53,761 bases of DNA, taken from positions 1-53,761 of IMG/VR virus record IMGVR_UViG_3300050015_000366; one strand, given 5' to 3'. Positions 1 to 53,761 of this stretch are shown in pieces (positions within the stretch are counted from its first letter, which is position 1; each line of letters begins with the position of its first letter). This DNA is from a virus. The notes under the pieces are model-generated. The model saw nothing but the letters and a program-made list of their open reading frames with translations, was not told where the DNA came from and did no database searches. Made by a program: the position numbers and the translations under genes.

Positions 1-736
1 CGGCTGCACCTACGGCGTCGGCTACGGCACAGGCCACACGATCAGCGGCACCGTGAGCGGCTGCACCTACGGCGTCTACTCCGGCACAGGCCACACGATC
101 AGCGGCACCGTGAGCGGCTGCACCTACACGGTGTGCATTGGTGACGACGGCCCGGCCAACATTGTTGCGCGTGGAACGGCGACCTTGCCAACTCCACCGA
201 CGTTTTACGGCCGCAACATCTCCGGCGACGGCCATCGTGGGTTGAAGTGCGAGGACTACGGCGGTGTGCTCGGCGCCAGTTACGCCTTCTTTTGCACCGG
301 CGACGTGATTCGGAACGCGTCCATCGTGCGGTCTGGTGGCGCGGATAACTCGTTGGAGGTCGTGCCCTTGTCCGCGTGCGGAACGATTGGTGTCGCCGGG
401 GCCACAGCGGATGGCAAGATCCCGATTTTCGAGTGGGTCGAACTCGACGTGCCCGCCTCCGCGCAAACCAGAAGCGTCTACGTGCGGGGCGAGGGCTGGA
501 CGACGTGGCCCACGGCGGCGCAGCTCTACCTTGAAGCGGAATACTTCTCGGACGATGCACCGATGACGACGACCGTGGTGGCCTCCACGCAGGTACTCAC
601 AGACAACACGACCTGGACGGCGCTCTCTGTGTCGTGTACGCCGCACATGGTCAGCCGTGTGCGTTACCGGATGTGGCTCGGGGCGTACCAAGCGGCCTCG
701 AAGATCTACGTCGATAACCAACTGGTGACGAGTTAG
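1..736 (+). CDS. Tail-fibre-like protein, C-terminal part (5' end is at the right edge of the window)
   Basis: The frame is open from base 2 and continues the gene that starts at 52481. It begins with copies of a Gly/Thr/Ser-rich 19-residue repeat (GTGHTISGTVSGCTYGVYS), followed by about 200 non-repetitive residues that end at the TAG at 734-736. The repeat is typical of a beta-solenoid shaft, and the C-terminal part (TWTALSVSCTPHMVSRVRYR) looks like a jelly-roll or carbohydrate-binding tip. Inference: receptor-binding fibre or spike. A GTG at 53 could be called as a start but lies inside the repeat, so it is not a real start. The next gene begins 3 nt after the stop. Confidence 0.75.
   Translation, partial: GCTYGVGYGTGHTISGTVSGCTYGVYSGTGHTISGTVSGCTYTVCIGDDGPANIVARGTATLPTPPTFYGRNISGDGHRGLKCEDYGGVLGASYAFFCTGDVIRNASIVRSGGADNSLEVVPLSACGTIGVAGATADGKIPIFEWVELDVPASAQTRSVYVRGEGWTTWPTAAQLYLEAEYFSDDAPMTTTVVASTQVLTDNTTWTALSVSCTPHMVSRVRYRMWLGAYQAASKIYVDNQLVTS
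26..127 (+). repeat. 57-nt in-frame tandem repeat, left-edge copies
   Basis: A full unit occupies 26-82 and a second, truncated unit 83-127. Each encodes the 19-residue motif starting GTGHTISG. The unit matches the copies at 53531-53761, which ties the two window ends together. The codon before GGC-GTC varies between TAC and AAC among copies. Confidence 0.9.
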
Positions 737-739
737 GCG

Positions 740-2053
740 ATGGCCACGAACGCGGTCTACACGGACGGCGAATCACGGCTCCCGCAGGCGCGGCCTACGA
801 GTGCGGTGTCGCCGGCCTATGCGGACGGAGAGAGCGGGACATTACCGCTGTCTCAATATGTGAGTGCGGGAGGCAACACCTACGAGGTGGCGGCCTCACT
901 CGCCTCCGCCTCCGCCTTCGGCAGCAACACCACCGCGCAGTTCTGTGTCGGCATGGGCCTGTCGGCGACGACGGCGATGGGCGACGGGGCGGCGGGATCG
1001 TTTCAGTCCGCCTTGGCCCTGACCATCGCGGCGGCGCTCCAGGCGGCGACAGCGCTGCAAGTCTCGCCCTCGGCGACGCTCTCCGCATCCACTGGATTGG
1101 TCACGACCAGTTCGCTTCAGGCGCTGGCGGCCTCTGCGCTCGCGGCCAGTTCCGCGCTCACCGATGACGGGGCACGGGTGACGTTCGTGGCGTCGGTCCT
1201 CTCGGCGGCGACTGGTCTCACGAACACGGCGGCGCTCTCGGCGATCGTCTCATCCGCGCTCGCGTCAAGCACCGCGCTCGCCTCGCAAGCGTCACAGATC
1301 GCGGTGGGCGTGGCGGCGTTGTCAGCCGCGACAGCCCTCACCTCGCAGCCCTCGCTCATCGCGCTCGCGGCCCTCATCCTCTCAGGCGCGACGGGGCTCA
1401 CAACCGACGGTAGTCTGCCCGGCGGGTTGCAAGCCGTGGCCGCCCTCTCGGCGGCGACCGGATTCGCGTCGGCCTCGCAGCTTGCGGCGCTGGCACAGGC
1501 GGCGCTCACGGCCTCGGCCAGCCTGACGCCCTCGGTCCTCGCCTCACTACTGGCCTCCGCGTCATTCTCCGCCACGACGACCCTCACGCCTGGCGCGGCG
1601 CTGCTTCTGACCTGTGCCGCCTCGCTGGCCGGACATCCGGCGCTCATCAGCGACGGGGCGCGGACCACGTTCGGCGGGGTGTCGCTTGCGGCCACGGCGG
1701 GACTCACCGACTCGGCGCTGGCTGCGCTGGCGTCCTCGCTGGCGCTGGACATCCATGCGACCCTCGGCGCCACGTCGCAGCAGGTGGCCGTCGTGCTGGC
1801 CGCTCTCGGGGCAAACGCGGGCATCACGGCGACCACCACGGCCGTCCTGCAGGCGGCCCTGCTGCTGTCGGCGGTATCAGCCCTGCAGTCGGTCGGCGCC
1901 CTCAACCTGATCGACCCGACGTTGATTCATCTCGTCGTGACGGCACTGACCACGCCGGGGCTATCGACCGTCTCTCTCACCACGCCGGGCCTGTCCGGTG
2001 TTTCACTGACCGCGCCGGGCCTGTCCGGCATCGACCTGGAGTCCGCATCATGA
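740..2053 (+). CDS. Alanine-rich repetitive structural protein
   Basis: A 437-residue protein dominated by Ala, Ser, Thr and Leu. After an N-terminal segment of about 50 residues it consists of degenerate repeats of roughly 20-25 residues with the recurring core LSAATGL. It ends with three copies of a ten-residue repeat of the type SLTTPGLSGV (about residues 402-431). It starts 3 nt after the fibre stop and its own stop overlaps the next start (ATGA), so it belongs to the tail/fibre operon. I do not recognise a family. The regular low-complexity repeat suggests an elongated fibrous virion component. No signal peptide is seen. Confidence 0.7.
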   Translation: MATNAVYTDGESRLPQARPTSAVSPAYADGESGTLPLSQYVSAGGNTYEVAASLASASAFGSNTTAQFCVGMGLSATTAMGDGAAGSFQSALALTIAAALQAATALQVSPSATLSASTGLVTTSSLQALAASALAASSALTDDGARVTFVASVLSAATGLTNTAALSAIVSSALASSTALASQASQIAVGVAALSAATALTSQPSLIALAALILSGATGLTTDGSLPGGLQAVAALSAATGFASASQLAALAQAALTASASLTPSVLASLLASASFSATTTLTPGAALLLTCAASLAGHPALISDGARTTFGGVSLAATAGLTDSALAALASSLALDIHATLGATSQQVAVVLAALGANAGITATTTAVLQAALLLSAVSALQSVGALNLIDPTLIHLVVTALTTPGLSTVSLTTPGLSGVSLTAPGLSGIDLESAS

Positions 2054-2586
2054 CCATGCTCAAGCGCACACTCGCCGCCCTGTTCGGCCTCCACCTCGGG
2101 GCCACGCTGCACCATCACTATGTCGTGGAGGCTCACGACAAGAACGGGAACCTGAAGTGGCGCGAGGAGCTCGATAACCTCGTCACCACGGAAGGCATGA
2201 ACAAGTACCTCGACGCCACGCTCAAAACCGGGCTGGCCTCTCCGGCGTGGTACGTGTCGCTGATCAAGGCGGCGAGTGGATCGATCGTCGCCGCCGACAC
2301 AATGGCCTCGCACTCCGGCTGGACAGAGGGTGCGCCGGGCACCGACTGGACCGGAAACCGGATCGTCTGGACGCCGGGCACCATCGCGGCCGGATCGGTG
2401 GACAACTCCGGGAGCAAGGCGGTCTTCCCGATCCTCGGCTCGCTCACCATCAAGGGCGCCCTGCTGACCGACGCGGCGACCGGCACGGCCGGAAAGCTGC
2501 TCGGCGCGGCGCTGTTCACGGGCGGGGACCGAACCGTGGTGGGTGGCGACACGCTGTCCGTGCAAGTCACCTGCTCGCTGTCGTAA
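2050..2586 (+). CDS. Putative minor virion protein
   Basis: A 178-residue protein starting at an ATGA overlap with the preceding gene. It begins with a short amphipathic stretch (LKRTLAALFGLHLGATLHHHY), followed by a beta-rich domain with the motif NLVTTEGMNKYLDATL. That motif recalls small tail-tip or fibre-associated proteins of siphoviruses (recollection, not verified). The rest is rich in Gly, Thr and Ser (WTGNRIVWTPGTIAAGS). Position between fibre and head-like accessory genes supports a structural role. No enzymatic motif is visible. Confidence 0.65.
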   Translation: MTMLKRTLAALFGLHLGATLHHHYVVEAHDKNGNLKWREELDNLVTTEGMNKYLDATLKTGLASPAWYVSLIKAASGSIVAADTMASHSGWTEGAPGTDWTGNRIVWTPGTIAAGSVDNSGSKAVFPILGSLTIKGALLTDAATGTAGKLLGAALFTGGDRTVVGGDTLSVQVTCSLS

Positions 2587-2601
2587 GGACGGGAGCCCTG
2601 A

Positions 2602-3018
2602 ATGAACGCGACGCCTCGCACGGTGGTGCCCGGTCTGTTTGCCGAGGGGGCCAGCGCGGTCCTCTCGGCCACGCTGCTGGACGTCGACGGCGTCACGCCC
2701 GTCGCCGGCGCCGACAGCGTCTTCGACACGCTGACCATGACGCTCTACGAGCTGCGATCGGGCACGGTCGTGAACGCCACGGCGACACTCCGCAACATTC
2801 TGAACGCCAACGGCGGCGTCGTGACGGCCGCGGGGCTACTCACGATCGCGCTGGACGGTGCCGCCGATATGGTCTGCGTGGGCCAGAGCGAGACCGAGGC
2901 GCACGTGGCCCGCATCGTCGGGAAGTGGGGCGCGACCCCGGAGAAGGTGCTCGAGCACGAGATCGTCTTCACGGTGCACCGGCGCGCGACCGTGGTGGCG
3001 GCGCCGCCGACGCCATGA
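2602..3018 (+). CDS. Hypothetical structural protein
   Basis: A 138-residue protein preceded by a Shine-Dalgarno-like GGGAG. The sequence alternates beta-prone segments (TVVPGLFAEGASAVLSATLLDVDG; DTLTMTLYELRSGTVVNA) and reads like an Ig-like or beta-sandwich fold that begins with a Gly-rich edge. It is tightly coupled to the next gene through an ATGA overlap. No known family recognised. Probably a virion accessory protein, judged only from its neighbours. Confidence 0.6.
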   Translation: MNATPRTVVPGLFAEGASAVLSATLLDVDGVTPVAGADSVFDTLTMTLYELRSGTVVNATATLRNILNANGGVVTAAGLLTIALDGAADMVCVGQSETEAHVARIVGKWGATPEKVLEHEIVFTVHRRATVVAAPPTP

Positions 3019-3341
3019 CCGCCTACGGAGGGCCGATGCGGCTCGTGGATCTCAATCCGTGGTTCGTCGGCCACGGCGGCGAGGGCGTCACCGAAACCGC
3101 GACCGGCAACCCCATCCCGCGCCGCGAAGGTGTCGGCGTCGGCTTCGATTGCCCCTGCGGGTGCGGGCAGGAGATCTACGTGCCCTTCGCCAACCCGATC
3201 GATGGCGGGACGGCGATCCAGCGCGGCTGGGTGCGCGTCGGCGAGACGATGGAGACCCTGACGCTCACGCCGTCGATCCTGCGGCTGAGCGGCTGTCGGT
3301 GGCACGGCTGGGTGACGCGCGGCGAGGTAACGGCGGTATGA
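3015..3341 (+). CDS. DUF6527-like protein
   Basis: A 108-residue protein. I chose the ATG at 3015 because it overlaps the previous stop; the open frame itself extends far upstream as a shadow. It has a Cys cluster (FDCPCGCGQEIYVPF, about residues 41-55) and a C-terminal LTPSILRLSGCRWHGWVTRG. This Cys-rich head followed by a PSI...C.WH...G tail is how I remember DUF6527 phage proteins. The Cys and His residues suggest metal binding. Function unknown in that family. Confidence 0.6.
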   Translation: MTAYGGPMRLVDLNPWFVGHGGEGVTETATGNPIPRREGVGVGFDCPCGCGQEIYVPFANPIDGGTAIQRGWVRVGETMETLTLTPSILRLSGCRWHGWVTRGEVTAV

Positions 3342-3856
3342 AGATCCCCGACTGCCTGAAGCCCGGCGACTGCTTGCTCTACCGGCCCAACTCGATCGTG
3401 GGCTGGTTCATCGCCGTGAAGACGTGGCGCCGCGTCTCGCATTGCGAGGTCTACGTCGGCGGCGGGATGAGCGTCGCGGCGCGCGGCCCACAGGACGGCG
3501 TCGGCGGCGTCGGCCTCTACGCGCTGCGACTCGCCGATCTCGCGCACGTGCTCCGCCCGTCGGACGTGTTTCGCCTCGGCGACGCGATGCAGTGGTTCGG
3601 GACGGTGGCGGGGGAGAAGTACGACTTCTGGGGCCTACTCCGGTTCTTCACCATCGGCACGGGCTGGCCCGATCGCATGTTCTGCAGCGAGTTCGCGACG
3701 CGGTTCTATCGCCGCGGCGGGCTCGAGCCGTTCCAGCCGGACGTCGACGCCGACACGGTCGCTCCCGGCGAGCTGCTGCTCTCGCCGGTGTTCACGCACT
3801 ACGTCGTGCACGGCGAGCTTCTCGCGCCGGCGCACCTCCTCAAGGAGACAGTATGA
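3338..3856 (+). CDS. NlpC/P60- or YiiX-like papain-fold hydrolase
   Basis: A 172-residue protein starting at an ATGA overlap. It has the layout of the YiiX/NlpC-like papain-fold family: an N-terminal GDCLLYRP segment, a His motif VSHCEVYVGGG (about residues 33-43) and a MFCSEFATRFYR motif with a Cys near residue 115. Such enzymes cleave amide bonds in peptidoglycan or lipid substrates. The order of catalytic residues is His before Cys, as in the permuted members. Its neighbour is a membrane protein gene, so a role in cell-wall degradation during lysis or entry is a reasonable inference. No signal peptide. Confidence 0.6.
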   Translation: MKIPDCLKPGDCLLYRPNSIVGWFIAVKTWRRVSHCEVYVGGGMSVAARGPQDGVGGVGLYALRLADLAHVLRPSDVFRLGDAMQWFGTVAGEKYDFWGLLRFFTIGTGWPDRMFCSEFATRFYRRGGLEPFQPDVDADTVAPGELLLSPVFTHYVVHGELLAPAHLLKETV

Positions 3857-4542
3857 ACTGGAAGAACGCACTCGGGATCTTTGGCGGACTCCTGATTGTC
3901 CTCGGCGCCGAGCTGATGAAGATCTCGGCCTGGAAGGAAGCGATGACGCCCGCGTTCGTCGGGCTACTCTTCGGCCAGATTGGCGGCATGATCGCACTGG
4001 TCACGGGCGCGATCTACACGCTGAAGCCGGGGCAGCAGGAGTCCTCGACGACCACCACCAGCACGGCGACGAAGGTCCTGCCCGCCGTCCTGTTGCTGCT
4101 CGCGCTGCCGGTGATGGGGATGAGCGTGACGGGCTGCGCGCTCTTCACGAAGAAGCCCACGCCCGCGACCGTCGAGCAGGGCTACCAGCAGGTGAAGACG
4201 GCGGCCGACGTCGTGAACAGCGCTGGCAAGATCGTCGCCTCGGCGCAGCAGCTCGAGATCCAGCTCGCGCAGAACCCGGCCGTCATTCCCCGGGCGACAC
4301 ACCGAGCGATCCAGCAAGGCTTCAGCGTCACAGCCGACAAGGTGACCAAGGGCCTCCAGGTGCTGCAGGACGTGACGAAGACGGCCACGGAGCGCCAGGC
4401 GGCGATTCAATCCATTTCGGATTCGGTCGGGCATCTCATCGACACGGAACTCGCCAGCCTTGCGCCTGAGACGCGGGCCGCGATCGTCGCAATCCTGGGC
4501 GGGGCGACCGTCGTGCTCAAGGCCGCCCTGCTGCTCACATAG
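3853..4542 (+). CDS. Membrane protein with internal lipobox (holin-like plus lipoprotein-like)
   Basis: A 229-residue protein with three parts. Residues 1-60 hold two hydrophobic segments (ALGIFGGLLIVLGAEL; IGGMIALVTGAIYTL), like a small holin. Residues 75-98 form a second hydrophobic stretch ending in VTGC, a good lipobox. The remaining 130 residues are an Ala/Gln-rich helical domain with a further hydrophobic C-terminus. It looks like a holin fused to a lipoprotein such as an outer spanin, but the lipobox is internal and no good internal start with a charged n-region is seen. Lysis or envelope function is inferred from this and from the adjacent hydrolase. Confidence 0.6.
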   Translation: MNWKNALGIFGGLLIVLGAELMKISAWKEAMTPAFVGLLFGQIGGMIALVTGAIYTLKPGQQESSTTTTSTATKVLPAVLLLLALPVMGMSVTGCALFTKKPTPATVEQGYQQVKTAADVVNSAGKIVASAQQLEIQLAQNPAVIPRATHRAIQQGFSVTADKVTKGLQVLQDVTKTATERQAAIQSISDSVGHLIDTELASLAPETRAAIVAILGGATVVLKAALLLT

Positions 4543-4550
4543 GAGGCACC

Positions 4551-4829
4551 ATGCTCGGAACGATTCTGCTCATCCTCGAGGGCGCGGAGAAAGCGATCCC
4601 ACTCGGTCTCGTGGCCGTCCAAGAGATTCAGAAGCTCATCGCCCTGCTCACGCCCGCGCCGAATCCCGACGGTACCACGCCGACGCAGGAAGAGGCTCTC
4701 GCGGCGGTCCTCGCGGCGATCGCCACCTGGCAGAGCGTCAAGGCGACGGCCGACGCCGAGGTGGCGAAGGTGGACGCCGAGACGCCGACCCCGCCGGTCG
4801 CACCGACCGATGCCGGCACCGGCCAGTAA
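4551..4829 (+). CDS. Small hypothetical protein
   Basis: A 92-residue protein with a strong Shine-Dalgarno (AGGAGG, 4541-4546) just before the ATG. The N-terminal 35 residues are hydrophobic and helical (ILLILEGAEKAIPLGLVAVQ), the middle is Ala-rich helix, and the end is a Pro/Thr tail. It is the last gene of the rightward block before a convergent terminator. No family recognised; probably a small membrane-associated partner of the preceding gene. Confidence 0.55.
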   Translation: MLGTILLILEGAEKAIPLGLVAVQEIQKLIALLTPAPNPDGTTPTQEEALAAVLAAIATWQSVKATADAEVAKVDAETPTPPVAPTDAGTGQ

Positions 4830-4837
4830 CCTCATCG

Positions 4838-4887
4838 CCCGGCCGCTGCTCTGGGACGCGCTGCCCCGGCGCGAAGCGGCGGCCGGG
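4838..4887. terminator. Bidirectional terminator-like hairpin between convergent genes
   Basis: A 12-bp stem pairs 4838-4849 (CCCGGCCGCTGC) with 4876-4887 (GCGGCGGCCGGG), with one G-U pair. It lies exactly between the rightward gene ending at 4829 and the leftward gene ending at 4891. There is no long U tract on either side. Confidence 0.6.
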
Positions 4888-4890
4888 ACT

Positions 4891-5469
4891 CTAAAACGTG
4901 TCGAACAGTTCCGCTTGGAAGGCCGGCATGTTGGCCGCGACCGGAGGTTCCTCCGGGCATAGTTCCGACAACGGGGCAAGGGCGAGAAGATCGGCGATGG
5001 CCCGGTACACCATCCCGTGCCGACCCCAGTTCGGACTGGTGTGGTTGACGTGTTCAGACAGGTAGGCCAGATCGTTTCCGTAGAGGCCCGACGGGCTGGT
5101 GGCCGGGCTGTCCTTCGCCTGCCCGCCACGATGCAGAAACAGCAACCAGACCGGGCACTGAACGATCCGGCTCACGTCCTGATACTCGCGGTAATGATGC
5201 GCGTCGATCCCGGTCGTCCAGCGTTTCGTGATCCGGTGCCATGAAAAGGCTTCCTTGTGCTTGGCCTCGATCCACATCACGCCGCCGTGCCGAAAGACAA
5301 CAAGATCGGGAGCGACCAGTTGGCCGGCTGGAGTAAAGAGCCTCGGCCCCTTTCCGTCGTCGATCAGTTTTTCGTAGACCGGCAGCACCGACGATCCACG
5401 AAGCCGCAACCAGCGCGCTATCGCAGATTCTCCCGCCCGGCCTTCGTCTAGTCTCGCCGAGAAGTTCAT
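4891..5469 (-). CDS. PD-(D/E)XK-family nuclease
   Basis: A 192-residue protein on the minus strand with a recognisable restriction-fold core: Glu14 in the first helix (RAGESAIARWLRLRG), Asp55 in APDLVVFR and the E-x-K pair in MWIEAKHK (Glu68, Lys70). This is the arrangement of Holliday-junction-resolvase-like and VRR-NUC-like nucleases. The ATG overlaps the stop of the upstream methyltransferase gene by 4 nt, so the two are coupled. It could protect or resolve phage DNA, or act with the methyltransferase as a restriction-like pair; the sequence does not decide. Confidence 0.7.
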   Translation of the reverse strand: MNFSARLDEGRAGESAIARWLRLRGSSVLPVYEKLIDDGKGPRLFTPAGQLVAPDLVVFRHGGVMWIEAKHKEAFSWHRITKRWTTGIDAHHYREYQDVSRIVQCPVWLLFLHRGGQAKDSPATSPSGLYGNDLAYLSEHVNHTSPNWGRHGMVYRAIADLLALAPLSELCPEEPPVAANMPAFQAELFDTF

Positions 5470-6233
5470 TCCCAGGTCCGCCAGACGATCCCAGAATCAT
5501 TGAACGCCCCTGCAAAAGAGGCGGCCTCGCGCCCGAGGTAGATCACGATCTGGCCCTGAAGCGGTGCGCCCGTTGGTTCGCCGTCGGGGTTGAGGAATCG
5601 GACGCGCCCGCGAATGAGACAGATCGCGCTGGCTCTGAGAAGTAGGCGCTGGCACCAGTCGGTTTCGGTGGCATTGTTCACCAACACGCACGCCTGCTCG
5701 ATTTCGTGTGTGTCAAACCGCTTGGCGAGTTCGGCGCAGAAGTCCGCGATAGCCGGCTGTGCGTAAGGTGGATTCATCCACACCCGTGCGCCCCAGGGCT
5801 GCATCAGCCCGTTGGCCTCGGCGGTGTGCCAGGTCGTCGCCTTCACTGTCCGGTTGGCAGCATCAGATGACGCCGGGTCGCAATCGATCCCGCCCATCGT
5901 CTTGCGTGCGGCTTCGATGTAGCGGGAGGGCGTGTACCACTCATTGTCGCCGCTCGCGTTGGATACATGGGCGGGGGCTTTCAAGATGTCTACGGTGGCT
6001 CTCGCCTTGTCTTCCGTCACATTCTGCCGCCACTCGCCGATCATCCGCTCGAACTTCTGCTCTGGCACGGCGGCGAGTTTCCGCGCCGTGTCCGCTAGGT
6101 GCTTGTCGATCCCGGCGTCGGCCAGGGCGGGCACGAGCTTTGGTTTCACCGGGTCCGACTTCGACCCGGTGCTCCGAGTGTCTCCGCCGCCCTTCGCCAG
6201 TCCCACGGTGGCCCGCTGTGCGGCCATCATCAA
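5466..6233 (-). CDS. dam: Dam-type DNA N6-adenine methyltransferase domain (downstream part of an interrupted gene)
   Basis: The open part codes for 255 residues. Residues 97-160 carry the signature of phage DNA N-6-adenine methyltransferases: NEWYTP, then DCDPAS, NGL, and the catalytic RVWMNPPY (NPPY at 154-157). The first 85 residues (GLAKGG, GIDKHLADTARKLAAVP) match the ParB-like N-terminal region often joined to such enzymes. The upstream segment (6258-6434) is in the same frame, separated only by a TGA at 6258-6260 and eight sense codons. Translation here could restart at the TTG/ATG cluster at 6225-6233. Expected role: adenine methylation of phage DNA, protecting it from host restriction or marking it. 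Confidence 0.75.
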   Translation of the reverse strand: MMMAAQRATVGLAKGGGDTRSTGSKSDPVKPKLVPALADAGIDKHLADTARKLAAVPEQKFERMIGEWRQNVTEDKARATVDILKAPAHVSNASGDNEWYTPSRYIEAARKTMGGIDCDPASSDAANRTVKATTWHTAEANGLMQPWGARVWMNPPYAQPAIADFCAELAKRFDTHEIEQACVLVNNATETDWCQRLLLRASAICLIRGRVRFLNPDGEPTGAPLQGQIVIYLGREAASFAGAFNDSGIVWRTWE

Positions 6234-6257
6234 GCCGACGCGGCGCTCGGCCCTGAT

Positions 6258-6434
6258 TCAGATCTCAGCGGCGTCCGCTTCGAGCTGCTTGTTTTTGGCG
6301 ATCCGGGCATAGGCGGCAAGCGCCGCCCCGGAGTTGCGGATCTGCCTCACTTCGTCAACGGTTTTCGCGTTGGCGATGGCGAGACAGGCCGCGTCGTAGC
6401 GGATCAGTTGCGTGGTATTCTTGTCGTTGGCCAT
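6258..6434 (-). CDS. N-terminal ParB-like segment cut off from the methyltransferase by an in-frame TGA
   Basis: A 58-residue open frame (ATG at 6434; a GTG at 6491 would add 19 residues). The sequence IRYDAACLAIANAKTVDEVR...AYARIAKNKQLEADAAEI is the usual beginning of ParB-like/methyltransferase phage proteins. After the TGA the same frame reads IRAERRVGLMMAAQR, the expected continuation. As I remember homologues, an Arg stands at the stop position, and CGA to TGA is one transition. So this is either a fresh nonsense mutation, readthrough, or a sequencing error. Confidence 0.6.
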   Translation of the reverse strand: MANDKNTTQLIRYDAACLAIANAKTVDEVRQIRNSGAALAAYARIAKNKQLEADAAEI

Positions 6435-6569
6435 GCGGTGCCGTCTCCAGGGCGGCGCGGTGTGGACAGGGGCGTTCGGGTGTTCAGTCACTTGGACGCC
6501 TCGCTTACTTTACCCGATCCCGCCCGCTTTGACCTCAAAAAATAATTCTCGCGATCCCACTGAATTAGG

Positions 6570-6599
6570 TTGACAGCGTATTAGCGGACCCTGTAAGAT
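6570..6599 (+). promoter_or_regulatory. Sigma70-like promoter of the early region
   Basis: TTGACA at 6570-6575 and TAAGAT at 6594-6599 are separated by 18 nt. They lie in an unusually AT-rich patch of an otherwise GC-rich intergenic region (6492-6620), between the leftward methyltransferase and the rightward HTH gene. Transcription would begin near 6606, about 15 nt before the ATG at 6621. No equally good promoter was seen in the leftward direction. Confidence 0.7.
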
Positions 6600-6620
6600 G
6601 GCCCCGTCAGTGAGAAACGC

Positions 6621-6818
6621 ATGACGAAAACGCAGCTACTGAACAGAATCGAAGCGGCCATCAGGCAGGCCGGAAGCGCGAAGAACCTGGCCGACCAGTG
6701 GGGCGTCTCGCCGGCCTACATCAGTGATGTGCGGCGAGGGCGGCGCGATCCGGGTCCGGCGGTCCTGCGGAACCTCGGCCTCTCGGCCACGACGTCCTAC
6801 GCCGCGACCGGCGAGTAG
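6621..6818 (+). CDS. Cro/CI-type helix-turn-helix protein
   Basis: A 65-residue protein directly behind the early promoter. The core AIRQAGSAKNLADQWGVSPAYISDVRRGRRDPGPAVLRNLGL is a Cro/C1-type HTH (about residues 12-55), with a recognition helix around SPAYISDVRRG. It lacks any oligomerisation or cleavage domain, so it is Cro-like rather than a full repressor. Being the first gene of the early operon next to a divergent gene, it probably regulates its own promoter. Confidence 0.75.
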   Translation: MTKTQLLNRIEAAIRQAGSAKNLADQWGVSPAYISDVRRGRRDPGPAVLRNLGLSATTSYAATGE

Positions 6819-6831
6819 CCGTACACACGAC

Positions 6832-6853
6832 GGGCGCCGCTAGAACGGCGCCC
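6832..6853 (+). terminator. GC-rich hairpin after the HTH gene
   Basis: A perfect 8-bp stem (GGGCGCCG, 6832-6839; CGGCGCCC, 6846-6853) with the loop CTAGAA sits 13 nt after the HTH stop and ahead of the next Shine-Dalgarno (AGGAGG, 6870-6875). It is followed by AACCAACC, not a U tract. It may be an attenuator limiting read-through into the early operon. Confidence 0.5.
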
Positions 6854-6879
6854 AACCAACCAGAGTCACAGGAGGACTC

Positions 6880-7413
6880 ATGGCCAGCACGCAACAGTTT
6901 ACACCGTTCCTCCCCGTCACCGCCCTGAGTTCCTTCATGTCCCACTTCGACCGCACCTCCGCGTCTCGGTCGGGCGCCGCTCCGGTGGCCCCCAGCCCGG
7001 CCGAGACGCCCGTCGTGGCCGAGACCCCGGCCGAGACGCGCGCGATGGACGTCTCGGCGCGGTTCTTCCCGGCGCTCGCCTACGGCCAGCGGCGGACGCT
7101 GGTGCGCGCGATCGCCCGGATGACCGAGCACCCGGACTCGCCGCGCTTCGAGGTCGAGATCCGGGCGGCGTACCGGGGCGCCGTGATCGAGACGACGCCC
7201 TCGGGCCTCATCAACCCGACGCCGCTCGACTGGACGGCGCTGTGGCTGTCGCAGCAGCTCCCGGGCGCCGCGATGCACGTCTACCGCGCGCTGGTGACGC
7301 GGATGCTCGAACACGTCCGCCTGCTTGGTGCGGGGCGCCTGACGCCAGAGCAGACCCGGATCCACTGCGTCTACCGCAAGGCGGCGAGCGAACTCGCCAC
7401 GGAAAGAGAGTAG
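6880..7413 (+). CDS. Hypothetical early protein
   Basis: A 177-residue protein with a consensus ribosome site (AGGAGGACTC before ATG). The first 55 residues are a disordered Pro/Ala/Thr tail with repeated AETP. The rest is a helical domain (RFFPALAYGQRRTLVRAIARM; WTALWLSQQLPGAAMHVYRALVTRM). It lies directly upstream of the recombination genes. I do not recognise a family. Confidence 0.6.
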   Translation: MASTQQFTPFLPVTALSSFMSHFDRTSASRSGAAPVAPSPAETPVVAETPAETRAMDVSARFFPALAYGQRRTLVRAIARMTEHPDSPRFEVEIRAAYRGAVIETTPSGLINPTPLDWTALWLSQQLPGAAMHVYRALVTRMLEHVRLLGAGRLTPEQTRIHCVYRKAASELATERE

Positions 7414-7419
7414 GGCATC

Positions 7420-8646
7420 ATGGCCAACGACACCAACGCCCTGGTTGCGCTGCAGAAGAGCGCCGGGCAGAGCATCACCACCGCCAACGACCTCGCCACG
7501 CGCATCCGCGAGTGGAACGAGCTCGCGCACGTCCTGACGCCCGCGATCTCCGTCTCGTCGATCGCGCCGCAGCACGTCGTCAACGTCGCCGTCGTCGTCA
7601 TCAGCCCCGTCGTCGGCGACAACGGCCGGGGCGACGACACCTACGGCCTCGACAAGGATGACAAGGGCCTGCCCTGGCTGAAGCGGGGTGAGCGAGCCAT
7701 CAACCGCGTCGGCCTGATGAAGCTCTCCCAGGCGGCCGGCGTGTCGTGGGACGCGGCGCTCTCGGGCCGTACCGACGACCGCAAGGAGCGCTACTACTGG
7801 GAATACAAGGCCGTCGGGCACTACGTCGGCTTCGACGGCAACCTCCAGACGATCATCGGCACCTTCGAGCTGGACCTCCGGAACGATTCGCCCGCGATGA
7901 AGGGCTTCACCGACTCGCAGATCACGGCCACGCGCAAGAGCGGCCTGCGGATCTGCGAATCGAAAGCCCAGGCGGCGGCCGTCCGGCAGCTCGGCCTGAA
8001 GCAGAAATACACAGCCGAGGAACTGAAGAAGCCCTTCGTCATCCTCAGGACCTCGTTCGTCCCCGACCTGGGGGACCCCGAGCAGCGGCGGATGGTGGCC
8101 GAGCGCGGCCTCGCCGGCGCCAGCGCGCTCTATCCGTCGCGGCAGCTCGGCGCCGGCCACCACGAGGCCGACACGATCGACGTGCAGGCCACGCGCGTCG
8201 AAACCGTCGACACGTCGGCGGGGAAGGTCGACACCGGCACGGGCGAGATCGTCGAGCAGGCGCCGCCGACGAACGGGAACGGCGCGCAGGCCGCGGGCCA
8301 GCAGCAGCAGCAGCAGCAGCCGGCCGAGCCCACCGGCCCGACGATCGTCAACGTCCGGCTGCAGCCCGGCACCACGACCGACGTGAAGGACGCGCAGGGC
8401 AACGTCACCCGCAAGGGCGGCCGGCCCTACACGCGCTACTTCATCACGCTCAGCGACGGCCGCGAGCTGCACACCTTCGACACCAACATCGGCAAGCTGG
8501 CGCAGGAGCTGATGGCCGCGAAGGCGCCGATCGAGGTGACCCCCCAGGAGAGCCGGTGGGGGATCGACATCGTCGAGCTGCGGCGCGCGCAGCCGCGCCT
8601 GCCGATGGACAGCGACGGGCCGACCGACGCGGATCTCAAATTGTAG
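7420..8646 (+). CDS. Putative recombination or single-strand-DNA-associated protein
   Basis: A 408-residue protein with three parts. Residues 1-245 form a conserved-looking domain (NRVGLMKLSQAAG; YYWEYKAVGHYVGFDG; RICESKAQAAAVRQLGL) whose layout recalls RecT/Rad52-like annealases, but I cannot confirm this. Around residue 290 comes a Gln run from CAG repeats. The C-terminal 100 residues (RPYTRYFITLSDGRELHTFDTN) are beta-rich and could be an OB-like fold. It is immediately upstream of the SbcD and SbcC genes, consistent with a role in phage recombination. Confidence 0.5.
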   Translation: MANDTNALVALQKSAGQSITTANDLATRIREWNELAHVLTPAISVSSIAPQHVVNVAVVVISPVVGDNGRGDDTYGLDKDDKGLPWLKRGERAINRVGLMKLSQAAGVSWDAALSGRTDDRKERYYWEYKAVGHYVGFDGNLQTIIGTFELDLRNDSPAMKGFTDSQITATRKSGLRICESKAQAAAVRQLGLKQKYTAEELKKPFVILRTSFVPDLGDPEQRRMVAERGLAGASALYPSRQLGAGHHEADTIDVQATRVETVDTSAGKVDTGTGEIVEQAPPTNGNGAQAAGQQQQQQQPAEPTGPTIVNVRLQPGTTTDVKDAQGNVTRKGGRPYTRYFITLSDGRELHTFDTNIGKLAQELMAAKAPIEVTPQESRWGIDIVELRRAQPRLPMDSDGPTDADLKL

Positions 8647-8656
8647 GAGCCGCGCC

Positions 8657-9874
8657 ATGACCACCACCTTCGTCCACATCGGCGACATCCACCTCGGCCC
8701 GAACGGGCGCGAGGCCGAGCGCCTCCGAGTGCTCGACCAGATCATCGGGAAGGCCCGGCAGATGGCCGACCTCGGCGCGTTCCTGATTCCGGGCGACATC
8801 CACCACGCGCGCAGCACGCCCGACACGCGCAATGCCTTCGCCGACCGGCTCGTCCAGATGGCGAGCCTCGCCCCGACGATTCTGGCTTACGGCAACCACG
8901 ATCAGGTTTCGGAGCTTGAGATTTTTGGTCGGCTCCACACAACCTGGCCGATCTACGTCGTGAGCGGGCCCGAGGTGCTCCGCCTGGCGCTTCCCAACGG
9001 CCAGGGCGCTGCGGTGGCCGTCCTCCCATACCCATCGCGCGGGGGATTGATTGCTGCCGGCTCGACGGCCGACGAGACGCTCCAGGAGGCATACGTCGGA
9101 CTGGAGGCGATCGTCCGCAGCTTCGCGCTCGAGCTGAACGACGCCGTCGCCGACGGGCTCATGCCGCTCTTCATCGGCCACGTTGCCGTGAGCGGCGCAC
9201 TCGCCTCGAATCTTCAGCCGCAGATCGGCCGGGAGATGTCGATCGACAAGGCGCTGCTCGACCTGCTCGGCCCGATCTACAAAGGCCTCTCGCACATCCA
9301 CCTCCCGCAAGAGATCGGCGGCGCCTGGTACGCAGGCTCCATCAGTCCATGCGATTTCGGGGAGCAGGAACTCAAGCGGTTCCTGGTCGTTCACTATCAC
9401 CGGGTCGATTCGGAGGACTGGCGATACGACGTCGAGTCCTGGCCGATTGACACGCCGCGTCTCTTCCGGGCGCGCGGAGAACTGACGCGGGACGGCTTCA
9501 CGCTCGAACCGAGCGCCGAGTATCCAGAGTCGTGGGCCGGCTGTGAAGTGAAAGTGACGTATTCCTTCCTCGCCTCCGAGCGCAACGTCCTCGACCACAA
9601 CCTCGTGCGCATCCCCTTCGAAGGCGCCTTGCGTCTCGAGGTCGAACCCGTCGCGGTGCCCGACCGGGCGCTGAGGGCGCCGGAAGTCGCCGCGGCGCAC
9701 ACGCTCGCCGCCAAGGTCGCCGCGTGGGCGTCGTTCTCCGGCGCGACCGTGAGCGACGGCGTGCCGAACAAGCTGGCCCAGCTCGAGCACCAGGACGCGA
9801 CAGCAACGCTCTCGGCCGTCGCCACCCGGATCGCCGCGATCGAGCACGCGGAGAAGAGCGAGAAGGCCGCATGA
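8657..9874 (+). CDS. sbcD: SbcD/Mre11-like calcineurin-type nuclease subunit
   Basis: A 405-residue protein with the full set of metallophosphoesterase motifs: D10-I-H12, G46-D47, G79-N-H-D82, G174-H175 and H213-I-H215. This is the Mre11/SbcD catalytic core that binds two Mn ions. Residues 250-405 form the capping and Rad50-binding region. Its stop overlaps the ATG of the SbcC gene. The pair acts as an ATP-dependent nuclease on DNA ends and hairpins, as T4 gp47/gp46 does in recombination-dependent replication. Confidence 0.88.
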   Translation: MTTTFVHIGDIHLGPNGREAERLRVLDQIIGKARQMADLGAFLIPGDIHHARSTPDTRNAFADRLVQMASLAPTILAYGNHDQVSELEIFGRLHTTWPIYVVSGPEVLRLALPNGQGAAVAVLPYPSRGGLIAAGSTADETLQEAYVGLEAIVRSFALELNDAVADGLMPLFIGHVAVSGALASNLQPQIGREMSIDKALLDLLGPIYKGLSHIHLPQEIGGAWYAGSISPCDFGEQELKRFLVVHYHRVDSEDWRYDVESWPIDTPRLFRARGELTRDGFTLEPSAEYPESWAGCEVKVTYSFLASERNVLDHNLVRIPFEGALRLEVEPVAVPDRALRAPEVAAAHTLAAKVAAWASFSGATVSDGVPNKLAQLEHQDATATLSAVATRIAAIEHAEKSEKAA

Positions 9875-12384
9875 AACTCGAAAATCTGAGCATCCACGGC
9901 CTGCTCCGCTTCGCCGACACCGTGACGATCGACTGCACCTCGCTCCCGGTCGGCCTCATTGCGCTCGTCGGCCCGAACGGATCCGGCAAGACGACGCTGA
10001 TGGAAGCGGCCCTGGCTGCGCTCTTCCGATCATTCCCCTCTCGCGAGAAGGAGCTGTTCGACTACGCGCACGACCGGGACAGCTTTGTCGAGGCGGCCTT
10101 CTCGCTCGACGGCACGGGCACCTACCGCGCTCGCGTGAACGTCGACGGCGTCAAGCGGCTGAGCGAAGCGGTGCTCACGCACGATGGCGAGCCGCCGCTC
10201 AACAACGGATTGGTCTCGACGTTCGACGCAGCTGTTGCCCGCGTCTTTCCGCCGCGCGAGGTCCTGCTCGCCTCGGCGTTCTCGGCGCAGAACAAAGCGG
10301 GCAGCTTCATCAGCCTCGACCGCAAGGGCCGCAAGCAGCTCTTCGCGCAACTCCTCGGCCTCGACCACCTCGAGGCGATGGCGCAGACGGCGCGAACGGC
10401 TGCCGGGCTGGTCGAGACAGCACGCGGGAAGCTCGCGGCGGTGCGGGAGGTCCTCGCGCGCGGCAGCGACGTTGAGATCGAACTGGCGCTCGACAACGCC
10501 GGCGCGGTCATCACGCTCGAGCGAGCGCGGACCGACGCCGGCCGCCGGCAGCTCCAGGCGGAGATCGTCGACGCCGAGGCCACGCTCGCGACCGTGGCCG
10601 ACCAGGTGGCCGCCTACGCCGTCGCGACGCAGCGCGTGCAGTCGCTCGAGCGTGAGCAGCTCGCCGCGGAGGCACAGCGGACGCAGGCGGCGGATCTCCG
10701 GGCCGGGGTGACCACCGCGCTCGACGCCGAGGTCCTCCGGCTGGAGAACGCGCGCAACCGCGGATGCGTCGACCTGGACACCCGGCGCGCCAAGAGCGGC
10801 CGGACGCTGGTCGACGAACTCGCGGCGATCGAGGCGAAGCTTGTGGCCACGCTCGCGGACTTCGACGCCCGGATCGGCAACAACCGGGATCTTCTGGCCA
10901 GGGCCGACGAGATCCGCGCGGCCGTCGCGCAGATCGCCACCTTCGAGGTGTCGCTGGCCGACGATCGGCGGTCTCAACAGACCTTCCGGGACCAGATCGC
11001 GGCGCTCGACGCCGAGGATCGGGACGTGCTCGTGCCGGCACTCGCGAAGGCGACGACCGCCAAGCAGCATCTCGAGCTGGCACAGATGAACGCGGCGCTG
11101 CTCGGCACGGTGCCGTGCGGCGGGGCGGGAGACTTTTCGGGCTGCAAGTTTCTGACGAATGCGAAGGCCGCGGCCGATCGGATCCCCGGCTTCGAGGCGG
11201 AGGCGGCCGGGATCGCCGAGACCGAAGCGGCCAGGAAGATGCTCGCGACCACGCGCGCCACGGCCAAGGGGTTCGCCGATGGCTGCGCCGTCCGGATCGT
11301 CCAGTTCGAGGCGCGGAAGACGGACCTTGCGAAGGCGGCGAAGCTCGAGCCCTCCATCGCCGCGGCCGAAGCCCGGATCGCGGAACTGATGACGGCCAAG
11401 GCGGACGCCATGACCTCCGCCGGCCAGGCGGCGCAAGACGCGGACGCCCGGGCAGCCGACCGAAGCGCCGAGATCCTCACCGCGCGGGCGACGCTCGAGG
11501 CGACGACGACCCAAGCCGTCACCGAGGCGAAGGAACGCGCCGAGGACCAGGCGGTCAGGCTCGACGACCAGCTCGAAGGGATCACCGAACAGCTCGCAGA
11601 CCTCGCTCAGCGACTCCTGGCGGCGCAGGCCGGCCTCGGGGCGGCGGCCGCCGGCAACCAGCAGGCGGCGCAGCTGCAGGCCGCCCTGGCCATCCTGCGC
11701 GGGCGGTGGGACGCCACGACGGCGGAGCTCGGACGATTGGACGGCGCGGAGCGCGACCTCGAGCGCCGGCGGCAGGAGCTGGCCACGCGTCGCGCGGAGC
11801 TGGCCGACGTCGAGCGTCGGATCCGGCTGCTCGACACGGAGCTGCTCGACTGGCAGCTGCTCGCCAAGGCGCTCGGCCGGGACGGCCTGCCGGTCCTCGA
11901 AATCGACGCGGCGGGCCCGACCGTGACGGCCTTCGCGAACGACCTGCTCGCGAGCTGCTTCGGCCCGCGGTTCAGCCTCGAGCTCGTGACGCAGGAAGCG
12001 AAGGCGTCGGGCAAGGGCGTCAAAGAGGCGTTCAACATCATCGTTCTGGATAACGAGCGCGGCGGCGATGCCAGGGACATCGGGGACCTCTCCGGCGGCG
12101 AGCAGATCATCGTCGGCGAGGCACTCGCGAACGCCATCAGCCTCTTCGTCAACCAGCGCAACGGCTCGGCGATTCGGACCTGCTGGCGCGACGAGACGAC
12201 GGGGCCGCTCGACGCCGAGAACGCGGCGCGCTACGTCCCGATGCTGCGCCGGCTGCGCGAGCTCGGCGGCTTCGCGCAGATCTTCTTCGTGTCCCACAAC
12301 AGCGAGAGCGCCGCGATGGCCGACGCGCAGCTCGTCTTCAGCGACGGCCGCGTGACGGTCGCGCTGCCGCCCTACGCGGCCTGA
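9871..12384 (+). CDS. sbcC: SbcC/Rad50-like SMC-family ATPase
   Basis: An 837-residue protein starting at an ATGA overlap. Walker A is GPNGSGKTT at residues 34-42, followed by an N-lobe with the Q-loop segment SAFSAQNKAGSF. Long Ala/Arg/Glu-rich coiled coils cover about residues 160-690, with a central hook region near 416 (CGGAGDFSGC) instead of a standard CxxC. The signature LSGGEQ is near 740 and the D/H-loop FFVSHN near 805. It partners SbcD in end processing. It is shorter than bacterial SbcC (about 1050 residues), as usual for phage versions. Confidence 0.88.
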   Translation: MKLENLSIHGLLRFADTVTIDCTSLPVGLIALVGPNGSGKTTLMEAALAALFRSFPSREKELFDYAHDRDSFVEAAFSLDGTGTYRARVNVDGVKRLSEAVLTHDGEPPLNNGLVSTFDAAVARVFPPREVLLASAFSAQNKAGSFISLDRKGRKQLFAQLLGLDHLEAMAQTARTAAGLVETARGKLAAVREVLARGSDVEIELALDNAGAVITLERARTDAGRRQLQAEIVDAEATLATVADQVAAYAVATQRVQSLEREQLAAEAQRTQAADLRAGVTTALDAEVLRLENARNRGCVDLDTRRAKSGRTLVDELAAIEAKLVATLADFDARIGNNRDLLARADEIRAAVAQIATFEVSLADDRRSQQTFRDQIAALDAEDRDVLVPALAKATTAKQHLELAQMNAALLGTVPCGGAGDFSGCKFLTNAKAAADRIPGFEAEAAGIAETEAARKMLATTRATAKGFADGCAVRIVQFEARKTDLAKAAKLEPSIAAAEARIAELMTAKADAMTSAGQAAQDADARAADRSAEILTARATLEATTTQAVTEAKERAEDQAVRLDDQLEGITEQLADLAQRLLAAQAGLGAAAAGNQQAAQLQAALAILRGRWDATTAELGRLDGAERDLERRRQELATRRAELADVERRIRLLDTELLDWQLLAKALGRDGLPVLEIDAAGPTVTAFANDLLASCFGPRFSLELVTQEAKASGKGVKEAFNIIVLDNERGGDARDIGDLSGGEQIIVGEALANAISLFVNQRNGSAIRTCWRDETTGPLDAENAARYVPMLRRLRELGGFAQIFFVSHNSESAAMADAQLVFSDGRVTVALPPYAA

Positions 12385-12394
12385 GGAGTCCTTC

Positions 12395-12631
12395 ATGGCG
12401 ACAGGCTACCGCGTGCAGACGAGATACGAGGGCGGCGTGTGGCGCACGGTCCGGACGTGGACCGACGAGACGGCCGCGAAGGAAGACGCGCGGCTGCTCG
12501 CGGCCGAGCGTCGTCAGATCGACGGCGTCAAGCGCCACGGGGTAACGCTCTCGATTCCGGTCCATCCCTACGTGCGGCTGATGCACGAGCAGAAAGTCGC
12601 GGTGGCCTTCGGGCCGGGTAGGGAGGCGTGA
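12395..12631 (+). CDS. Small hypothetical protein
   Basis: A 78-residue basic protein (YRVQTRYEGGVWRTVRTWTDETAAKEDARLLAAER) with a beta-beta-alpha start, preceded by a GAGG Shine-Dalgarno. The stop overlaps the next start. No family recognised. The pattern RVQ.R...G.WRTVRT suggests a small double-psi or dsRBD-like fold, but this is only an impression. Confidence 0.55.
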   Translation: MATGYRVQTRYEGGVWRTVRTWTDETAAKEDARLLAAERRQIDGVKRHGVTLSIPVHPYVRLMHEQKVAVAFGPGREA

Positions 12632-12912
12632 TGCCACGCGGCGAAATCGACATCCTCGTAAACGGTGCGCGCGGCTCTCGCCGTCGCGGGGCCGGAACGT
12701 GTCGCGGCTGCGGGAACGCGATCTGGTGGGTCGCATCGGCGGCGGGGAAGCCGATCCCGTTCGATGAGGTGCCCGACCCGATCGAGACGAACGGCGACGT
12801 CGAGACGGTGAGCACCGACAAGTGCCACTGGTCGACCTGCGAGAAGCGCGACGAGTTCAAGAAGCCGGCCGCCCCGAAGGCGCCGCCGGCAGACCGAGGA
12901 TTCGAGTTCTAG
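12631..12912 (+). CDS. Zinc-ribbon protein
   Basis: A 93-residue protein. The ATG at 12631 overlaps the previous stop; an in-frame GTG three bases earlier is equally possible. It has a Cys pair in TCRGCGNAIWWV (residues 23-34) and a second pair in CHWSTC (residues 65-70), spaced like a zinc ribbon. The C-terminus is Lys/Pro-rich. Such small zinc proteins often modulate replication or transcription enzymes; the partner is unknown. Confidence 0.6.
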   Translation: MPRGEIDILVNGARGSRRRGAGTCRGCGNAIWWVASAAGKPIPFDEVPDPIETNGDVETVSTDKCHWSTCEKRDEFKKPAAPKAPPADRGFEF

Positions 12913-13002
12913 GAGCCAGGCCGCCGCCGGACAGAACCGGCGGGCGAACCCTGACAGGGGAGAGTGCCCGTAGCGCCGGAGTGAATCCGGCCGGCCTGGC
13001 TC
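12913..13002 (+). ncRNA. Candidate structured RNA, four-way junction
   Basis: A perfect 11-bp closing stem (GAGCCAGGCCG, 12913-12923; CGGCCTGGCTC, 12992-13002) encloses three hairpins: CCGCCGG/CCGGCGG (12924-12943), CCCT/AGGG (12949-12959) and GCCGGA/TCCGGC (12975-12991). CGGGC (12941-12945) can instead pair with GCCCG (12966-12970), giving a switch-like alternative. It fills the whole gap between two genes and ends 10 nt before the ATG at 13013, leaving only GGGAG free. It is not a tRNA: the arms have the wrong lengths and there is no T-loop. No known class recognised. Confidence 0.5.
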
Positions 13003-13012
13003 GGGAGACGTC

Positions 13013-13321
13013 ATGACCAATTTCGCCATCATCTGCATGTCGGTCGCCGTGGGCTTCGTGGCCCTCGGCGGCATCTTCACGGTAAGCCTGCTCACGGCGG
13101 GGAAGAAGCCCGCGCCCACGCCGCCCCCGGTCGTGCCCGTGACCGCGAAGGGCCGGCCCCTGGCCGTGTGCGAGCACTGCCAGCGCACCGTCGCCGTTCG
13201 CAAGGGCGACGGGATGCCGTACGCGGGGAGGCACGCCTGTCACAAGGCGCCGGAGACGCTGACCGAGGCGCACGCCGAGGGGATGCGCGGCCAGCCGACG
13301 ACGGGAGACAACGCGGCATGA
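13013..13321 (+). CDS. Single-span membrane protein with zinc ribbon
   Basis: A 102-residue protein. Residues 4-28 form one transmembrane helix (FAIICMSVAVGFVALGGIF), followed by a Pro-rich linker and a Cys pair CEHCQRTV with a later His/Cys (GRHACH), like a half zinc ribbon. Preceded by GGGAG. It opens a run of very small genes joined by ATGA or GTGA overlaps, several of them membrane proteins. Confidence 0.6.
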   Translation: MTNFAIICMSVAVGFVALGGIFTVSLLTAGKKPAPTPPPVVPVTAKGRPLAVCEHCQRTVAVRKGDGMPYAGRHACHKAPETLTEAHAEGMRGQPTTGDNAA

Positions 13322-13407
13322 CCCCCTCTGCCGCCGCTTCCGCCGTGACCCTGACATACCTCTGCGCCCTGGCGCTGCTGGCATTGGCGGCCGGGAGACG
13401 ACGATGA
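13318..13407 (+). CDS. Tiny transmembrane peptide (29 residues)
   Basis: Starts at an ATGA overlap with the previous gene and ends at the TGA at 13405-13407. It consists of a short Thr/Ser start, one hydrophobic helix (LTYLCALALLALAAG) and three Arg residues, so it would sit with its C-terminus inside. Real coding status rests on the overlapping start and on the membrane-anchor pattern. Confidence 0.45.
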   Translation: MTPSAAASAVTLTYLCALALLALAAGRRR

Positions 13408-13455
13408 CTCGCCCCCTGGGCGCGGCCCGCCGGGTACAGCGCCGCCGCCTTCCGG

Positions 13456-13611
13456 TTGCTGTTCGGGCGGCGTAAGGCCGCGGGACAGTGCATCCGGTGT
13501 CGGAAGAAGGTGACCAAGCACCTGGAGCGCGTGGCGTGCCGCGCAAAGCGGTGCGACTACGAACGTCGTCGGCGCCAGCGCCAGGCGCAGGCAGAAAGGC
13601 TGGCCGCATGA
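13456..13611 (+). CDS. Small zinc-ribbon protein, start uncertain
   Basis: The clear part is GQCIRCRKKVTKHLERVACRAKRCDYERRRRQRQ, with Cys pairs spaced like a zinc finger and a basic tail. The frame is open from 13408, but the only initiation codons are weak (TTG at 13456 is used here). The ATG at 13404 is in another frame and reads 22 codons to a stop. A single-base indel near 13420-13470 would join that ATG to this frame. It may thus be a frameshifted gene. Confidence 0.4.
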   Translation: MLFGRRKAAGQCIRCRKKVTKHLERVACRAKRCDYERRRRQRQAQAERLAA

Positions 13612-13772
13612 GCCTCCCGTATCGTCGCGGCGTTCCGGACTCGCCCTGGCTGCGCCGGCTCGTGATGACGCCAGTCCTGCTGCTGGTCCTGCCGCTCTAC
13701 ACGCTCGTCGGCGGCGCCTACGGCTGCCGCATGTGGTGGTCCGAGGTCCGAGACACCTGGAGGAGACCATGA
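13608..13772 (+). CDS. Small membrane protein (54 residues)
   Basis: Starts at an ATGA overlap. It has a basic N-terminus (LPYRRGVPDSPWLRRL), one hydrophobic helix (VMTPVLLLVLPLYTLVGGAYG) and a charged, Trp-containing end. It is part of the small-membrane-protein cluster at 13013-14079. Function unknown. Confidence 0.5.
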   Translation: MSLPYRRGVPDSPWLRRLVMTPVLLLVLPLYTLVGGAYGCRMWWSEVRDTWRRP

Positions 13773-13963
13773 CGCTCACGCTCTGGACAATCGTCGTCGG
13801 CATCGTGTCGTTCCTCGTCGGGTGCGAGGTGGGCGTCAGACGCAGCGCCACCCCGACTCAGCGCATCGAGAACTTGCGGAAGGGCACCATGCGCGATCTG
13901 CTCGCGCACGGCGACATCGTGCGGTCCGGCGACCGGTTCAAGGACGCCGAGGCGGGCCGGTGA
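13769..13963 (+). CDS. Small N-terminally anchored membrane protein (64 residues)
   Basis: Starts at an ATGA overlap and has AGGAG at 13760-13764. An N-terminal transmembrane helix (LWTIVVGIVSFLVGCEVGV) is followed by a basic, soluble helical tail (QRIENLRKGTMRDLLAHGD). The layout resembles i-spanins or membrane-anchored regulators, but no family is recognised. Confidence 0.5.
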   Translation: MTLTLWTIVVGIVSFLVGCEVGVRRSATPTQRIENLRKGTMRDLLAHGDIVRSGDRFKDAEAGR

Positions 13964-14079
13964 GGCGCTTCCTCGGCTCGCTGATCCTGCCCCTCGGCGT
14001 GCTGGCGTTCGCGCTGCTGCTCATCGGGAGTCGCGAGCTGGAGAAGAAGGCGTTCGGAGACGACTGGAGGATTCAGTGA
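13960..14079 (+). CDS. Tiny membrane protein (39 residues)
   Basis: Starts with GTG at a GTGA overlap. It has a basic start (RRF), one hydrophobic helix (LGSLILPLGVLAFALLLIG) and a charged tail. The next gene again starts with GTG at the stop. Confidence 0.45.
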   Translation: MRRFLGSLILPLGVLAFALLLIGSRELEKKAFGDDWRIQ

Positions 14080-14510
14080 GCGCACCGAAGACGGCGAGTA
14101 TCGAGGCCCTGGTGGACGCGAGGATCGCGGACCTGACCAGGTGCCGGGATCACGTGGCGGCGGGAACGTGTCCGATCCTCGCGGGTATGACAGGCGAGGT
14201 CACACCGGAGCCGAAGGTCCGGAAGGCGTCGGCTCAGCGCAGCGGCAAGCCGGCGAAGGTCGCGATTCCGGATAAGCCGAAGGCGAAGGACAACGGCAAG
14301 CCGGTTCAAGTCGCCCCCCCCCGAACGCGCGTGAAGGACGATGACGTGTTCGCGGCCATCAAGGGCTCCGCGGGTCTCACAGGGACCGAGGTCGGCGCGA
14401 AGTTCGGCGTGCCGCCGGGCAACGTGCAGCACAGGCTTGATCGGCTGATCGCCGCCGGCAAGCTGGTCAAGGGCGGCGACAAGAAATACCGGATCGTGGT
14501 GACGCAGTAG
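14076..14510 (+). CDS. Winged-helix DNA-binding protein
   Basis: A 144-residue protein starting with GTG at a GTGA overlap. The first 35 residues hold a helical ASIEALVDARIADLTRCRDHV segment. Next comes a Lys/Pro linker of about 45 residues, encoded partly by a run of nine C (14314-14322). The C-terminal 60 residues (DDVFAAIKGSAGLTGTEVGAKFGVPPGNVQHRLDRLIAAGKLVK) are a winged helix-turn-helix. Probably a phage transcription regulator. The C run makes the gene sensitive to frameshift. Confidence 0.6.
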   Translation: MSAPKTASIEALVDARIADLTRCRDHVAAGTCPILAGMTGEVTPEPKVRKASAQRSGKPAKVAIPDKPKAKDNGKPVQVAPPRTRVKDDDVFAAIKGSAGLTGTEVGAKFGVPPGNVQHRLDRLIAAGKLVKGGDKKYRIVVTQ

Positions 14511-14526
14511 GAGAGGCGAGGCACTC

Positions 14527-14886
14527 ATGCAGGAACTGGCAAGCCCTCCGTCCACCGGTCGCAGCGCGACCTCTCGCGCGAACAGCCGGGCGAGCGCGAA
14601 GAAGGCCGCGCACTACGCGGGCGCGCAGGCGCAGGCCGTGCTCCGCGTCATCCGGGAGTCGGGCCTTCGCGGGCTCACCGACTGGGACATCTGCGCCCTC
14701 GCCGACATCTCGCGCACGAGCTGCTGCGCGCGGCGGAACGCGCTGATGGATGCGACGCCACCGCTCGTGGTCGAGCATCCGGACGAGAAGCAGCGGAGCC
14801 GGGTCGCGGGACGGTGGAGCAGGAACTGCACGGTGTACGTCAGCGCCGAGGCCGCGCGGCAGTGGCAGAACGGGAGATCGAAATGA
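14527..14886 (+). CDS. Winged-helix-like early protein
   Basis: A 119-residue protein preceded by GAGGCGAGG. The core AQAVLRVIRESGLRGLTDWDICALADISRTSCCARRNALMD has the helix pattern of a winged HTH used in phage and MarR-like regulators, and ends in a short beta wing (CTVYVSAEAAR). It neighbours another winged-helix gene, so the two may act on early promoters or the origin. Confidence 0.55.
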   Translation: MQELASPPSTGRSATSRANSRASAKKAAHYAGAQAQAVLRVIRESGLRGLTDWDICALADISRTSCCARRNALMDATPPLVVEHPDEKQRSRVAGRWSRNCTVYVSAEAARQWQNGRSK

Positions 14887-15368
14887 AGGTCCGGCGGGCC
14901 ATCCTGGCGGAGATCGTCGCGGTGACGCAGCGGACCAAGGGCGTCGACGTCGCCGCGGTCGCCCTCGCCTTCGCGAAGCGCCTCTCGCACGACGACTGGA
15001 AGCCGGCCTTCGCGGTCCTCGGCTGGGAGCCGCCGAAGAAAGCCAGCGGCTGCTTCGACTACCGCGGCATCGCCCTCAAGCGCGTGGCGGCCGCCTCCTC
15101 GCCGGAGATCGCCCGGTTCCTCATCGTCGCGACGCTGGTATCGACGCTCACGATCAGCACCTACCAGGGGCCGGAATTGACACGAGAGGACCGGAAGGCG
15201 CTCCTGGCCGCCGCGGAGCACGCGGCGGTCGACGCGCCAGCCATCGAGCGGAAGATCCGGGCAGAGGCCGCGGAGAAGGAGAACGCCAAGGCGAAGGGCA
15301 AGCCCGCGAAGTCGAAGAAGCCGGCGAAGAAGGCCGAGAAGAAGCGGAGCGACGGAGGCCGGGCATGA
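14883..15368 (+). CDS. Hypothetical early protein with Lys-rich tail
   Basis: A 161-residue protein starting at an ATGA overlap. Residues 1-115 are helical (RRAILAEIVAVTQRTKG; SHDDWKPAFAVLGW; PEIARFLIVATLVS). The last 45 residues are a Lys/Ala tail (AKAKGKPAKSKKPAKKAEKK) like that of DNA-binding or histone-like proteins. It lies upstream of the resolvase gene. No family recognised. Confidence 0.55.
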   Translation: MKVRRAILAEIVAVTQRTKGVDVAAVALAFAKRLSHDDWKPAFAVLGWEPPKKASGCFDYRGIALKRVAAASSPEIARFLIVATLVSTLTISTYQGPELTREDRKALLAAAEHAAVDAPAIERKIRAEAAEKENAKAKGKPAKSKKPAKKAEKKRSDGGRA

Positions 15369-15862
15369 TCGTCATCGGCATCGACCCCGGCCAGTCCGGC
15401 GGCATCGCGTGGATCGAACCGGCCTTCGTCACGCCGCGCGTGGCCGGCGCCGCGAAGATGCCCGAGACCGAGCACGACGTCTGCGAGCACCTCCGCGACC
15501 TGGCCAAGCGACAGGGCGAGCCGGTGCTCGTGGTCGTCGAACTGGTCACGCCAATGCCGAAGCAGGGGCTCGGCTCGACGTGGAAGTTCGGCCAGCACTA
15601 CGGGATGCTGCGCGGCATTCTCGCCGCGCTCGGCTGGCGCTACCAGCTCGTCACCGCCGGGAAGTGGCAGAAGGCGCTCGGCTGCCTCACGCACGGCGAC
15701 AAGAACATCAGCAAGGCCGCGGCGCAGCGACTCTTCCCGGAGCTGAAGATCACGCACGCGACCGCCGACGCGCTGCTGCTCGCCTACTACGCGACCCGGA
15801 CACTCGACGCGTCGCCGGCAGGGGCCGCGCTCAACACGCAACCCGCGCACCTGGAGGGATGA
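15365..15862 (+). CDS. RuvC-like Holliday junction resolvase
   Basis: A 165-residue protein starting at an ATGA overlap. It opens with VIGIDPGQSGG, the RNase-H-fold strand with catalytic Asp7, followed by VVVELVT (Glu about 59) and a C-terminal ATADALLLAYYA with an acidic residue near 138, the RuvC active-site set. Length fits RuvC-type phage resolvases. Expected role: cutting four-way junctions and branched replication products before packaging. Confidence 0.75.
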   Translation: MIVIGIDPGQSGGIAWIEPAFVTPRVAGAAKMPETEHDVCEHLRDLAKRQGEPVLVVVELVTPMPKQGLGSTWKFGQHYGMLRGILAALGWRYQLVTAGKWQKALGCLTHGDKNISKAAAQRLFPELKITHATADALLLAYYATRTLDASPAGAALNTQPAHLEG

Positions 15863-16920
15863 CCGTGGAACCAGAGAGACCCGTCGAGACGACCGAATGT
15901 CCGCTCGGAATAGCCACCCTGATCGGCCAGCTCCGCGAGTGCATGCTGGACGTCACGGGGTGCGCCGAAACCCTGAAGGCGACAAAGGGCAAGGGGATCG
16001 GCGCTCGGAAGAAGGCGCTGCAGGAGGCCGAACAGCGCCACACCGACGCCCTCGCGAAGCTCGGTGAGGGCACCGATCTCCAGGTCGCTATCGTCTGCAT
16101 GGACATCCTCGACGACCCGGCGAGCTTCGTCGACGGGGAGGGTGCCGCGCCGCTCTCGAACGAAGACGTCTACCGAGTGGCGATCGCGACGATCGCGGAG
16201 TTGGACAAGTCGAACGACGCGGTGCCGGCCGTCGAATACCCGCACTGCGCCTGCGGCGCGGTGCTCGCCCTGGACGTCGAGAAGACGGCCGGCCTCTGCG
16301 AGAGCTGCCTCGAAAGAGCGAAGGCCGGACCTGAGACGATTCCGGCGAACGGTGACGTGCAAGCGCCTGTCAGCGAGACGGCCGCCCCGCAGGACGTGCC
16401 CTTGCCATTCCCCCCGCCGCCGGTCGAGCCGTTCGACTTCCAGGCCGCGGCCGTCGAGATGTTCAAGCACAACCGCATCGTCGAGTCGATGAAGCGGGTC
16501 TACGACGAGGCCGCGGAGTCGGCGAAGGACGCCAAGAAGCAGTGGGAAGCCGCGGCCGTCCGCCTGGGCCTGCTCATCAGCGATTACGACCGCAGGGCCC
16601 GCGAGTCGGACGAAGCGAACAGGCGACGCGCTGAGCTGCAGCGCTGCTACCAGGAGCAGCTCGAACACGCCGCGGCGGCTGCCACGGACGAGGCGCCGGC
16701 CGTCCCGCAGTCGAGCCCGGAAGAGCGCGTGCCGGACCTGGCGGGCGCAGAACCGGCCCGGGAATATTCCGAAACCATTCCGGGCGATGCACGGGAGGCC
16801 GCTCCCGATGCACCGACGCCGCTCTCCGATGCGCTCCCGGCCTGTCCGTGCGGCAACGCCCTGGCGCTCGACACCGAGAAGGCCCGCGGGACGTGCGACG
16901 AGTGCCACGTGAAGGCGTAG
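15859..16920 (+). CDS. Hypothetical protein with two copies of a Cys4 motif
   Basis: A 353-residue protein starting at an ATGA overlap. The first 100 residues are helical. Two copies of a zinc-ribbon-like motif follow the same plan: CACGAVLALDVEKTAGLCESC near residue 130, and CPCGNALALDTEKARGTCDEC at the extreme C-terminus. Between them is a Pro-rich linker and a long helix (VESMKRVYDEAAESAKDAKK). The internal duplication is clear, the function is not. Position between resolvase and HerA-like ATPase suggests a replication or recombination role. Confidence 0.55.
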   Translation: MTVEPERPVETTECPLGIATLIGQLRECMLDVTGCAETLKATKGKGIGARKKALQEAEQRHTDALAKLGEGTDLQVAIVCMDILDDPASFVDGEGAAPLSNEDVYRVAIATIAELDKSNDAVPAVEYPHCACGAVLALDVEKTAGLCESCLERAKAGPETIPANGDVQAPVSETAAPQDVPLPFPPPPVEPFDFQAAAVEMFKHNRIVESMKRVYDEAAESAKDAKKQWEAAAVRLGLLISDYDRRARESDEANRRRAELQRCYQEQLEHAAAAATDEAPAVPQSSPEERVPDLAGAEPAREYSETIPGDAREAAPDAPTPLSDALPACPCGNALALDTEKARGTCDECHVKA

Positions 16921-16923
16921 CCG

Positions 16924-18645
16924 ATGACGTTCCACCTCAGCGACCACTCGGCGCCCGTCGACCTCTCGGCTTTGATCGACACGCGACTGCTCGTTCAGGC
17001 CAACAGCGGCGGCGGCAAGAGCTGGTGCTTGCGGCGCATCCTCGAGCAGACGCACGGGCGGGCGCAGCACCTGGTGATCGACCCAGAGGGCGAGTTTGCC
17101 AGCCTCCGGGAGCGGTTCGACTACGTGCTCGCCGCGCGCCAGGGCGGGGACACGGCCGCAGACCCGCGCTCCGCAAAGCTCCTGGCTGAACGCCTGCTCG
17201 AGCTCGGGGCCTCGGCCGTCCTCGACATCTACGAGCTGAAGGCGCACGAGCGCATCCGGTTCGTGCGCGCCTTCCTCGAGGCGCTGGTCGATGCCCCGAA
17301 GAAGCTCTGGCATCCGGCGCTGGTCGTGGTCGACGAGGCGCACGTCTACTGCCCGCAGGTAGGCGAGGCCGAGAGCGCCGGCGCCGTCATTGACCTGGCG
17401 ACGCGCGGCCGCAAGCGCGGGTTCTGCGCCATCCTCGCTACGCAGCGCCTCTCGAAGCTCCACAAGGACGCCGCGGCGGAGTGCAACAACAAGCTGATCG
17501 GGCGCACTGGCCTCGACGTCGACATGAAGCGCGCCGGCGACGAGCTCGGGTTTACCAAGGACCGGCTCCACGAGCTGCGCGAGCTGGACGCGGGGCACTT
17601 CTTCGCGTTCGGGCCGGCCATCTCCAGGAGCGTAACGAAGGTCCACGTCGGCGGCGTGCAGACGACGCACCCGAAGACGGGCAGCCGGATCGCGTTCACC
17701 GCGCCGCCACCCACAGAGAAGGTCCGCGCGCTGCTTCCGAAGCTGGCCGACCTTCCGGCGGAAGCCGAGGCCCGCCAGAAGACGGTCGAGGACCTCAAGC
17801 GTGAGCTGGCCACGGCGCGCCGCGAGCTGACGATCGCCAGGCAAGCCGCCCCGGCTCCGGCGCCGCCGAAGGTCGAGCGGATCGAGGTTCCGGTTCTGGT
17901 GGACGAAGATCGGGCAGGGCTCCGGGAAGTCGTCCAGTCGCTTCGATCGACCGCGGAAACACTGGGCGCTCGTGCGGACCAAATCGAGGGGGCGCTCCGC
18001 CGAGTAGGCCAGGCGCCGATGGAGCCGCGCGGACTGCGCCCGATGCCGAACGCGACGCGGCAAATCCAGCAGCACGTGGACGGCATGATTGCTCGCGCCG
18101 CGCGGAAGCCTGTGACGCCGTCGCTGCCGCGGCGAGCCGCCGAGTCGAACGGCAATCTCACCGGCCCCGAGCAGCGCATCCTCGACGCGATTGCGTGGCT
18201 CGCGGCGATCGGCGTCTCGGAACCCGAGCAGGCCGCCGTCGCCTTCCTCGCCGGCTACACCTACGGCGGCGGCGCCTTCAACAACCCGCGCGGCTCGCTC
18301 CGCACGAGGGGCCTAGTCGACTACCGGCCAGGGGAGCGCATCGTCCTGACGGTTGATGGTGCCGCCTCGGCCAACGCGCCCGACGCGCCGCTGACCGCCG
18401 AGGAGCTGCAGGCCCGCGTGCTGGCGCGCCTGCCGGGCCCGGAGCAGCGCCTCCTGCGGCCGCTCCTGGCCGCCTACCCTGACGCGCTCAGCAACGAGGA
18501 CCTGGCCGGCCAGGCGAACTACACGCCGAACGCAGGGGCGTTCAACAACCCGAGGGGGCGCCTGCGAAGCCTCGGCCTCATCGACTACCCGCGGCCCGGC
18601 TACGTCGTCGCGAAGCCGCTGCTGTTCCTGGAGGAACGCTCGTGA
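16924..18645 (+). CDS. HerA-like hexameric ATPase/translocase
   Basis: A 573-residue protein. Walker A is NSGGGKS (residues 27-33), preceded by LIDTRLLVQA. Then come LVIDPEGEF, as in the HerA/DUF87 family, Walker B ALVVVDEAHVYCP near residue 135, and the sensor FCAILATQRLSKL. The middle has a coiled coil (about 290-330). The C-terminal 150 residues hold two copies of a winged-helix unit (GGGAFNNPRGSLRTRGLVDY and NAGAFNNPRGRLRSLGLIDY). HerA pumps DNA for end resection with a nuclease. Here Mre11/Rad50-like genes are in the same operon; no NurA homologue is seen. Confidence 0.72.
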   Translation: MTFHLSDHSAPVDLSALIDTRLLVQANSGGGKSWCLRRILEQTHGRAQHLVIDPEGEFASLRERFDYVLAARQGGDTAADPRSAKLLAERLLELGASAVLDIYELKAHERIRFVRAFLEALVDAPKKLWHPALVVVDEAHVYCPQVGEAESAGAVIDLATRGRKRGFCAILATQRLSKLHKDAAAECNNKLIGRTGLDVDMKRAGDELGFTKDRLHELRELDAGHFFAFGPAISRSVTKVHVGGVQTTHPKTGSRIAFTAPPPTEKVRALLPKLADLPAEAEARQKTVEDLKRELATARRELTIARQAAPAPAPPKVERIEVPVLVDEDRAGLREVVQSLRSTAETLGARADQIEGALRRVGQAPMEPRGLRPMPNATRQIQQHVDGMIARAARKPVTPSLPRRAAESNGNLTGPEQRILDAIAWLAAIGVSEPEQAAVAFLAGYTYGGGAFNNPRGSLRTRGLVDYRPGERIVLTVDGAASANAPDAPLTAEELQARVLARLPGPEQRLLRPLLAAYPDALSNEDLAGQANYTPNAGAFNNPRGRLRSLGLIDYPRPGYVVAKPLLFLEERS

Positions 18646-20849
18646 GCGCCTACGCCCTCCGGCCCTATCAGCGTTCCGCCGCCGACGCCGGCGTGGCCTA
18701 CTTGACCAACCCGCGGCTGCGCGACCGGAACGGCATCATCGTCGCGCCGACGGGGTCAGGGAAATCGCTACTGGTCGCCAGCATCGCGACGGCGCTGCCG
18801 GGGCCGTGCATCGTCCTGCAGCCGACCAAGGAGATCCTCGAGCAGAACGCCGCGAAGCTCACAGCCTACGGCTTTCCGCCGGCCCTGTACTCGGCCAGCG
18901 TAGGCCGCAAGGAGATCGGGCGCATCACGCTCGCGACGTTCGGCAGCGTGGTCAAGCAGGCGGAGGCGTTCCGGGACTTCTCGTTCGTGCTCATCGATGA
19001 GTGCTTTGTCGCCGGAACGCTTGTTGATGGTCGCCCAATCGAGAGCGTTCTTCCCGGAGACGTCGTCACGACATACGACCACGAACGGGGGCAGGTCTCG
19101 TCCGGTCGCGTGCTTTCGACGATGAAGCGGCTGAGGCCGGAACGGCTCTGCCGCGTTACGGCTAGTGGCCAGCAAGTCTCGTGTACGCCAAATCATCCGT
19201 TTTTCGTCGAGGGCCACGGCTACACGCGAGCCGACAGCCTTCAGATCGGAGATCGCCTTGCCTACTGGAGTCTACCAACGACCACCGCTCCCGATAGTGC
19301 CGTGCACCCACTGCGGAGCGGACCTGAAGATCAAGAACGGGGCCCAGCATTCCTATTATCGGAAGACCGGGAGGGCTTTTCACCCGGAATGCGGGCGAAG
19401 ACAGGTCTCGGAGAACACGTCCCGGATTATGTCTGGGAGGACGCCGACCCTCAAGGCCAGGGCCGCGTCCAGCGAGCGGATGAAGCGCCGGAATCCGATG
19501 TCCAACCCGCTGATTCGCGCGAAGGTCTCCGGGTCACTGCGCAAGATCGGACACCGTCCGCGCGTTCGGGGCGGGAACGGGTGTCCGATGCCAGAGGCAC
19601 AGCGGTTGCTGCTGGCCCGACTCGGAGAGGGATGGGCCCTGGAATTCGTGGTGAAAACAGGACGTCGAGCCGAGGGGTATCCGCATTGCTACAAGATCGA
19701 CCTGGCGAACCCGGCCCTGATGATCGCGGTCGAGATCGACGGGGGGAGCCACAGTCTATCGAGGCGAGCGGAGGACGAACGGAAAACGGCGTTCTTGACC
19801 TCGCTCGGGTGGAGAGTGTGGAGGTTCTCGAACGAGAGCGTCCTAACCTCTTTGGAGCTGGTTGCGCGGGAGATTACGTTTACAACCTCGAAGTAGCCGA
19901 GCACAACAACTACTTCGCCAACGGTCTCCTCGTCCACAACTGCCACCAGGCCGTCTCGCCGAAGGGCGGCATGGTCAAGGCCTTCCTCGACGTGCTGCAG
20001 CACGCGAGAATTCTCGGATTCACAGCCACGCCGTTCCGGCTCGCGAGCAACTCCTGGGGCTCGACGCTGCGCTTCCTGACCCGGACCCGGCCTCGCATCT
20101 TCCGCGACGTCGTGCACGTCACGCAGATCGCCGAGCTGGTGCGCGGCGGCTTCCTATGCCCCGTCCAGTACGACGTGCGGCCGCTCATCAAACGGGACCG
20201 CCTTCGCTACAACAGCACAGGCGGCGACTACACCGACGCGTCGGTCCAGGCGGCCTTCGCGGAAGTCGGCTTCCCGGGCCAGCTGCGCCGAGGGGTCCAG
20301 CGCGTGCTCGACAGCGGCCGGCAGCACGCCCTGGTGTTCACCCGGTTCGTCGACGAGGCGCAGCAACTCGCGGCGGCGATCCCCGGCGCGGCGGTCGTCA
20401 CTGGCGAGACGCCAGCCGGCGAGCGGGCCCGGATTCTGAACGACTTCAAGGCTGGGCGGATCCGAGTCGTGGCGAACTGCGCTGTCCTACTCGTGGGCTT
20501 CGACTTCCCCGAGCTGGACGCCGTCGTGCTGGCCTCGCCGACCGTCTCCCTGGCCCGCTACTACCAGAGCGTCGGCCGCGGTATTCGCCCGGCGCCGGGC
20601 AAGCGTGATGCCCTGGTCGTGGACCTAGTGGGGACCGTCGAGCAGTTCGGCCACGTCGAGGATCTCGTGCTCGAGCCGGGCGGTGTGACAGGTGAGAAGT
20701 GGGTGGTCAAGAGCAGGGGGCGAGAGTTGACGAATTGCTACTACGGCGACCAGGCGAGCCAGGAGAAGCGGAAGAAGTCGGCGGAGTTCTGGAGCGGGCG
20801 GCGGGGTGGACAGGCGAGGTCACAGGCGGCGGACAACGGACGATTTTAG
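18642..20849 (+). CDS. SF2 DECH-box helicase interrupted by an intein
   Basis: A 735-residue precursor starting with GTG at a GTGA overlap. The N-extein (120 residues) has the Q-like LRPYQR and motif I APTGSGKS (35-42). The intein follows DE119-120 of motif II, and the C-extein resumes CHQ, restoring DECH. The C-extein (302 residues) holds motif III FTATPFR, motif IV ALVFTRFVDEAQQLA and motif VI YYQSVGRGIRP. The spliced protein would be 422 residues, the size of phage helicases related to UvsW and restriction R subunits. It probably remodels forks and recombination intermediates. Without splicing motif II is destroyed, so splicing is required. Confidence 0.85.
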   Translation: MSAYALRPYQRSAADAGVAYLTNPRLRDRNGIIVAPTGSGKSLLVASIATALPGPCIVLQPTKEILEQNAAKLTAYGFPPALYSASVGRKEIGRITLATFGSVVKQAEAFRDFSFVLIDECFVAGTLVDGRPIESVLPGDVVTTYDHERGQVSSGRVLSTMKRLRPERLCRVTASGQQVSCTPNHPFFVEGHGYTRADSLQIGDRLAYWSLPTTTAPDSAVHPLRSGPEDQERGPAFLLSEDREGFSPGMRAKTGLGEHVPDYVWEDADPQGQGRVQRADEAPESDVQPADSREGLRVTAQDRTPSARSGRERVSDARGTAVAAGPTRRGMGPGIRGENRTSSRGVSALLQDRPGEPGPDDRGRDRRGEPQSIEASGGRTENGVLDLARVESVEVLERERPNLFGAGCAGDYVYNLEVAEHNNYFANGLLVHNCHQAVSPKGGMVKAFLDVLQHARILGFTATPFRLASNSWGSTLRFLTRTRPRIFRDVVHVTQIAELVRGGFLCPVQYDVRPLIKRDRLRYNSTGGDYTDASVQAAFAEVGFPGQLRRGVQRVLDSGRQHALVFTRFVDEAQQLAAAIPGAAVVTGETPAGERARILNDFKAGRIRVVANCAVLLVGFDFPELDAVVLASPTVSLARYYQSVGRGIRPAPGKRDALVVDLVGTVEQFGHVEDLVLEPGGVTGEKWVVKSRGRELTNCYYGDQASQEKRKKSAEFWSGRRGGQARSQAADNGRF
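19248..19260 (+). promoter_or_regulatory. Internal ribosome binding site and TTG start of the nested endonuclease
   Basis: GGAG (19248-19251) precedes TTG (19258-19260) with a 6-nt spacer. The site lies inside intein codons for IGDRLA, that is, directly at the end of the N-terminal splicing domain where an in-frame endonuclease would normally begin. A GTG at 19165 opens the same frame earlier but lacks a good Shine-Dalgarno and would overlap block B. Confidence 0.6.
19258..19896 (+). CDS. DUF559/Vsr-like homing endonuclease nested in the +1 frame of the intein
   Basis: A 212-residue protein, entirely inside the helicase intein but in another frame. Residues 16-45 carry Cys residues (CTHC...PEC) like a zinc finger. 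Residues 58-108 have a NUMOD-like linker (RMKRRNPMSNPLIRAKVSGS, GHRPRVRGGNG). Residues 111-195 are the Vsr/DUF559-type nuclease: Glu113, Asp148 in YKIDLANP, Glu159 and Asp161-G-G-S-H165 in IAVEIDGGSHS, then LGWRVWRFSN. This is the EDxHD/Vsr-like nuclease class known from some phage homing enzymes. It stops at TAG 19894-19896, opposite intein block F. Expected role: cutting intein-less helicase alleles. It would be made by internal initiation on the same mRNA. Confidence 0.82.
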   Translation: MPTGVYQRPPLPIVPCTHCGADLKIKNGAQHSYYRKTGRAFHPECGRRQVSENTSRIMSGRTPTLKARAASSERMKRRNPMSNPLIRAKVSGSLRKIGHRPRVRGGNGCPMPEAQRLLLARLGEGWALEFVVKTGRRAEGYPHCYKIDLANPALMIAVEIDGGSHSLSRRAEDERKTAFLTSLGWRVWRFSNESVLTSLELVAREITFTTSK

Positions 20850-20862
20850 GGGCGGGGAATTC

Positions 20863-21858
20863 ATGCCGGACGATCGGATGTTACATCGGCGAGCGGGTCA
20901 CTCGGAGAGGGTGTCGGGGCTGTCAGACTTCGACTACAGGGTCTGGACCACCTACTTACTCGCCGCCGACGACTTCGGAATTATGCGGGCGACGGCAGTG
21001 ACCCTCCAGGCAGCGGACGAGTCACTCGCGAAAAGGCCTCCCGGCACCGTGCAGGCGGCCCTGGAACGGGTGCTCCTGGTTGGCCTGGTCGGCGTGTTCA
21101 CGCACCAGCGCCAGCGGTTCGTCTACCAAGCCGACTGGCAGGATTGGCAGAAGGTCAAGTATCCGCGGGAAACGCAGAACCCCGCGCCGCCATTGGACTT
21201 ACTCGCGAGGTGCAGCCCCGAGACTCGGGAGTTGTTCCAGAAGCACCCGGGCGGGAACAAGCCGAGGAGCGGGAAAAATTCTCCGAAGATTTCCGAAACG
21301 TTGGGGGAAAATTCTGGAAAAGTTCCGGAAACTTTTCCGCCCAACGCGCGCGCGCGTACGCCGTTAGCCGTTAGCCGTAAGCCATTAGCCGTTAGCCATA
21401 CGCCGTCAGCCGGCGGCCAGGAGGCTGCGCCTCCGACGACGGGCGCGCCACCGGACGACCCTCCCAACGATGACATCCCGACGGACGAGGAACTGCCCGA
21501 TCCCGAGCCTCAAGCCTTGAGCCCCGAGCCTCCTCCTCGGTCCGTTCCGCGAATCGCGTCCGGCCAGCACAAGCATCACGCGCACTGCGACCTGGTCTGC
21601 GTGCCCGCGTTCCTGCACGCGGAATTCCGACAGGCCCTCAACCGGCCGAACGACCCGGACGGCGTCGATGCCGAACTCGTCGCCGGCTACACCGCGCACT
21701 GCCAGGGTTGGCCAGAGGGCGAGGCCACCGGCGACGCCGTCTCATTCTGGCGGGCGTGGTTCCGAGCGCGCTACCCGGCACCGACAACCCGGCAGATCCG
21801 GCAGGTGACCGAGCGCCAGCGCAACGCGGAGTGGCTCGCTAAGGAGGGCATCCGGTGA
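20863..21858 (+). CDS. Lambda O-like replication initiator candidate
   Basis: A 331-residue protein. The ATG at 20863 follows GGGGCGGGG; the open frame begins slightly earlier without a better start. Residues 1-110 (SDFDYRVWTTYLLAADDFGIM; LERVLLVGLVGVFTHQRQRFVYQADWQDWQ) resemble the winged N-terminal domain of phage replisome organisers. The middle, about residues 138-235, is a low-complexity linker whose DNA contains iterons. The C-terminal domain (about 240-331) has FLHAEFRQALN and a Trp-rich SFWRAWFRARYP. It is followed by a possible helicase-loader gene, the O/P arrangement of lambda. Confidence 0.6.
   Translation: MPDDRMLHRRAGHSERVSGLSDFDYRVWTTYLLAADDFGIMRATAVTLQAADESLAKRPPGTVQAALERVLLVGLVGVFTHQRQRFVYQADWQDWQKVKYPRETQNPAPPLDLLARCSPETRELFQKHPGGNKPRSGKNSPKISETLGENSGKVPETFPPNARARTPLAVSRKPLAVSHTPSAGGQEAAPPTTGAPPDDPPNDDIPTDEELPDPEPQALSPEPPPRSVPRIASGQHKHHAHCDLVCVPAFLHAEFRQALNRPNDPDGVDAELVAGYTAHCQGWPEGEATGDAVSFWRAWFRARYPAPTTRQIRQVTERQRNAEWLAKEGIR
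21271..21414 (+). other. Candidate replication origin inside the initiator gene
   Basis: Two adjacent parts are seen. An AT-rich stretch (21271-21338) in this GC-rich genome contains repeated GGAAAA and TTCCG words and a 9-bp inverted repeat GGAAAAGTT (21316-21324)/AACTTTTCC (21330-21338). Next to it, 21359-21414 is eight head-to-tail 7-mers of the type AGCCGTT (AGCCGTT, AGCCGTA, AGCCATT, AGCCGTT, AGCCATA and variants). This iterons-plus-AT-rich design inside an O-like gene is that of lambda ori. Confidence 0.55.
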
Positions 21859-22289
21859 CCCCGCGGCAGCTCTTCGTCACGGCCTACCACCGGATCGTCA
21901 AGGGCCTCGGCGTCGTGCGCGACGACGAGCAGTTCGAGGAATGCTGGACGCAGGCGCAACGCTTCGACCCTGCGCTCTTCGATGCTGCGGCGACCCGGCT
22001 CCTCGAGACCGCCGTCTGGATGCCCAAGCCAGCCGAGTGGGCGCGCGCCTGCGCAGACGTCGGCGCCTCCCGCGACCAACAGGCTCGCGACCACGCCTCG
22101 CAGACGGCCGCGGCGTACGTCGGCATGGCCGGGCCCTACTGCGGCGACTGCCGAGACACCGGCTTTCGCAAGAGCGTGAAGCGGCCCGGCTATGTGACGG
22201 CCTGCGAGTGCTGCGACGAGAACCCGGTGATTCAAGCCAGACGTCACGGGATCGCGATTCCCGGCGACGAGAACGGAGCGACCGTATGA
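21855..22289 (+). CDS. Putative helicase-loader-like (lambda P-like) protein
   Basis: A 144-residue protein starting with GTG at a GTGA overlap. Residues 1-75 (QLFVTAYHRIVKGLG; FEECWTQAQRFDPALFDAAATRLLE; PKPAEWARACADVG) resemble the domain of phage P-like loaders and replication proteins that sense helicase. The C-terminal part has a zinc motif (YCGDCRDTGF...CECCDE). The gene directly follows the O-like candidate. It may recruit host DnaB to the origin. Confidence 0.5.
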   Translation: MTPRQLFVTAYHRIVKGLGVVRDDEQFEECWTQAQRFDPALFDAAATRLLETAVWMPKPAEWARACADVGASRDQQARDHASQTAAAYVGMAGPYCGDCRDTGFRKSVKRPGYVTACECCDENPVIQARRHGIAIPGDENGATV

Positions 22290-22684
22290 CCCCCAGCGAA
22301 GCGCGGTCGATCCCCTACGAGCAGTATCTCCAGACCGAGCACTGGCAGGCCATGCGCCGGCTGGCGCTCGAGGCCGCGGACCACCATTGCCTGCTCTGCG
22401 ACGCCGATTCGAACCTCGACGTGCACCATCGGACCTACGAACGGCTGGGCATGGAGCAGCTGCGCGACCTGGTCGTGCTCTGCGAGACGTGTCACGCGCG
22501 CCATCACGAGGTGTTCGAACGGGCCGCACTGACCGCCGCTGAATCCGAGCGCATCGCGTTCCTCGAGGCCGAGATCCTGGCGGAGATGGCCGGCGCGCAA
22601 TTCCTCGCGGCCCAGGTCGAACGCGCCTGGGTCGACGGGGTCGAGGAAGGCCGACGGCGGGGCAAAACCGAGGGTGTGGCGTGA
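22286..22684 (+). CDS. HNH endonuclease
   Basis: A 132-residue protein starting at an ATGA overlap. The core is HHCLLCDADSNLDVHHRTYERLG...LRDLVVLCETCHARHHEVFE: two zinc Cys pairs (CLLC and CETC) around the catalytic DVHH and the final H..HH, a classical HNH/McrA fold (residues 34-75). The rest is a helical tail. In phages such proteins are free-standing homing enzymes or packaging-associated nucleases. This one is far from the terminase, in the early operon. Confidence 0.82.
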   Translation: MTPSEARSIPYEQYLQTEHWQAMRRLALEAADHHCLLCDADSNLDVHHRTYERLGMEQLRDLVVLCETCHARHHEVFERAALTAAESERIAFLEAEILAEMAGAQFLAAQVERAWVDGVEEGRRRGKTEGVA

Positions 22685-22724
22685 TCGCCCTGGCCACGGC
22701 CCGCCGGGCGCTGGAGGAAGACAA

Positions 22725-23360
22725 GTGAACATCAACTTACCGGGTGTGCTACGTGCGATGGCCAAGGCCGAGGATCGCGTGGAGATGGTGGCCGAAGATC
22801 CGTCGGTCATCGACTACTGCGCGGCGGCTGCAGATCGACTGGACGCTGATGCCGCCGCCCTTGCCGCGCTCCGCGAGCAGTTGGCCGAGGCGCAGCGGGA
22901 GAACCGGCGGCTCACCGACGAGATCATGGCCATCATCGCCCCGACTGAAGTCGGCGGTGGGGTGGTGGCACACCTGAAGCAAAAGCTGGACGATGCGAAT
23001 CACGCCGTCGAACTCCTGACGAAAGCCGACGAGGCGGCGGTCTACCTGTTCCATAAGTTGGAAGAGGCCGACCAGAAGCTGGAGCGCCACATCAAGCAAG
23101 CGCACGACATCTCGCACCTACTCAGCGAGGCCGGAATTGGGCCGTGTCCCATACCTGAGGGCGTGCATCAGTTATTGACCCGCGCCGAATCCTCCGAGCG
23201 CGAGTTAGCCGCCCTGAAGGCGCAGGGGTGCGAGACATGCGCCCATCAAGGGCTGCGGCTTACGCCGGACATCTACTGTGCGCTGCACGAGGACATGGCC
23301 GCGAGGTTCGGCAACCGCTGTGGTCGCTGGACGCCCGTCGCGCCCACGCCGGAGGGATGA
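22725..23360 (+). CDS. Coiled-coil protein, first copy of a duplicated cassette
   Basis: A 211-residue protein; the GTG at 22725 follows GGAGGAAGACAA. Most of it is long helix and coiled coil (LREQLAEAQRENRRLTDEI; KLEEADQKLERHIKQAHD). It ends with ELAALKAQGCETCAHQG, a Cys-containing segment and VAPTPEG. The same ending (EVAALKAQG...VAPTPEG) occurs in the gene at 24723, showing shared ancestry. Function unknown. Confidence 0.6.
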   Translation: MNINLPGVLRAMAKAEDRVEMVAEDPSVIDYCAAAADRLDADAAALAALREQLAEAQRENRRLTDEIMAIIAPTEVGGGVVAHLKQKLDDANHAVELLTKADEAAVYLFHKLEEADQKLERHIKQAHDISHLLSEAGIGPCPIPEGVHQLLTRAESSERELAALKAQGCETCAHQGLRLTPDIYCALHEDMAARFGNRCGRWTPVAPTPEG

Positions 23361-23656
23361 GGATGCCACACTTGCCGTGGGCTGGATTCGCTCCATTGCG
23401 ACCGGGCCGGATTCATGTCTTTTGCCCGCGCTGTCATCGGAAGGTATCGAACGCCGAGCGTGGGAAGTACGACCCGCCTCGCGCCACGCTGGTGCATACG
23501 CACTGCGACAGGTGCGGGGCAGGCGACAAGGATTGCAGCGAGACATTCTTCGCCGCCAACGGTAGAGAGATTTCGGGGGCCGAGATGGACCGGGCCTTTG
23601 AGCGTGTATTCAACGCGCCCGCCCCGCCCTCGGGGGCCGGGAAGGAGAAGCCATGA
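23357..23656 (+). CDS. Zinc-ribbon protein of the first cassette copy
   Basis: A 99-residue protein starting at an ATGA overlap (a second ATG is at 23363). Two Cys pairs, VFCPRCHRK and HCDRCGAGDKDC, form a zinc ribbon. It ends in PAPPSGAGKEKP, identical to the end of the gene at 25274; the codons of GKEKP provide the Shine-Dalgarno (AAGGAGAAG) of the next gene. Confidence 0.6.
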   Translation: MRMPHLPWAGFAPLRPGRIHVFCPRCHRKVSNAERGKYDPPRATLVHTHCDRCGAGDKDCSETFFAANGREISGAEMDRAFERVFNAPAPPSGAGKEKP

Positions 23657-23844
23657 AGAAGATGCATCCGTTTGAGGCGTTCTTAATACTCACCCACGAG
23701 GACGTGCCGATCTGCGTGAGGCTGCACGAGGAGGACGCCGTGGCGAACTGCGACGAGAAGAAGCGCGGCGAGCGCATCCAGCGCGTGCTGATCACCCCGG
23801 TCCCGCTGCCGGGGAGGAAGGGAGGCCAGACCAATGGCAAGTAA
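23617..23844 (+). repeat. 228-nt direct repeat, copy 1
   Basis: Nearly identical to 25459-25686, 1842 nt downstream. I count four differences, all transitions, in the last 40 nt. It covers the end of the zinc-ribbon gene and the whole 63-residue gene that follows. Confidence 0.9.
23653..23844 (+). CDS. 63-residue hypothetical protein, copy 1
   Basis: It starts MKKMHPFEAFLILTHEDVPI and includes a charged segment (HEEDAVANCDEKKRGERIQ). Near-identical to the gene at 25495 (differences only near the C-terminus). The conservation of both copies suggests the protein matters or the duplication is recent. No family recognised. Confidence 0.55.
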   Translation: MKKMHPFEAFLILTHEDVPICVRLHEEDAVANCDEKKRGERIQRVLITPVPLPGRKGGQTNGK

Positions 23845-24334
23845 CTCGATGACCCCGGCCCCGGAGACGGCGGCGCTGGTGGAGAGACTTACCGCGCTGG
23901 CGGAAACGCTTGTGTTCACTGGCTCATCGGCATCTGCCCGAGACGTATTCGCCGCCGCCGCGCTCCTCTCGCGCCCGCCGCAGCCGGAGCCGCAGGGGAC
24001 GGCGAGGGCGCTTGTCGAGTCCATCAAGCTACAGGCCCACTACGCCGAACTGCTGAACATGCACGACGGAGGACAGCGGCTGATCTTCAAGACGGTCGAG
24101 GAATGGTTGGCACGATTGGATGGCCTTATCGCTCGTTCGGCGATGGCCCAGCACGGAGAGGGGGCGAAGTACGAGCGGCCGGAAATACGCGCACGGTGGG
24201 AATCCGACGCGCTTTCCATCGTCTCCGCCATACGACGCGACTATCTGCCCTCGATGGACGACAACGACGGCGGACAGATTCTCGTGTGGATTCTCGACCT
24301 CATTGAGCGGTCGTCCTGCGGGGAGAAAGCATGA
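23834..24334 (+). CDS. Hypothetical early protein
   Basis: A 166-residue protein overlapping the end of the previous gene by 11 nt. The N-terminal half is helical (ETAALVERLTALAETLVFTG). The region AMAQHGEGAKYE shares its DNA (CCAGCACGGAGAGGGGG) with a segment of the next gene, suggesting exchange of linker pieces between neighbours. No family recognised. Confidence 0.5.
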   Translation: MASNSMTPAPETAALVERLTALAETLVFTGSSASARDVFAAAALLSRPPQPEPQGTARALVESIKLQAHYAELLNMHDGGQRLIFKTVEEWLARLDGLIARSAMAQHGEGAKYERPEIRARWESDALSIVSAIRRDYLPSMDDNDGGQILVWILDLIERSSCGEKA

Positions 24335-24726
24335 AGCTCACAGAATGCGTCGGCAAGCGGCTGCTCATCAAAACGCGGTCGTGGACTAACGAGGTTGTCG
24401 AAGCATCGATCCTCGAGGCCTCGGCGTCAGGTTGCGTGCTGGTTCGCTCCCGCAACGGTGCCGAGGGGTGGTTCGATGCGGCCAGCGCGGGGAACTGCAT
24501 CGTCATCGACGAACTGCCAGTGCCGCCCGCCGAGACCCAGCACGGAGAGGGGGAGAAGCCGGTTGACGTGCCGCCATACGACGTTCGCACACACGTTGAA
24601 TGGGCGCTTCGGATGGTGACGCAATCGGCAACCCCGGAGGCGGTCGATTGGAAGACGTTCCTACGCCAACTGCTCAAGATGTTGCCGCCCTCCGAGGCCT
24701 GCCGCGAGGGAGAAGGGAAGCCATGA
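24331..24726 (+). CDS. Hypothetical protein with SH3-like start
   Basis: A 131-residue protein starting at an ATGA overlap. The first 65 residues (CVGKRLLIKTRSWTNEVVEASILEAS...GWFDA) look like a small beta barrel. The linker ETQHGEGEKP repeats that of its neighbour. The C-terminal 40 residues are helical. Function unknown. Confidence 0.5.
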   Translation: MKLTECVGKRLLIKTRSWTNEVVEASILEASASGCVLVRSRNGAEGWFDAASAGNCIVIDELPVPPAETQHGEGEKPVDVPPYDVRTHVEWALRMVTQSATPEAVDWKTFLRQLLKMLPPSEACREGEGKP

Positions 24727-25277
24727 CTGAGCAGGACAGGGAGACGGCGAAGCGGATCCTTGCCGATGCGTGGCGTCACGGGGCGTTGATGACCGGCCCT
24801 ACTGTCGCAGACGCCATCGCCTCCGCGCTGTCTGCGGCACGGGCTGAATCCGAAGCTGAGCGCGATGCCATTCAAGAGACGCTGACGGCTGTCGAGCATG
24901 AAGTAGCCATCGTCTACTGCCACATCACAGACGGCGCGATCTCGAAGTGCAACACGCTCGCGTCTGAGGTCAAGACGGCGGCTGACGACTGCACGATGAA
25001 GCTGGTAGACCGTGAGATCGCGGAATACGAACGCCGTGCCGAAGCCGCCGAGCGCGAGGTCGCCGCCCTGAAGGCGCAGGGGGCGTGCGAGTGGACGGAA
25101 GACAGCGACGGGAACTGGGATACCGCGTGCGGGGAGACGTTCGTTCTCATCGACGGCATCCCGACCGGGAACGACATGAAGTTCTGCTGCTACTGCGGAA
25201 AGGCGTTGACCGAAGTGCGCTACGCCGAGCCGCCGATTGACGACGAGGCGCCCGTCGCGCCCACGCCGGAGGGATGA
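24723..25277 (+). CDS. Coiled-coil protein, second cassette copy
   Basis: A 184-residue protein starting at an ATGA overlap. A helical N-terminal part (ESEAERDAIQETLTAVEHEV) is followed by EREVAALKAQGACEW, a Cys-containing region (FCCYCGKALTE) and the ending VAPTPEG. The ending and its DNA match the gene at 22725. Function unknown. Confidence 0.55.
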   Translation: MTEQDRETAKRILADAWRHGALMTGPTVADAIASALSAARAESEAERDAIQETLTAVEHEVAIVYCHITDGAISKCNTLASEVKTAADDCTMKLVDREIAEYERRAEAAEREVAALKAQGACEWTEDSDGNWDTACGETFVLIDGIPTGNDMKFCCYCGKALTEVRYAEPPIDDEAPVAPTPEG

Positions 25278-25498
25278 GGACGCCTTGCTGCGAACGCTGC
25301 TGGTCGATGGCAAGGGGTCATGCTGACGAATACCATCGTCAGCTTGCGGCTAATCAGTGCTCGCCCGAACAACAGGCGGGGCCGGAAGCTACTGACTGTC
25401 CCAAGTGCCAGCGCAAGACGGTCCACCAGTACGCCAAGGTCTGCACGAACTGCGGATGGCCCGCCCCGCCCTCGGGGGCCGGGAAGGAGAAGCCATGA
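25274..25498 (+). CDS. Zinc-ribbon protein, second cassette copy
   Basis: A 74-residue protein starting at an ATGA overlap. Cys pairs CCERC, DCPKCQRK and CTNCGWP indicate a zinc ribbon. It ends in PAPPSGAGKEKP like the gene at 23357; only the last dozen codons are conserved at the DNA level, so the body has diverged or been replaced. Confidence 0.55.
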   Translation: MRTPCCERCWSMARGHADEYHRQLAANQCSPEQQAGPEATDCPKCQRKTVHQYAKVCTNCGWPAPPSGAGKEKP

Positions 25499-25686
25499 AG
25501 AAGATGCATCCGTTTGAGGCGTTCTTAATACTCACCCACGAGGACGTGCCGATCTGCGTGAGGCTGCACGAGGAGGACGCCGTGGCGAACTGCGACGAGA
25601 AGAAGCGCGGCGAGCGCATCCAGCGCGTGCTGATCACCCCGGTCCCGCTGCCGGGAAGGAGGGGAGGCCAGGCCAATGGCAGGTAA
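25459..25686 (+). repeat. 228-nt direct repeat, copy 2
   Basis: Second copy of the segment at 23617-23844. Recombination between the copies would delete 1842 nt with five genes and leave one intact copy. Confidence 0.9.
25495..25686 (+). CDS. 63-residue hypothetical protein, copy 2
   Basis: Near-identical to the gene at 23653 (changes of Lys to Arg, Thr to Ala and Lys to Arg near the C-terminus). It is the last gene before the early/late boundary hairpin. Confidence 0.55.
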   Translation: MKKMHPFEAFLILTHEDVPICVRLHEEDAVANCDEKKRGERIQRVLITPVPLPGRRGGQANGR

Positions 25687-25697
25687 GGGCGATCGCG

Positions 25698-25727
25698 GCC
25701 GGGCTCAGGGGATCGTGAGGGCCCGGC
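25698..25727 (+). terminator. Hairpin between early and late regions
   Basis: GCCGGGC (25698-25704) pairs with GCCCGGC (25721-25727); TCA/TGA extends the stem after a two-base bulge. It lies in the 97-nt gap between the last early gene and the small terminase gene. No U tract follows. Confidence 0.45.
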
Positions 25728-25783
25728 GGCTTCACGCGGGCGCAGTCGCGCGGGCACCGAGAGAATCTTAGCCGGGTGGACTC

Positions 25784-26452
25784 ATGGATGAATCACGGGA
25801 CAGCGAACAGGCGAAGCCGAAACGGCAGGCGAAGAAGGCGCGCCGCCTCTTCGGAGGCCTTCGGCATCGTAACGCGCGCGCGCAGCGGGCCTTCCTGGCC
25901 GCCTATGCGAAAACGGGCAACATCTCGCGGTCGGCGAAGGCGGCACGGATCGACCGGGACACGCACTGCAACTGGCTGAAGTTTCCCGGGCCAGCCGGCG
26001 AGGCCTACCGTGCGGCGTTTGCCGTGGCCGAGGAGATGGCCGCCGACGTCCTCGAGGAGGAAGCCAGGCGCCGCGCCGTCAACGGGCTCGTGCGCTTCCA
26101 GTTCGATCGCCACGGCAACCCATTGAAGCACCCGGTCACCGGCAAGCCCTACACCGAGACCGAATATAGCGACCTGCTGCTGCGCGAGCTGCTCAAGGGA
26201 AACCGGCCGGCGAAGTATCGCGACCAGCCGAAGGAGGCCGTCTCGGTTGAGGACGTGGTCCGGCTCTTCGCGGCCTTCACGGCGGCGTTCAGGGCTGAAG
26301 TCTTCTCGATCGTCGCCGACGCCGCGATCGCCAACCGCCTGCTCTCGGCCGTGCAGCTGCGCGTGTCGAAGGCCCTGGCGCTGCCAGACGTGCCGGCAAC
26401 GGCTGCCGTGTCGGAGCCCGTCGCGATCGAGAAGCCGGAGGCCGGCGCATGA
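25784..26452 (+). CDS. terS: Terminase small subunit
   Basis: A 222-residue protein. Residues 25-65 (RNARAQRAFLAAYAKTGNISRSAKAARIDRDTHCNWLK) are the HTH of phage small terminases, with the usual continuation AYRAAFAVAEEMAADVLEEEARRRAVNG. The C-terminal half is helical. It directly precedes the large terminase gene with an ATGA overlap. It would bind the packaging site and regulate the motor. Confidence 0.78.
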   Translation: MDESRDSEQAKPKRQAKKARRLFGGLRHRNARAQRAFLAAYAKTGNISRSAKAARIDRDTHCNWLKFPGPAGEAYRAAFAVAEEMAADVLEEEARRRAVNGLVRFQFDRHGNPLKHPVTGKPYTETEYSDLLLRELLKGNRPAKYRDQPKEAVSVEDVVRLFAAFTAAFRAEVFSIVADAAIANRLLSAVQLRVSKALALPDVPATAAVSEPVAIEKPEAGA

Positions 26453-28050
26453 GGACTGCCACGATCGGCGACCCGCTGTTGCGCATCAAGCAGGCCATCA
26501 TCGACGGCCTGGCGCCCGACGTGAACGAACAGCGGCCCGTGATCGGGGCACCCGTCATCACGACTGAGTCGGAGCTCGCCGCCTACCTGCGCGACACGTT
26601 CGGCGTGCGGCTGCCGTCGACGCGCGTCTGTCCGACGCACTGCTCGCCGTGGGAGGCGTTCTGCGAGGCCTACTTCGCCCGCTCGCCGGTGTCGGTGTGG
26701 AAGGCCTCGCGGGGCCTCGGCGGAAAGTCGTTCACGCTCTCGCTGCTCGGCCTGGTCGAGGCCGTGACGCTCGGCGTGGACGTCAACGTCGTCGGTGGAT
26801 CCGGTGAACAGGCGCAGCGCGTGCTCGAAGCGATGGGGCGGCTCTGGGACGCGCCGAGCGCGCCCCGGGCGATGCTGGCCTCCGAGCCGGCGCAGCGCCA
26901 TACGAAGCTCGTCGCCGGCAACGTCATCCGCGCGCTGATGGCGTCGACCAAGTCGGTGCGTGGTCCGCATCCTGTGCGCCTGCGCCTGGACGAGGTCGAC
27001 GAGATGGACCTGGCGATCCTCGACGCGGCGATGGGACAGCCGATGAGTGCGCGCGGCGTGCTCTCCCAGACCGTCATGTCGTCGACCCACCAGTATCCGG
27101 ACGGGACGATGACGCAGATCTTGCAGCGGGCGAAGGAGCGGAACTGGCCGATTCGCGAGTGGTGCTGGCGGGAGTCGATGGCGCCGCACGGCTGGCTCGA
27201 CCCCGCCGAGATCGAGCGCAAGCGGCAGCAAGTGACCGACGCGATGTGGAAGACGGAATACGACCTGCAGGAACCGTCCGCCGAAGGGCGCGCCATCATG
27301 ACCGAGAAGGTCGCCGCGATGTTCGCGCGCGAGCTCGGTCACTTCCCGACGGGGCACCAGGGCGCGATCGAGGCCGAGCCGCCCGACCCGAAGGCGACGT
27401 ATGCAACCGGTGCCGACTGGGCGAAGGAACAGGACTGGACGGTCATCGTCACGTTCCGGACCGACGTCACGCCCTGGCGACTCGTCGCGTTCGAGCGCCT
27501 GCAGCGCCGGCCGTGGCCCGACATGGTGAGCCGGCTCGACGCGCGGATCGCGCGCTACGCGGGATCACGTCACCTCGCAGCGCACGATGCGACGGGCGGC
27601 GGCAACGTCGTGTCCGACCTCATCGAACACCAGGTCGAGGGCGTCATCATGGTCGGGCGCGAGCGGTCGACGCTCTTCTCGAACTACATCAAGGGCATTG
27701 AGCACGACGAGCTGCGGGCGCCGTTCATCGAAACGATGGAGGCCGAGCACCGCTACGCGACGGTCGATGACCTCTTCGGTGCCGGGCATCCGCCGGACAG
27801 CCTGGTCGCCGGCGCGCTCGCGTATCGGGCCGCGGTCGGACGCGGGCGCGGCTTCCTCGACTGGATGAAGGGCAAATCGGACGGCGCCGCCTCGCCAGCG
27901 CTGCCGCCCCCGGCGGCCCCCGGCGACGACGCGGACGCGCTGGTCATGCGGCACCAGCAGTGCAGGATTCGCGGGATGACGCGGACCGTGGTCGAGGGCG
28001 GACGCGTGCGGTGTGCCACCTGTGGATGTGATCTTGGGAGGGCAGGATGA
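26449..28050 (+). CDS. terL: Terminase large subunit
   Basis: A 533-residue protein starting at an ATGA overlap. The ATPase has an atypical Walker A KASRGLGGKS near residue 90 and Walker B VRLRLDEVDEMD near 182, followed by the coupling motif QTVMSSTHQ. The RNase-H-like nuclease begins with ATGADWAKEQDWTVIV near 323 and includes AAHDATGGGNVVSDLI. A short C-terminal zinc-like motif (CRIRGMTRTVVEGGRVRCATCGC) is an addition. It pumps DNA into proheads and cuts it. Confidence 0.88.
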   Translation: MRTATIGDPLLRIKQAIIDGLAPDVNEQRPVIGAPVITTESELAAYLRDTFGVRLPSTRVCPTHCSPWEAFCEAYFARSPVSVWKASRGLGGKSFTLSLLGLVEAVTLGVDVNVVGGSGEQAQRVLEAMGRLWDAPSAPRAMLASEPAQRHTKLVAGNVIRALMASTKSVRGPHPVRLRLDEVDEMDLAILDAAMGQPMSARGVLSQTVMSSTHQYPDGTMTQILQRAKERNWPIREWCWRESMAPHGWLDPAEIERKRQQVTDAMWKTEYDLQEPSAEGRAIMTEKVAAMFARELGHFPTGHQGAIEAEPPDPKATYATGADWAKEQDWTVIVTFRTDVTPWRLVAFERLQRRPWPDMVSRLDARIARYAGSRHLAAHDATGGGNVVSDLIEHQVEGVIMVGRERSTLFSNYIKGIEHDELRAPFIETMEAEHRYATVDDLFGAGHPPDSLVAGALAYRAAVGRGRGFLDWMKGKSDGAASPALPPPAAPGDDADALVMRHQQCRIRGMTRTVVEGGRVRCATCGCDLGRAG

Positions 28051-28952
28051 AGTTCGACGTCGACAAGATCTCCGATCAGAAGCGCCTCGCGAGGGGCGAG
28101 CAGTGGCTATTGGCCAGGGCATGCCTTCGCGCCAGGGACGGAGTCCATCATCGTCAGTGGCGCGTGATGACCCTTTCGGGCGAGGCGCCAGGCGGAGAGT
28201 TCACAGCGATTAGAGAGCTGATGCCAAAGGCCCAGATCACTGCGGTCGATTTGAGCACGGCCGCGCTTGAGAAGGCTATCGAGGCAGGGGCGGACGAAGT
28301 CATTTGTTGCGATCTTTCGCAAACGACAGACAGCCCAAGGTCGGATGGTCAAACGAGAAACGGCCCAGCGTCGGCCCTGGCCGGGCTGAGATACGACGTT
28401 GTGAACCTTGATTTCTGCGGAACGCCGACAGACCAGATGCGAGAAGTCATCTCGGTCTATCGTCACATCGTTGAGCACTTCGGCGTCTACATGGTGACGT
28501 TCGCCTACGGCAGGGACGTCATTGAGCGCTGGGCCGGGATCGTGCCTACGGAGCGGCGGCGTCTCGTCCGCGCTGCAGCCATGGCGCAGAAGACGGGCTT
28601 GCCCACAAGAACGACGCGCACCATACGGGTCTTGGATCGCCTCGTCTCGGCCCTTGATGACACGCTCGCCGCGCGCGTCGTCTGGCTCTCAAGGGGGATC
28701 CTCGCAGACCTTCGGTCGGTCATCGTCTACCGCGGCCACGCGATGCCGATGTGTGCGCTTCTCTTCTGTTCGCTGCGCCATCCGGGAGAGCCGTCGGTTG
28801 TTACGCTGGACGAAGGAGATTTCGAGTTGGCAGTCGAACACCTCAGCGCCTCTCGGCTATACGACTGCCCGGAGGATCGTATCGCGTTCTTTCGTCGGCA
28901 CGCCATTGCGATGAGCGCGGTTCGCACGCGACAAGCGAGACAGGCATCATGA
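28047..28952 (+). CDS. SAM-dependent methyltransferase-like protein (moron candidate)
   Basis: A 301-residue protein starting at an ATGA overlap with terL. It has a Rossmann pattern: VMTLSGEAPGGEFTAIRE (a glycine loop), AQITAVDLSTAALEKAIEAG (acidic end of strand 2), DEVICCDLSQ (motif II) and YDVVNLDFCGT (motif IV). The C-terminal 150 residues are not recognised. Base composition and codon use are less GC-biased than in neighbours. An enzyme inserted between terminase and portal is unusual; DNA modification or counter-defence is possible, but the substrate cannot be read. Confidence 0.55.
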   Translation: MKFDVDKISDQKRLARGEQWLLARACLRARDGVHHRQWRVMTLSGEAPGGEFTAIRELMPKAQITAVDLSTAALEKAIEAGADEVICCDLSQTTDSPRSDGQTRNGPASALAGLRYDVVNLDFCGTPTDQMREVISVYRHIVEHFGVYMVTFAYGRDVIERWAGIVPTERRRLVRAAAMAQKTGLPTRTTRTIRVLDRLVSALDDTLAARVVWLSRGILADLRSVIVYRGHAMPMCALLFCSLRHPGEPSVVTLDEGDFELAVEHLSASRLYDCPEDRIAFFRRHAIAMSAVRTRQARQAS

Positions 28953-29158
28953 GCGACCTCTCGAACGCGACTCTCAACCCCGCCGAAGCCGTGCGGCGTC
29001 TTACCAAAGTCATCGAGCGCCTGAAGCGAGAACCTCCAGTCATCAGGCGACTGCAGCTCCTGGCGCGATCGCCATCGACAACCGAGTACGAGCGCCTAGC
29101 CATCGCGACAACCATACTAGCGATCCGGCGACAATCGCTACGGAAGACCACATCATGA
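28949..29158 (+). CDS. Small hypothetical protein
   Basis: A 69-residue helical protein (LNPAEAVRRLTKVIERLKREPPVIRRL) starting at an ATGA overlap, with the same less GC-rich composition as the methyltransferase-like gene. Probably transferred with it. Confidence 0.5.
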   Translation: MSDLSNATLNPAEAVRRLTKVIERLKREPPVIRRLQLLARSPSTTEYERLAIATTILAIRRQSLRKTTS

Positions 29159-29478
29159 GCCAGTCTGCCACGCCCATCGAAGACTTCGCCAACATGAACC
29201 CGCTCGGCACCCACGGCCTCACGCGCCTCGACTCCGGCCTGCTCGTTCCGGAGTCGGCGGTCCCGCCCCAGCCGCCGCCCACGCTGGCGCGCGAGGTCTG
29301 GCTGCGCGAGGACCTGAAGATCCTGCGGCGGATGGACAAGCGGCTCGTCGCGCTCGGCGTCAGGACGATGCTGCTCTGCGTCAACCCCGACTGCAAGGCG
29401 CCGTTGCTCGGGCTGCAGGCCGAAGAAGACGGGACGACGGTGCTCCAGTGCGGATGCAAGCGAAGGGAGATTCGATGA
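29155..29478 (+). CDS. Hypothetical protein with zinc motif
   Basis: A 107-residue protein starting at an ATGA overlap. The start is disordered (MNPLGTHGLTRLDSGLLVPE), a helix follows (WLREDLKILRRMDKRLVALG), and the end is a zinc ribbon (MLLCVNPDCKAPL...VLQCGCKRRE). The Cys residues fall as two pairs. No family recognised. Confidence 0.55.
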   Translation: MSQSATPIEDFANMNPLGTHGLTRLDSGLLVPESAVPPQPPPTLAREVWLREDLKILRRMDKRLVALGVRTMLLCVNPDCKAPLLGLQAEEDGTTVLQCGCKRREIR

Positions 29479-29682
29479 AGGGCGAGGCGCTGAGGAACGG
29501 CGCGGATAGCGCTAAGGTCGCGGCCGACCAGCAGGATGTCAAGCCAGCGCTCGCGAGCGCCCCCCCCTTCTGTGTTCGGCCTGCTCGCGCCGGACGCGGC
29601 AAAGGCGTACTCGGCCACCATCGCGATGCTTGACTCGGTGGACCCGCGATCGGGGACCGTCACACGCAAGCGGCGCTGGTGA
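29475..29682 (+). pseudogene. Small gene split by a poly-C frameshift
   Basis: From the ATG at 29475 the frame reads MKGEALRNGADSAKVAADQQ and runs into eight C (29560-29567). The +1 frame after the run reads SVFGLLAPDAAKAYSATIAMLDSVDPRSGT and stops at 29682, which looks more protein-like than the frame-0 continuation (stop at 29633). Removing one C joins the two. Either a sequencing or replication slip, or programmed +1 frameshifting. Confidence 0.45.
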
Positions 29683-29756
29683 TCTCGGCCGGCGCGCGCG
29701 CGATCGTGTGACCACGGCGGGGACGTCACTCGGACGGAGGATGTCAGTGAGGACTC

Positions 29757-29975
29757 ATGGCGACGATTCGACGATTGCTCGAACAGGCCCAGCGCGACGA
29801 GTACGTCTCGGCGACGGCGCTCGCGGCGTTCTACGGCGTCTCGGCTCGCACCGTCCACAGGCTTGCCGAGCGGGGGCGCTGCCCGCATCGCCACGTGGGG
29901 CACCAGATCCGCTACCGCCGCGAGCAACTGCTGCGCCTGATGGCCGAGCACTACCCGGCCGATCCAGAGAGCTGA
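29757..29975 (+). CDS. Excisionase/MerR-type helix-turn-helix protein
   Basis: A 72-residue protein preceded by GAGG. The sequence YVSATALAAFYGVSARTVHRLAERGRCPHRHVGHQIRYRREQLLRLM is the winged-helix pattern of excisionase-family DNA binders (TALAAFYGVS..TV.RL...G..P...VG..IRYRR). It lies just before an 18-bp direct repeat and the portal gene. It may regulate late genes or bind the packaging region; no integrase is present to pair it with. Confidence 0.72.
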   Translation: MATIRRLLEQAQRDEYVSATALAAFYGVSARTVHRLAERGRCPHRHVGHQIRYRREQLLRLMAEHYPADPES

Positions 29976-29981
29976 ATCGGT

Positions 29982-30029
29982 CAATAGCGACACTAGCGCC
30001 AATAGCGACACTAGCGCCAATAGCGACAC
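29982..30029 (+). repeat. 18-bp tandem direct repeats upstream of the portal gene
   Basis: CAATAGCGACACTAGCGC occurs at 29982-29999 and 30000-30017, followed by the first 12 bases again at 30018-30029. It starts 6 nt after the stop of the HTH gene. Such direct repeats are typical of protein-binding sites; the HTH product is the obvious candidate ligand. The rest of 30030-30209 is open in the portal frame but has no convincing start. Confidence 0.75.
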
Positions 30030-30209
30030 AACCCATTGCGCCGCGCCTCCCCAGCCTCTACGGTGGAGGCCGTGCCGCTCGATCTGCGCGTCGGTCCCGT
30101 CCACCTGCACGTCGGCCGCGAGGCCCGGCAGGCGGAGCGATCGCCCGCACTCGCGGTCAATGCGGAGGTAGACCATGACCAGGTAGCCACGAAAGCCTCG
30201 CTCCCCTCA

Positions 30210-31991
30210 ATGGCCGTGCCCAACGTCGAAGGCACGGCTCAGATTCGCGCCGCCGCCGCACAACCGAAGACGCCCTCGGGCTTTCCGATCCCGCCAGCCA
30301 CCGGCCAGCCTCCCGACCCAGGACAGACCCCGAACGCGAGCGACGCCAGCCGCCTCCTAGGCCCGATTCGCTACCAGTTCCCCTACGGCACCAACGCCAC
30401 CTTCACGCCGCGCGGCACACTGCGCCCGTTCGACCAGTTGCGCCGGATCGCCGACGCCTGCGCCGAGGTGCGGTTCTGCATCGAGACGCGCAAGGACCAG
30501 ATCTGCTCGCTCTCCTGGGACATCACGCCGAAGGACAGCAAGGCGACCGGGCAGAGCCTCGACGGCGAGATCAAGGCGGCGCGCGCGTTCTTCTCGGCGC
30601 CGGATCCTGGTCAGCCGCTCTCGACGTGGTTCCGCCAGGCGATCGAAGAGATCCTGGTCACCGACGCCCTGGCCATCTACCGCCGCCGCTCGCGCGGCGG
30701 AGACCTGCTCGGCCTCGAGCTCGTCGACGGCGCGACCTTCAAGTGCCAACTCGCCCAGGACGGACGGACGCCGAAGCCGCCGCTCGTGGCCTACCGCCAG
30801 ATCATCTACGGGCAGCCCGTCGCCGGCGGCGACTGCACGATCGACGACCTGATCTACCGCCCGCGCACCGTGCGGACGTGGACGCCCTACGGCATGAGCC
30901 CGACCGAGGCGGTCATGCTCGCCGTGACGGCCACGCTCAATCGCCAGGCCTTCGACGTCCTGCAATACACCGAGGGCACGCTGCCCGAGTCGTGGGCGAC
31001 GGTGCCGGAGTCCTGGCAGCCGAAGGACATCGACGAGTTCCAGACGTTCTTCGATTCCATGATGTCGGGGAACCTCACCCAGCGCAGCCGCGTGAAGTTC
31101 ATGCCGGCGGGCTCGAAGATCGAGTCGATGCGCCTGCGCGACTTTCAGGCCGGCTGGTACGAATGGTGGTTGAAGCTGATCGCGGCCGCCTTCGCCGTGC
31201 CGCCGTCCGAGCTGGGGTTCACGAACGACGTGAACCGAGCCACGTCGAAGAGCCAGGAGGACGTGGCCTTCCGCCGCGGCGTACGCCCGCTCGGGTCGTT
31301 CCTCAAAGAAATCTTCGACGACGTGCTCGCACGAGACCTGCGGCTTCCGCACCTCGAGTTCGTGTGGAAGAACACCGAGACCGAGGACCGCGCGAAGCAG
31401 GCGGCCGTCGACGAGATCCGCGTGCGCACCGGGATCGACAGCATCGACGAGATCCGCGTGCGCGACGGCCTGCCGATGATCGGCATGGGGAACGCCATCT
31501 TCACGCCGACCGGGCCGCTGTTCGTCGAGGATCTGATCGCGGACGTCGACGACGACCCGACGACCACGGAGACGAAGCCGGCTCCGGCCGCGCCCGCAAC
31601 GGCCACGCCGAAACCGTCCGCGCCGGCGCCGGAGCCAACGCCGCACACGGAAGGCGAAGCGCTGGACGGCCTCGAGGGCCAGGCCAAGGCGCTGGCGGCC
31701 GACCTCCGGCATTGGCGCACCGTGGCGCTCAAGGCGGCCAAGGCCGGCGCGCCCTGCAAGCCGTTCGTGAGCGCCGCGATCCCGCACGACGTCCACCACG
31801 AGATCGAGACAGCCCTGAAGGCCGCGACGACGCCGGCAGCCGTGCGCGCGCTGTTCGCCGAGATCGAGAAGCGCAAGCCGACGCTGCTCGAGCAGACGCG
31901 GATGCGTCGCAGGGTGCGCACAATGGCGGCCGACATTTTCCGGGCGCAAGGCGCCGCCCTGGTCGCGCACCTCGAGGAGCCCGCGTCATGA
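30210..31991 (+). CDS. Portal protein
   Basis: A 593-residue protein from the ATG at 30210; the frame is open from 30036 (TTG), which would add 58 Arg/Ala-rich residues, so the start is uncertain. Core features are those of HK97/SPP1-type portals: CAEVRFCIETRKDQICSLSW, the helical AFFSAPDPGQPLSTWFRQAIEEILVTDALAIYRR, LVDGATFKCQLAQDG, YGMSPTEAVMLAVTATLNRQ, and a clip/crown region FAVPPSELGFTNDVN. The C-terminal 150 residues are a Pro/Ala linker plus helices. It forms the dodecameric ring through which DNA is packaged. The stop overlaps the MuF gene start. Confidence 0.82.
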   Translation: MAVPNVEGTAQIRAAAAQPKTPSGFPIPPATGQPPDPGQTPNASDASRLLGPIRYQFPYGTNATFTPRGTLRPFDQLRRIADACAEVRFCIETRKDQICSLSWDITPKDSKATGQSLDGEIKAARAFFSAPDPGQPLSTWFRQAIEEILVTDALAIYRRRSRGGDLLGLELVDGATFKCQLAQDGRTPKPPLVAYRQIIYGQPVAGGDCTIDDLIYRPRTVRTWTPYGMSPTEAVMLAVTATLNRQAFDVLQYTEGTLPESWATVPESWQPKDIDEFQTFFDSMMSGNLTQRSRVKFMPAGSKIESMRLRDFQAGWYEWWLKLIAAAFAVPPSELGFTNDVNRATSKSQEDVAFRRGVRPLGSFLKEIFDDVLARDLRLPHLEFVWKNTETEDRAKQAAVDEIRVRTGIDSIDEIRVRDGLPMIGMGNAIFTPTGPLFVEDLIADVDDDPTTTETKPAPAAPATATPKPSAPAPEPTPHTEGEALDGLEGQAKALAADLRHWRTVALKAAKAGAPCKPFVSAAIPHDVHHEIETALKAATTPAAVRALFAEIEKRKPTLLEQTRMRRRVRTMAADIFRAQGAALVAHLEEPAS

Positions 31992-33514
31992 CGCCCGAGC
32001 AGCTCCGCCACCTGCTCGTGACGTTCCCGTGGGACAAGTGGGACGCGGAGTGGAAGCAAAAGTACGAGCCGCTCCACCGCGAGCTGCTCACCCTGGGCGG
32101 CGCCGCGGGCGCGACCGAGGCCGGGGGCGCGTTCGCGATCGACGACCCGATCGTGTCGGCGCTCAGCGAGCGCTACGTCGGCGAGCTCATCACGGAGCTC
32201 CAAGGCACGACGCGCGACGCGGTCTCCGCGCTCATCGAACGGACGATTGAAGACGGCCAGGCGGCGGCCTCTGGCGCGACGCCGTTCGAGCTGGGCACGG
32301 CGATCCGGGACGCGGTGCGCGAAGAGTTCTCCGGCTACGAGCGCTGGCGCGCGGACCGGATCGCCCGCACGGAATGCCTCCTACCTGAGACGCAGGTTGA
32401 CGCTGCTGTGGTGCGGGCAGCTCACAGACGGCCGTATGAAGGTCAGGTGGTCGAGGTCGAGACTGCCTCTGGCCGCCAGTTCACCGCAACCCCGAATCAC
32501 CCGATGCTCACGAGCTCTGGATGGCTTCCGTCTGGTCTCCTGGCAGAAGGCCACGATCTCGTCTGCGACAGTTTCCAAGAGCACCATGGTGCGACGGGCG
32601 ATCAGGATGTACAGCGACACCCATCCACGATCGCGCAGGTATTTGATGCGGTCGAGGCAGTAGGGGTCACGGAACGGCGTCGTTGTGCCGATCCAGACTT
32701 CCACGGCGACGGGCGGAAGGGCTATGTCGATGTTGCGTGTCCCAACGGGACGCTGACGCTCGGCAGATTCTCCGCGATCGACCAGCCACTGATGGAGTCG
32801 TTCTTCGCCCCATCCGATCAGGCGCGTGCGCGTTTCTGCGGCCGATGTAAACGCCTTCTCCCGATTGAGCAGACGTTGTGCCTCTGCGGCGTTTCTCGTG
32901 GCGACACCGGCCTCGCGCAGCCTGCGCTCGATAGCAGTGTTCGAGACGCCAAACCGCGCACAGAGGTCGACGACGGACTCGCCGTTCATGTAGCGCCTGA
33001 CGATTTGGTCAGAGGGCAGTCCCCGCAGGGTCCGCGGATGCTCGCCGCGAGCGAACCTGGCCAGGGCAGCATCGGACAGGCTGCGTTGAACGCCGGCTCG
33101 ACGAACGACATCAACCACCCAGTCAGCCTTGACGCCAAGCTCTCTGGCTATAGCCGTCGAGCCGAGCCCGGACAAATACAACTTGATCGCGTTCTCTCGG
33201 TGCGCATCAGGCAGTGGTCTGGACATGTGTTCAACCTCACGACCAGTGACGGTTACTTCGCCATTGCGGGTGGATTATACAGCGGGAACACGGCGATAGT
33301 CTACAACCAAGGCGCAGCGCTCGCCTACCACCAGAACGGGATCACGCACGTGGTGATCAGCGACGGACAGGGCGAGAACGGATGCGAGGAGTGCGAAGCC
33401 GTCGACGGCGAGATCTGGACCATCGAAGAGTTCCTGGCCGAACCGACTGCCCACCCGAACTGCACCAGGTCGGCGAGCCCGGCCGAGGCTGACGAGGCCG
33501 AAGAGGCCGCATAG
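31988..33514 (+). CDS. MuF/SPP1 gp7-like minor head protein interrupted by an intein
   Basis: A 508-residue precursor starting at an ATGA overlap with the portal gene. The N-extein (129 residues) ends RADRIARTE; the C-extein (74 residues) begins TAIVYNQGAALAYHQNG and continues ENGCEECEAVDGEIW...HPNC. Joined, IARTET..YNQG...Y plus the CxxC and HPNC elements give the typical MuF-domain motif. The spliced protein would be 203 residues, which is short for the family. Such proteins sit at the portal and help head assembly or DNA ejection. Confidence 0.83.
   Translation: MTPEQLRHLLVTFPWDKWDAEWKQKYEPLHRELLTLGGAAGATEAGGAFAIDDPIVSALSERYVGELITELQGTTRDAVSALIERTIEDGQAAASGATPFELGTAIRDAVREEFSGYERWRADRIARTECLLPETQVDAAVVRAAHRRPYEGQVVEVETASGRQFTATPNHPMLTSSGWLPSGLLAEGHDLVCDSFQEHHGATGDQDVQRHPSTIAQVFDAVEAVGVTERRRCADPDFHGDGRKGYVDVACPNGTLTLGRFSAIDQPLMESFFAPSDQARARFCGRCKRLLPIEQTLCLCGVSRGDTGLAQPALDSSVRDAKPRTEVDDGLAVHVAPDDLVRGQSPQGPRMLAASEPGQGSIGQAALNAGSTNDINHPVSLDAKLSGYSRRAEPGQIQLDRVLSVRIRQWSGHVFNLTTSDGYFAIAGGLYSGNTAIVYNQGAALAYHQNGITHVVISDGQGENGCEECEAVDGEIWTIEEFLAEPTAHPNCTRSASPAEADEAEEAA
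32375..33289 (+). mobile_element. Intein in the MuF-like head protein (305 residues)
   Basis: It begins with Cys1 (CLLPETQVDAAVVRAAHRRP, block A), then EGQVVEVETASGRQF and block B ATPNHPMLTSSGW. Its end has LDRVLSVRIRQWSGHVFNLT (block F) and YFAIAGGLYSGN (block G), with Thr as the +1 residue. The penultimate residue is Gly instead of the usual His. The middle of this frame contains no endonuclease; the opposite strand codes for one over nearly the full length. Insertion at ARTE/TA lies in the most conserved part of the MuF motif. Confidence 0.87.
32381..33226 (-). CDS. HTH plus PD-(D/E)XK-like homing endonuclease, antisense inside the intein
   Basis: A 281-residue protein, fully inside the MuF intein on the other strand. 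Residues 9-47 (RENAIKLYLSGLGSTAIARELGVK) and 72-108 (DQIVRRYMNGESVVDLCARFGVSNTAIE) are two resolvase-like HTH units. Residues 127-225 form a nuclease of the Vsr/DUF559 type: Glu141/142 in GWGEERLHQWLVDRG, Asp167 in VGTRNIDIAL, Glu176 in VAVEVWIG, then RIKYLRDRGWVSLYIL. The tail (EHRVIRGCGELAARGSLDLD) resembles free-standing phage homing enzymes as I remember them. Shine-Dalgarno GAGGT is 7-8 nt before the ATG at 33226. The expected target is the intein-less MuF gene. Confidence 0.8.
   Translation of the reverse strand: MSRPLPDAHRENAIKLYLSGLGSTAIARELGVKADWVVDVVRRAGVQRSLSDAALARFARGEHPRTLRGLPSDQIVRRYMNGESVVDLCARFGVSNTAIERRLREAGVATRNAAEAQRLLNREKAFTSAAETRTRLIGWGEERLHQWLVDRGESAERQRPVGTRNIDIALPPVAVEVWIGTTTPFRDPYCLDRIKYLRDRGWVSLYILIARRTMVLLETVADEIVAFCQETRRKPSRAREHRVIRGCGELAARGSLDLDHLTFIRPSVSCPHHSSVNLRLR
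33274..33303 (-). promoter_or_regulatory. Antisense promoter of the intein endonuclease
   Basis: On the minus strand a perfect -10 TATAAT lies at 33279-33274 and a -35-like TAGACT (4 of 6 matches) at 33303-33298, with an 18-nt spacer. The -10 is embedded in intein codons for GLY, and the -35 in the C-extein codons IVY. The predicted start is near 33267, about 40 nt before the ATG at 33226. A perfect TATAAT is rare in this GC-rich sequence. Confidence 0.6.
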
Positions 33515-33524
33515 GAGCACGCAC

Positions 33525-34961
33525 ATGGCAGGACATCTCGAGCACGCAAAGTCGCAGACCGCGCCCGTCGAGCCGCCCGTTCGGCTGCTGATTCCAATCG
33601 TGAAGGTGGACGCGACGAAGCGCCTGGTGCGCGGCGTCGCGACGGCTGAAGTGCTCGACAGCCAGGGCGAGATCGTGGACTACGAGTCCGCGAAGGACGC
33701 CTTCTCGCGCTGGCGCGGCAATGTGCGCGAGATGCACCAGCCGAAGGCCGTCGGCAAGCGGACGGACGTCACCTTCGACGACGCGACGAAGCAGATCGTG
33801 GTCGAGAGCTATATCAGCAAGGGCGCGCCGGACACGTGGGAGAAGGTCCAGGACGGCACGCTCTCGATGTACAGCATCGGCGGGACCGCACGCGAACGCC
33901 GGCCGGAGAAGTGCGGCGATGCCGTCGCATCGCGCCTGTTCGTCAAGGACCTCACCGAGCTCTCGCTCGTCGACAACGGCGCCTGCCCGGTCGCGACCTT
34001 CGACCTGGTCAAGGCCGTCGATGGCCAGCCGACCGAGGTCCAGCCCGAGGATCCGTCCGGCGAGGCGGAGCCGGCCGCCGCGGACACCACGAAGCAGGCC
34101 GCGGACGTCGTGCCTGAACCCTGGGACCTGACGCGCGCCCTCGCCGTGATCGCGCAGCTCGAGGAGCTCCTGGCCGACGAGGCCTGGTCCGCGCGCTATT
34201 CCAGCGATCCGGCCGTGGCCGTGGCCGAGCGGGCCCAGGTGGAGATGCTGCGAACCGCCATCGAGGCCGTCGTGGCGTTCTTCCTCGCCGAGCACGATGA
34301 GCAGTTCACGCTGCCGGCCGCGGGTGACGCCGAGGCGGTCGCGATGTTCGCCCGTGCGGTCATTGCCAAGGCTGGCGCGCGGAACAGCAAGAAGGACCTC
34401 GAAACGATTCAGAAGGTGCACGACCACGCCGTCACGCTCGGCGCGACGTGTGCCACCACGGAAAAGCTGGCGACGCAGGTTGCCACCCCGGCCGCGCTTC
34501 CTCCCGCGGCCCCGGCTCCCGAGCCGACGACACCCGCGTCGCCAGCCCCTCTCGTGAAGGCGGAGGACAGCCCGGTCGTCAAGGCCCTCCAGACCGACCT
34601 CGCACAGGCCACGGACGCGCTCGTGAAGACCACGGCCACGCTCACGGAGCAGCAGGCGACGATCGCCGCGCAAGCGGGATCGATCGCGAAGCTCGAGGCG
34701 TGGGTCGAGACCTTCAAGCAGCAGCCGTTGCCGGGCGGCCCGGTCGCGCGGGTCGTGACGGTCGAGAAGACGCTGGGCGGACCGCCGGCTGGCGGCGGCG
34801 CCGAGATCGACCCCGCCGCGATGGAGGCCGCGTTCAAGGCCCTCATCGCCGCGGCCCCGACGGCGGTCGAGAAGGACCGGATCGTCCAGCAGTACATCAA
34901 GTGGCAGCAGGACAGCGGCGTGACCGCGGTGAAGCTCGAGCGTCGAGCCCACCTGCAGTAA
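33525..34961 (+). CDS. HK97-type prohead protease fused to a scaffold-like region
   Basis: A 478-residue protein. The first 170 residues have the prohead serine protease pattern: LVRGVATAEVLDSQGEIVD, a catalytic His in VREMHQPKAVGK, a Ser in DGTLSMYSIGG, and TELSLVDNGACP. The rest is Ala/Glu-rich with coiled coil (QTDLAQATDALVKTTATLTEQQA) and a short C-terminal helix, like a scaffold/delta domain. A fused protease-scaffold makes sense because no separate scaffold gene lies before the capsid gene. It would mature the prohead by cutting itself and the capsid N-terminus. Confidence 0.8.
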   Translation: MAGHLEHAKSQTAPVEPPVRLLIPIVKVDATKRLVRGVATAEVLDSQGEIVDYESAKDAFSRWRGNVREMHQPKAVGKRTDVTFDDATKQIVVESYISKGAPDTWEKVQDGTLSMYSIGGTARERRPEKCGDAVASRLFVKDLTELSLVDNGACPVATFDLVKAVDGQPTEVQPEDPSGEAEPAAADTTKQAADVVPEPWDLTRALAVIAQLEELLADEAWSARYSSDPAVAVAERAQVEMLRTAIEAVVAFFLAEHDEQFTLPAAGDAEAVAMFARAVIAKAGARNSKKDLETIQKVHDHAVTLGATCATTEKLATQVATPAALPPAAPAPEPTTPASPAPLVKAEDSPVVKALQTDLAQATDALVKTTATLTEQQATIAAQAGSIAKLEAWVETFKQQPLPGGPVARVVTVEKTLGGPPAGGGAEIDPAAMEAAFKALIAAAPTAVEKDRIVQQYIKWQQDSGVTAVKLERRAHLQ

Positions 34962-34979
34962 CGGCCCGTCCCTTTCGCG

Positions 34980-34997
34980 CCGCCCTTGAGGGGGCGG
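34980..34997 (+). terminator. Short hairpin before the capsid gene
   Basis: CCGCCC (34980-34985) pairs with GGGCGG (34992-34997) across the loop TTGAGG. It sits between the protease stop and the capsid ribosome site (AGGAG, 35000-35004). It could be an mRNA-processing or stabilising element rather than a true terminator. Confidence 0.4.
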
Positions 34998-35011
34998 TCA
35001 GGAGCTGAGTC

Positions 35012-36388
35012 ATGGAACCCATCGATGCCGCCCTCGCCAAGGTGAAGGAAATCCTGGCCGGGTCGCCGTCCGCCGACTTCATCCCCGGTGTCCGCAAGGA
35101 CATCACGACCTCGACTGGCCTCGTGGCCTACAACCTCGAGCCGGCCGCCCGCCTGCTCGTCCCGATGACCACGCCGCTGCGCAACCGCATCCCGCGCGTG
35201 AACAACACCCGCGGCGGCACGGCGGCGCACTGGAAGCTCATCACGGCCCTCGACAACGCGCGCACGGACGTCTTCACGGCCGAGGGCACCAAGGCCGGCA
35301 CCATCAGCATCACGACCGCCGACAAGTCGGCGACGTACGCGACGATCAGCAAGGGCGACAACATCACGTTCCAGGCCGTCAAGGCGGCGCTGTCCTTCGA
35401 GGACGCGCTGGCGAAGATGCCGCTGCGGCTGCTCAAGGACGTGATGATCGACGAGGAACGCGCGATCATCGGCGGCCGGATCGCCGCGCTCGGCGCCGTG
35501 GCCGCGCCGACGTGCACGCCGATCACCACGGGCGGCACGATCATCGACACGACCTACTACGTCGTGTGCCGGGCGGTCACCGCGATCGGCCGCGGGAAGA
35601 AGTCGGCGACGGCGACGGCGGTCGTCACCACGGGCACGGACCACCTGAACAGCATCGGCTGCCACTCCGCCTACGTCGAGGGCGCCGTGAAGTACGAGTG
35701 GTACGTCGGGACCGTGGACGATGGCTCGGAGAAGCTCGAGGCGACCACCTACACCAACTCCGTGAACCTGACCGCGATCGCGGGCACGGGCGCGACGCTG
35801 CCGGCGGACAACTCGGCCGACGCGAACGGCTTCGACGGCCTGCTCGCGCTCCTGACCGCGGCCAACGGCGCCTACGTCCACACGCTGGCCACCGGGGCGG
35901 ACGGCGTCGGGACGAAGCTGGCGCTGTCGGACCTCGACACGATGTTCCAGTCGCTCTGGGACAGCTCCAGGGCGAATCCGGAGGTCCTCGAGGTCGCGTC
36001 GCAGCAGGCGATCGACATCACCAATCTCGTGCTGGCGGCCAACGGCGGCCCGACGCTCTACGTCGCCTCCGGCGACAAGACGGAGATCGGCGCGGTCACC
36101 GGCGGCTACCGGGTGACCCACTACATCAACAAGGTGACGGGGCGCCCCGTGCAGCTCGAGGTCAACCCGTACATGCCGAAGGGCACGCTGTCGGCGCTGT
36201 CCTTCGAGATCCCGTTCTCGGCGAGCGAGATCACGAACGGCATCGAGGTCGAGACGCAGCAGGACTACCTGCAGATCGACTACCCGATCGTCGCGCCGAA
36301 GTACGAGAAGGAGGTCTTCGTCATCGAGGTCCTCAAGCTCTACTTCGCGCTCGGCTGCGGCGTGATCCGCAACATCGCCAACGGGTAA
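35012..36388 (+). CDS. Major capsid protein (HK97 fold)
   Basis: A 458-residue protein directly after the protease-scaffold gene, with a strong ribosome site. The N-terminus (IPGVRKDITTSTGLVAYNLEPAARLLVPMTTPLRNRIPRV) and the E-loop-like region (WKLITALDN...AEGTKAGTISIT) are typical of HK97-type capsids. The middle (about residues 165-255: IDTTYYVVCRAVTAIGRGKKSATAT...KYEWYVGT) looks like an inserted Ig/FN3-like domain that would project from the shell. The C-terminal half (LSDLDTMFQSLWDSS; NPYMPKGTLSALSFEIPF) is P-domain-like. A strong hairpin follows the gene. Confidence 0.85.
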   Translation: MEPIDAALAKVKEILAGSPSADFIPGVRKDITTSTGLVAYNLEPAARLLVPMTTPLRNRIPRVNNTRGGTAAHWKLITALDNARTDVFTAEGTKAGTISITTADKSATYATISKGDNITFQAVKAALSFEDALAKMPLRLLKDVMIDEERAIIGGRIAALGAVAAPTCTPITTGGTIIDTTYYVVCRAVTAIGRGKKSATATAVVTTGTDHLNSIGCHSAYVEGAVKYEWYVGTVDDGSEKLEATTYTNSVNLTAIAGTGATLPADNSADANGFDGLLALLTAANGAYVHTLATGADGVGTKLALSDLDTMFQSLWDSSRANPEVLEVASQQAIDITNLVLAANGGPTLYVASGDKTEIGAVTGGYRVTHYINKVTGRPVQLEVNPYMPKGTLSALSFEIPFSASEITNGIEVETQQDYLQIDYPIVAPKYEKEVFVIEVLKLYFALGCGVIRNIANG

Positions 36389-36400
36389 GGCTCCAGGAGG

Positions 36401-36433
36401 CGAGGGCGGGGGACCTCAAGCCCCCCGCCCTCG
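36401..36433 (+). terminator. Strong hairpin after the capsid gene
   Basis: A perfect 12-bp stem, CGAGGGCGGGGG (36401-36412) with CCCCCGCCCTCG (36422-36433), with a 9-nt loop. It lies 12 nt after the capsid stop. There is no U tract. It could raise capsid mRNA stability and limit read-through into the connector genes. Confidence 0.65.
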
Positions 36434-36442
36434 TGACACACG

Positions 36443-36742
36443 ATGCGATTCCGTCATCCGTTCCTCGTCTCGGGCGTTGTCGCACAGGGCGGCCAGTCCT
36501 GGCCCGTTGAGGCTGGCGTGATCGACGTCCCTGAAGACGTCGGCCGGACCGAAGGCTGGCAGCGGGCACCGGCCGCGCCCGTGATGCCAACGGTCGCTGA
36601 ACCCGAGCCATCCGCCGAGGCAGTGTCCGAACCCGAGCAGGCGGACGTGCCGAGTCCGGAGGTATCCGAACCAACGCCGGCGGCGGACATCGAACCGCCC
36701 AAACCCGATCGCAAGACGCGGCCCTTCCGCGCGAAAGGATAG
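36443..36742 (+). CDS. Small hypothetical head protein
   Basis: A 99-residue protein. The first 40 residues (FRHPFLVSGVVAQGGQSWPVEAGVIDVPEDVG) form a small beta domain. The rest is an acidic Pro/Glu-rich tail ending in Lys/Arg. Located between capsid and connector genes; perhaps a capsid-associated or head-completion accessory. Confidence 0.5.
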   Translation: MRFRHPFLVSGVVAQGGQSWPVEAGVIDVPEDVGRTEGWQRAPAAPVMPTVAEPEPSAEAVSEPEQADVPSPEVSEPTPAADIEPPKPDRKTRPFRAKG

Positions 36743-36747
36743 CGACC

Positions 36748-37539
36748 ATGAAGCGACTGCAGACGGGCCTGATCCTCGCCGGCCTGGTGGCCATGCTGAT
36801 GGCGGTCACGTGGGCGGCCCCGACCGACCAGGCGATCCCGCGCCGCACGACCGTGACCTGTCCGGACACGGCGCCGTACGTCTACTACAACACCAGCGAC
36901 CTGCTCTGGCACTGCACCGACACGCCGGTGCTGGCCAGCAACGCGGCCTTCCCGGCCTACGGGACGACCACGACCCCGCTGACGACGTCGACCGCCAACA
37001 AGAACTTCCTCGGCTTCTGGGTCCAGTCCACCGCGACGACCGGCGACGCCAGGGGGATGTACTTGCGGCTCTACCTGTCCGGTGGGGGCAGCGGCGAGGC
37101 GGGCCGGTTCTACACGACCATCAACAACGGGACCGTCGCGGTCGGCGGCACCGTGAACGGCGCGCACATCAGCCTCAATGCGACCGGGGCGAGTGCGGCC
37201 GTCTCCGGGTCAGCCAACGCGGTCCGCGCGACGCTCGACCTGGCCTCGACGGTCGGGGCGATCGGCGGCACGCTGGCCGTCATCAGGGCCGACACCAACA
37301 TTGCGACCGGCCCGACCGTTCCAGCCACAACGGCGTTCATGGCCTTCGACAACGCCGGCACGCAGAAGCTCGGCTACCTGTTCAACATCACGAACCCGGA
37401 CACGTCCGCGATGTTCGTGAACGCAGGCACGGGCGCCCAGTCCTGCGGGGTGTCGACGGGCGCGGTCGCTAACAAGGTCCTGAAGATCACCGTCGGCGGC
37501 GTCAACTACTGGCTGCCGCTCTGCTCGAGCAATTCGTAA
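36748..37539 (+). CDS. Putative decoration or fibre protein with signal-peptide-like N-terminus
   Basis: A 263-residue protein. Residues 1-24 (MKRLQTGLILAGLVAMLMAV ending in TWA) have the charge, hydrophobic core and Ala-x-Ala-like end of a Sec signal. The mature part is Gly/Thr/Ala-rich and beta-prone (NNGTVAVGGTVNGAHISLNA), like head-decoration or fibre proteins, and ends in Cys-containing LPLCSSNS. It lies between head genes. A signal peptide on a virion-module protein is odd. Confidence 0.55.
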   Translation: MKRLQTGLILAGLVAMLMAVTWAAPTDQAIPRRTTVTCPDTAPYVYYNTSDLLWHCTDTPVLASNAAFPAYGTTTTPLTTSTANKNFLGFWVQSTATTGDARGMYLRLYLSGGGSGEAGRFYTTINNGTVAVGGTVNGAHISLNATGASAAVSGSANAVRATLDLASTVGAIGGTLAVIRADTNIATGPTVPATTAFMAFDNAGTQKLGYLFNITNPDTSAMFVNAGTGAQSCGVSTGAVANKVLKITVGGVNYWLPLCSSNS

Positions 37540-37552
37540 CCGGAGCCTGACG

Positions 37553-37756
37553 ATGCTGGGACAGCGACTGAAGACGGCGGCGGAGGAGGGCCTGGTCTGC
37601 GGCGTCAAGTGGGCCGTGGCGATCCTTATCGTCGCCGTCGTCATCGCCTGGGCGCTCGGGGATTACGCCGTTGTGAGACAGCGGTCGCTCAACGGCCAGG
37701 TCGCGTTCGAATGCTGGCAGCATCCGCAGGCCTGCCAGGCGCCGGCAGGAAAGTAA
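37553..37756 (+). CDS. Small membrane protein
   Basis: A 67-residue protein with one transmembrane helix (VKWAVAILIVAVVIAWALG) after a basic/amphipathic start and a short Cys-containing tail (FECWQHPQACQ). Unknown; it is unusual to find a membrane protein between head and connector genes. Confidence 0.5.
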   Translation: MLGQRLKTAAEEGLVCGVKWAVAILIVAVVIAWALGDYAVVRQRSLNGQVAFECWQHPQACQAPAGK

Positions 37757-37759
37757 CCG

Positions 37760-38359
37760 ATGCCGACTCCCTCTCCCGCTGCCGCCCCCGCTACCGCCGC
37801 GACGACCCTCGTGTCGCTCGACGCCTTCCGCGCGTGGATGCGCGTGGAGGAGGCCGACGACTCGAAGGACGAGCTCCTGGTGACGGCCGCGGACGCGGCG
37901 TCGGCCGAGCTCGAGCAGGGAACCTCGCTCATCTTCGTGACGCGGTCCGTGACGGACACCCTGGACGGGAACGGAAGAACCGACCTGTGGCTGTCGCGCC
38001 GGCCGATCGTGTCGGTCACGAGCGTCACGGCCGACGGCGTCCTGGTCGATCCGAGCCTCTACGTGCTCGACGCGAGGATGGGGCGCCTGCGCATGAAGTC
38101 GGGCGCCTGGTCGTGCGGCATGGCGAACATCGTCGTGGTCTACAGCGCCGGCTACGGGGCGCAGGACGCGGCCACGCTGCCGGCCGATGTCAAGCGGGCC
38201 TGCCTCGACCTGGCCAAGGCGATCTTCGACGAGCTCGTGAGCGGCGCGCTGACGCTCTCGTCGGTCTCGATGGGCCCCGGGTCGATGGTGCTCAAGACGG
38301 GGCAGATGCCGCCGAGCGTCGAGCGGGTCTTCGACCGCTGGCGCGAGACGCGGGTGTAA
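37760..38359 (+). CDS. Head-tail connector protein (HK97 gp6-like)
   Basis: A 199-residue protein. After a Pro/Ala start it has LDAFRAWMRVEEADDSKDELLVTAADAASAELEQ, the usual start of gp6-like adaptors, then LWLSRRPIVSVTSVTADG and VVVYSAGYGAQDA with DVKRACLDLAKAIFDE. This fits the adaptor that binds the portal and extends the connector. The position before a gp10-like gene supports it. Confidence 0.75.
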   Translation: MPTPSPAAAPATAATTLVSLDAFRAWMRVEEADDSKDELLVTAADAASAELEQGTSLIFVTRSVTDTLDGNGRTDLWLSRRPIVSVTSVTADGVLVDPSLYVLDARMGRLRMKSGAWSCGMANIVVVYSAGYGAQDAATLPADVKRACLDLAKAIFDELVSGALTLSSVSMGPGSMVLKTGQMPPSVERVFDRWRETRV

Positions 38360-38361
38360 CG

Positions 38362-38994
38362 ATGATCGAGATCACCTGCGACACCGGCGTGCTCACCGCG
38401 AAGCTGGCCGCGGCCTCGGCCGAGGCGGGCAAGCGCCTGCTCGCGCGGATGAAACCGATCGGCGCGCGCCTCCACAACATCGTGCAGCGGGAGAAGATCG
38501 CGCGGGGCGGTCTCCTTGAGCCGCGCACGGGCAATTTGCAGCGGTCGATCCAGTCGGCGGCGAACAACCCCGGGGCGACGACGGTCCAGGGTGACACGCT
38601 CGCCACGCGCGTCTGGTTCGACCCGGCGATCGCCAAGTACGGCGCCATCCACGAGTACGGCGGGGCCATCGTCCCGAAGCGGTCGCAGAACCTCGCGATT
38701 CCGCTCCCCGCCATGAAGACCGGCAACGGCGTCACGGCGCGTGAGGTCTTCGCCAACCCGCAGGCGTTCGGCTTCAAGCACGTCTTCGTCGCGAAGAACG
38801 TGATCTTCGGCTGCCAGGGGCACGGCGCGCGCGGCATGGTCACCACGGTGCCGCTCTTCGTGCTCAAGCGGAGCGTCGTCATTCCGGCGCGGCGGCCGCT
38901 GCGCTCGACGCTCGAAGGCTCGCGGGAGTGGATTGCCGGAGAAATCACCGCCGCGACGCAGGAAGTCGTGGCCTGGCTGGAGTCGGCATCATGA
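38362..38994 (+). CDS. Tail-completion protein (HK97 gp10-like)
   Basis: A 210-residue protein; the ATG at 38362 follows the connector stop at once (the open frame extends upstream as a shadow). It shows the gp10-like signature: RTGNLQRSIQS, KYGAIHEYGGAIVPKRSQ and a C-terminal PARRPLRSTLEGSREWIAGEI. It joins head to tail. ATGA overlap with the next gene. Confidence 0.78.
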   Translation: MIEITCDTGVLTAKLAAASAEAGKRLLARMKPIGARLHNIVQREKIARGGLLEPRTGNLQRSIQSAANNPGATTVQGDTLATRVWFDPAIAKYGAIHEYGGAIVPKRSQNLAIPLPAMKTGNGVTAREVFANPQAFGFKHVFVAKNVIFGCQGHGARGMVTTVPLFVLKRSVVIPARRPLRSTLEGSREWIAGEITAATQEVVAWLESAS

Positions 38995-39491
38995 CCGCGC
39001 CGACCTTCCCGCTCGCGATGCCAGTCCGCCTGGCCGTGCTGCACTCGATCGCGGAGGCCCTGCGTTCGATGGGGCCGCAGACCGGGTGCTACTTCCAGGT
39101 GACGCGCGAAGAGGACGTCACGCTGGACAGCCGAGTCCTGGCGGACGCGAAGAGCCTGCCGGCGTTCGTCGTGCAGCCGGCGCCAGGTGGGACGCGGGAG
39201 TTCCAGCCGGCAAATCGGATGAAGGAGACCTTCCCGGTCCTCATCTCCGGCCGCGTGGACGCCACCGGGATCTCGGACATGGCGCGTCGCATCACCGCGT
39301 TCGAGCTGCTCGTCGCAGACCTCGAGCGCGTGCTCACGATCGACATCACGCGGGGCGGGATCGCGGTCGACACGCGGGCGCAGTCGCCGCGCGAGCCGTA
39401 CGTGGACCCCGACCCGGTCAACACGGTTTACATCGAGCAGCCGGTGGACGTCATCCTCCGGCGCATCTACGGCACGCCCGAGGGGAGCTGA
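38991..39491 (+). CDS. Tail terminator-like protein
   Basis: A 166-residue protein starting at an ATGA overlap. It follows the gp10-like gene and precedes the tail-tube gene, the usual place of the tail terminator (gpU-like). Features: LAVLHSIAEALRSMGPQTGC, FPVLISGRVDATGISDMARRIT, and DVILRRIYGTPEG at the end, a typical alpha-beta layout. Assignment rests mainly on synteny. Confidence 0.6.
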   Translation: MTAPTFPLAMPVRLAVLHSIAEALRSMGPQTGCYFQVTREEDVTLDSRVLADAKSLPAFVVQPAPGGTREFQPANRMKETFPVLISGRVDATGISDMARRITAFELLVADLERVLTIDITRGGIAVDTRAQSPREPYVDPDPVNTVYIEQPVDVILRRIYGTPEGS

Positions 39492-39493
39492 GC

Positions 39494-39766
39494 ATGTGGC
39501 ACCGCAGCCGATTGACGGACGCCATCGAAATCCGCGCCGGCGAGGCGAGCCGGACGATCGCGCCGGGCCAGCGCGTGGACCTCGCCGCCGAGATCCTCCC
39601 CGGCGTGCCGCTCGCGCAGGTCGTAAAGCTGGAGTGGTTCGAGCCGGAGATCGACGACTCCGGCGCCGGCCACTCGGGCGACTTCCAGGACTTCGGTGCC
39701 GAAACGCCGGTCACCCTCCACGGAATCGAGGCCGACCACGAGGCGGACCAGGACGGGAACCGATAA
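39494..39766 (+). CDS. Small tail-region protein
   Basis: A 90-residue protein 2 nt after the previous stop. It reads as a beta-rich domain (IEIRAGEASRTIAPGQRVDLAAEI) followed by an acidic tail. Its position before the tail-tube gene suggests a virion or assembly role. No family recognised. Confidence 0.5.
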   Translation: MWHRSRLTDAIEIRAGEASRTIAPGQRVDLAAEILPGVPLAQVVKLEWFEPEIDDSGAGHSGDFQDFGAETPVTLHGIEADHEADQDGNR

Positions 39767-39797
39767 CACCGCGGCGCAGACCGCAGGAGCGTAGCAG

Positions 39798-40952
39798 ATG
39801 ACAAACTGGACTCTCGGACGCACCGGACTGGTCTACGTCGCCGAAGAAGCGACCTACGGCACCGCGCCGACGTTCGTGGCGACGAACGCCTTCCGGCACC
39901 TCAACATCAACCTGCCCTACAACCCGAAGAACCGGGTCGACAGCCCGGCTCGGTGGGCGGACCCGGACATCCGCGCGCGGCTGCAGCGCCGGAAGACGGG
40001 CAGCTTCGACATCAGCGGCCTCTTCTACCCGTCGGGCACGCTGAACACAGTCCCCGAGTGCGCGCCGTTCCTGAAGAACGGCCTGGGCGCGGTGGCCTCG
40101 GCGGTCGCGAGCTCGACCGTCTCGGCCTCGCCGGCGCCGTCGACGACGGGCTGCACGGTGGCCTCGGCCACGAACTTCGTGGTGAACACCTTCATCACGA
40201 TCACCATCGCCTCGGGGGCCTCGGCCGGCACCTACGTGCGGTTCCTGACCGGGATCGCGACGAACGCGCTGACCTGGGCGCCCGCGCTCCCGGCCGCGCC
40301 GGCGTCGCTCGACACGGTCAAGAGCGGCGTGACCTACTCGCTGGCGACCGACCTGCCGAAGTCGCTCGACATCGCGCACTACGCGGCGAACCAGAACCGC
40401 GAGCAGCTCGGGTGCGTCGTCGACAAGATCACGATCACCCTCGACGCGAGCCAGGAGCCGCGGATCCAGATCACTGGGCCGTCGCAGGGCTTCGCGGCCT
40501 CGGCGCAGGCGAAGCCCGGGTCGTTCACGACCGTCGGCACAGACGCCGGGATCCCGAGCGGGCTCTTCGGCGCGCTGCTCGTCGGCGACACCTCGCTCGA
40601 CTTCCTGAAGCTGGTCCTGGAGATCAACAACGGGATGGACCTGCAGCAGACGAACTTCGGGACGCAGGGCGCCGTCGCGTTCTACCGCAAGACCAGGCGA
40701 ATCATCAACCTCTCGCTCGACACGATGGTGAGCGACCAGCTCACGCTCAAGACGGCCTCGGAGGCCACGACCGACAAGGCGATCTTCGCGCAGTGCGGCG
40801 TGACCGAGGGCAAGCAGGTCGCCATCTACTGCCCGGTGACGCAGTGGGACGTGCCCGACACGCCGGACAGCGACGAAACCAACCAGTGGGCCTTCAAGGG
40901 CCGCGCGATCGGCGTCTCGGGCAATGACGCCTGCTACGTCGGGATCTGCTGA
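39798..40952 (+). CDS. Major tail (tube) protein
   Basis: A 384-residue protein, preceded by GGAGCG. The start (LGRTGLVYVAEEATYGTAPTF) and FDISGLFYPSGTL are typical of siphovirus tail-tube proteins that begin with an AEE..YGT segment. An Ala/Ser/Thr-rich insertion (about 100-170) and the regular DKITITLDASQEPRIQITGPSQG follow. It sits before the tail chaperone pair and the tape measure. Confidence 0.72.
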   Translation: MTNWTLGRTGLVYVAEEATYGTAPTFVATNAFRHLNINLPYNPKNRVDSPARWADPDIRARLQRRKTGSFDISGLFYPSGTLNTVPECAPFLKNGLGAVASAVASSTVSASPAPSTTGCTVASATNFVVNTFITITIASGASAGTYVRFLTGIATNALTWAPALPAAPASLDTVKSGVTYSLATDLPKSLDIAHYAANQNREQLGCVVDKITITLDASQEPRIQITGPSQGFAASAQAKPGSFTTVGTDAGIPSGLFGALLVGDTSLDFLKLVLEINNGMDLQQTNFGTQGAVAFYRKTRRIINLSLDTMVSDQLTLKTASEATTDKAIFAQCGVTEGKQVAIYCPVTQWDVPDTPDSDETNQWAFKGRAIGVSGNDACYVGIC

Positions 40953-40973
40953 CGCGGCGGCGGTTCTCTCTTT

Positions 40974-40998
40974 CGGCCTTTCGCGCTCGCTGAGGCCG
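40974..40998 (+). terminator. Hairpin after the tail-tube gene
   Basis: CGGCCT (40974-40979) pairs with AGGCCG (40993-40998). It is 21 nt after the tail-tube stop and within the 166-nt gap before the chaperone gene. Confidence 0.4.
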
Positions 40999-41044
40999 GG
41001 CTTGTCGGGGCGTCCTTCCCGGCGGCTCGGCCTCCCCACAGCAG

Positions 41045-41116
41045 GGCGCTCCTGACAGGGTGACGGATTCTCGGCACGGCCGATACACGGCCGTCGCCCA
41101 CAACGTCAGGAGCGTC
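41045..41116 (+). promoter_or_regulatory. RNA structure that sequesters the chaperone ribosome site
   Basis: A 12-bp stem pairs GGCGCTCCTGAC (41045-41056) with GTCAGGAGCGTC (41105-41116), with one G-U. The Shine-Dalgarno AGGAG (41108-41112) of the GTG at 41119 is inside the stem, paired with CTCCT. Within the loop, GGGTGAC/GTCGCCC (41058-41064/41093-41099) and ACGGCCG/CGGCCGT (41076-41094) can form further helices that share two bases. This looks like translational control of the tail chaperone, which must be made in smaller amounts than the tail tube. Confidence 0.6.
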
Positions 41117-41118
41117 AC

Positions 41119-41703
41119 GTGGCGAAGAAGAAGCTCGAGCGGTTCATCCCGACCACCTTCCCCCTCGACGGGGATCTTCTCAACATCCGCGTGCGCCGGT
41201 TCACCGAGGCCGAGCTCCTCGAGGAGAAGCGGCTCCGCGAGAACGTCGTCAAGGGCGACGACGGCGCCCCCGTGCCCGATGTCGAGACCATCAAGGCGCG
41301 CGCGCTCGAGAACGCGAAGCGGATGGTCCGCGAGTACGTCGTCATCGAATCCGGCGAGCTCGACGACGCGAACGACAAGCCGATCACGACGGGCGCGCAG
41401 CTGCTCAACGCGATGCCCGGCCGCGAGGACGTGACGTTCGGCCTGATGCAGCTCGTCTTCGCCGAGAACCAGCTCTCCGAGGGCCAGCGGCAGGATTTTC
41501 GGCGGGCAGTCGGTTCCGCGCTTGGTTGGCCGGTGTGGAGCGGCAAACCAAATGGGGCCGAACCGGCTCCGACTGCCGAAAGTGCCAGGCCGAAGGACTC
41601 CAGCGAGAGCGCGGCTGCGCCGTTGCCCGAGACGCCACACGCGGACGGATCGTCTGGAGCGACGGCGGACTCCACCTTCGGCGCTGCCCCGTCCGAAGCC
41701 TGA
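41119..41703 (+). CDS. Tail assembly chaperone (gpG-like)
   Basis: A 194-residue protein with a GTG start. It has the common chaperone start KKKLERFIPTTFPLDGDLLNIRVRRFTEAELLEEKRL and LMQLVFAENQLSEGQRQDF, then a disordered Pro/Ala/Ser tail from about residue 145. The tail overlaps the next frame by 178 nt. Position directly between tail-tube and tape-measure genes is the hallmark of the G/GT pair. Confidence 0.7.
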   Translation: MAKKKLERFIPTTFPLDGDLLNIRVRRFTEAELLEEKRLRENVVKGDDGAPVPDVETIKARALENAKRMVREYVVIESGELDDANDKPITTGAQLLNAMPGREDVTFGLMQLVFAENQLSEGQRQDFRRAVGSALGWPVWSGKPNGAEPAPTAESARPKDSSESAAAPLPETPHADGSSGATADSTFGAAPSEA

Positions 41704-41948
41704 CGCCGAAGACCGAGTTCGCGCTGGACTGGTTCCACGCGACGCACACGGTCACGGCGCAGGGGTTCACGGCGGTCTGGAGCCTGGTCGCGATGCCGAG
41801 GGCGGGCGGGGTGGGCGACCAGGATGCGTGGTTGTGGGAGGCGCTGATCGCGCTGAGAGACGTCCACAACACGATTCTGCGGGAACGCGAGAAGCAGCAA
41901 GCGGAGAAGCCGACGAAGGGACGAGCGAAGACGGACGCTGATGGCTGA
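41526..41948 (+). CDS. Second tail assembly chaperone (gpT-like), in the -1 frame
   Basis: The -1 frame is open from 41526 (TTG) to 41948. It has QTKWGRTGSDCRKCQAEGL with a Cys motif, LHLRRCPVRSLTPKTEFALDWFHATHTVTAQG and LPRAGG-like MPRAGGVGDQDAWLWEAL, which is a coherent conserved-looking domain. No good independent ribosome site is seen, and the frame relation to the preceding gene is -1, as required for a programmed frameshift making a G-T fusion. I find no canonical slippery heptamer. It overlaps the tape-measure start by 8 nt. Confidence 0.62.
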   Translation: MAGVERQTKWGRTGSDCRKCQAEGLQRERGCAVARDATRGRIVWSDGGLHLRRCPVRSLTPKTEFALDWFHATHTVTAQGFTAVWSLVAMPRAGGVGDQDAWLWEALIALRDVHNTILREREKQQAEKPTKGRAKTDADG

Positions 41949-44900
41949 CAACGTCGCGCAGATCACCGTCTCAGTCAAGAACCTCACGGCCGAGGCCTTT
42001 CAGTCCATTACCGCGGACCTGAATCGCCTGAGCGGGCAGGCGTCTGCCACCGGGCAGCAGACGGCCGAGGCAATGGCGAAGGCGGGCGCGGCGTCGAAGG
42101 ACGCGAAGGACTCCGCGAGCGGCCTGTTCTCGACGTTCCAATCCGGAGCCCAAGGCCCCGTGCAGACGCTCAGGAGTCAGCTCGGCGGCCTCGTCGACCA
42201 GGAGCTCGGCAAGGCCGCCGCGGCGATGGGCATGACCAAGTCCGAGGCGGTCGGCCTGGCGGTTGGCCTGGGCGTCACGGTCGGCGCGGCGGTGGCGGTC
42301 GGCGCGGCGCTGGTGAGTGCGACCAACGCCACCGTGGACATCGGTGCCGAGCTCCACCGGATGTCCCTGATGACCGGGATCTCGGTCGAAGGGCTCTCGA
42401 AGCTGCGATACGCCTCCACCGTGCTCGGCGACGACTTGACGTCGGTCGGCGGCGCGATGTTCCAGCTCCAGCGCCGGATGTCGAGCAACCCGCCAGAGTT
42501 CCAGGCCGGGCTCAAGGCGATCGGCCTGACCCTCGACCAGTTGCAGGCGCTCTCGCCCGACCAGCAGCTCATCGCCATCAGCGACGCCATGCGGACGGCC
42601 GGCAATCAGACCGAAATAGCCGCGGCGGCGTTCGGCCTGTTCGGCCGCCAGGGCCGCGAGCTGCTGCCGATGCTGCTCGAAGACCTGCACGAGCTGACCG
42701 ACGAATCGGACCGCGTCGGCTCGACGTGGACGAAGGGGCAGGCGGACATGGCCGAGTCCGTCGAGCACGCCGAGGGGCGCATCAAGGCGGCGTGGGAGCG
42801 GATGAAGGTGAAGGCCGGCGAGACGATTCTGCCGGCTTTGGCCGCCATGCTGCAGATGGCGACCGGCACAACCGACCCGAATGAGAAATCGGCCGGAATC
42901 GCCGCGGCGCTCACGCAAGGGAGCCTGAGCAGCGGGAGCCCGTTCGCCGCCTCATGGGAAGAAGGCGACGCCTTCTTCAACTCGTTCAAGGCGCAGCTGT
43001 TGAAGTCGCTCACGACGGGCGGCCCGAGCGGCAACATCGGCGCGGCCTTCGGCCAGTCTCCGTTGCCGGTTCCCGACACCGAAAAGGCCACGGCCGCGCT
43101 CCGCGCGTTCGACCAGGAGGTGAGTCAGGGCCTCGAACCGGCCGTCCGGAACGCCGCGCTCGCCATCTTTGGGAAGGGCGGCAGCCTCAGCGACGCGATG
43201 GAGGCCTTGCGCGTCGGCGGCTTTGCGCCGAGCCAGCGGGCGCTCAGCGACCTATACGACGGGTTCAAGAAGACCCAGGAAGCCTCGAAGAACGCCGCCG
43301 ACGAAGCCGCCGCGGCCTCGAAAAAGCAGGCCGACGCGCTCGCACTCATCCAGGGCGCGCAGCAGGGCCTGACCGACGCCGAACGGCTCCAGGTGGACGC
43401 GGACCACGCCGCCGGTGCCAGCGCGGGCGAGATCGCGGTCGCCCACAACCTGAACCGGATCGCCGTCGAAAACGAGACGAAGGCCTACGACGCGCAGACC
43501 AAGGCCGGGCAGGAATCGGTCAAGGCGCAGATCAAGGCGACGTCGCAGCTCATCGAAGACGTCAGCACGCGGGGCGAGAAGACGCAGGAGGCGAACGACC
43601 GGCTCTTCGAGATCCAGCAGGAATACGACGGCAAGGCCAAGGAACTGTGGCTGAGCGGGACGGCGCTGCAGCTCCAACAGCTCCAAATCCAGGAAGACGC
43701 CGAGATCGCGAGGATTCGGAACACCAAGGATGCCGACGAGGCATCGAAGGCTGCCGCGATCGAGCGTGTCCGGAACTTCTTCGCCCAGCAGCGCCAGATC
43801 ATCGCGGCCGGCTACGGCGACTGGATCAGCTACTTCTCGCAGCTTGAAGCGGCCTCGCAGACGCTCGCGTCGAGTCAGAACGCCAGCGTCGCCGGGATCG
43901 GGACGGCGTTGGTTTCGGTGACGAGTGGGTTCAAGCTCGCCCTGCAGTCGAGCGCCAAGATCGGGACCGACTTCAAGATCCTCCAGTCTGGCGTCGGCGA
44001 CACGGACAAGGCGGCCATCCAATTCGGCCTCGACATCGCCGCCGCCGCCGCGAACGCCGTCGCCTCCTTCTCTCAGATTTCCGACAGCGCGAGCCGCGCG
44101 TCGAACACGCTGCACGGCGCGATGGGTGGCGTCGAGGCCGGCTCCGCGTTCGGGCCGTGGGGCATGTTGGTCGGGGGCATCATCGGCGGCCTCGTGGGCC
44201 TCTTCCACAGCGCGGCCGACGAGATGAAGGCCACGCAGGCGGACCTCGACAAGTTCACCTCGAGCCAGGGCGGGATCGACAAGCTCACGGCGTCGGTCGA
44301 GAAGTTCGGCCTGACGATGGACTACGTCAACACGATGATCGCGACGAAGCCCGGGATCACGATGATGACGCAGGAGCTGGCCGAGGACCAGAAGATCATG
44401 GACGCCGCGACGGCCTCGGGGAAGGCGTTCGGGGACATGGTCTCGGGCTGGGCCACGCCGATCACCGCCGCCGCGACCCAGCTCGCCGACCTCAAGAGCC
44501 AACTCGCCAAGGTCACCAGCGCCGCCGACTACGCGGCCATCTCGAAGCAGATCGCCGACCTCCAGGCGTCGATGACGTCCGGCGCGGCGGACAGCCAGGC
44601 CGAGTTCTCGCGCCTGATGGATGAGGCGCAGGCGTCAATGGCGGCGATGCTGCAGACCGGCTCGACGCTCACCGACGTCCTGACGACGATGGGGCCGGCG
44701 TTCAAGACGCTCGTCGACATGCAGGGCGCCTACAACTTCGCGCTCGACACGGGCGACAAGAAGCTCCTCGACTTCTACGGCGCCGTCACGAAGAACGCGG
44801 ACGTCGTCCAGTACCTCTCCGGCCTCGCCGGCTTCATCACGGGCATCGGCGGATCGATGGGGATTACCTCCGCGATGGCCTCCGACTGGGGCGCGCAGCT

Positions 44901-45606
44901 CCAGGGCGTGATGACCAAGCTGACGGCCGGCGGCACGTCCCACGAGGACGCGCTCCTGATGATGCAAGGGGCGCTGCAGGCTGCGTGGGAGCAGTCCACC
45001 AAGCAGATCCTGCCCCTCGAAGGCCCGCTCAAGGACCTGGTGGACGAGGCGCTCAAGCAGGGGATCATCGGCGAGAACCAGAAGTCCGTGGCCGAGCAGC
45101 AGCTCGACGCCCTGGTGGACATCAAGAACGCCGTGATCGGGCTCGTGCAGGAATGGCAACAGATGCACGGCGGCAGCGGCGGAGGAGGCGGCGGGGGCGG
45201 CGGCCAGCAGCAGAGTTTCGGGTGGACCTCGCCGGCCTACCAGGCCAACAGCTTTTACGGCTCCTCCTGGTACGGCTCGGGCTATACGGGGCTGACGAAC
45301 GGCGCGATGGGGCTGGGGGGAGGTATCGACTACGAGTCGCTCGTCGCGCACAGGAACAAGTTTGCCTCCGGCTCGGACGGCTTCCGCGACTTCGGCCGCG
45401 GCACGCCGGCCGTCCTCCACGGCGTTGAGGCCGTCATGCGGCCGATGGACCTGGCGAGCGTCGTCCGCGCGGCCAGCGGGGCGGCGGCAGGCGGCAACGG
45501 TGTCGTCCCGGTCAACGTCACGCTCCAGGTCGACCGCCAGGTGCTTGGACGCATCGCTTTCGACCTGACGGCCGAGGAACTGCTCTCCGCGCGGCTGAGG
45601 AACTGA
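41941..45606 (+). CDS. Tape measure protein
   Basis: A 1221-residue protein, the longest here. The N-terminal part (ITVSVKNLTAEAFQSITADLNRLSGQ) is followed by a hydrophobic segment (VGLAVGLGVTVGAAVAVGAALV, about 100-125), then ELHRMSLMTGISVEGLSKLRYAS as in many tape measures. Later come long helices, a Gly-rich membrane-like segment near 735-765, a Gly run (about 1080-1090), and an end with RDFGRGTPAVLHGVEAV. It sets tail length: about 180 nm, if the usual 0.15 nm per residue holds. The stop overlaps the next start. Confidence 0.88.
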   Translation: MADNVAQITVSVKNLTAEAFQSITADLNRLSGQASATGQQTAEAMAKAGAASKDAKDSASGLFSTFQSGAQGPVQTLRSQLGGLVDQELGKAAAAMGMTKSEAVGLAVGLGVTVGAAVAVGAALVSATNATVDIGAELHRMSLMTGISVEGLSKLRYASTVLGDDLTSVGGAMFQLQRRMSSNPPEFQAGLKAIGLTLDQLQALSPDQQLIAISDAMRTAGNQTEIAAAAFGLFGRQGRELLPMLLEDLHELTDESDRVGSTWTKGQADMAESVEHAEGRIKAAWERMKVKAGETILPALAAMLQMATGTTDPNEKSAGIAAALTQGSLSSGSPFAASWEEGDAFFNSFKAQLLKSLTTGGPSGNIGAAFGQSPLPVPDTEKATAALRAFDQEVSQGLEPAVRNAALAIFGKGGSLSDAMEALRVGGFAPSQRALSDLYDGFKKTQEASKNAADEAAAASKKQADALALIQGAQQGLTDAERLQVDADHAAGASAGEIAVAHNLNRIAVENETKAYDAQTKAGQESVKAQIKATSQLIEDVSTRGEKTQEANDRLFEIQQEYDGKAKELWLSGTALQLQQLQIQEDAEIARIRNTKDADEASKAAAIERVRNFFAQQRQIIAAGYGDWISYFSQLEAASQTLASSQNASVAGIGTALVSVTSGFKLALQSSAKIGTDFKILQSGVGDTDKAAIQFGLDIAAAAANAVASFSQISDSASRASNTLHGAMGGVEAGSAFGPWGMLVGGIIGGLVGLFHSAADEMKATQADLDKFTSSQGGIDKLTASVEKFGLTMDYVNTMIATKPGITMMTQELAEDQKIMDAATASGKAFGDMVSGWATPITAAATQLADLKSQLAKVTSAADYAAISKQIADLQASMTSGAADSQAEFSRLMDEAQASMAAMLQTGSTLTDVLTTMGPAFKTLVDMQGAYNFALDTGDKKLLDFYGAVTKNADVVQYLSGLAGFITGIGGSMGITSAMASDWGAQLQGVMTKLTAGGTSHEDALLMMQGALQAAWEQSTKQILPLEGPLKDLVDEALKQGIIGENQKSVAEQQLDALVDIKNAVIGLVQEWQQMHGGSGGGGGGGGGQQQSFGWTSPAYQANSFYGSSWYGSGYTGLTNGAMGLGGGIDYESLVAHRNKFASGSDGFRDFGRGTPAVLHGVEAVMRPMDLASVVRAASGAAAGGNGVVPVNVTLQVDRQVLGRIAFDLTAEELLSARLRN

Positions 45607-47327
45607 TGGCCGACGCCCTCATCCTCCCGATCGTGGTGACCATCGGCGGCGTCGACCGGACGACGAAGGTGGCGGACTCCATCTACTGGTCCCGCGTCGT
45701 CAACGGCATCGGCCAGGCGCGCTTCGACACGATGGACCCAACCGGCAGCTACGCGCCCGTCGAGGGCGACCCGGTCGTGATCAGCCTCGGCGGGACGGTC
45801 CGGTGGCGCGGCGAGGTCGACGCGGCTGACACGCACTTCCTCGGGCCGACCAAGGGCGTCCTCACGCACGTCACGGCGACCTACTGCGCCCAGTACCTGC
45901 AGCGCGACGTCATCAACACGACCTTTGTCGCCGGCCTGCAGAAAACGGTCCTCCAGGCGCTGGTCGCCAGCGGCACGGTCCTCGCCGCGCTCGGCGTGAC
46001 GCTCGACGCGGCGCAGCCGGACGGGGCGACCCTGACCGAGATCGCGGCGCCCTACATGACGCCCGAGGCGATCCTCCAATACCTCTCGACGGTGACGGGC
46101 GACATCTACGACGTCAGCCCCTCGCTCGTCCTCGGCATGTGGGCGCCCGGCGCGAAGAGCAGCGGGATCACGATCACGCTCGGCGGTGGCTACCTCGTCG
46201 ACGCGAACTGGAAGCGCCGCCGGTTCGACTACCGCAACCGAGAGATCCTGTCCTACGGCTCGCCGACGACCGTCCAGATGATCGACGAGACGTTCATTGG
46301 CAACGGCAGCCGGCGCATCTTCGCGCTGCACTACGTTCCAGCGACCGCGCCGTCGAGCCTCACGATCAACGACACGCCCTACCCGGTCGGCACCTACGGG
46401 ACGAGCGGCACCGTCTGGACCTACCGCGCCTCGGACAACTCGCTCTACCAGGACTCCGGCGCGCCCGTGCTGACCAGCGGCCAGGTCCTGGACGTGACGC
46501 TGCCCGTCTTCTTCCCGCAGACCGTCACCTACCAGGACGACGCGGAAATCGCCGCGAACGGCCCGTGGGCGCGGGCGGACTCCCAGCCGGACGTCACAAC
46601 CTACGCCGCGGCGATGGCCGTCGCGCAGGGGCTCGTCGAGCAGAACAAGCCGAAGCCGCCCGTTCCGGTCGTGACGATCACGGCCGACGGCCCGCTGCCT
46701 GGCTACACGATCGTCATCGACCTGCCGGCAATTCAGCTCGCCTCGCAGACGTGTCTCATCCAGCAGGTCGAGACGACGTGTGTCAAGGCACTCGACCAGG
46801 CGGACGTGCAGCACACGCTGACGCTGGTCTCCGGCACGACGCTCGTAGCGACGCCGCGCGACATCTGGAAGCTGTTCCTGTTCGGCAACCAGACGGCCTC
46901 GCTCGGGTCAGGGGCCGGGAGTGGCGGCCTGACTGCCGCCACGGCCGTGACACCGCTCTCGGTGCAGCTCACCGCCACGACGACGGCCTACGCCGACAAC
47001 GCCGTGCGCGGCGCCAACGTCGCGGGCCCAGTCGCCGAGGCGACGCGCCCGAGGCTGAACGGATCGATGCTCGTCGGCGTCGGGCTCCAGGTGCGCGCCC
47101 GAGTGAGCTCGCCGGACGGCGGGACGGTGACGCTGCATCTGCGGGACGTCACGAACAACGTGGACGTCGGCTCGAGCGTCGCGACGGCGCTGACGGCCAA
47201 CACGGTCACGCCGATCACCTTCCGCGTCGTGCCGAGCGACGGCGCCGCCGAATACGAGCTGTGGTGGGAAGCAACGGCCGCGCCGATCAACCTGTGCCCC
47301 GGCCCGGCTTTCCTGGAGACCGCCTGA
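45606..47327 (+). CDS. Tail tip/hub protein
   Basis: A 573-residue protein that starts at the last base of the tape-measure stop. It is beta-rich, starting LPIVVTIGGVDRTTKVADSIYWSRVVNGIGQARFDT and with YCAQYLQRDVINTTFV, as in baseplate hub or distal tail proteins. The next region (GNGSRRIFALHYVPATAPSSLTIND) looks like a carbohydrate-binding or Ig-like module. The C-terminal 130 residues are a separate beta domain. It would form the tail tip below the tape measure. Confidence 0.68.
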   Translation: MADALILPIVVTIGGVDRTTKVADSIYWSRVVNGIGQARFDTMDPTGSYAPVEGDPVVISLGGTVRWRGEVDAADTHFLGPTKGVLTHVTATYCAQYLQRDVINTTFVAGLQKTVLQALVASGTVLAALGVTLDAAQPDGATLTEIAAPYMTPEAILQYLSTVTGDIYDVSPSLVLGMWAPGAKSSGITITLGGGYLVDANWKRRRFDYRNREILSYGSPTTVQMIDETFIGNGSRRIFALHYVPATAPSSLTINDTPYPVGTYGTSGTVWTYRASDNSLYQDSGAPVLTSGQVLDVTLPVFFPQTVTYQDDAEIAANGPWARADSQPDVTTYAAAMAVAQGLVEQNKPKPPVPVVTITADGPLPGYTIVIDLPAIQLASQTCLIQQVETTCVKALDQADVQHTLTLVSGTTLVATPRDIWKLFLFGNQTASLGSGAGSGGLTAATAVTPLSVQLTATTTAYADNAVRGANVAGPVAEATRPRLNGSMLVGVGLQVRARVSSPDGGTVTLHLRDVTNNVDVGSSVATALTANTVTPITFRVVPSDGAAEYELWWEATAAPINLCPGPAFLETA

Positions 47328-50251
47328 TGCGACGCGCGCCCTTCGCCCTGCTCGTGGCCCTACTCCTGGCGCTCGCGCTGGCCCTGGCGCTCATCCTGCT
47401 CTCGGCCGCCAATGCCTCGGCGCAGCAGCGCACGGTGACGGCCGACACTGTGAAGCTGCTCACGGTGCCCTGCACGATCACCAGCGGGTCGGCCTCGCCG
47501 ACCGGGGGCGCGAACTGCAACCTGTACCTCAAGAGTGACGGCACGCTCTGGCAGCGGACCGGCGGCGTGTGGGTCAAGGCGGGGAATGTCGGCTCGGGCA
47601 CCGTCGGCCAGATTCCCAAGTGGGTGACGAGTACGACATTTGGCGACAGCGTGATTACGGAGAGTGGCGGCAACGTCGGCATCGGGACGACGAGTCCAAC
47701 GGCGACTTTACAGGTTACGAACCAAGGATTTTCTGAAGGGACATTTCGTTCCGTGGTCACGGGGTTGATTTTAAAATCTCAAGCCACAAACGCCAGGACA
47801 TCCTTGGCTCTTGTTCCAGGTGCAGGTTCAACAATTGCGGATATTCGACTATTTACATCGACCGACACGAACACAAATTACTCATCAATTGCGTGGGGAT
47901 ATGAGGCAGGTTCAAGTGCGTGGGGCTGGAACAGCGAAAAGGGTGGAACAGAAACAGCAAAAGCAATTTATTTTAACGCTACAAATGGTCAAAGTGCGGC
48001 GACAGCGAATATGTTTTTAGCAACAAACGGCAACGTCGGCATCGGGACGACGGGGCCTGGGTCACTTCTTGAAATTTATAAATCCACGGCGTTCGCTATT
48101 GGCCCGACCCTTACTTTGAATAACCCAGCAGGTGGTGTGGGTGGAGGGTCATCTATTGACTTCAAGGGTCATGGTCCAGCATCTCAACTTATTGCATCAC
48201 GTATAGTAACGACAGATGACAATAATTGGTCTAACAATATAGATTTCCAAACAAAAGCGCAGAGTTCGGGGGGAACTTTAAGTTCTAAGTTATATATACA
48301 ATCAACCGGCAACGTCGGCATCGGGACGACGACGCCGAACTTCCAACTGTCCACGACCGGCACGGTCGCCGCCAACGCCTACGCCTCCCAGACGACAGGC
48401 TGGGCCATCACCAACGCGGGCGCAGCCGACTTCCGCTATCTCTATACCGACGAGCTCCACGCCAAAGCGTTTATCGCAGACCTCGAACAGGCTCTGGCCG
48501 GCGGCCAGATCATCAGCAAGAGCGTCGCGAAGATCTACGCCGCATTCGACACGTCCAGCGCCACGCGCCTCATCGTGGAGGACTTCGCCGGGTACGACGG
48601 CGTGGCCGTGTTCCAGGCGGGCGACTACGTGCAAGTGCGGTCCTTCTCGCGGGCAGCGGGAAGCCTGACCATCGCGAATGCCTATGGCACCGTCGCCCTC
48701 GATACCACCTACGGCGTAAGCGGGTACGATGCCGCGACGCACACCCAAGCCTGGACGTGGACCAAGATCGGCACGCCGACTGTCGTGGCCGGCGCAGGGT
48801 CGCTCGCGCTGGACCTGGGCGTGTCGGGGAACGGCTACTACGAGGTCAACAGCATCGACGGGGCCTACGGCGCGAACTCGCCGTACTCGCAGATCGTGAC
48901 GTGGGCGACGACGCCCAGCAACAAGACGGTGCGCGCGCGCATGGGCAACCTCTTCGGCGTGACGAGTACCGCCGAGTACGGCCTGTGGGCCGGGAAGTCC
49001 TTCGCGAACAATCAGTACTTCCTCGCCTCCGATACGAACTTCGAACTGCGCGGGATCGATCTCAAACTGTTCGACGGCGCGACGAACACCGTCCGCCTCG
49101 ACCCGAGCGTGCCGAGCTTCGCGATGGGCTCGACGCTGCCTTCGGGCTTCTCGACGGGCACCGGGATCTGGATGGGCAAGGATTCGAGCGCCTACAAGTT
49201 CCGCGTGGGCGACCCGTCGGCCGGGCAGCTCGCGTGGGACGGCTCGGCGCTCACGGCCGCTGGCTGGACGATCGGCGCCTCGGCGCTGATGAAGGACGGC
49301 AGCACCGAGGCGACCTCGGCCGGGATGGCGCCGACGGATTATCCCTTCTACGCGGGCGCGACCTACGCGAATCGGGCGACTGCCCCGTTCCGCGTGAGCC
49401 TAGCCGGCGGCGTCACGGCCACCTCCGGCACGATTGGCGGTTGGACGCTCGGCACGACCAGCCTCACGTCTGGGACCGGTGCCACCACTGTCGGCCTCGA
49501 CAGCGGCGGCACGAACCCCGCCTTCTACGCAGGCAGCGCGACACCGGCCTCTGCGCCGTTCCGGGTCACGAACGCGGGCGTGCTGACGGCGACGGGTGCG
49601 AACATCGTGAACGGAGTCATCACCTTTGACAACGGCGCGTTCATGAAGGTGAGCGGGAATGGCTTCGGCTCGACGAACCAGTTCATCGAATGGTGGGGCC
49701 CGCATCAGTCGGCGCTTACCAGTTGCACCGAAGCGAACGCCACCTACTACTTGAAAACAGACGGGACGGCCTACTTCGGCGGAGCACTCCTGGCTGGCGT
49801 GCTGAAGAACACCGTGACGGGCACCGTGCTCAACAACACGAACAGCGCAGTCCTCGGGCCATACGCGTCGAACGGCAACACGATCACGATCAATTGGTCG
49901 TTGGATTTCTATTCCACGAAGGCGTACGTCCCCAGTGACTCGGCCGGGTGGACCGCCGCCGACCGCACGGCGCCGACCGCCACCCTGAAACTCGAGCGGT
50001 CGGTGAGCGGCGGGGGCTACTCAACGATCTGGAGCACCACGGTCTGCAACGGGACGGTGACCGCCGAAGCACCGAACGGCGTGGACTCGGGCTTCATCTC
50101 GAAGACGGTCGTCTGCTCAGGCACCTACACGGACCCGGATCACAACACGAACACGCGGTCCTATCGGCTGTCGTTCGTGAGCGACAGCCACGTCTTCGTG
50201 CCCGGCGGCGTCGTGCGAAATAACCTCTCGCTCGTGTCGATCGAGCGGTAG
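47327..50251 (+). CDS. Tail fibre with signal-like N-terminus and exchanged AT-rich cassettes
   Basis: A 974-residue protein from the ATG overlapping the preceding TGA; the open frame extends upstream as a shadow. Residues 1-32 are a long hydrophobic signal-like segment ending ANASAQQ. The N-terminal third has three copies of GNVGIGTT, a motif of fibre and chaperone-type tips. Between these copies the DNA is clearly less GC-rich (47693-48306). The middle and C-terminal parts (AGVLTATGANIVNGVITFDNGA) are beta-rich, ending in VVRNNLSLVSIER. It is the best candidate for the central fibre. Confidence 0.72.
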   Translation: MRRAPFALLVALLLALALALALILLSAANASAQQRTVTADTVKLLTVPCTITSGSASPTGGANCNLYLKSDGTLWQRTGGVWVKAGNVGSGTVGQIPKWVTSTTFGDSVITESGGNVGIGTTSPTATLQVTNQGFSEGTFRSVVTGLILKSQATNARTSLALVPGAGSTIADIRLFTSTDTNTNYSSIAWGYEAGSSAWGWNSEKGGTETAKAIYFNATNGQSAATANMFLATNGNVGIGTTGPGSLLEIYKSTAFAIGPTLTLNNPAGGVGGGSSIDFKGHGPASQLIASRIVTTDDNNWSNNIDFQTKAQSSGGTLSSKLYIQSTGNVGIGTTTPNFQLSTTGTVAANAYASQTTGWAITNAGAADFRYLYTDELHAKAFIADLEQALAGGQIISKSVAKIYAAFDTSSATRLIVEDFAGYDGVAVFQAGDYVQVRSFSRAAGSLTIANAYGTVALDTTYGVSGYDAATHTQAWTWTKIGTPTVVAGAGSLALDLGVSGNGYYEVNSIDGAYGANSPYSQIVTWATTPSNKTVRARMGNLFGVTSTAEYGLWAGKSFANNQYFLASDTNFELRGIDLKLFDGATNTVRLDPSVPSFAMGSTLPSGFSTGTGIWMGKDSSAYKFRVGDPSAGQLAWDGSALTAAGWTIGASALMKDGSTEATSAGMAPTDYPFYAGATYANRATAPFRVSLAGGVTATSGTIGGWTLGTTSLTSGTGATTVGLDSGGTNPAFYAGSATPASAPFRVTNAGVLTATGANIVNGVITFDNGAFMKVSGNGFGSTNQFIEWWGPHQSALTSCTEANATYYLKTDGTAYFGGALLAGVLKNTVTGTVLNNTNSAVLGPYASNGNTITINWSLDFYSTKAYVPSDSAGWTAADRTAPTATLKLERSVSGGGYSTIWSTTVCNGTVTAEAPNGVDSGFISKTVVCSGTYTDPDHNTNTRSYRLSFVSDSHVFVPGGVVRNNLSLVSIER
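47668..48331 (+). repeat. Three identical 25-nt repeats bracketing AT-rich cassettes
   Basis: The same 25 bases, starting CGGCAACGTCGGCATCGGGA, stand at 47668-47692, 48028-48052 and 48307-48331. They encode GNVGIGTT in the fibre gene. The spacing is 360 and 279 nt, both multiples of three, so exchange or loss of a cassette keeps the frame. The DNA between the copies is visibly richer in A and T than the rest of the genome. Confidence 0.85.
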
Positions 50252-50261
50252 GGAGACGGCA

Positions 50262-50870
50262 ATGAGCGGCGAAAGCGAACCCGTCACGCGCGGCGAATTG
50301 GCGATGCACCTCGCGCCCCTCGGGGAGATGCGCGACATGTTCCGGGCGTCGCTTGGTCGCGTCGAAAAGGGCCAAGAGCGGATACTTTCGCAGATTGCCG
50401 AGATGGACATCCGCATCACTCGCCGTCAGGACATCACGAACGGGCGGACCGCCAAGGTCGAGAACCTTGCCGCCACCATCCATATCAGCGCCGTAGAAGC
50501 CAAGGCGGCCACCGTGCTCGCGCAGCAGATCGCGATCGAGGCGAAGGAAGCGGTCGGCGTCGCTCAGCAGACCGCGATCGAGGCGAAGGAAGCGGCGTCT
50601 GGAGCGGCCAAGGTCGGAACTGACGTGCAGGCGATCGTCGCACATATCGATCAGTTCGGGTGTCGACAGAAGGGCCGACACGAGGACATGGTGGACGCGC
50701 TGGTCCAGGCCGGAGTAACGCCCGGTGAAGCGACACCGATCACGCGCTGGACGCGACGCCAGAAGGGCAGCATGGGCGCAGGGCTGGCCGCCGCGACTGC
50801 GCTTGGCGCGCTCACGCCCTACCTGGTCCCGGCAGTTGAACATCTCGCGCGGTGGGTGCGGAGCTGGTAG
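50262..50870 (+). CDS. Coiled-coil protein with C-terminal membrane helix
   Basis: A 202-residue protein. After a short acidic start it has a long amphipathic helix with internal repeats (AIEAKEAVGVAQQTAIEAKEAASGAAK) encoded by near-identical DNA. The C-terminal 30 residues hold a hydrophobic helix (GAGLAAATALGALTPYLVPA) and a basic end (HLARWVRSW). Its place directly before the cell-wall hydrolase suggests a holin or XhlA-like lysis protein. It could also be a tail accessory. Confidence 0.55.
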   Translation: MSGESEPVTRGELAMHLAPLGEMRDMFRASLGRVEKGQERILSQIAEMDIRITRRQDITNGRTAKVENLAATIHISAVEAKAATVLAQQIAIEAKEAVGVAQQTAIEAKEAASGAAKVGTDVQAIVAHIDQFGCRQKGRHEDMVDALVQAGVTPGEATPITRWTRRQKGSMGAGLAAATALGALTPYLVPAVEHLARWVRSW

Positions 50871-51350
50871 ATGAGGCGAACCATGATGACCGACGCAGAG
50901 ATCAGGGCTGCACTGAACAACCGCCAAGCGTTCTCGCTCACGCTGTATGGCGAGGCCAGGGGTGAGCCAGAAGCCGGCCGCGTGGCCGTGGCGCACGTCA
51001 TCGACAACCGGGTAAAGGCGGGCAAGTGGGGGCCGACCCACAAGACGGTCTGCCTCTGGCCGGCGCAGTTCTCGTGCTGGCAACCCGTAGGCGGCGCGAT
51101 GAACTACGCGGTCGTGATGGCGATGGCGCGGGCCCTCCTCGGGGATCGCCCGGTGGCCATCCCGGCGAGCCTTCAGCGATGCGTGGAGATTGCCGACGCG
51201 GTGATCGCCGGGAAGAGCGAGGACCCAACCGGGGGATCGTGCTTCTATCTCACGCACACGCTCTATGCCACGGATCCGCCGAAGTGGACGCTGGCGATGA
51301 CGATGACTGTGCAGATCGGGGAGCACGTGTTCCTCGCGGAGCGCGCGTGA
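50871..51350 (+). CDS. SleB-family cell-wall hydrolase (endolysin candidate)
   Basis: A 159-residue protein. Residues 18-55 (AFSLTLYGEARGEPEAGRVAVAHVIDNRV) with the catalytic Glu in YGEARGE, and VCLWPAQFSCWQP, form the SleB/CwlJ (PF07486) pattern; SCFYLTHTLYA is the usual later motif. SleB domains are lytic transglycosylases. There is no signal peptide, so a holin is needed for export. The GTG of the next gene overlaps the stop. Confidence 0.82.
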   Translation: MRRTMMTDAEIRAALNNRQAFSLTLYGEARGEPEAGRVAVAHVIDNRVKAGKWGPTHKTVCLWPAQFSCWQPVGGAMNYAVVMAMARALLGDRPVAIPASLQRCVEIADAVIAGKSEDPTGGSCFYLTHTLYATDPPKWTLAMTMTVQIGEHVFLAERA

Positions 51351-51574
51351 CGGCGGTCGAGCATCGGGCGCTTCGGGAGGCGTGCTGCGAGTTGCGCCGG
51401 CTCGCTCGGTGGTTACAACGGGAGGTCACGCTGGCGATGCCCGACGGTCGATGGGCCTATCGCGTGAGTCGCCCGCGAGAGGAACGGCTGGCGATGCTGA
51501 ACTCGCAGATCGACGGCCTCGGGGATCAATGTCAGGCGATTGCGTTGGCCCGTCCAGCGCACAAGGAGAAGTAG
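51347..51574 (+). CDS. Small hypothetical protein after the hydrolase
   Basis: A 75-residue helical protein (EHRALREACCELRRLARWLQREV; RPREERLAMLNSQIDGLGDQ) starting with GTG at a GTGA overlap. Its position in a lysis cassette would suit a spanin-like or regulatory protein, but there is no membrane segment. Function unknown. Confidence 0.5.
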   Translation: MTAVEHRALREACCELRRLARWLQREVTLAMPDGRWAYRVSRPREERLAMLNSQIDGLGDQCQAIALARPAHKEK

Positions 51575-51576
51575 CG

Positions 51577-52005
51577 ATGCGACTCAGAACAGCGGTGCTT
51601 GCGGCGTGCGTGATGGCGGTATTCGGATTCTGGGGGATCACCGGAACGGCGCAGGGCACCGTCGCGGTCAACCCGACACTCGTGCAGTTCACCCCGAGCG
51701 CGGACCACAGTGTGCTCAACCTGGACGGGACGCCCATTGTTTCGCGTTACGACATGCGCGTCTACGTGCCGACCGCGTTGACTGTGGTCGTATTCACGCA
51801 GTCCCTCGGAAAACCGGCGCCCGGCACAGACGGAACGATTCAGGTCGATCTCGGGAACAGCGCCGTCGCCGCGCTTCTGAAGAACACGCAGTATGTCGCA
51901 GAGGTCGTGGCGATCGGCCCCTACGGCGAGGGGGTGAGCGCGCCGTCAAACCCTTTCGGTTTTGCAGCGCCACCTCGGCCGGCGGGTGCGCCAGTCCTCC
52001 GGTGA
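51577..52005 (+). CDS. Signal-peptide protein with FN3-like domain
   Basis: A 142-residue protein; the ATG at 51577 follows AAGGAGAAG. Residues 1-26 (RLRTAVLAACVMAVFGFWG ending in TAQG) resemble a Sec signal. The mature part (DMRVYVPTALTVVVFTQSLG...TQYVAEVVAIGPYGEGVSAPSNPF) is a fibronectin-III-like beta sandwich. It could be exported or virion-associated. The following 91 nt (52006-52096) hold no feature I can support. Confidence 0.58.
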   Translation: MRLRTAVLAACVMAVFGFWGITGTAQGTVAVNPTLVQFTPSADHSVLNLDGTPIVSRYDMRVYVPTALTVVVFTQSLGKPAPGTDGTIQVDLGNSAVAALLKNTQYVAEVVAIGPYGEGVSAPSNPFGFAAPPRPAGAPVLR

Positions 52006-52096
52006 GCAAGCCGGGGTGTGGGCGCTGATGCGCTGCCCCCTCTCTCGCCGTCCTCGTCTCTCCGGTCTCGTCAGGTAGGGAGCGCGAGATCAGACT

Positions 52097-52477
52097 ATGG
52101 CACTCATCATTGATCGCGTCTGGGGCCGCGTCGCCCGCCCGTGGGGCTTCGAGGTGCGCGTGGATCTGCGCGATGACGCGGGCACGGCCTATAACGAGGC
52201 GATGACCTTCAAGACTGAGCCGGATGCCGACGCCTTGAACAAGCGTGTGGCCGCGCTCGTGACCCAGATCGAAGATCGCCTGGCGCATCCGCAGGGCGAT
52301 CCCCTCGATCCGAAAGACGCCGAGATCGCCACGCTGAAGGCAGACAAGGCCGCGCTCTGGTTGGTGGGCGATAACGATCAGAAGGTGCTCGACGCCCTCG
52401 TGGCGAAGTACGGCAAGGGCGCCACGGACATCATTGCGGCGGTGAGCACGAAGCCGCCGAAGCCTCCCAAGGGATAA
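52097..52477 (+). CDS. Hypothetical protein upstream of the fibre gene
   Basis: A 126-residue protein. The first 45 residues are beta-rich (IIDRVWGRVARPWGFEVRVDLRDDAG), the next 50 helical (DALNKRVAALVTQIEDRLAHP; DAEIATLKADKAALWLVGD), and the tail is Lys/Pro. It precedes the fibre gene by 3 nt. No family recognised; probably a tail or fibre-assembly protein. Confidence 0.52.
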   Translation: MALIIDRVWGRVARPWGFEVRVDLRDDAGTAYNEAMTFKTEPDADALNKRVAALVTQIEDRLAHPQGDPLDPKDAEIATLKADKAALWLVGDNDQKVLDALVAKYGKGATDIIAAVSTKPPKPPKG

Positions 52478-52480
52478 GAC

Positions 52481-53761
52481 ATGGCCACCCGCACCTCGAC
52501 CAAGAGCGGCTCGTGGAGTGACGCGAGCGCCTGGGATACCGGCGCTCCGGCTGATGGCGACGCCGTCACCATCGCTGCTGGGCACAATGTCTTGATGGAT
52601 ACCGACCTATCCGCGTGGACGGGCCTGCTCACGGTCACGATCTCGGGTGGCGCGACGACGCCGGGGATGCTGTACTTCGCCTCTGGCACCAGCGGGTATC
52701 TCAAGATCCGCACCGGCTACAACCTGGTGGGCACGAGTGGGGCCGCAAAGGGCCGACTGCACGCGAGCGCCACCGGCGCGACGTGGGCCGACACCACTGC
52801 GCTGCCGTTTGCGAACAAGGCCGTCATCGGCCTCGGGGCCACGTCGAAGATCGACGCGCAGTACCTGGACATCGCGCTGTATTGCGTGAATCCGACGCAC
52901 GCCTACGTGCGGACCTACGGCGTCAGGAAGACCGCCACGGCTTCGGCGAGCACCGACACCTTCACATCGGCCTCCCACGGTCTGGCGAACGGCACGCCGG
53001 TGATGGTTATGTCGTCGGGGACGTTACCCGGTGGCCTCGTGGCAGATTACGTCTATTACGTCGTCGCCACCGCGACGAGCACCTTCAAACTCGCCCCAGT
53101 CTCAGGCGGCACGGCGATTGACCTGACCAGCGATGGCAGCGGAACGATCGAGGTGTATACCGGCGCGGCGAGCGGGGCCAATCCTGTCAAGGTCTTCGAG
53201 GACGTGACGGCCGAGACGGGATGGACGAACGCGGCGGGGCATAACCGCGTCGTGGCCGTCAGCGCGGGGCAGAACTACGACCAGCAGCGGCTGACCATCA
53301 CGACGCTCGCCTCCGACGCGATCACGCTGTCGGCCGCGTTGGACTCACTCCAGTACCCCGGCGCACGGATCTACCTCGTCGCCCGCAACGTGTCGATCCG
53401 CTCGGCCTGCACGACGGCTGTCAACATCGTCGATTACGCCGGCGCCGCGACTTCGGCAGGCGTGCTTGGCTGCGAGATTTGGTCAAGTGCGGGCACCGGC
53501 ACCACGTTCTACGGCACCGGCGTCTACTACGGCACAGGCCACACGATCAGCGGCGCCGTGAGCGGCTGCACCAACGGCGTCTACTCCGGCACAGGCCACA
53601 CGATCAGCGGCACCGTGAGCGGCGGCAGCACCGGCGTCTACTCCGGCACAGGCCACACGATCAGCGGCACCGTGAGCGGCTGCACCTACGGCGTCTACTC
53701 CGGCACAGGCCACACGATCAGCGGCACCGTGAGCGGCTGCACCAACGGCGTCTACTCCGGC
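52481..53761 (+). CDS. Tail-fibre-like protein, N-terminal part (continues at base 1)
   Basis: 427 codons are present before the window ends without a stop. The first 130 residues (STKSGSWSDASAWDTGAPADGDAVTIAAGHNVLMDTDLSAW) are the G.W.D.S.W..G..P..GD.V.I..GH.V pattern common at the start of phage adhesins. An FN3-like segment follows (TDTFTSASHGLANGTPVMVM). Then a parallel beta-helix-like region leads into the 19-residue repeats. The rest of the gene is at 1-736. A receptor-binding role is inferred. Confidence 0.75.
   Translation, partial: MATRTSTKSGSWSDASAWDTGAPADGDAVTIAAGHNVLMDTDLSAWTGLLTVTISGGATTPGMLYFASGTSGYLKIRTGYNLVGTSGAAKGRLHASATGATWADTTALPFANKAVIGLGATSKIDAQYLDIALYCVNPTHAYVRTYGVRKTATASASTDTFTSASHGLANGTPVMVMSSGTLPGGLVADYVYYVVATATSTFKLAPVSGGTAIDLTSDGSGTIEVYTGAASGANPVKVFEDVTAETGWTNAAGHNRVVAVSAGQNYDQQRLTITTLASDAITLSAALDSLQYPGARIYLVARNVSIRSACTTAVNIVDYAGAATSAGVLGCEIWSSAGTGTTFYGTGVYYGTGHTISGAVSGCTNGVYSGTGHTISGTVSGGSTGVYSGTGHTISGTVSGCTYGVYSGTGHTISGTVSGCTNGVYSG
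53531..53761 (+). repeat. 57-nt in-frame tandem repeat, right-edge copies
   Basis: Four full units (53531-53587, 53588-53644, 53645-53701, 53702-53758) plus the first three bases of a fifth. Each codes GTGHTISG(T/A)VSG with a variable part and GVYS at the end. To meet the window start in frame, 29 bases (plus any multiple of 57) are missing between base 53761 and base 1. Confidence 0.92.

Follow-up and report, generated by a model that had tools for sequence, protein, structure and literature searches.

Can a single stretch of DNA encode, in two different reading frames, both the C-terminal splicing region of an intein and the end of a homing endonuclease? This question is raised by a helicase gene in a virus record of 53,761 bases, the whole of which was analysed and is called the window here. 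The original prediction, made from the letters alone, was that frame 0 from position 19791 reads VLDLARVESVEVLERERPNLFGAGCAGDYVYNLEV, a C-terminal splicing region, while the +1 frame reads FLTSLGWRVWRFSNESVLTSLELVAREITFTTSK, a standard ending of DUF559 nucleases, so that two recognisable family segments would share about 105 bases. Our analysis finds the coordinates and both readings to be exact, and Pfam assigns frame 0 to Intein_splicing (5e-10) and the +1 frame to DUF559 (1e-10). The features of the locus, all inside the helicase ORF, are as follows (a slash marks a splice junction here and below).

18642..20849, + strand: helicase gene (DEAD/ResIII and Helicase_C) with an in-frame intein; frame 0, single ORF of 735 amino acids
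19002..19940, + strand: intein of 313 codons from Cys1 to the C-terminal HN, followed by the +1 Cys; helicase motif II, DE/CHQ
19002..19271, + strand: N-terminal half of the HINT splicing domain; model residues 1-90, pLDDT about 95
19258..19896, + strand: gene of a DUF559/EDxHD-type homing endonuclease (HEN) in the +1 frame; stop TAG 19894-19896
19272..19781, + strand: frame-0 linker across the nuclease gene, stop-free; unstructured in the model (residues 91-260, pLDDT about 46)
19303..19392, + strand: nuclease N-terminus resembling a zinc finger (C..C, then C), from the alignment
19732..19776, + strand: active-site stretch of the nuclease, EIDGGSH...D (E, D, H, D); across 76 HENs neither D nor the H varies, and E is at least 90% conserved
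19782..19940, + strand: C-terminal half of the HINT splicing domain
19791..19896, + strand: dual-coded stretch, constrained both as the end of the nuclease (+1) and as C-terminal splicing domain (frame 0)
19813..19830, + strand: 18 bases predicted to encode the nuclease core beta-strand RVWRFS, within the intein strand at 19791-19832 (RVESVEV); AlphaFold models

The intein interrupts the helicase at ...LIDE/CFVAGT...LLVHN/CHQA and carries C1, TPNH and HN/C, and C1, T62, H65, N313 and C314 are invariant among the 41 inteins aligned. Whether the HEN starts at 19258 or at 19297, its whole ORF is nested in the intein, and frame 0 runs uninterrupted across it. Thus, the predicted dual coding of about 105 bases is borne out by strong two-frame constraint in that stretch, but it is not confined to it, as the entire nuclease gene of about 600 bases is nested. 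The two segments were proposed to be genuine family segments, and the alignments agree on both sides. Free-standing relatives of the nuclease extend about 20 residues beyond LGWRVWRF, so the family does not stop earlier, and in 76 sequences the motif's G, W, R and N either do not vary or reach at least 90% conservation. On the intein side, 41 sequences show little or no variation at the Y, V, H, N and C of VYNLEV...HNC. In the 158 nested relatives measured, the HEN and intein C-domain profiles overlap by a median of 104 nt (IQR 94-126; two of 160 nested loci, which have no measurable overlap end, are excluded), close to the predicted length. The overlap is not universal, as the +1 HEN of locus L107 ends ahead of its splicing block. 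Downstream of the helicase, the next ORF of the window contains a heptamer tandem repeat, GCCGTTA, in 7.6 copies (21355-21412).

Structural models are consistent with two folded proteins. The HEN modelled from the TTG at 19258 has an AlphaFold pLDDT of 91.5, and its nearest solved folds are I-Bth0305I (3r3p) and 3hrl. The best PDB match is I-Bth0305I, with a Foldseek probability of 1.00 and a profile match at E 0.0077; in the Foldseek search no match of the HEN reached E <= 0.001, the best value being 1.9e-3 for 3r3p. I-Bth0305I is an intron-encoded EDxHD homing endonuclease (PMC3943268); it has the E, D, H, D pattern in common with the window HEN at about 20% identity, while the window HEN is nested in an intein. 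In the frame-0 model, residues 1-90 and most of 261-314 form a confidently predicted HINT core around the linker of low pLDDT, and the PDB matches of this model, 30 of which have E <= 0.001, are mostly inteins, with some intein-like and hedgehog HINT domains. Intein strand 264-277 in this model corresponds to 19791-19832 and lies inside the HINT core, in agreement with the predicted splicing segment, and nuclease strand 186-191 corresponds to 19813-19830. The models thus suggest that the same bases encode a core strand of both proteins.

Sequence surveys reveal, beyond what the original prediction noticed, that this arrangement belongs to a conserved family and recurs in many phages that are only distantly related. 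A tblastn search with the nuclease matched 40 phage records, and in all eight phage genomes examined among them (Vibrio phages CP-T1, 104E43.1, 159E43-1b, K391, 1.194.O and 1.088.O, Pseudomonas phage MR14 and Corynebacterium phage phi673) a single annotated CDS runs uninterrupted across the nuclease, which lies in the +1 frame. Further loci came from scanning IMG/VR and one-genome-per-species contigs with profiles, followed by hmmsearch with intein-N, intein-C and nuclease profiles. The first set of 121 loci comprised 98 with one ORF and a +1 HEN, four with the HEN in frame, three with only the C-half (+1) and 16 with no intein. The enlarged set held 295 loci, eight of which (L299-L306, found with a split C-half) lack a HEN and do not enter the HEN counts. 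The other 287 were made up of 229 with one ORF and a +1 HEN, eight with a stop between the halves (+1), eight with one ORF and the HEN in frame, seven C-only in +1, five N-only in +1, one C-only in frame and 29 with no intein. After thinning to less than 90% HEN identity, 197 loci remained: 160 with one ORF and a +1 HEN (the nested loci), four with a stop between the halves (+1), seven in frame, three C-only (+1) and 23 with no intein. Both intein halves are present in 171 of these 197, with the HEN in +1 in 164 and in frame in seven, proportions that are no census, as recruitment used similarity to nested HENs and intein profiles rebuilt from nested loci. A HEN in phase +2 was looked for and found in none of the 197. 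The intein ORF is unbroken in 160 of the 164 +1 loci. At least 146 of the 160 nested loci have the intein at DE/x; C1 is present in 158 and TxxH in 139, the latter not being found within the matched N-terminal stretch in the other 21. Nested loci also occur on bacterial contigs, among them those of Akkermansia, Ktedonobacter, Riflebacteria, a planctomycete and Lachnospiraceae. Matches to the intein N-half in Ruminococcus phages and MT836326 were rejected, since they resemble HINT domains of other large proteins rather than helicase inteins.

The codons reveal how the two readings constrain each other. Over the body of the HEN, third positions are mostly free except where a stop would arise in frame 0 (per-column data); for example, the conserved Tyr before Lys has C as its third base in 84 of 84 loci. 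Frame 0 outside the last 105 or so bases of the HEN is thus constrained mainly through stop avoidance, whereas third positions in the overlap track the intein reading. The exact motif G[WF]x[VIT]xR[FILVY] is kept in 148 of the 160 nested loci and a looser form in 151, and the codon tests were run on these (12 and nine loci, respectively, lacking the motif). GGG encodes the invariant Gly of GWxVxRF in 126 of 148 loci, a count that the same genes would put at 50.8 (z 13.9). For the Arg, 112 of 148 loci use AGR (64.4 expected, z 9.0) and the other 36 use CGN; thinning to less than 45% HEN identity leaves GGG in 22 of 26 (8.7 expected, z 5.8) and AGR in 20 of 26 (12.2 expected, z 3.5). In the intein frame GGG-TGG supplies the Val and xxG-AGR the Glu of RVESVEV. 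When the intein reading of each locus is scored by leave-one-out under synonymous shuffling, the combined Z values are 21.9 and 27.2 in the two halves of the overlap, where the score is positive in 84/84 and 83/84 loci, and 3.2, 5.1, 2.7 and 9.5 elsewhere; because shared ancestry inflates Z everywhere, and may be the source of the values up to 9.5, it is the contrast between regions that counts. The window taken by itself shows this too, its choice among synonymous codons in the overlap leaning towards the intein reading (z = 3.2 and 2.9). These results demonstrate that codon choice in the overlap of about 105 bases is set by both proteins.

Relatives without a nested intein serve as controls. 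In the free-standing HENs L017, L078, L092, L099, L104 and L108 the -1 frame is closed, being open for just 5-39 codons in mid-gene. Among the 12 loci that have the motif and no intein, GGG is found in two (1.7 expected), so the Gly codon effect seen in nested loci is absent, and an RVESVEV-like pattern occurs in one, as against 100 of 151 nested loci. AGR, present in nine of these 12 (7.5 expected), is common in free-standing HENs too, which leaves the Gly codon and the -1-frame pattern as the better controls. The synonymous-constraint check proposed with the original prediction is strongly positive in the overlap, its observation is confirmed and its interpretation, an unusual overlap of two conserved domains, is supported. 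The two HENs of this set with GGG, on a Polaromonas glacialis contig (L105:2755-3479) and a viral contig (L142:2800-3642) with no intein detected, read VEGVEVL and VESFEVL in the -1 frame and retain GGG and AGG codons, and these are likely relics of a lost nested intein. In four further loci (L195:2986-3630, L092:2977-3663, L231:2794-3426 and L017:1513-2151) a free-standing HEN lies immediately 5' of a helicase and overlaps its open frame; no intein was detected in these downstream helicases, which are presumably the target genes of the nucleases.

Could such a pattern arise without two functional frames? One explanation is that frame 0 is open by accident, as the shadow of a GC-rich gene, or that sequencing indels have broken an in-frame intein-HEN fusion. 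The window is indeed GC-rich (0.63 over the HEN), a composition in which long shadow frames are common, but it has no frame-0 stop across the HEN where 5.1 are expected from synonymous shuffling of its own codons, in line with the original claim that this is not one gene over a random shadow. Over the HENs of 84 non-redundant nested loci, with GC from 0.28 to 0.65, there are no frame-0 stops against 648 expected when each HEN protein and its codon usage are kept under synonymous shuffling, and although these loci had been pre-classed as one ORF, no +1 locus of the first set needed to be dropped for a stop; the third frame of the same loci has 1234 stops against 1154 expected. Nor would indels readily produce the same phase in the annotated phage genomes of different laboratories (the eight examined, of 40 records), or a nuclease whose own stop falls within the splicing block. 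The stop and codon-choice tests rule this explanation out for practical purposes. Another possibility is that only frame 0 is functional in many loci, the nuclease being a decaying passenger that the intein frame keeps readable. It is well recognised that intein nucleases often decay after fixation, and the zinc finger of the window HEN, a presumed metal-binding unit, is without one cysteine that its relatives keep. Against this stand D161, H165 and D173, which are invariant in the 76 aligned HENs together with the flanking G and S (E159 is at least 90% conserved), the retention of the exact GWxVxRF-type motif noted above, and a frame-0 linker without predicted structure, which cannot account for the conservation of the nuclease body. 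We consider decay on such a scale very improbable.

A further alternative concerns how the nuclease is made, namely as a fusion with the N-terminal half of the intein through programmed +1 ribosomal frameshifting. The out-of-frame phase is always +1 (164/164), as common descent would also predict, and many loci have a +1 frame that stays open for a considerable distance before the nuclease (55 codons in the window). Yet 26 of the 130 loci with a full 5' end have a stop in the HEN frame no more than 12 codons upstream, and a start codon is present in every one of these 26; Shine-Dalgarno (SD) energies at HEN starts are also stronger than in controls (median -4.55 versus -2.60, P = 2.5e-6), and free-standing relatives must have a start of their own. 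Frameshifting is thus unlikely, if somewhat less so than a decaying passenger. For the window the candidate starts are TTG 19258, preceded by an SD-like GGAG (-6.6 kcal/mol) and the only one with a good SD, and GTG 19297. A start codon is within reach in 92 of the 130 loci, and none was found within 12 codons in the other 38, some of which have a second upstream zinc finger. Such a second zinc-finger-like CxxC...C unit, seen upstream of the first in some nested HENs (L005:1845-2000, L009:1758-1950), implies a nuclease start further inside the N-terminal splicing half.

Direct comparison of phage genomes shows the intein to be present or absent at one and the same site. Vibrio phage CP-T1 and vB_VchM-138 differ by its exact presence or absence, with 568 of 600 flanking bases identical, and vB_VchM-138 reads DEAHH where CP-T1 has DE/intein/CHH; SppYZU01 is a second intein-free homologue. 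The related Vibrio phages K453, K459 and 13VV501A have short inteins without a nuclease at the same helicase site, and the 13VV501A helicase (L130:1652-4153) has, besides that in motif II, a second mini-intein-like insertion in its Walker A motif (GAGK/C...HN/T). Catalytic residues that are intact in both products, two-frame constraint and presence or absence at the same site are thus all observed. The reading we favour, to which we give a probability of about 0.9, is that of an intein spliced in cis, with a separately made HEN nested in its +1 frame, that homes into helicase motif II. A mobile intein would occupy this motif of the viral helicase with the HEN gene nested in +1 and not fused in frame. 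Translation of frame 0 would give the N-terminal part of the helicase, a HINT half, a disordered linker corresponding to the out-of-frame nuclease gene, the other HINT half and the C-terminal part of the helicase, and cis-splicing, to judge from the intact catalytic residues and the fold, would yield active helicase. The HEN would be a separate translation product, most likely begun at an internal start codon close to where the N-terminal splicing half ends, its last 35 or so codons sharing about 105 bases with the C-terminal splicing domain, and would cut intein-free helicase genes at the DE/xH motif, so that the element is copied in.

Some relatives of the nested loci, which the original prediction did not foresee, are fractured. 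In L174 (the same contig as L249 and L298) and in L250/L251/L289 (one lineage from three metagenomes, 663-672 of 672 bases identical), the intein N-half terminates at a stop near the HEN start, and a candidate start of the C-half, with weak SD (-0.9 and -0.4), lies within the HEN. Frame 0 over the HEN has 14 stops in L174 (16.7 expected) and 25 in L250 (24.6 expected), whereas the nested sisters L031 and L036 have none against 11.3 and 8.9 expected, which ties stop avoidance to an intein that is still a single chain. Both fractured lineages keep the C-terminal overlap (RVESVEI/RVESIEI with GGG and AGA). In these two lineages, then, the split of the intein has freed the linker frame from stop avoidance while the overlap was retained. 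In a tree of 185 of the 197 HENs (twelve of fewer than 120 residues were dropped), L031, L036, L174 and L250 group with support 0.968 and the fractured pair with 0.995; because deep nodes are poorly supported, the nested-to-fractured direction rests mainly on this one sister group. Two otherwise open nested loci, not counted as fractured, have a single frame-0 stop each, L154 at 2982 and L280 in the linker, which may be early splits or sequence errors; in L154 an ATG with an upstream AGAAGG follows directly after the stop, possibly marking an early split.

An in-frame nuclease between the HINT halves is the textbook design of an intein, and the in-frame DUF559-type inteins L114, L115, L118 and L111 have it as one polypeptide. 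L126 and L128 are also ordinary in-frame inteins, their nucleases appearing HNH-like and LAGLIDADG-like by eye. In L114 and L111 (archaeal and Bacteroidota contigs) the nuclease strand lies ahead of the C-terminal splicing strand, in series, whereas the present loci share those bases. The fractured genes of Dassa et al. (2009) reportedly comprise split inteins with a free-standing nuclease, partly Vsr-like, between the halves; L174 and L250 share this layout, and the nuclease families are reportedly related. Unlike such fractured genes, the 160 nested loci have one continuous intein frame through the nuclease, and the window helicase-intein is one unbroken ORF where fractured halves lie on separate ORFs. 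Outside small viruses, it is rare for two conserved domains, each recognisable on its own, to overlap on the same strand. All HEN domains of inteins have been placed at one insertion site, according to one structural paper (PMC6801210). Out-of-frame nuclease insertions are described in the ShiLan and Pacc40 methylases, where the authors found no splicing domain; the ShiLan insertion carries an HNH nuclease, adds no stop to the host gene and has a proposed GTG start with no clear RBS (PMC11855218). It is the nearest published case found and has in common with the present loci a homing-type nuclease out of frame in an insertion that leaves the host gene stop-free, but ShiLan has an HNH nuclease and no splicing domain or second conserved domain on the same bases, where we find an intein and a DUF559/EDxHD nuclease. 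An element of the ShiLan type was accordingly rejected as a full explanation, given the Intein_splicing match of the window in frame 0. A phage announcement mentions an out-of-frame HNH in a methylase (PMC12613952). Our literature search, with limited coverage of subscription papers and bioRxiv, found out-of-frame nucleases in these two sources only, and no report of an intein with one.

In summary, nature has replicated this arrangement in 160 diverged nested loci and has supplied controls for it in their free-standing and fractured relatives. The arrangement runs counter to the usual picture of the intein nuclease as a domain of the intein and explains why such genes are annotated as one 'helicase' with the nuclease missed. 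The nested loci are a natural example of the gene entanglement that synthetic biologists construct deliberately. They also offer a concrete route from contiguous to split inteins: a HEN that landed out of frame and whose end overwrote the splicing block would be locked together with the intein, and loss of read-through, by a stop after the N-half and a C-half start within the HEN, would leave a split intein and a 'free-standing' nuclease overlapping the C-half. That out-of-frame nesting is the stage giving rise to fractured genes, and hence to natural split inteins, is a proposal for which we see the balance as even. If it is true, the nuclease would be entangled with an essential gene, and its usual decay should slow.

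What the first reader, a model, noticed from the sequence alone, without database searches (positions are those of the whole stretch)
32375..33289. Intein whose homing endonuclease is encoded antisense across nearly the whole intein
Seen: the MuF-like gene has an intein with Cys1, block B TPNHP and a C-terminal GN/T junction, but no endonuclease in the splicing frame. The opposite strand carries a 281-codon gene (32381-33226) with two HTH units and a Vsr/DUF559-like nuclease core, lying within the intein limits by a few bases on one side and 63 on the other. Known: intein endonucleases are normally in frame, between splicing blocks; Vsr-like ones have been described as free-standing genes next to split inteins. 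Inference: this is an intein that homes with an independently expressed antisense enzyme. I know of no described case like it.
Basis: partly seen in the sequence, partly recalled or inferred. Interest (0 to 1): 0.93.

Follow-up and report, generated by a model that had tools for sequence, protein, structure and literature searches.

The report
Intein with antisense homing-type nuclease gene
A self-splicing protein segment in a phage capsid gene carries, on the opposite DNA strand and codon-for-codon over the splicing part, a second gene for a DNA-cutting enzyme that probably spreads the segment; the same arrangement recurs in more than 190 phage and bacterial sequences.

Summary
The MuF gene (31988-33514,+) holds a 305-residue intein (32375-33289). 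The opposite strand holds a 281-codon gene (32381-33226) with two HTH units and a Vsr/EDxHD-like nuclease core. It is not a one-off. All 191 homologous loci found by searching with the antisense protein have the opposite strand open in the same codon-for-codon register, and about 87% show both intein ends. Substitutions sit at antisense third positions in the middle of the intein and at sense third positions in its ends. Host codon usage predicts about 576 sense stops in 109 loci; none occurs.

Precise intein-free alleles exist in close relatives in Pseudomonas, Gordonia and Salmonella phages. Synonymous codons in the last splicing blocks are biased to spell, in antisense, a -10 promoter, a Shine-Dalgarno site and an ATG. 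In this window the only TATAAT on either strand is that -10.

Best reading: a mobile intein whose homing endonuclease is an autonomous antisense gene overlapping the splicing domain itself. Splicing, cleavage and expression are untested. I found no published description, but one relevant preprint on non-canonical actinophage inteins could not be read. The phage's second intein hides a nuclease in the +1 frame.

The parts
31988..33514 (+). MuF-like minor capsid gene (host of the intein)
   Evidence: One open frame; PF04233 0.003, TIGR01641 2e-4 on the part after the intein; portal gene upstream
32375..33289 (+). Intein, 305 aa, Cys1 to GN|T
   Evidence: TIGR01445 2.7e-7, PF14890 1.7e-4; Hint ends modelled at pLDDT 90-98, Foldseek to RecA/RadA/VMA inteins
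32489..32503 (+). Block B TPNHP, exactly opposite the antisense motif RVIRG; both conserved
   Evidence: Dual conservation map
32381..33226 (-). Antisense nuclease gene, 281 codons, codon-for-codon opposite the intein frame
   Evidence: model mean pLDDT 88
33098..33199 (-). First HTH unit of the antisense protein (residues 10-43)
   Evidence: HTH_23 2.6e-6
32915..33007 (-). Second HTH unit (residues 74-104)
   Evidence: HTH_28 4.2e-8
32597..32806 (-). Vsr/EDxHD-like nuclease core (residues 141-210; invariant N165, D167, E176, R193)
   Evidence: Profile to 3r3p I-Bth0305I 1.2e-4 and 3hrl 4.5e-6; Foldseek 3r3p prob 0.99
32381..32383 (-). Antisense stop codon, complement of the Leu3 CTA codon of block A
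   Evidence: antisense stop inside the intein in 103/109 loci
33221..33238 (+). Block F GHVFNL; doubles as antisense start codon and SD
33224..33226 (-). Antisense ATG = complement of the block F His codon CAT
   Evidence: CAT in 92/109 loci, about 41 expected
33235..33238 (-). Shine-Dalgarno-like GAGG, 8 nt before the ATG
   Evidence: SD 4-mer in 90/109 loci, 31.6 expected
33274..33279 (-). -10 hexamer TATAAT in the block G codons; the only TATAAT in the window
33298..33303 (-). Weak -35-like TAGACT, 18 nt upstream, in the C-extein
   Evidence: one promoter-like site, 10/12 matches

Best explanation
This is a mobile intein whose homing endonuclease is not a domain of the intein but a separate gene on the opposite strand, overlapping the splicing frame codon for codon. 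The sense frame makes the MuF precursor; the Hint halves (about residues 1-125 and 266-305) splice it, and the middle about 140 residues are a mostly unstructured by-product. The antisense gene makes a two-HTH, Vsr/EDxHD-like nuclease from its own -10/SD/ATG, which are written into synonymous codons of splicing blocks F and G; its stop lies in codon 3 of the intein. During co-infection the nuclease cuts intein-free MuF genes at the insertion site, and repair copies the intein with its antisense gene. Shown computationally: both frames are kept, constraint is divided between the strands, expression signals are over-represented, and precise empty alleles exist in relatives. Inferred: splicing, transcription, cleavage and homing.
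For: All 191 loci, found through the antisense protein alone, have the codon-for-codon opposite frame open; in the first 180 loci the other two antisense frames all have stops. Expected sense stops under host codon usage are 576 in 109 loci; 0 observed. 67/72 sense ORFs match Intein_splicing. Ratio of pos1/pos3 substitutions: extein 0.50, N-block 0.67, middle 1.58, C-block 0.71. Antisense model pLDDT 88, against <50 for sense residues 172-260. Profile and fold similarity to the I-Bth0305I catalytic domain. Empty alleles differ by exactly 807, 948 and 816 nt. Inteins near-identical in diverged exteins: L014/L078 and L134/L135. Start, SD, -10 and stop signals exceed synonymous controls; 0/16 canonical control inteins have TATAAT there. 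Nuclease lineage tracks insertion site.
Against: No experiment is available. The catalytic histidine and second aspartate of EDxHD are not clearly present. The window's -10 lacks the extended TGn, and its -35 is weak and lies outside the intein. No intein-free allele was found for the window's own site (one search found only a near-identical contig). FHGD (intein 109-112) is conserved in sense inside the middle, so part of it may matter for splicing. The canonical-intein control is small (16).
Confidence: 0.85

Rival explanations
1. The antisense ORF is a chance by-product of sense coding in a G+C-rich genome.
For: Long antisense ORFs are common in this G+C-rich window.
Against: Homologues by profile across AT-rich and GC-rich phages; only one antisense register is open; the middle is constrained in the antisense frame; folds at pLDDT 88; start, SD, -10 and stop are over-represented.
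Confidence: 0.01
2. The nuclease is a free-standing homing gene inserted antisense into a dead or fractured (trans-splicing) intein, and the sense frame is incidental.
For: EDxHD-type nucleases are reported next to split inteins (own knowledge: Dassa et al. 2009).
Against: The sense frame is never broken in 191 loci although about 5 stops per locus are expected; the intein ends evolve with sense third-position change.
Confidence: 0.03
3. The antisense protein is a DNA-binding regulator or a cleavage-dead nuclease that controls MuF expression, and the intein persists for other reasons.
For: Two HTH units; the exact EDxHD residues are not confirmed; an antisense transcript could silence MuF.
Against: N165, D167 and E176 are invariant or nearly so across very divergent members; presence/absence at precise sites and recent transfer; nuclease lineage follows insertion site.
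Confidence: 0.1

Closest known systems
Canonical large inteins with in-frame LAGLIDADG or HNH endonuclease
   Same: Hint splicing blocks, nuclease gene inside the intein, precise occupied/empty alleles
   Different: Here the nuclease is on the opposite strand, overlaps the splicing blocks, and is not released by splicing
Fractured genes: split inteins with a free-standing Vsr/EDxHD-like endonuclease (Dassa et al. 2009, own knowledge)
   Same: Related nuclease family, intein association, phage genes
   Different: Intein here is continuous; the nuclease gene is antisense and overlapping, not inserted between halves
I-Bth0305I (EDxHD homing endonuclease, PDB 3r3p; review PMC3943268)
   Same: Catalytic-domain similarity by profile and fold; extra DNA-binding parts
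   Different: Known from a mobile group I intron; its catalytic residue set is not shown to be identical here
ShiLan out-of-frame HNH insertions (PMC11855218)
   Same: Nuclease hidden in another frame of an open insertion
   Different: ShiLan is same-strand, HNH, with no splicing domain found; this phage's second intein is closer to it
Antisense homing genes in nuclear group I introns (Didymium, PMC9548176)
   Same: Homing gene antisense to the self-splicing element, with a proposed own promoter
   Different: Inserted in a peripheral RNA segment, not overlapping the catalytic part; RNA intron, not intein
[quoted passage not shown]
   Same: Surveys actinophage inteins, so it may include the Gordonia MuF cases
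   Different: Could not be read here; contents unknown

Membership tests
Intein (class 1 Hint) | Nucleophile at position 1 and TxxH block B | tested here: met
   C1 in 97%, H42 in 100% of 108 aligned
Intein (class 1 Hint) | C-terminal Asn followed by Cys/Ser/Thr | tested here: met
   GN|T in the window; in the family set the rows were selected for N followed by C/S/T, so their 100% is by construction
Intein (class 1 Hint) | In-frame insertion whose removal restores the host gene | tested here: met
   Empty alleles in three phage groups; not found for the window's own site
Intein (class 1 Hint) | Protein splicing activity | not testable with these tools
   Needs expression
Canonical endonuclease-containing intein | Endonuclease domain in frame between blocks B and F | tested here: not met
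   No in-frame nuclease by Pfam/NCBIfam; most of the middle is low-confidence in the model
Fractured gene / split intein | Sense frame interrupted between intein halves | tested here: not met
   0 stops in 191 loci
EDxHD (Vsr-like) homing endonuclease | Sequence and fold relation to I-Bth0305I/Vsr core | tested here: met
   3r3p 1.2e-4 by profile; Foldseek prob 0.99, TMt 0.57, but E 0.05
EDxHD (Vsr-like) homing endonuclease | Full E-D-x-H-D catalytic set | tested here: inconclusive
   E141, N165, D167, E176 conserved; His and second Asp not identified
EDxHD (Vsr-like) homing endonuclease | Site-specific DNA cleavage | not testable with these tools
   Needs an assay
Group I/II intron with antisense homing gene | Ribozyme RNA fold | tested here: not met
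   No Rfam match in 31900-33700 at E<=0.1

The most novel reading that the evidence does not exclude
A large, previously unrecognised class of mobile inteins in which one stretch of DNA carries two genes on opposite strands in the same codon register: the splicing domain in sense, and a complete autonomous homing-endonuclease gene in antisense whose -10 promoter, SD, start and stop are all written into synonymous codons of the intein's splicing blocks. The nuclease can therefore be expressed independently of the host gene it invades.
Probability: 0.7. Interest if true: 0.92.

Novelty: new variant of a known kind. Interest (0 to 1): 0.86.

Why it matters
Intein endonucleases are thought of as in-frame domains or as neighbours of split inteins. 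Here both strands of one element are under selection at once, including block B over a conserved nuclease strand and block F over a start codon. It is a natural example of extreme dual coding with a readable division of labour. It would explain how a nuclease inside a late capsid gene could be expressed on its own schedule, and it means that unannotated antisense ORFs in phage genomes (Salmonella, Pseudomonas, Gordonia, Vibrio) hide many uncharacterised nucleases. Phages with and without the intein already exist in collections, so homing is directly testable.

Tried and rejected
Alignment A1 was too divergent for pattern scans; narrower alignments worked. The window's own empty site was sought with the joined MuF protein; only a near-identical contig came back. 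Chance ORF, fractured gene and RNA intron (Rfam) were considered and rejected. A composition artefact for the -10 signal was tested with the inteins' own N-block codon usage (35 observed, 3.7 expected) and by G+C strata, and rejected. Paper searches for antisense or out-of-frame intein nucleases found no such intein; the most relevant preprint is not held. Relatives of the second intein's nuclease were not found in viral contigs but were in named phages.

Full report
What is there. The MuF gene 31988-33514(+) is one open frame with an intein at 32375-33289 (305 aa): Cys1, TPNHP, GHVFNL and GN|T. TIGR01445 (2.7e-7) and PF14890 (1.7e-4) recognise it. An AlphaFold2 model gives Hint ends at pLDDT 90-98 with Foldseek matches to known inteins, while residues 172-260 are below 50. 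The antisense ORF 32381-33226 encodes two HTH units and folds confidently (mean pLDDT 88).

It is a family. tblastn finds 116 phage records; the full-length hits are antisense to MuF/head genes of Gordonia, Salmonella (Jerseyvirus), Pseudomonas, Vibrio, Haemophilus and other phages. Scans of IMG/VR and of GTDB genomes with antisense-protein alignments bring the set to 191 loci. These loci were chosen by the antisense protein only. Nevertheless the codon-for-codon opposite frame is open in all 191, while the other two antisense frames contained stops in all 180 loci first examined. After collapsing near-copies, 153 of 153 are open. 167 show both intein ends, and 67 of 72 sense ORFs match Intein_splicing. 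Hosts are mostly MuF, VG15 or minor capsid protein 2, but also dCMP deaminase and UDG-polymerase A genes. With host codon usage about 576 sense stops would be expected in 109 loci, and none is seen.

Division of labour. In 20 disjoint pairs the ratio of sense position-1 to position-3 changes is 0.50 in exteins, 0.67 in the N-block, 1.58 in the middle and 0.71 in the C-block, so the middle is constrained as antisense protein and the ends as splicing domain. The window against its own clade shows the same for the middle (1.24-1.48) and mostly for the C-block, less clearly for the N-block. A dual map shows block B TPNHP opposite a conserved antisense RVIRG, and a sense motif FHGD opposite the nuclease motif VAVE; both frames are conserved at both places.

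Nuclease identity. The family profile matches PDB 3hrl (4.5e-6) and the I-Bth0305I homing-endonuclease domain 3r3p (1.2e-4), and weakly Vsr. Pfam MTES_1575 and DUF559 match several members. Foldseek ranks 3r3p second (prob 0.99, E 0.05). N165, D167, E176 and R193 are invariant in the alignments. Cleavage is inferred from this relationship, not tested.

Mobility. Pseudomonas phages lacking the intein are 95-97% identical in the gene and shorter by exactly 807 nt; Gordonia by 948 nt and Salmonella by 816 nt, with seamless host junctions. Some inteins are near-identical while their exteins differ (L014/L078, L134/L135), and two Gordonia phages share the extein but carry unlike inteins at one site (L010/L016). 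On the nuclease tree the RTE|T site needs two label changes against 7.8 in shuffles.

Expression signals. The antisense start is the complement of the block F His codon: CAT in 92 of 109 loci where about 41 are expected, and the reverse of the block B His, which is CAC in 84 of 94. An SD 4-mer is present in 90 (31.6 expected). TATAAT occurs in 35 (2.6% of synonymous controls, or 3.7 loci with the inteins' own codon usage), full TGnTATAAT in 18 (0.6 expected), mostly at nt 7-15 from the intein end, and the excess holds in every G+C class. None of 16 canonical inteins has it. The antisense stop is inside the intein in 103 of 109. In this window the only TATAAT on either strand is at 33279-33274(-), 47 nt before the antisense ATG, with a weak -35. 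These are sequence signatures, not proof of transcription.

Second intein. The helicase gene 18642-20849 carries another intein (19002-19940), and a DUF559 nuclease ORF (19165-19896) lies inside it on the same strand in the +1 frame. Vibrio and Pseudomonas phage helicases have the same +1 arrangement. So both inteins of this phage keep their nuclease outside the splicing frame, in two different ways.

Status. Shown by sequence: the overlap, its conservation, the two-frame constraint, the over-represented signals and the empty alleles. Inferred from family knowledge: splicing, cleavage, homing. Novelty: no description was found in the open library, but preprint 10.1101/2025.01.02.630785 on non-canonical actinophage inteins could not be read and may cover part of this. 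Hence 'new variant of a known kind'.

Noticed in passing
window 18642-20849 (intein 19002-19940; ORF 19165-19896 +): Second intein in a helicase gene; a zinc-finger/DUF559 nuclease ORF (PF04480 1.1e-10) sits inside it on the same strand in the +1 frame. The same +1 arrangement is in helicases of Vibrio phages CP-T1, K391, 1.194.O and Pseudomonas phage MR14 (L260-L263).
   Followed up: partly
intein residues 109-113 (window 32699-32713): Sense motif FHGD(G) is conserved beyond what the antisense VAVE motif demands (antisense third positions fixed); a possible functional motif of this Hint subfamily.
   Followed up: partly
L010 and L016: Two Gordonia phages with nearly identical MuF exteins carry very different inteins, both with antisense nuclease, at the same site: intein replacement.
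   Followed up: no
L118:2857-6840: One ORF fuses portal and MuF and holds both a Hint/LAGLIDADG intein (portal part) and an antisense-nuclease intein (MuF part).
   Followed up: no
L009; L178; L162: The antisense-nuclease intein also sits in a dCMP deaminase gene (L009) and in UDG-DNA polymerase A fusion genes (L178, L162).
   Followed up: partly
L177:1138-4998: MuF protein with this intein also carries a C-terminal ADP-ribosyltransferase-like domain (PF03496 1.4e-12).
   Followed up: no
PQ141284.1 (Escherichia phage fEg-Eco06); L006: Depositors annotated a 'minor head protein with inserted intein' in fEg-Eco06; the Salmonella PK1 record lists antisense hypothetical proteins at the nuclease position.
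   Followed up: no
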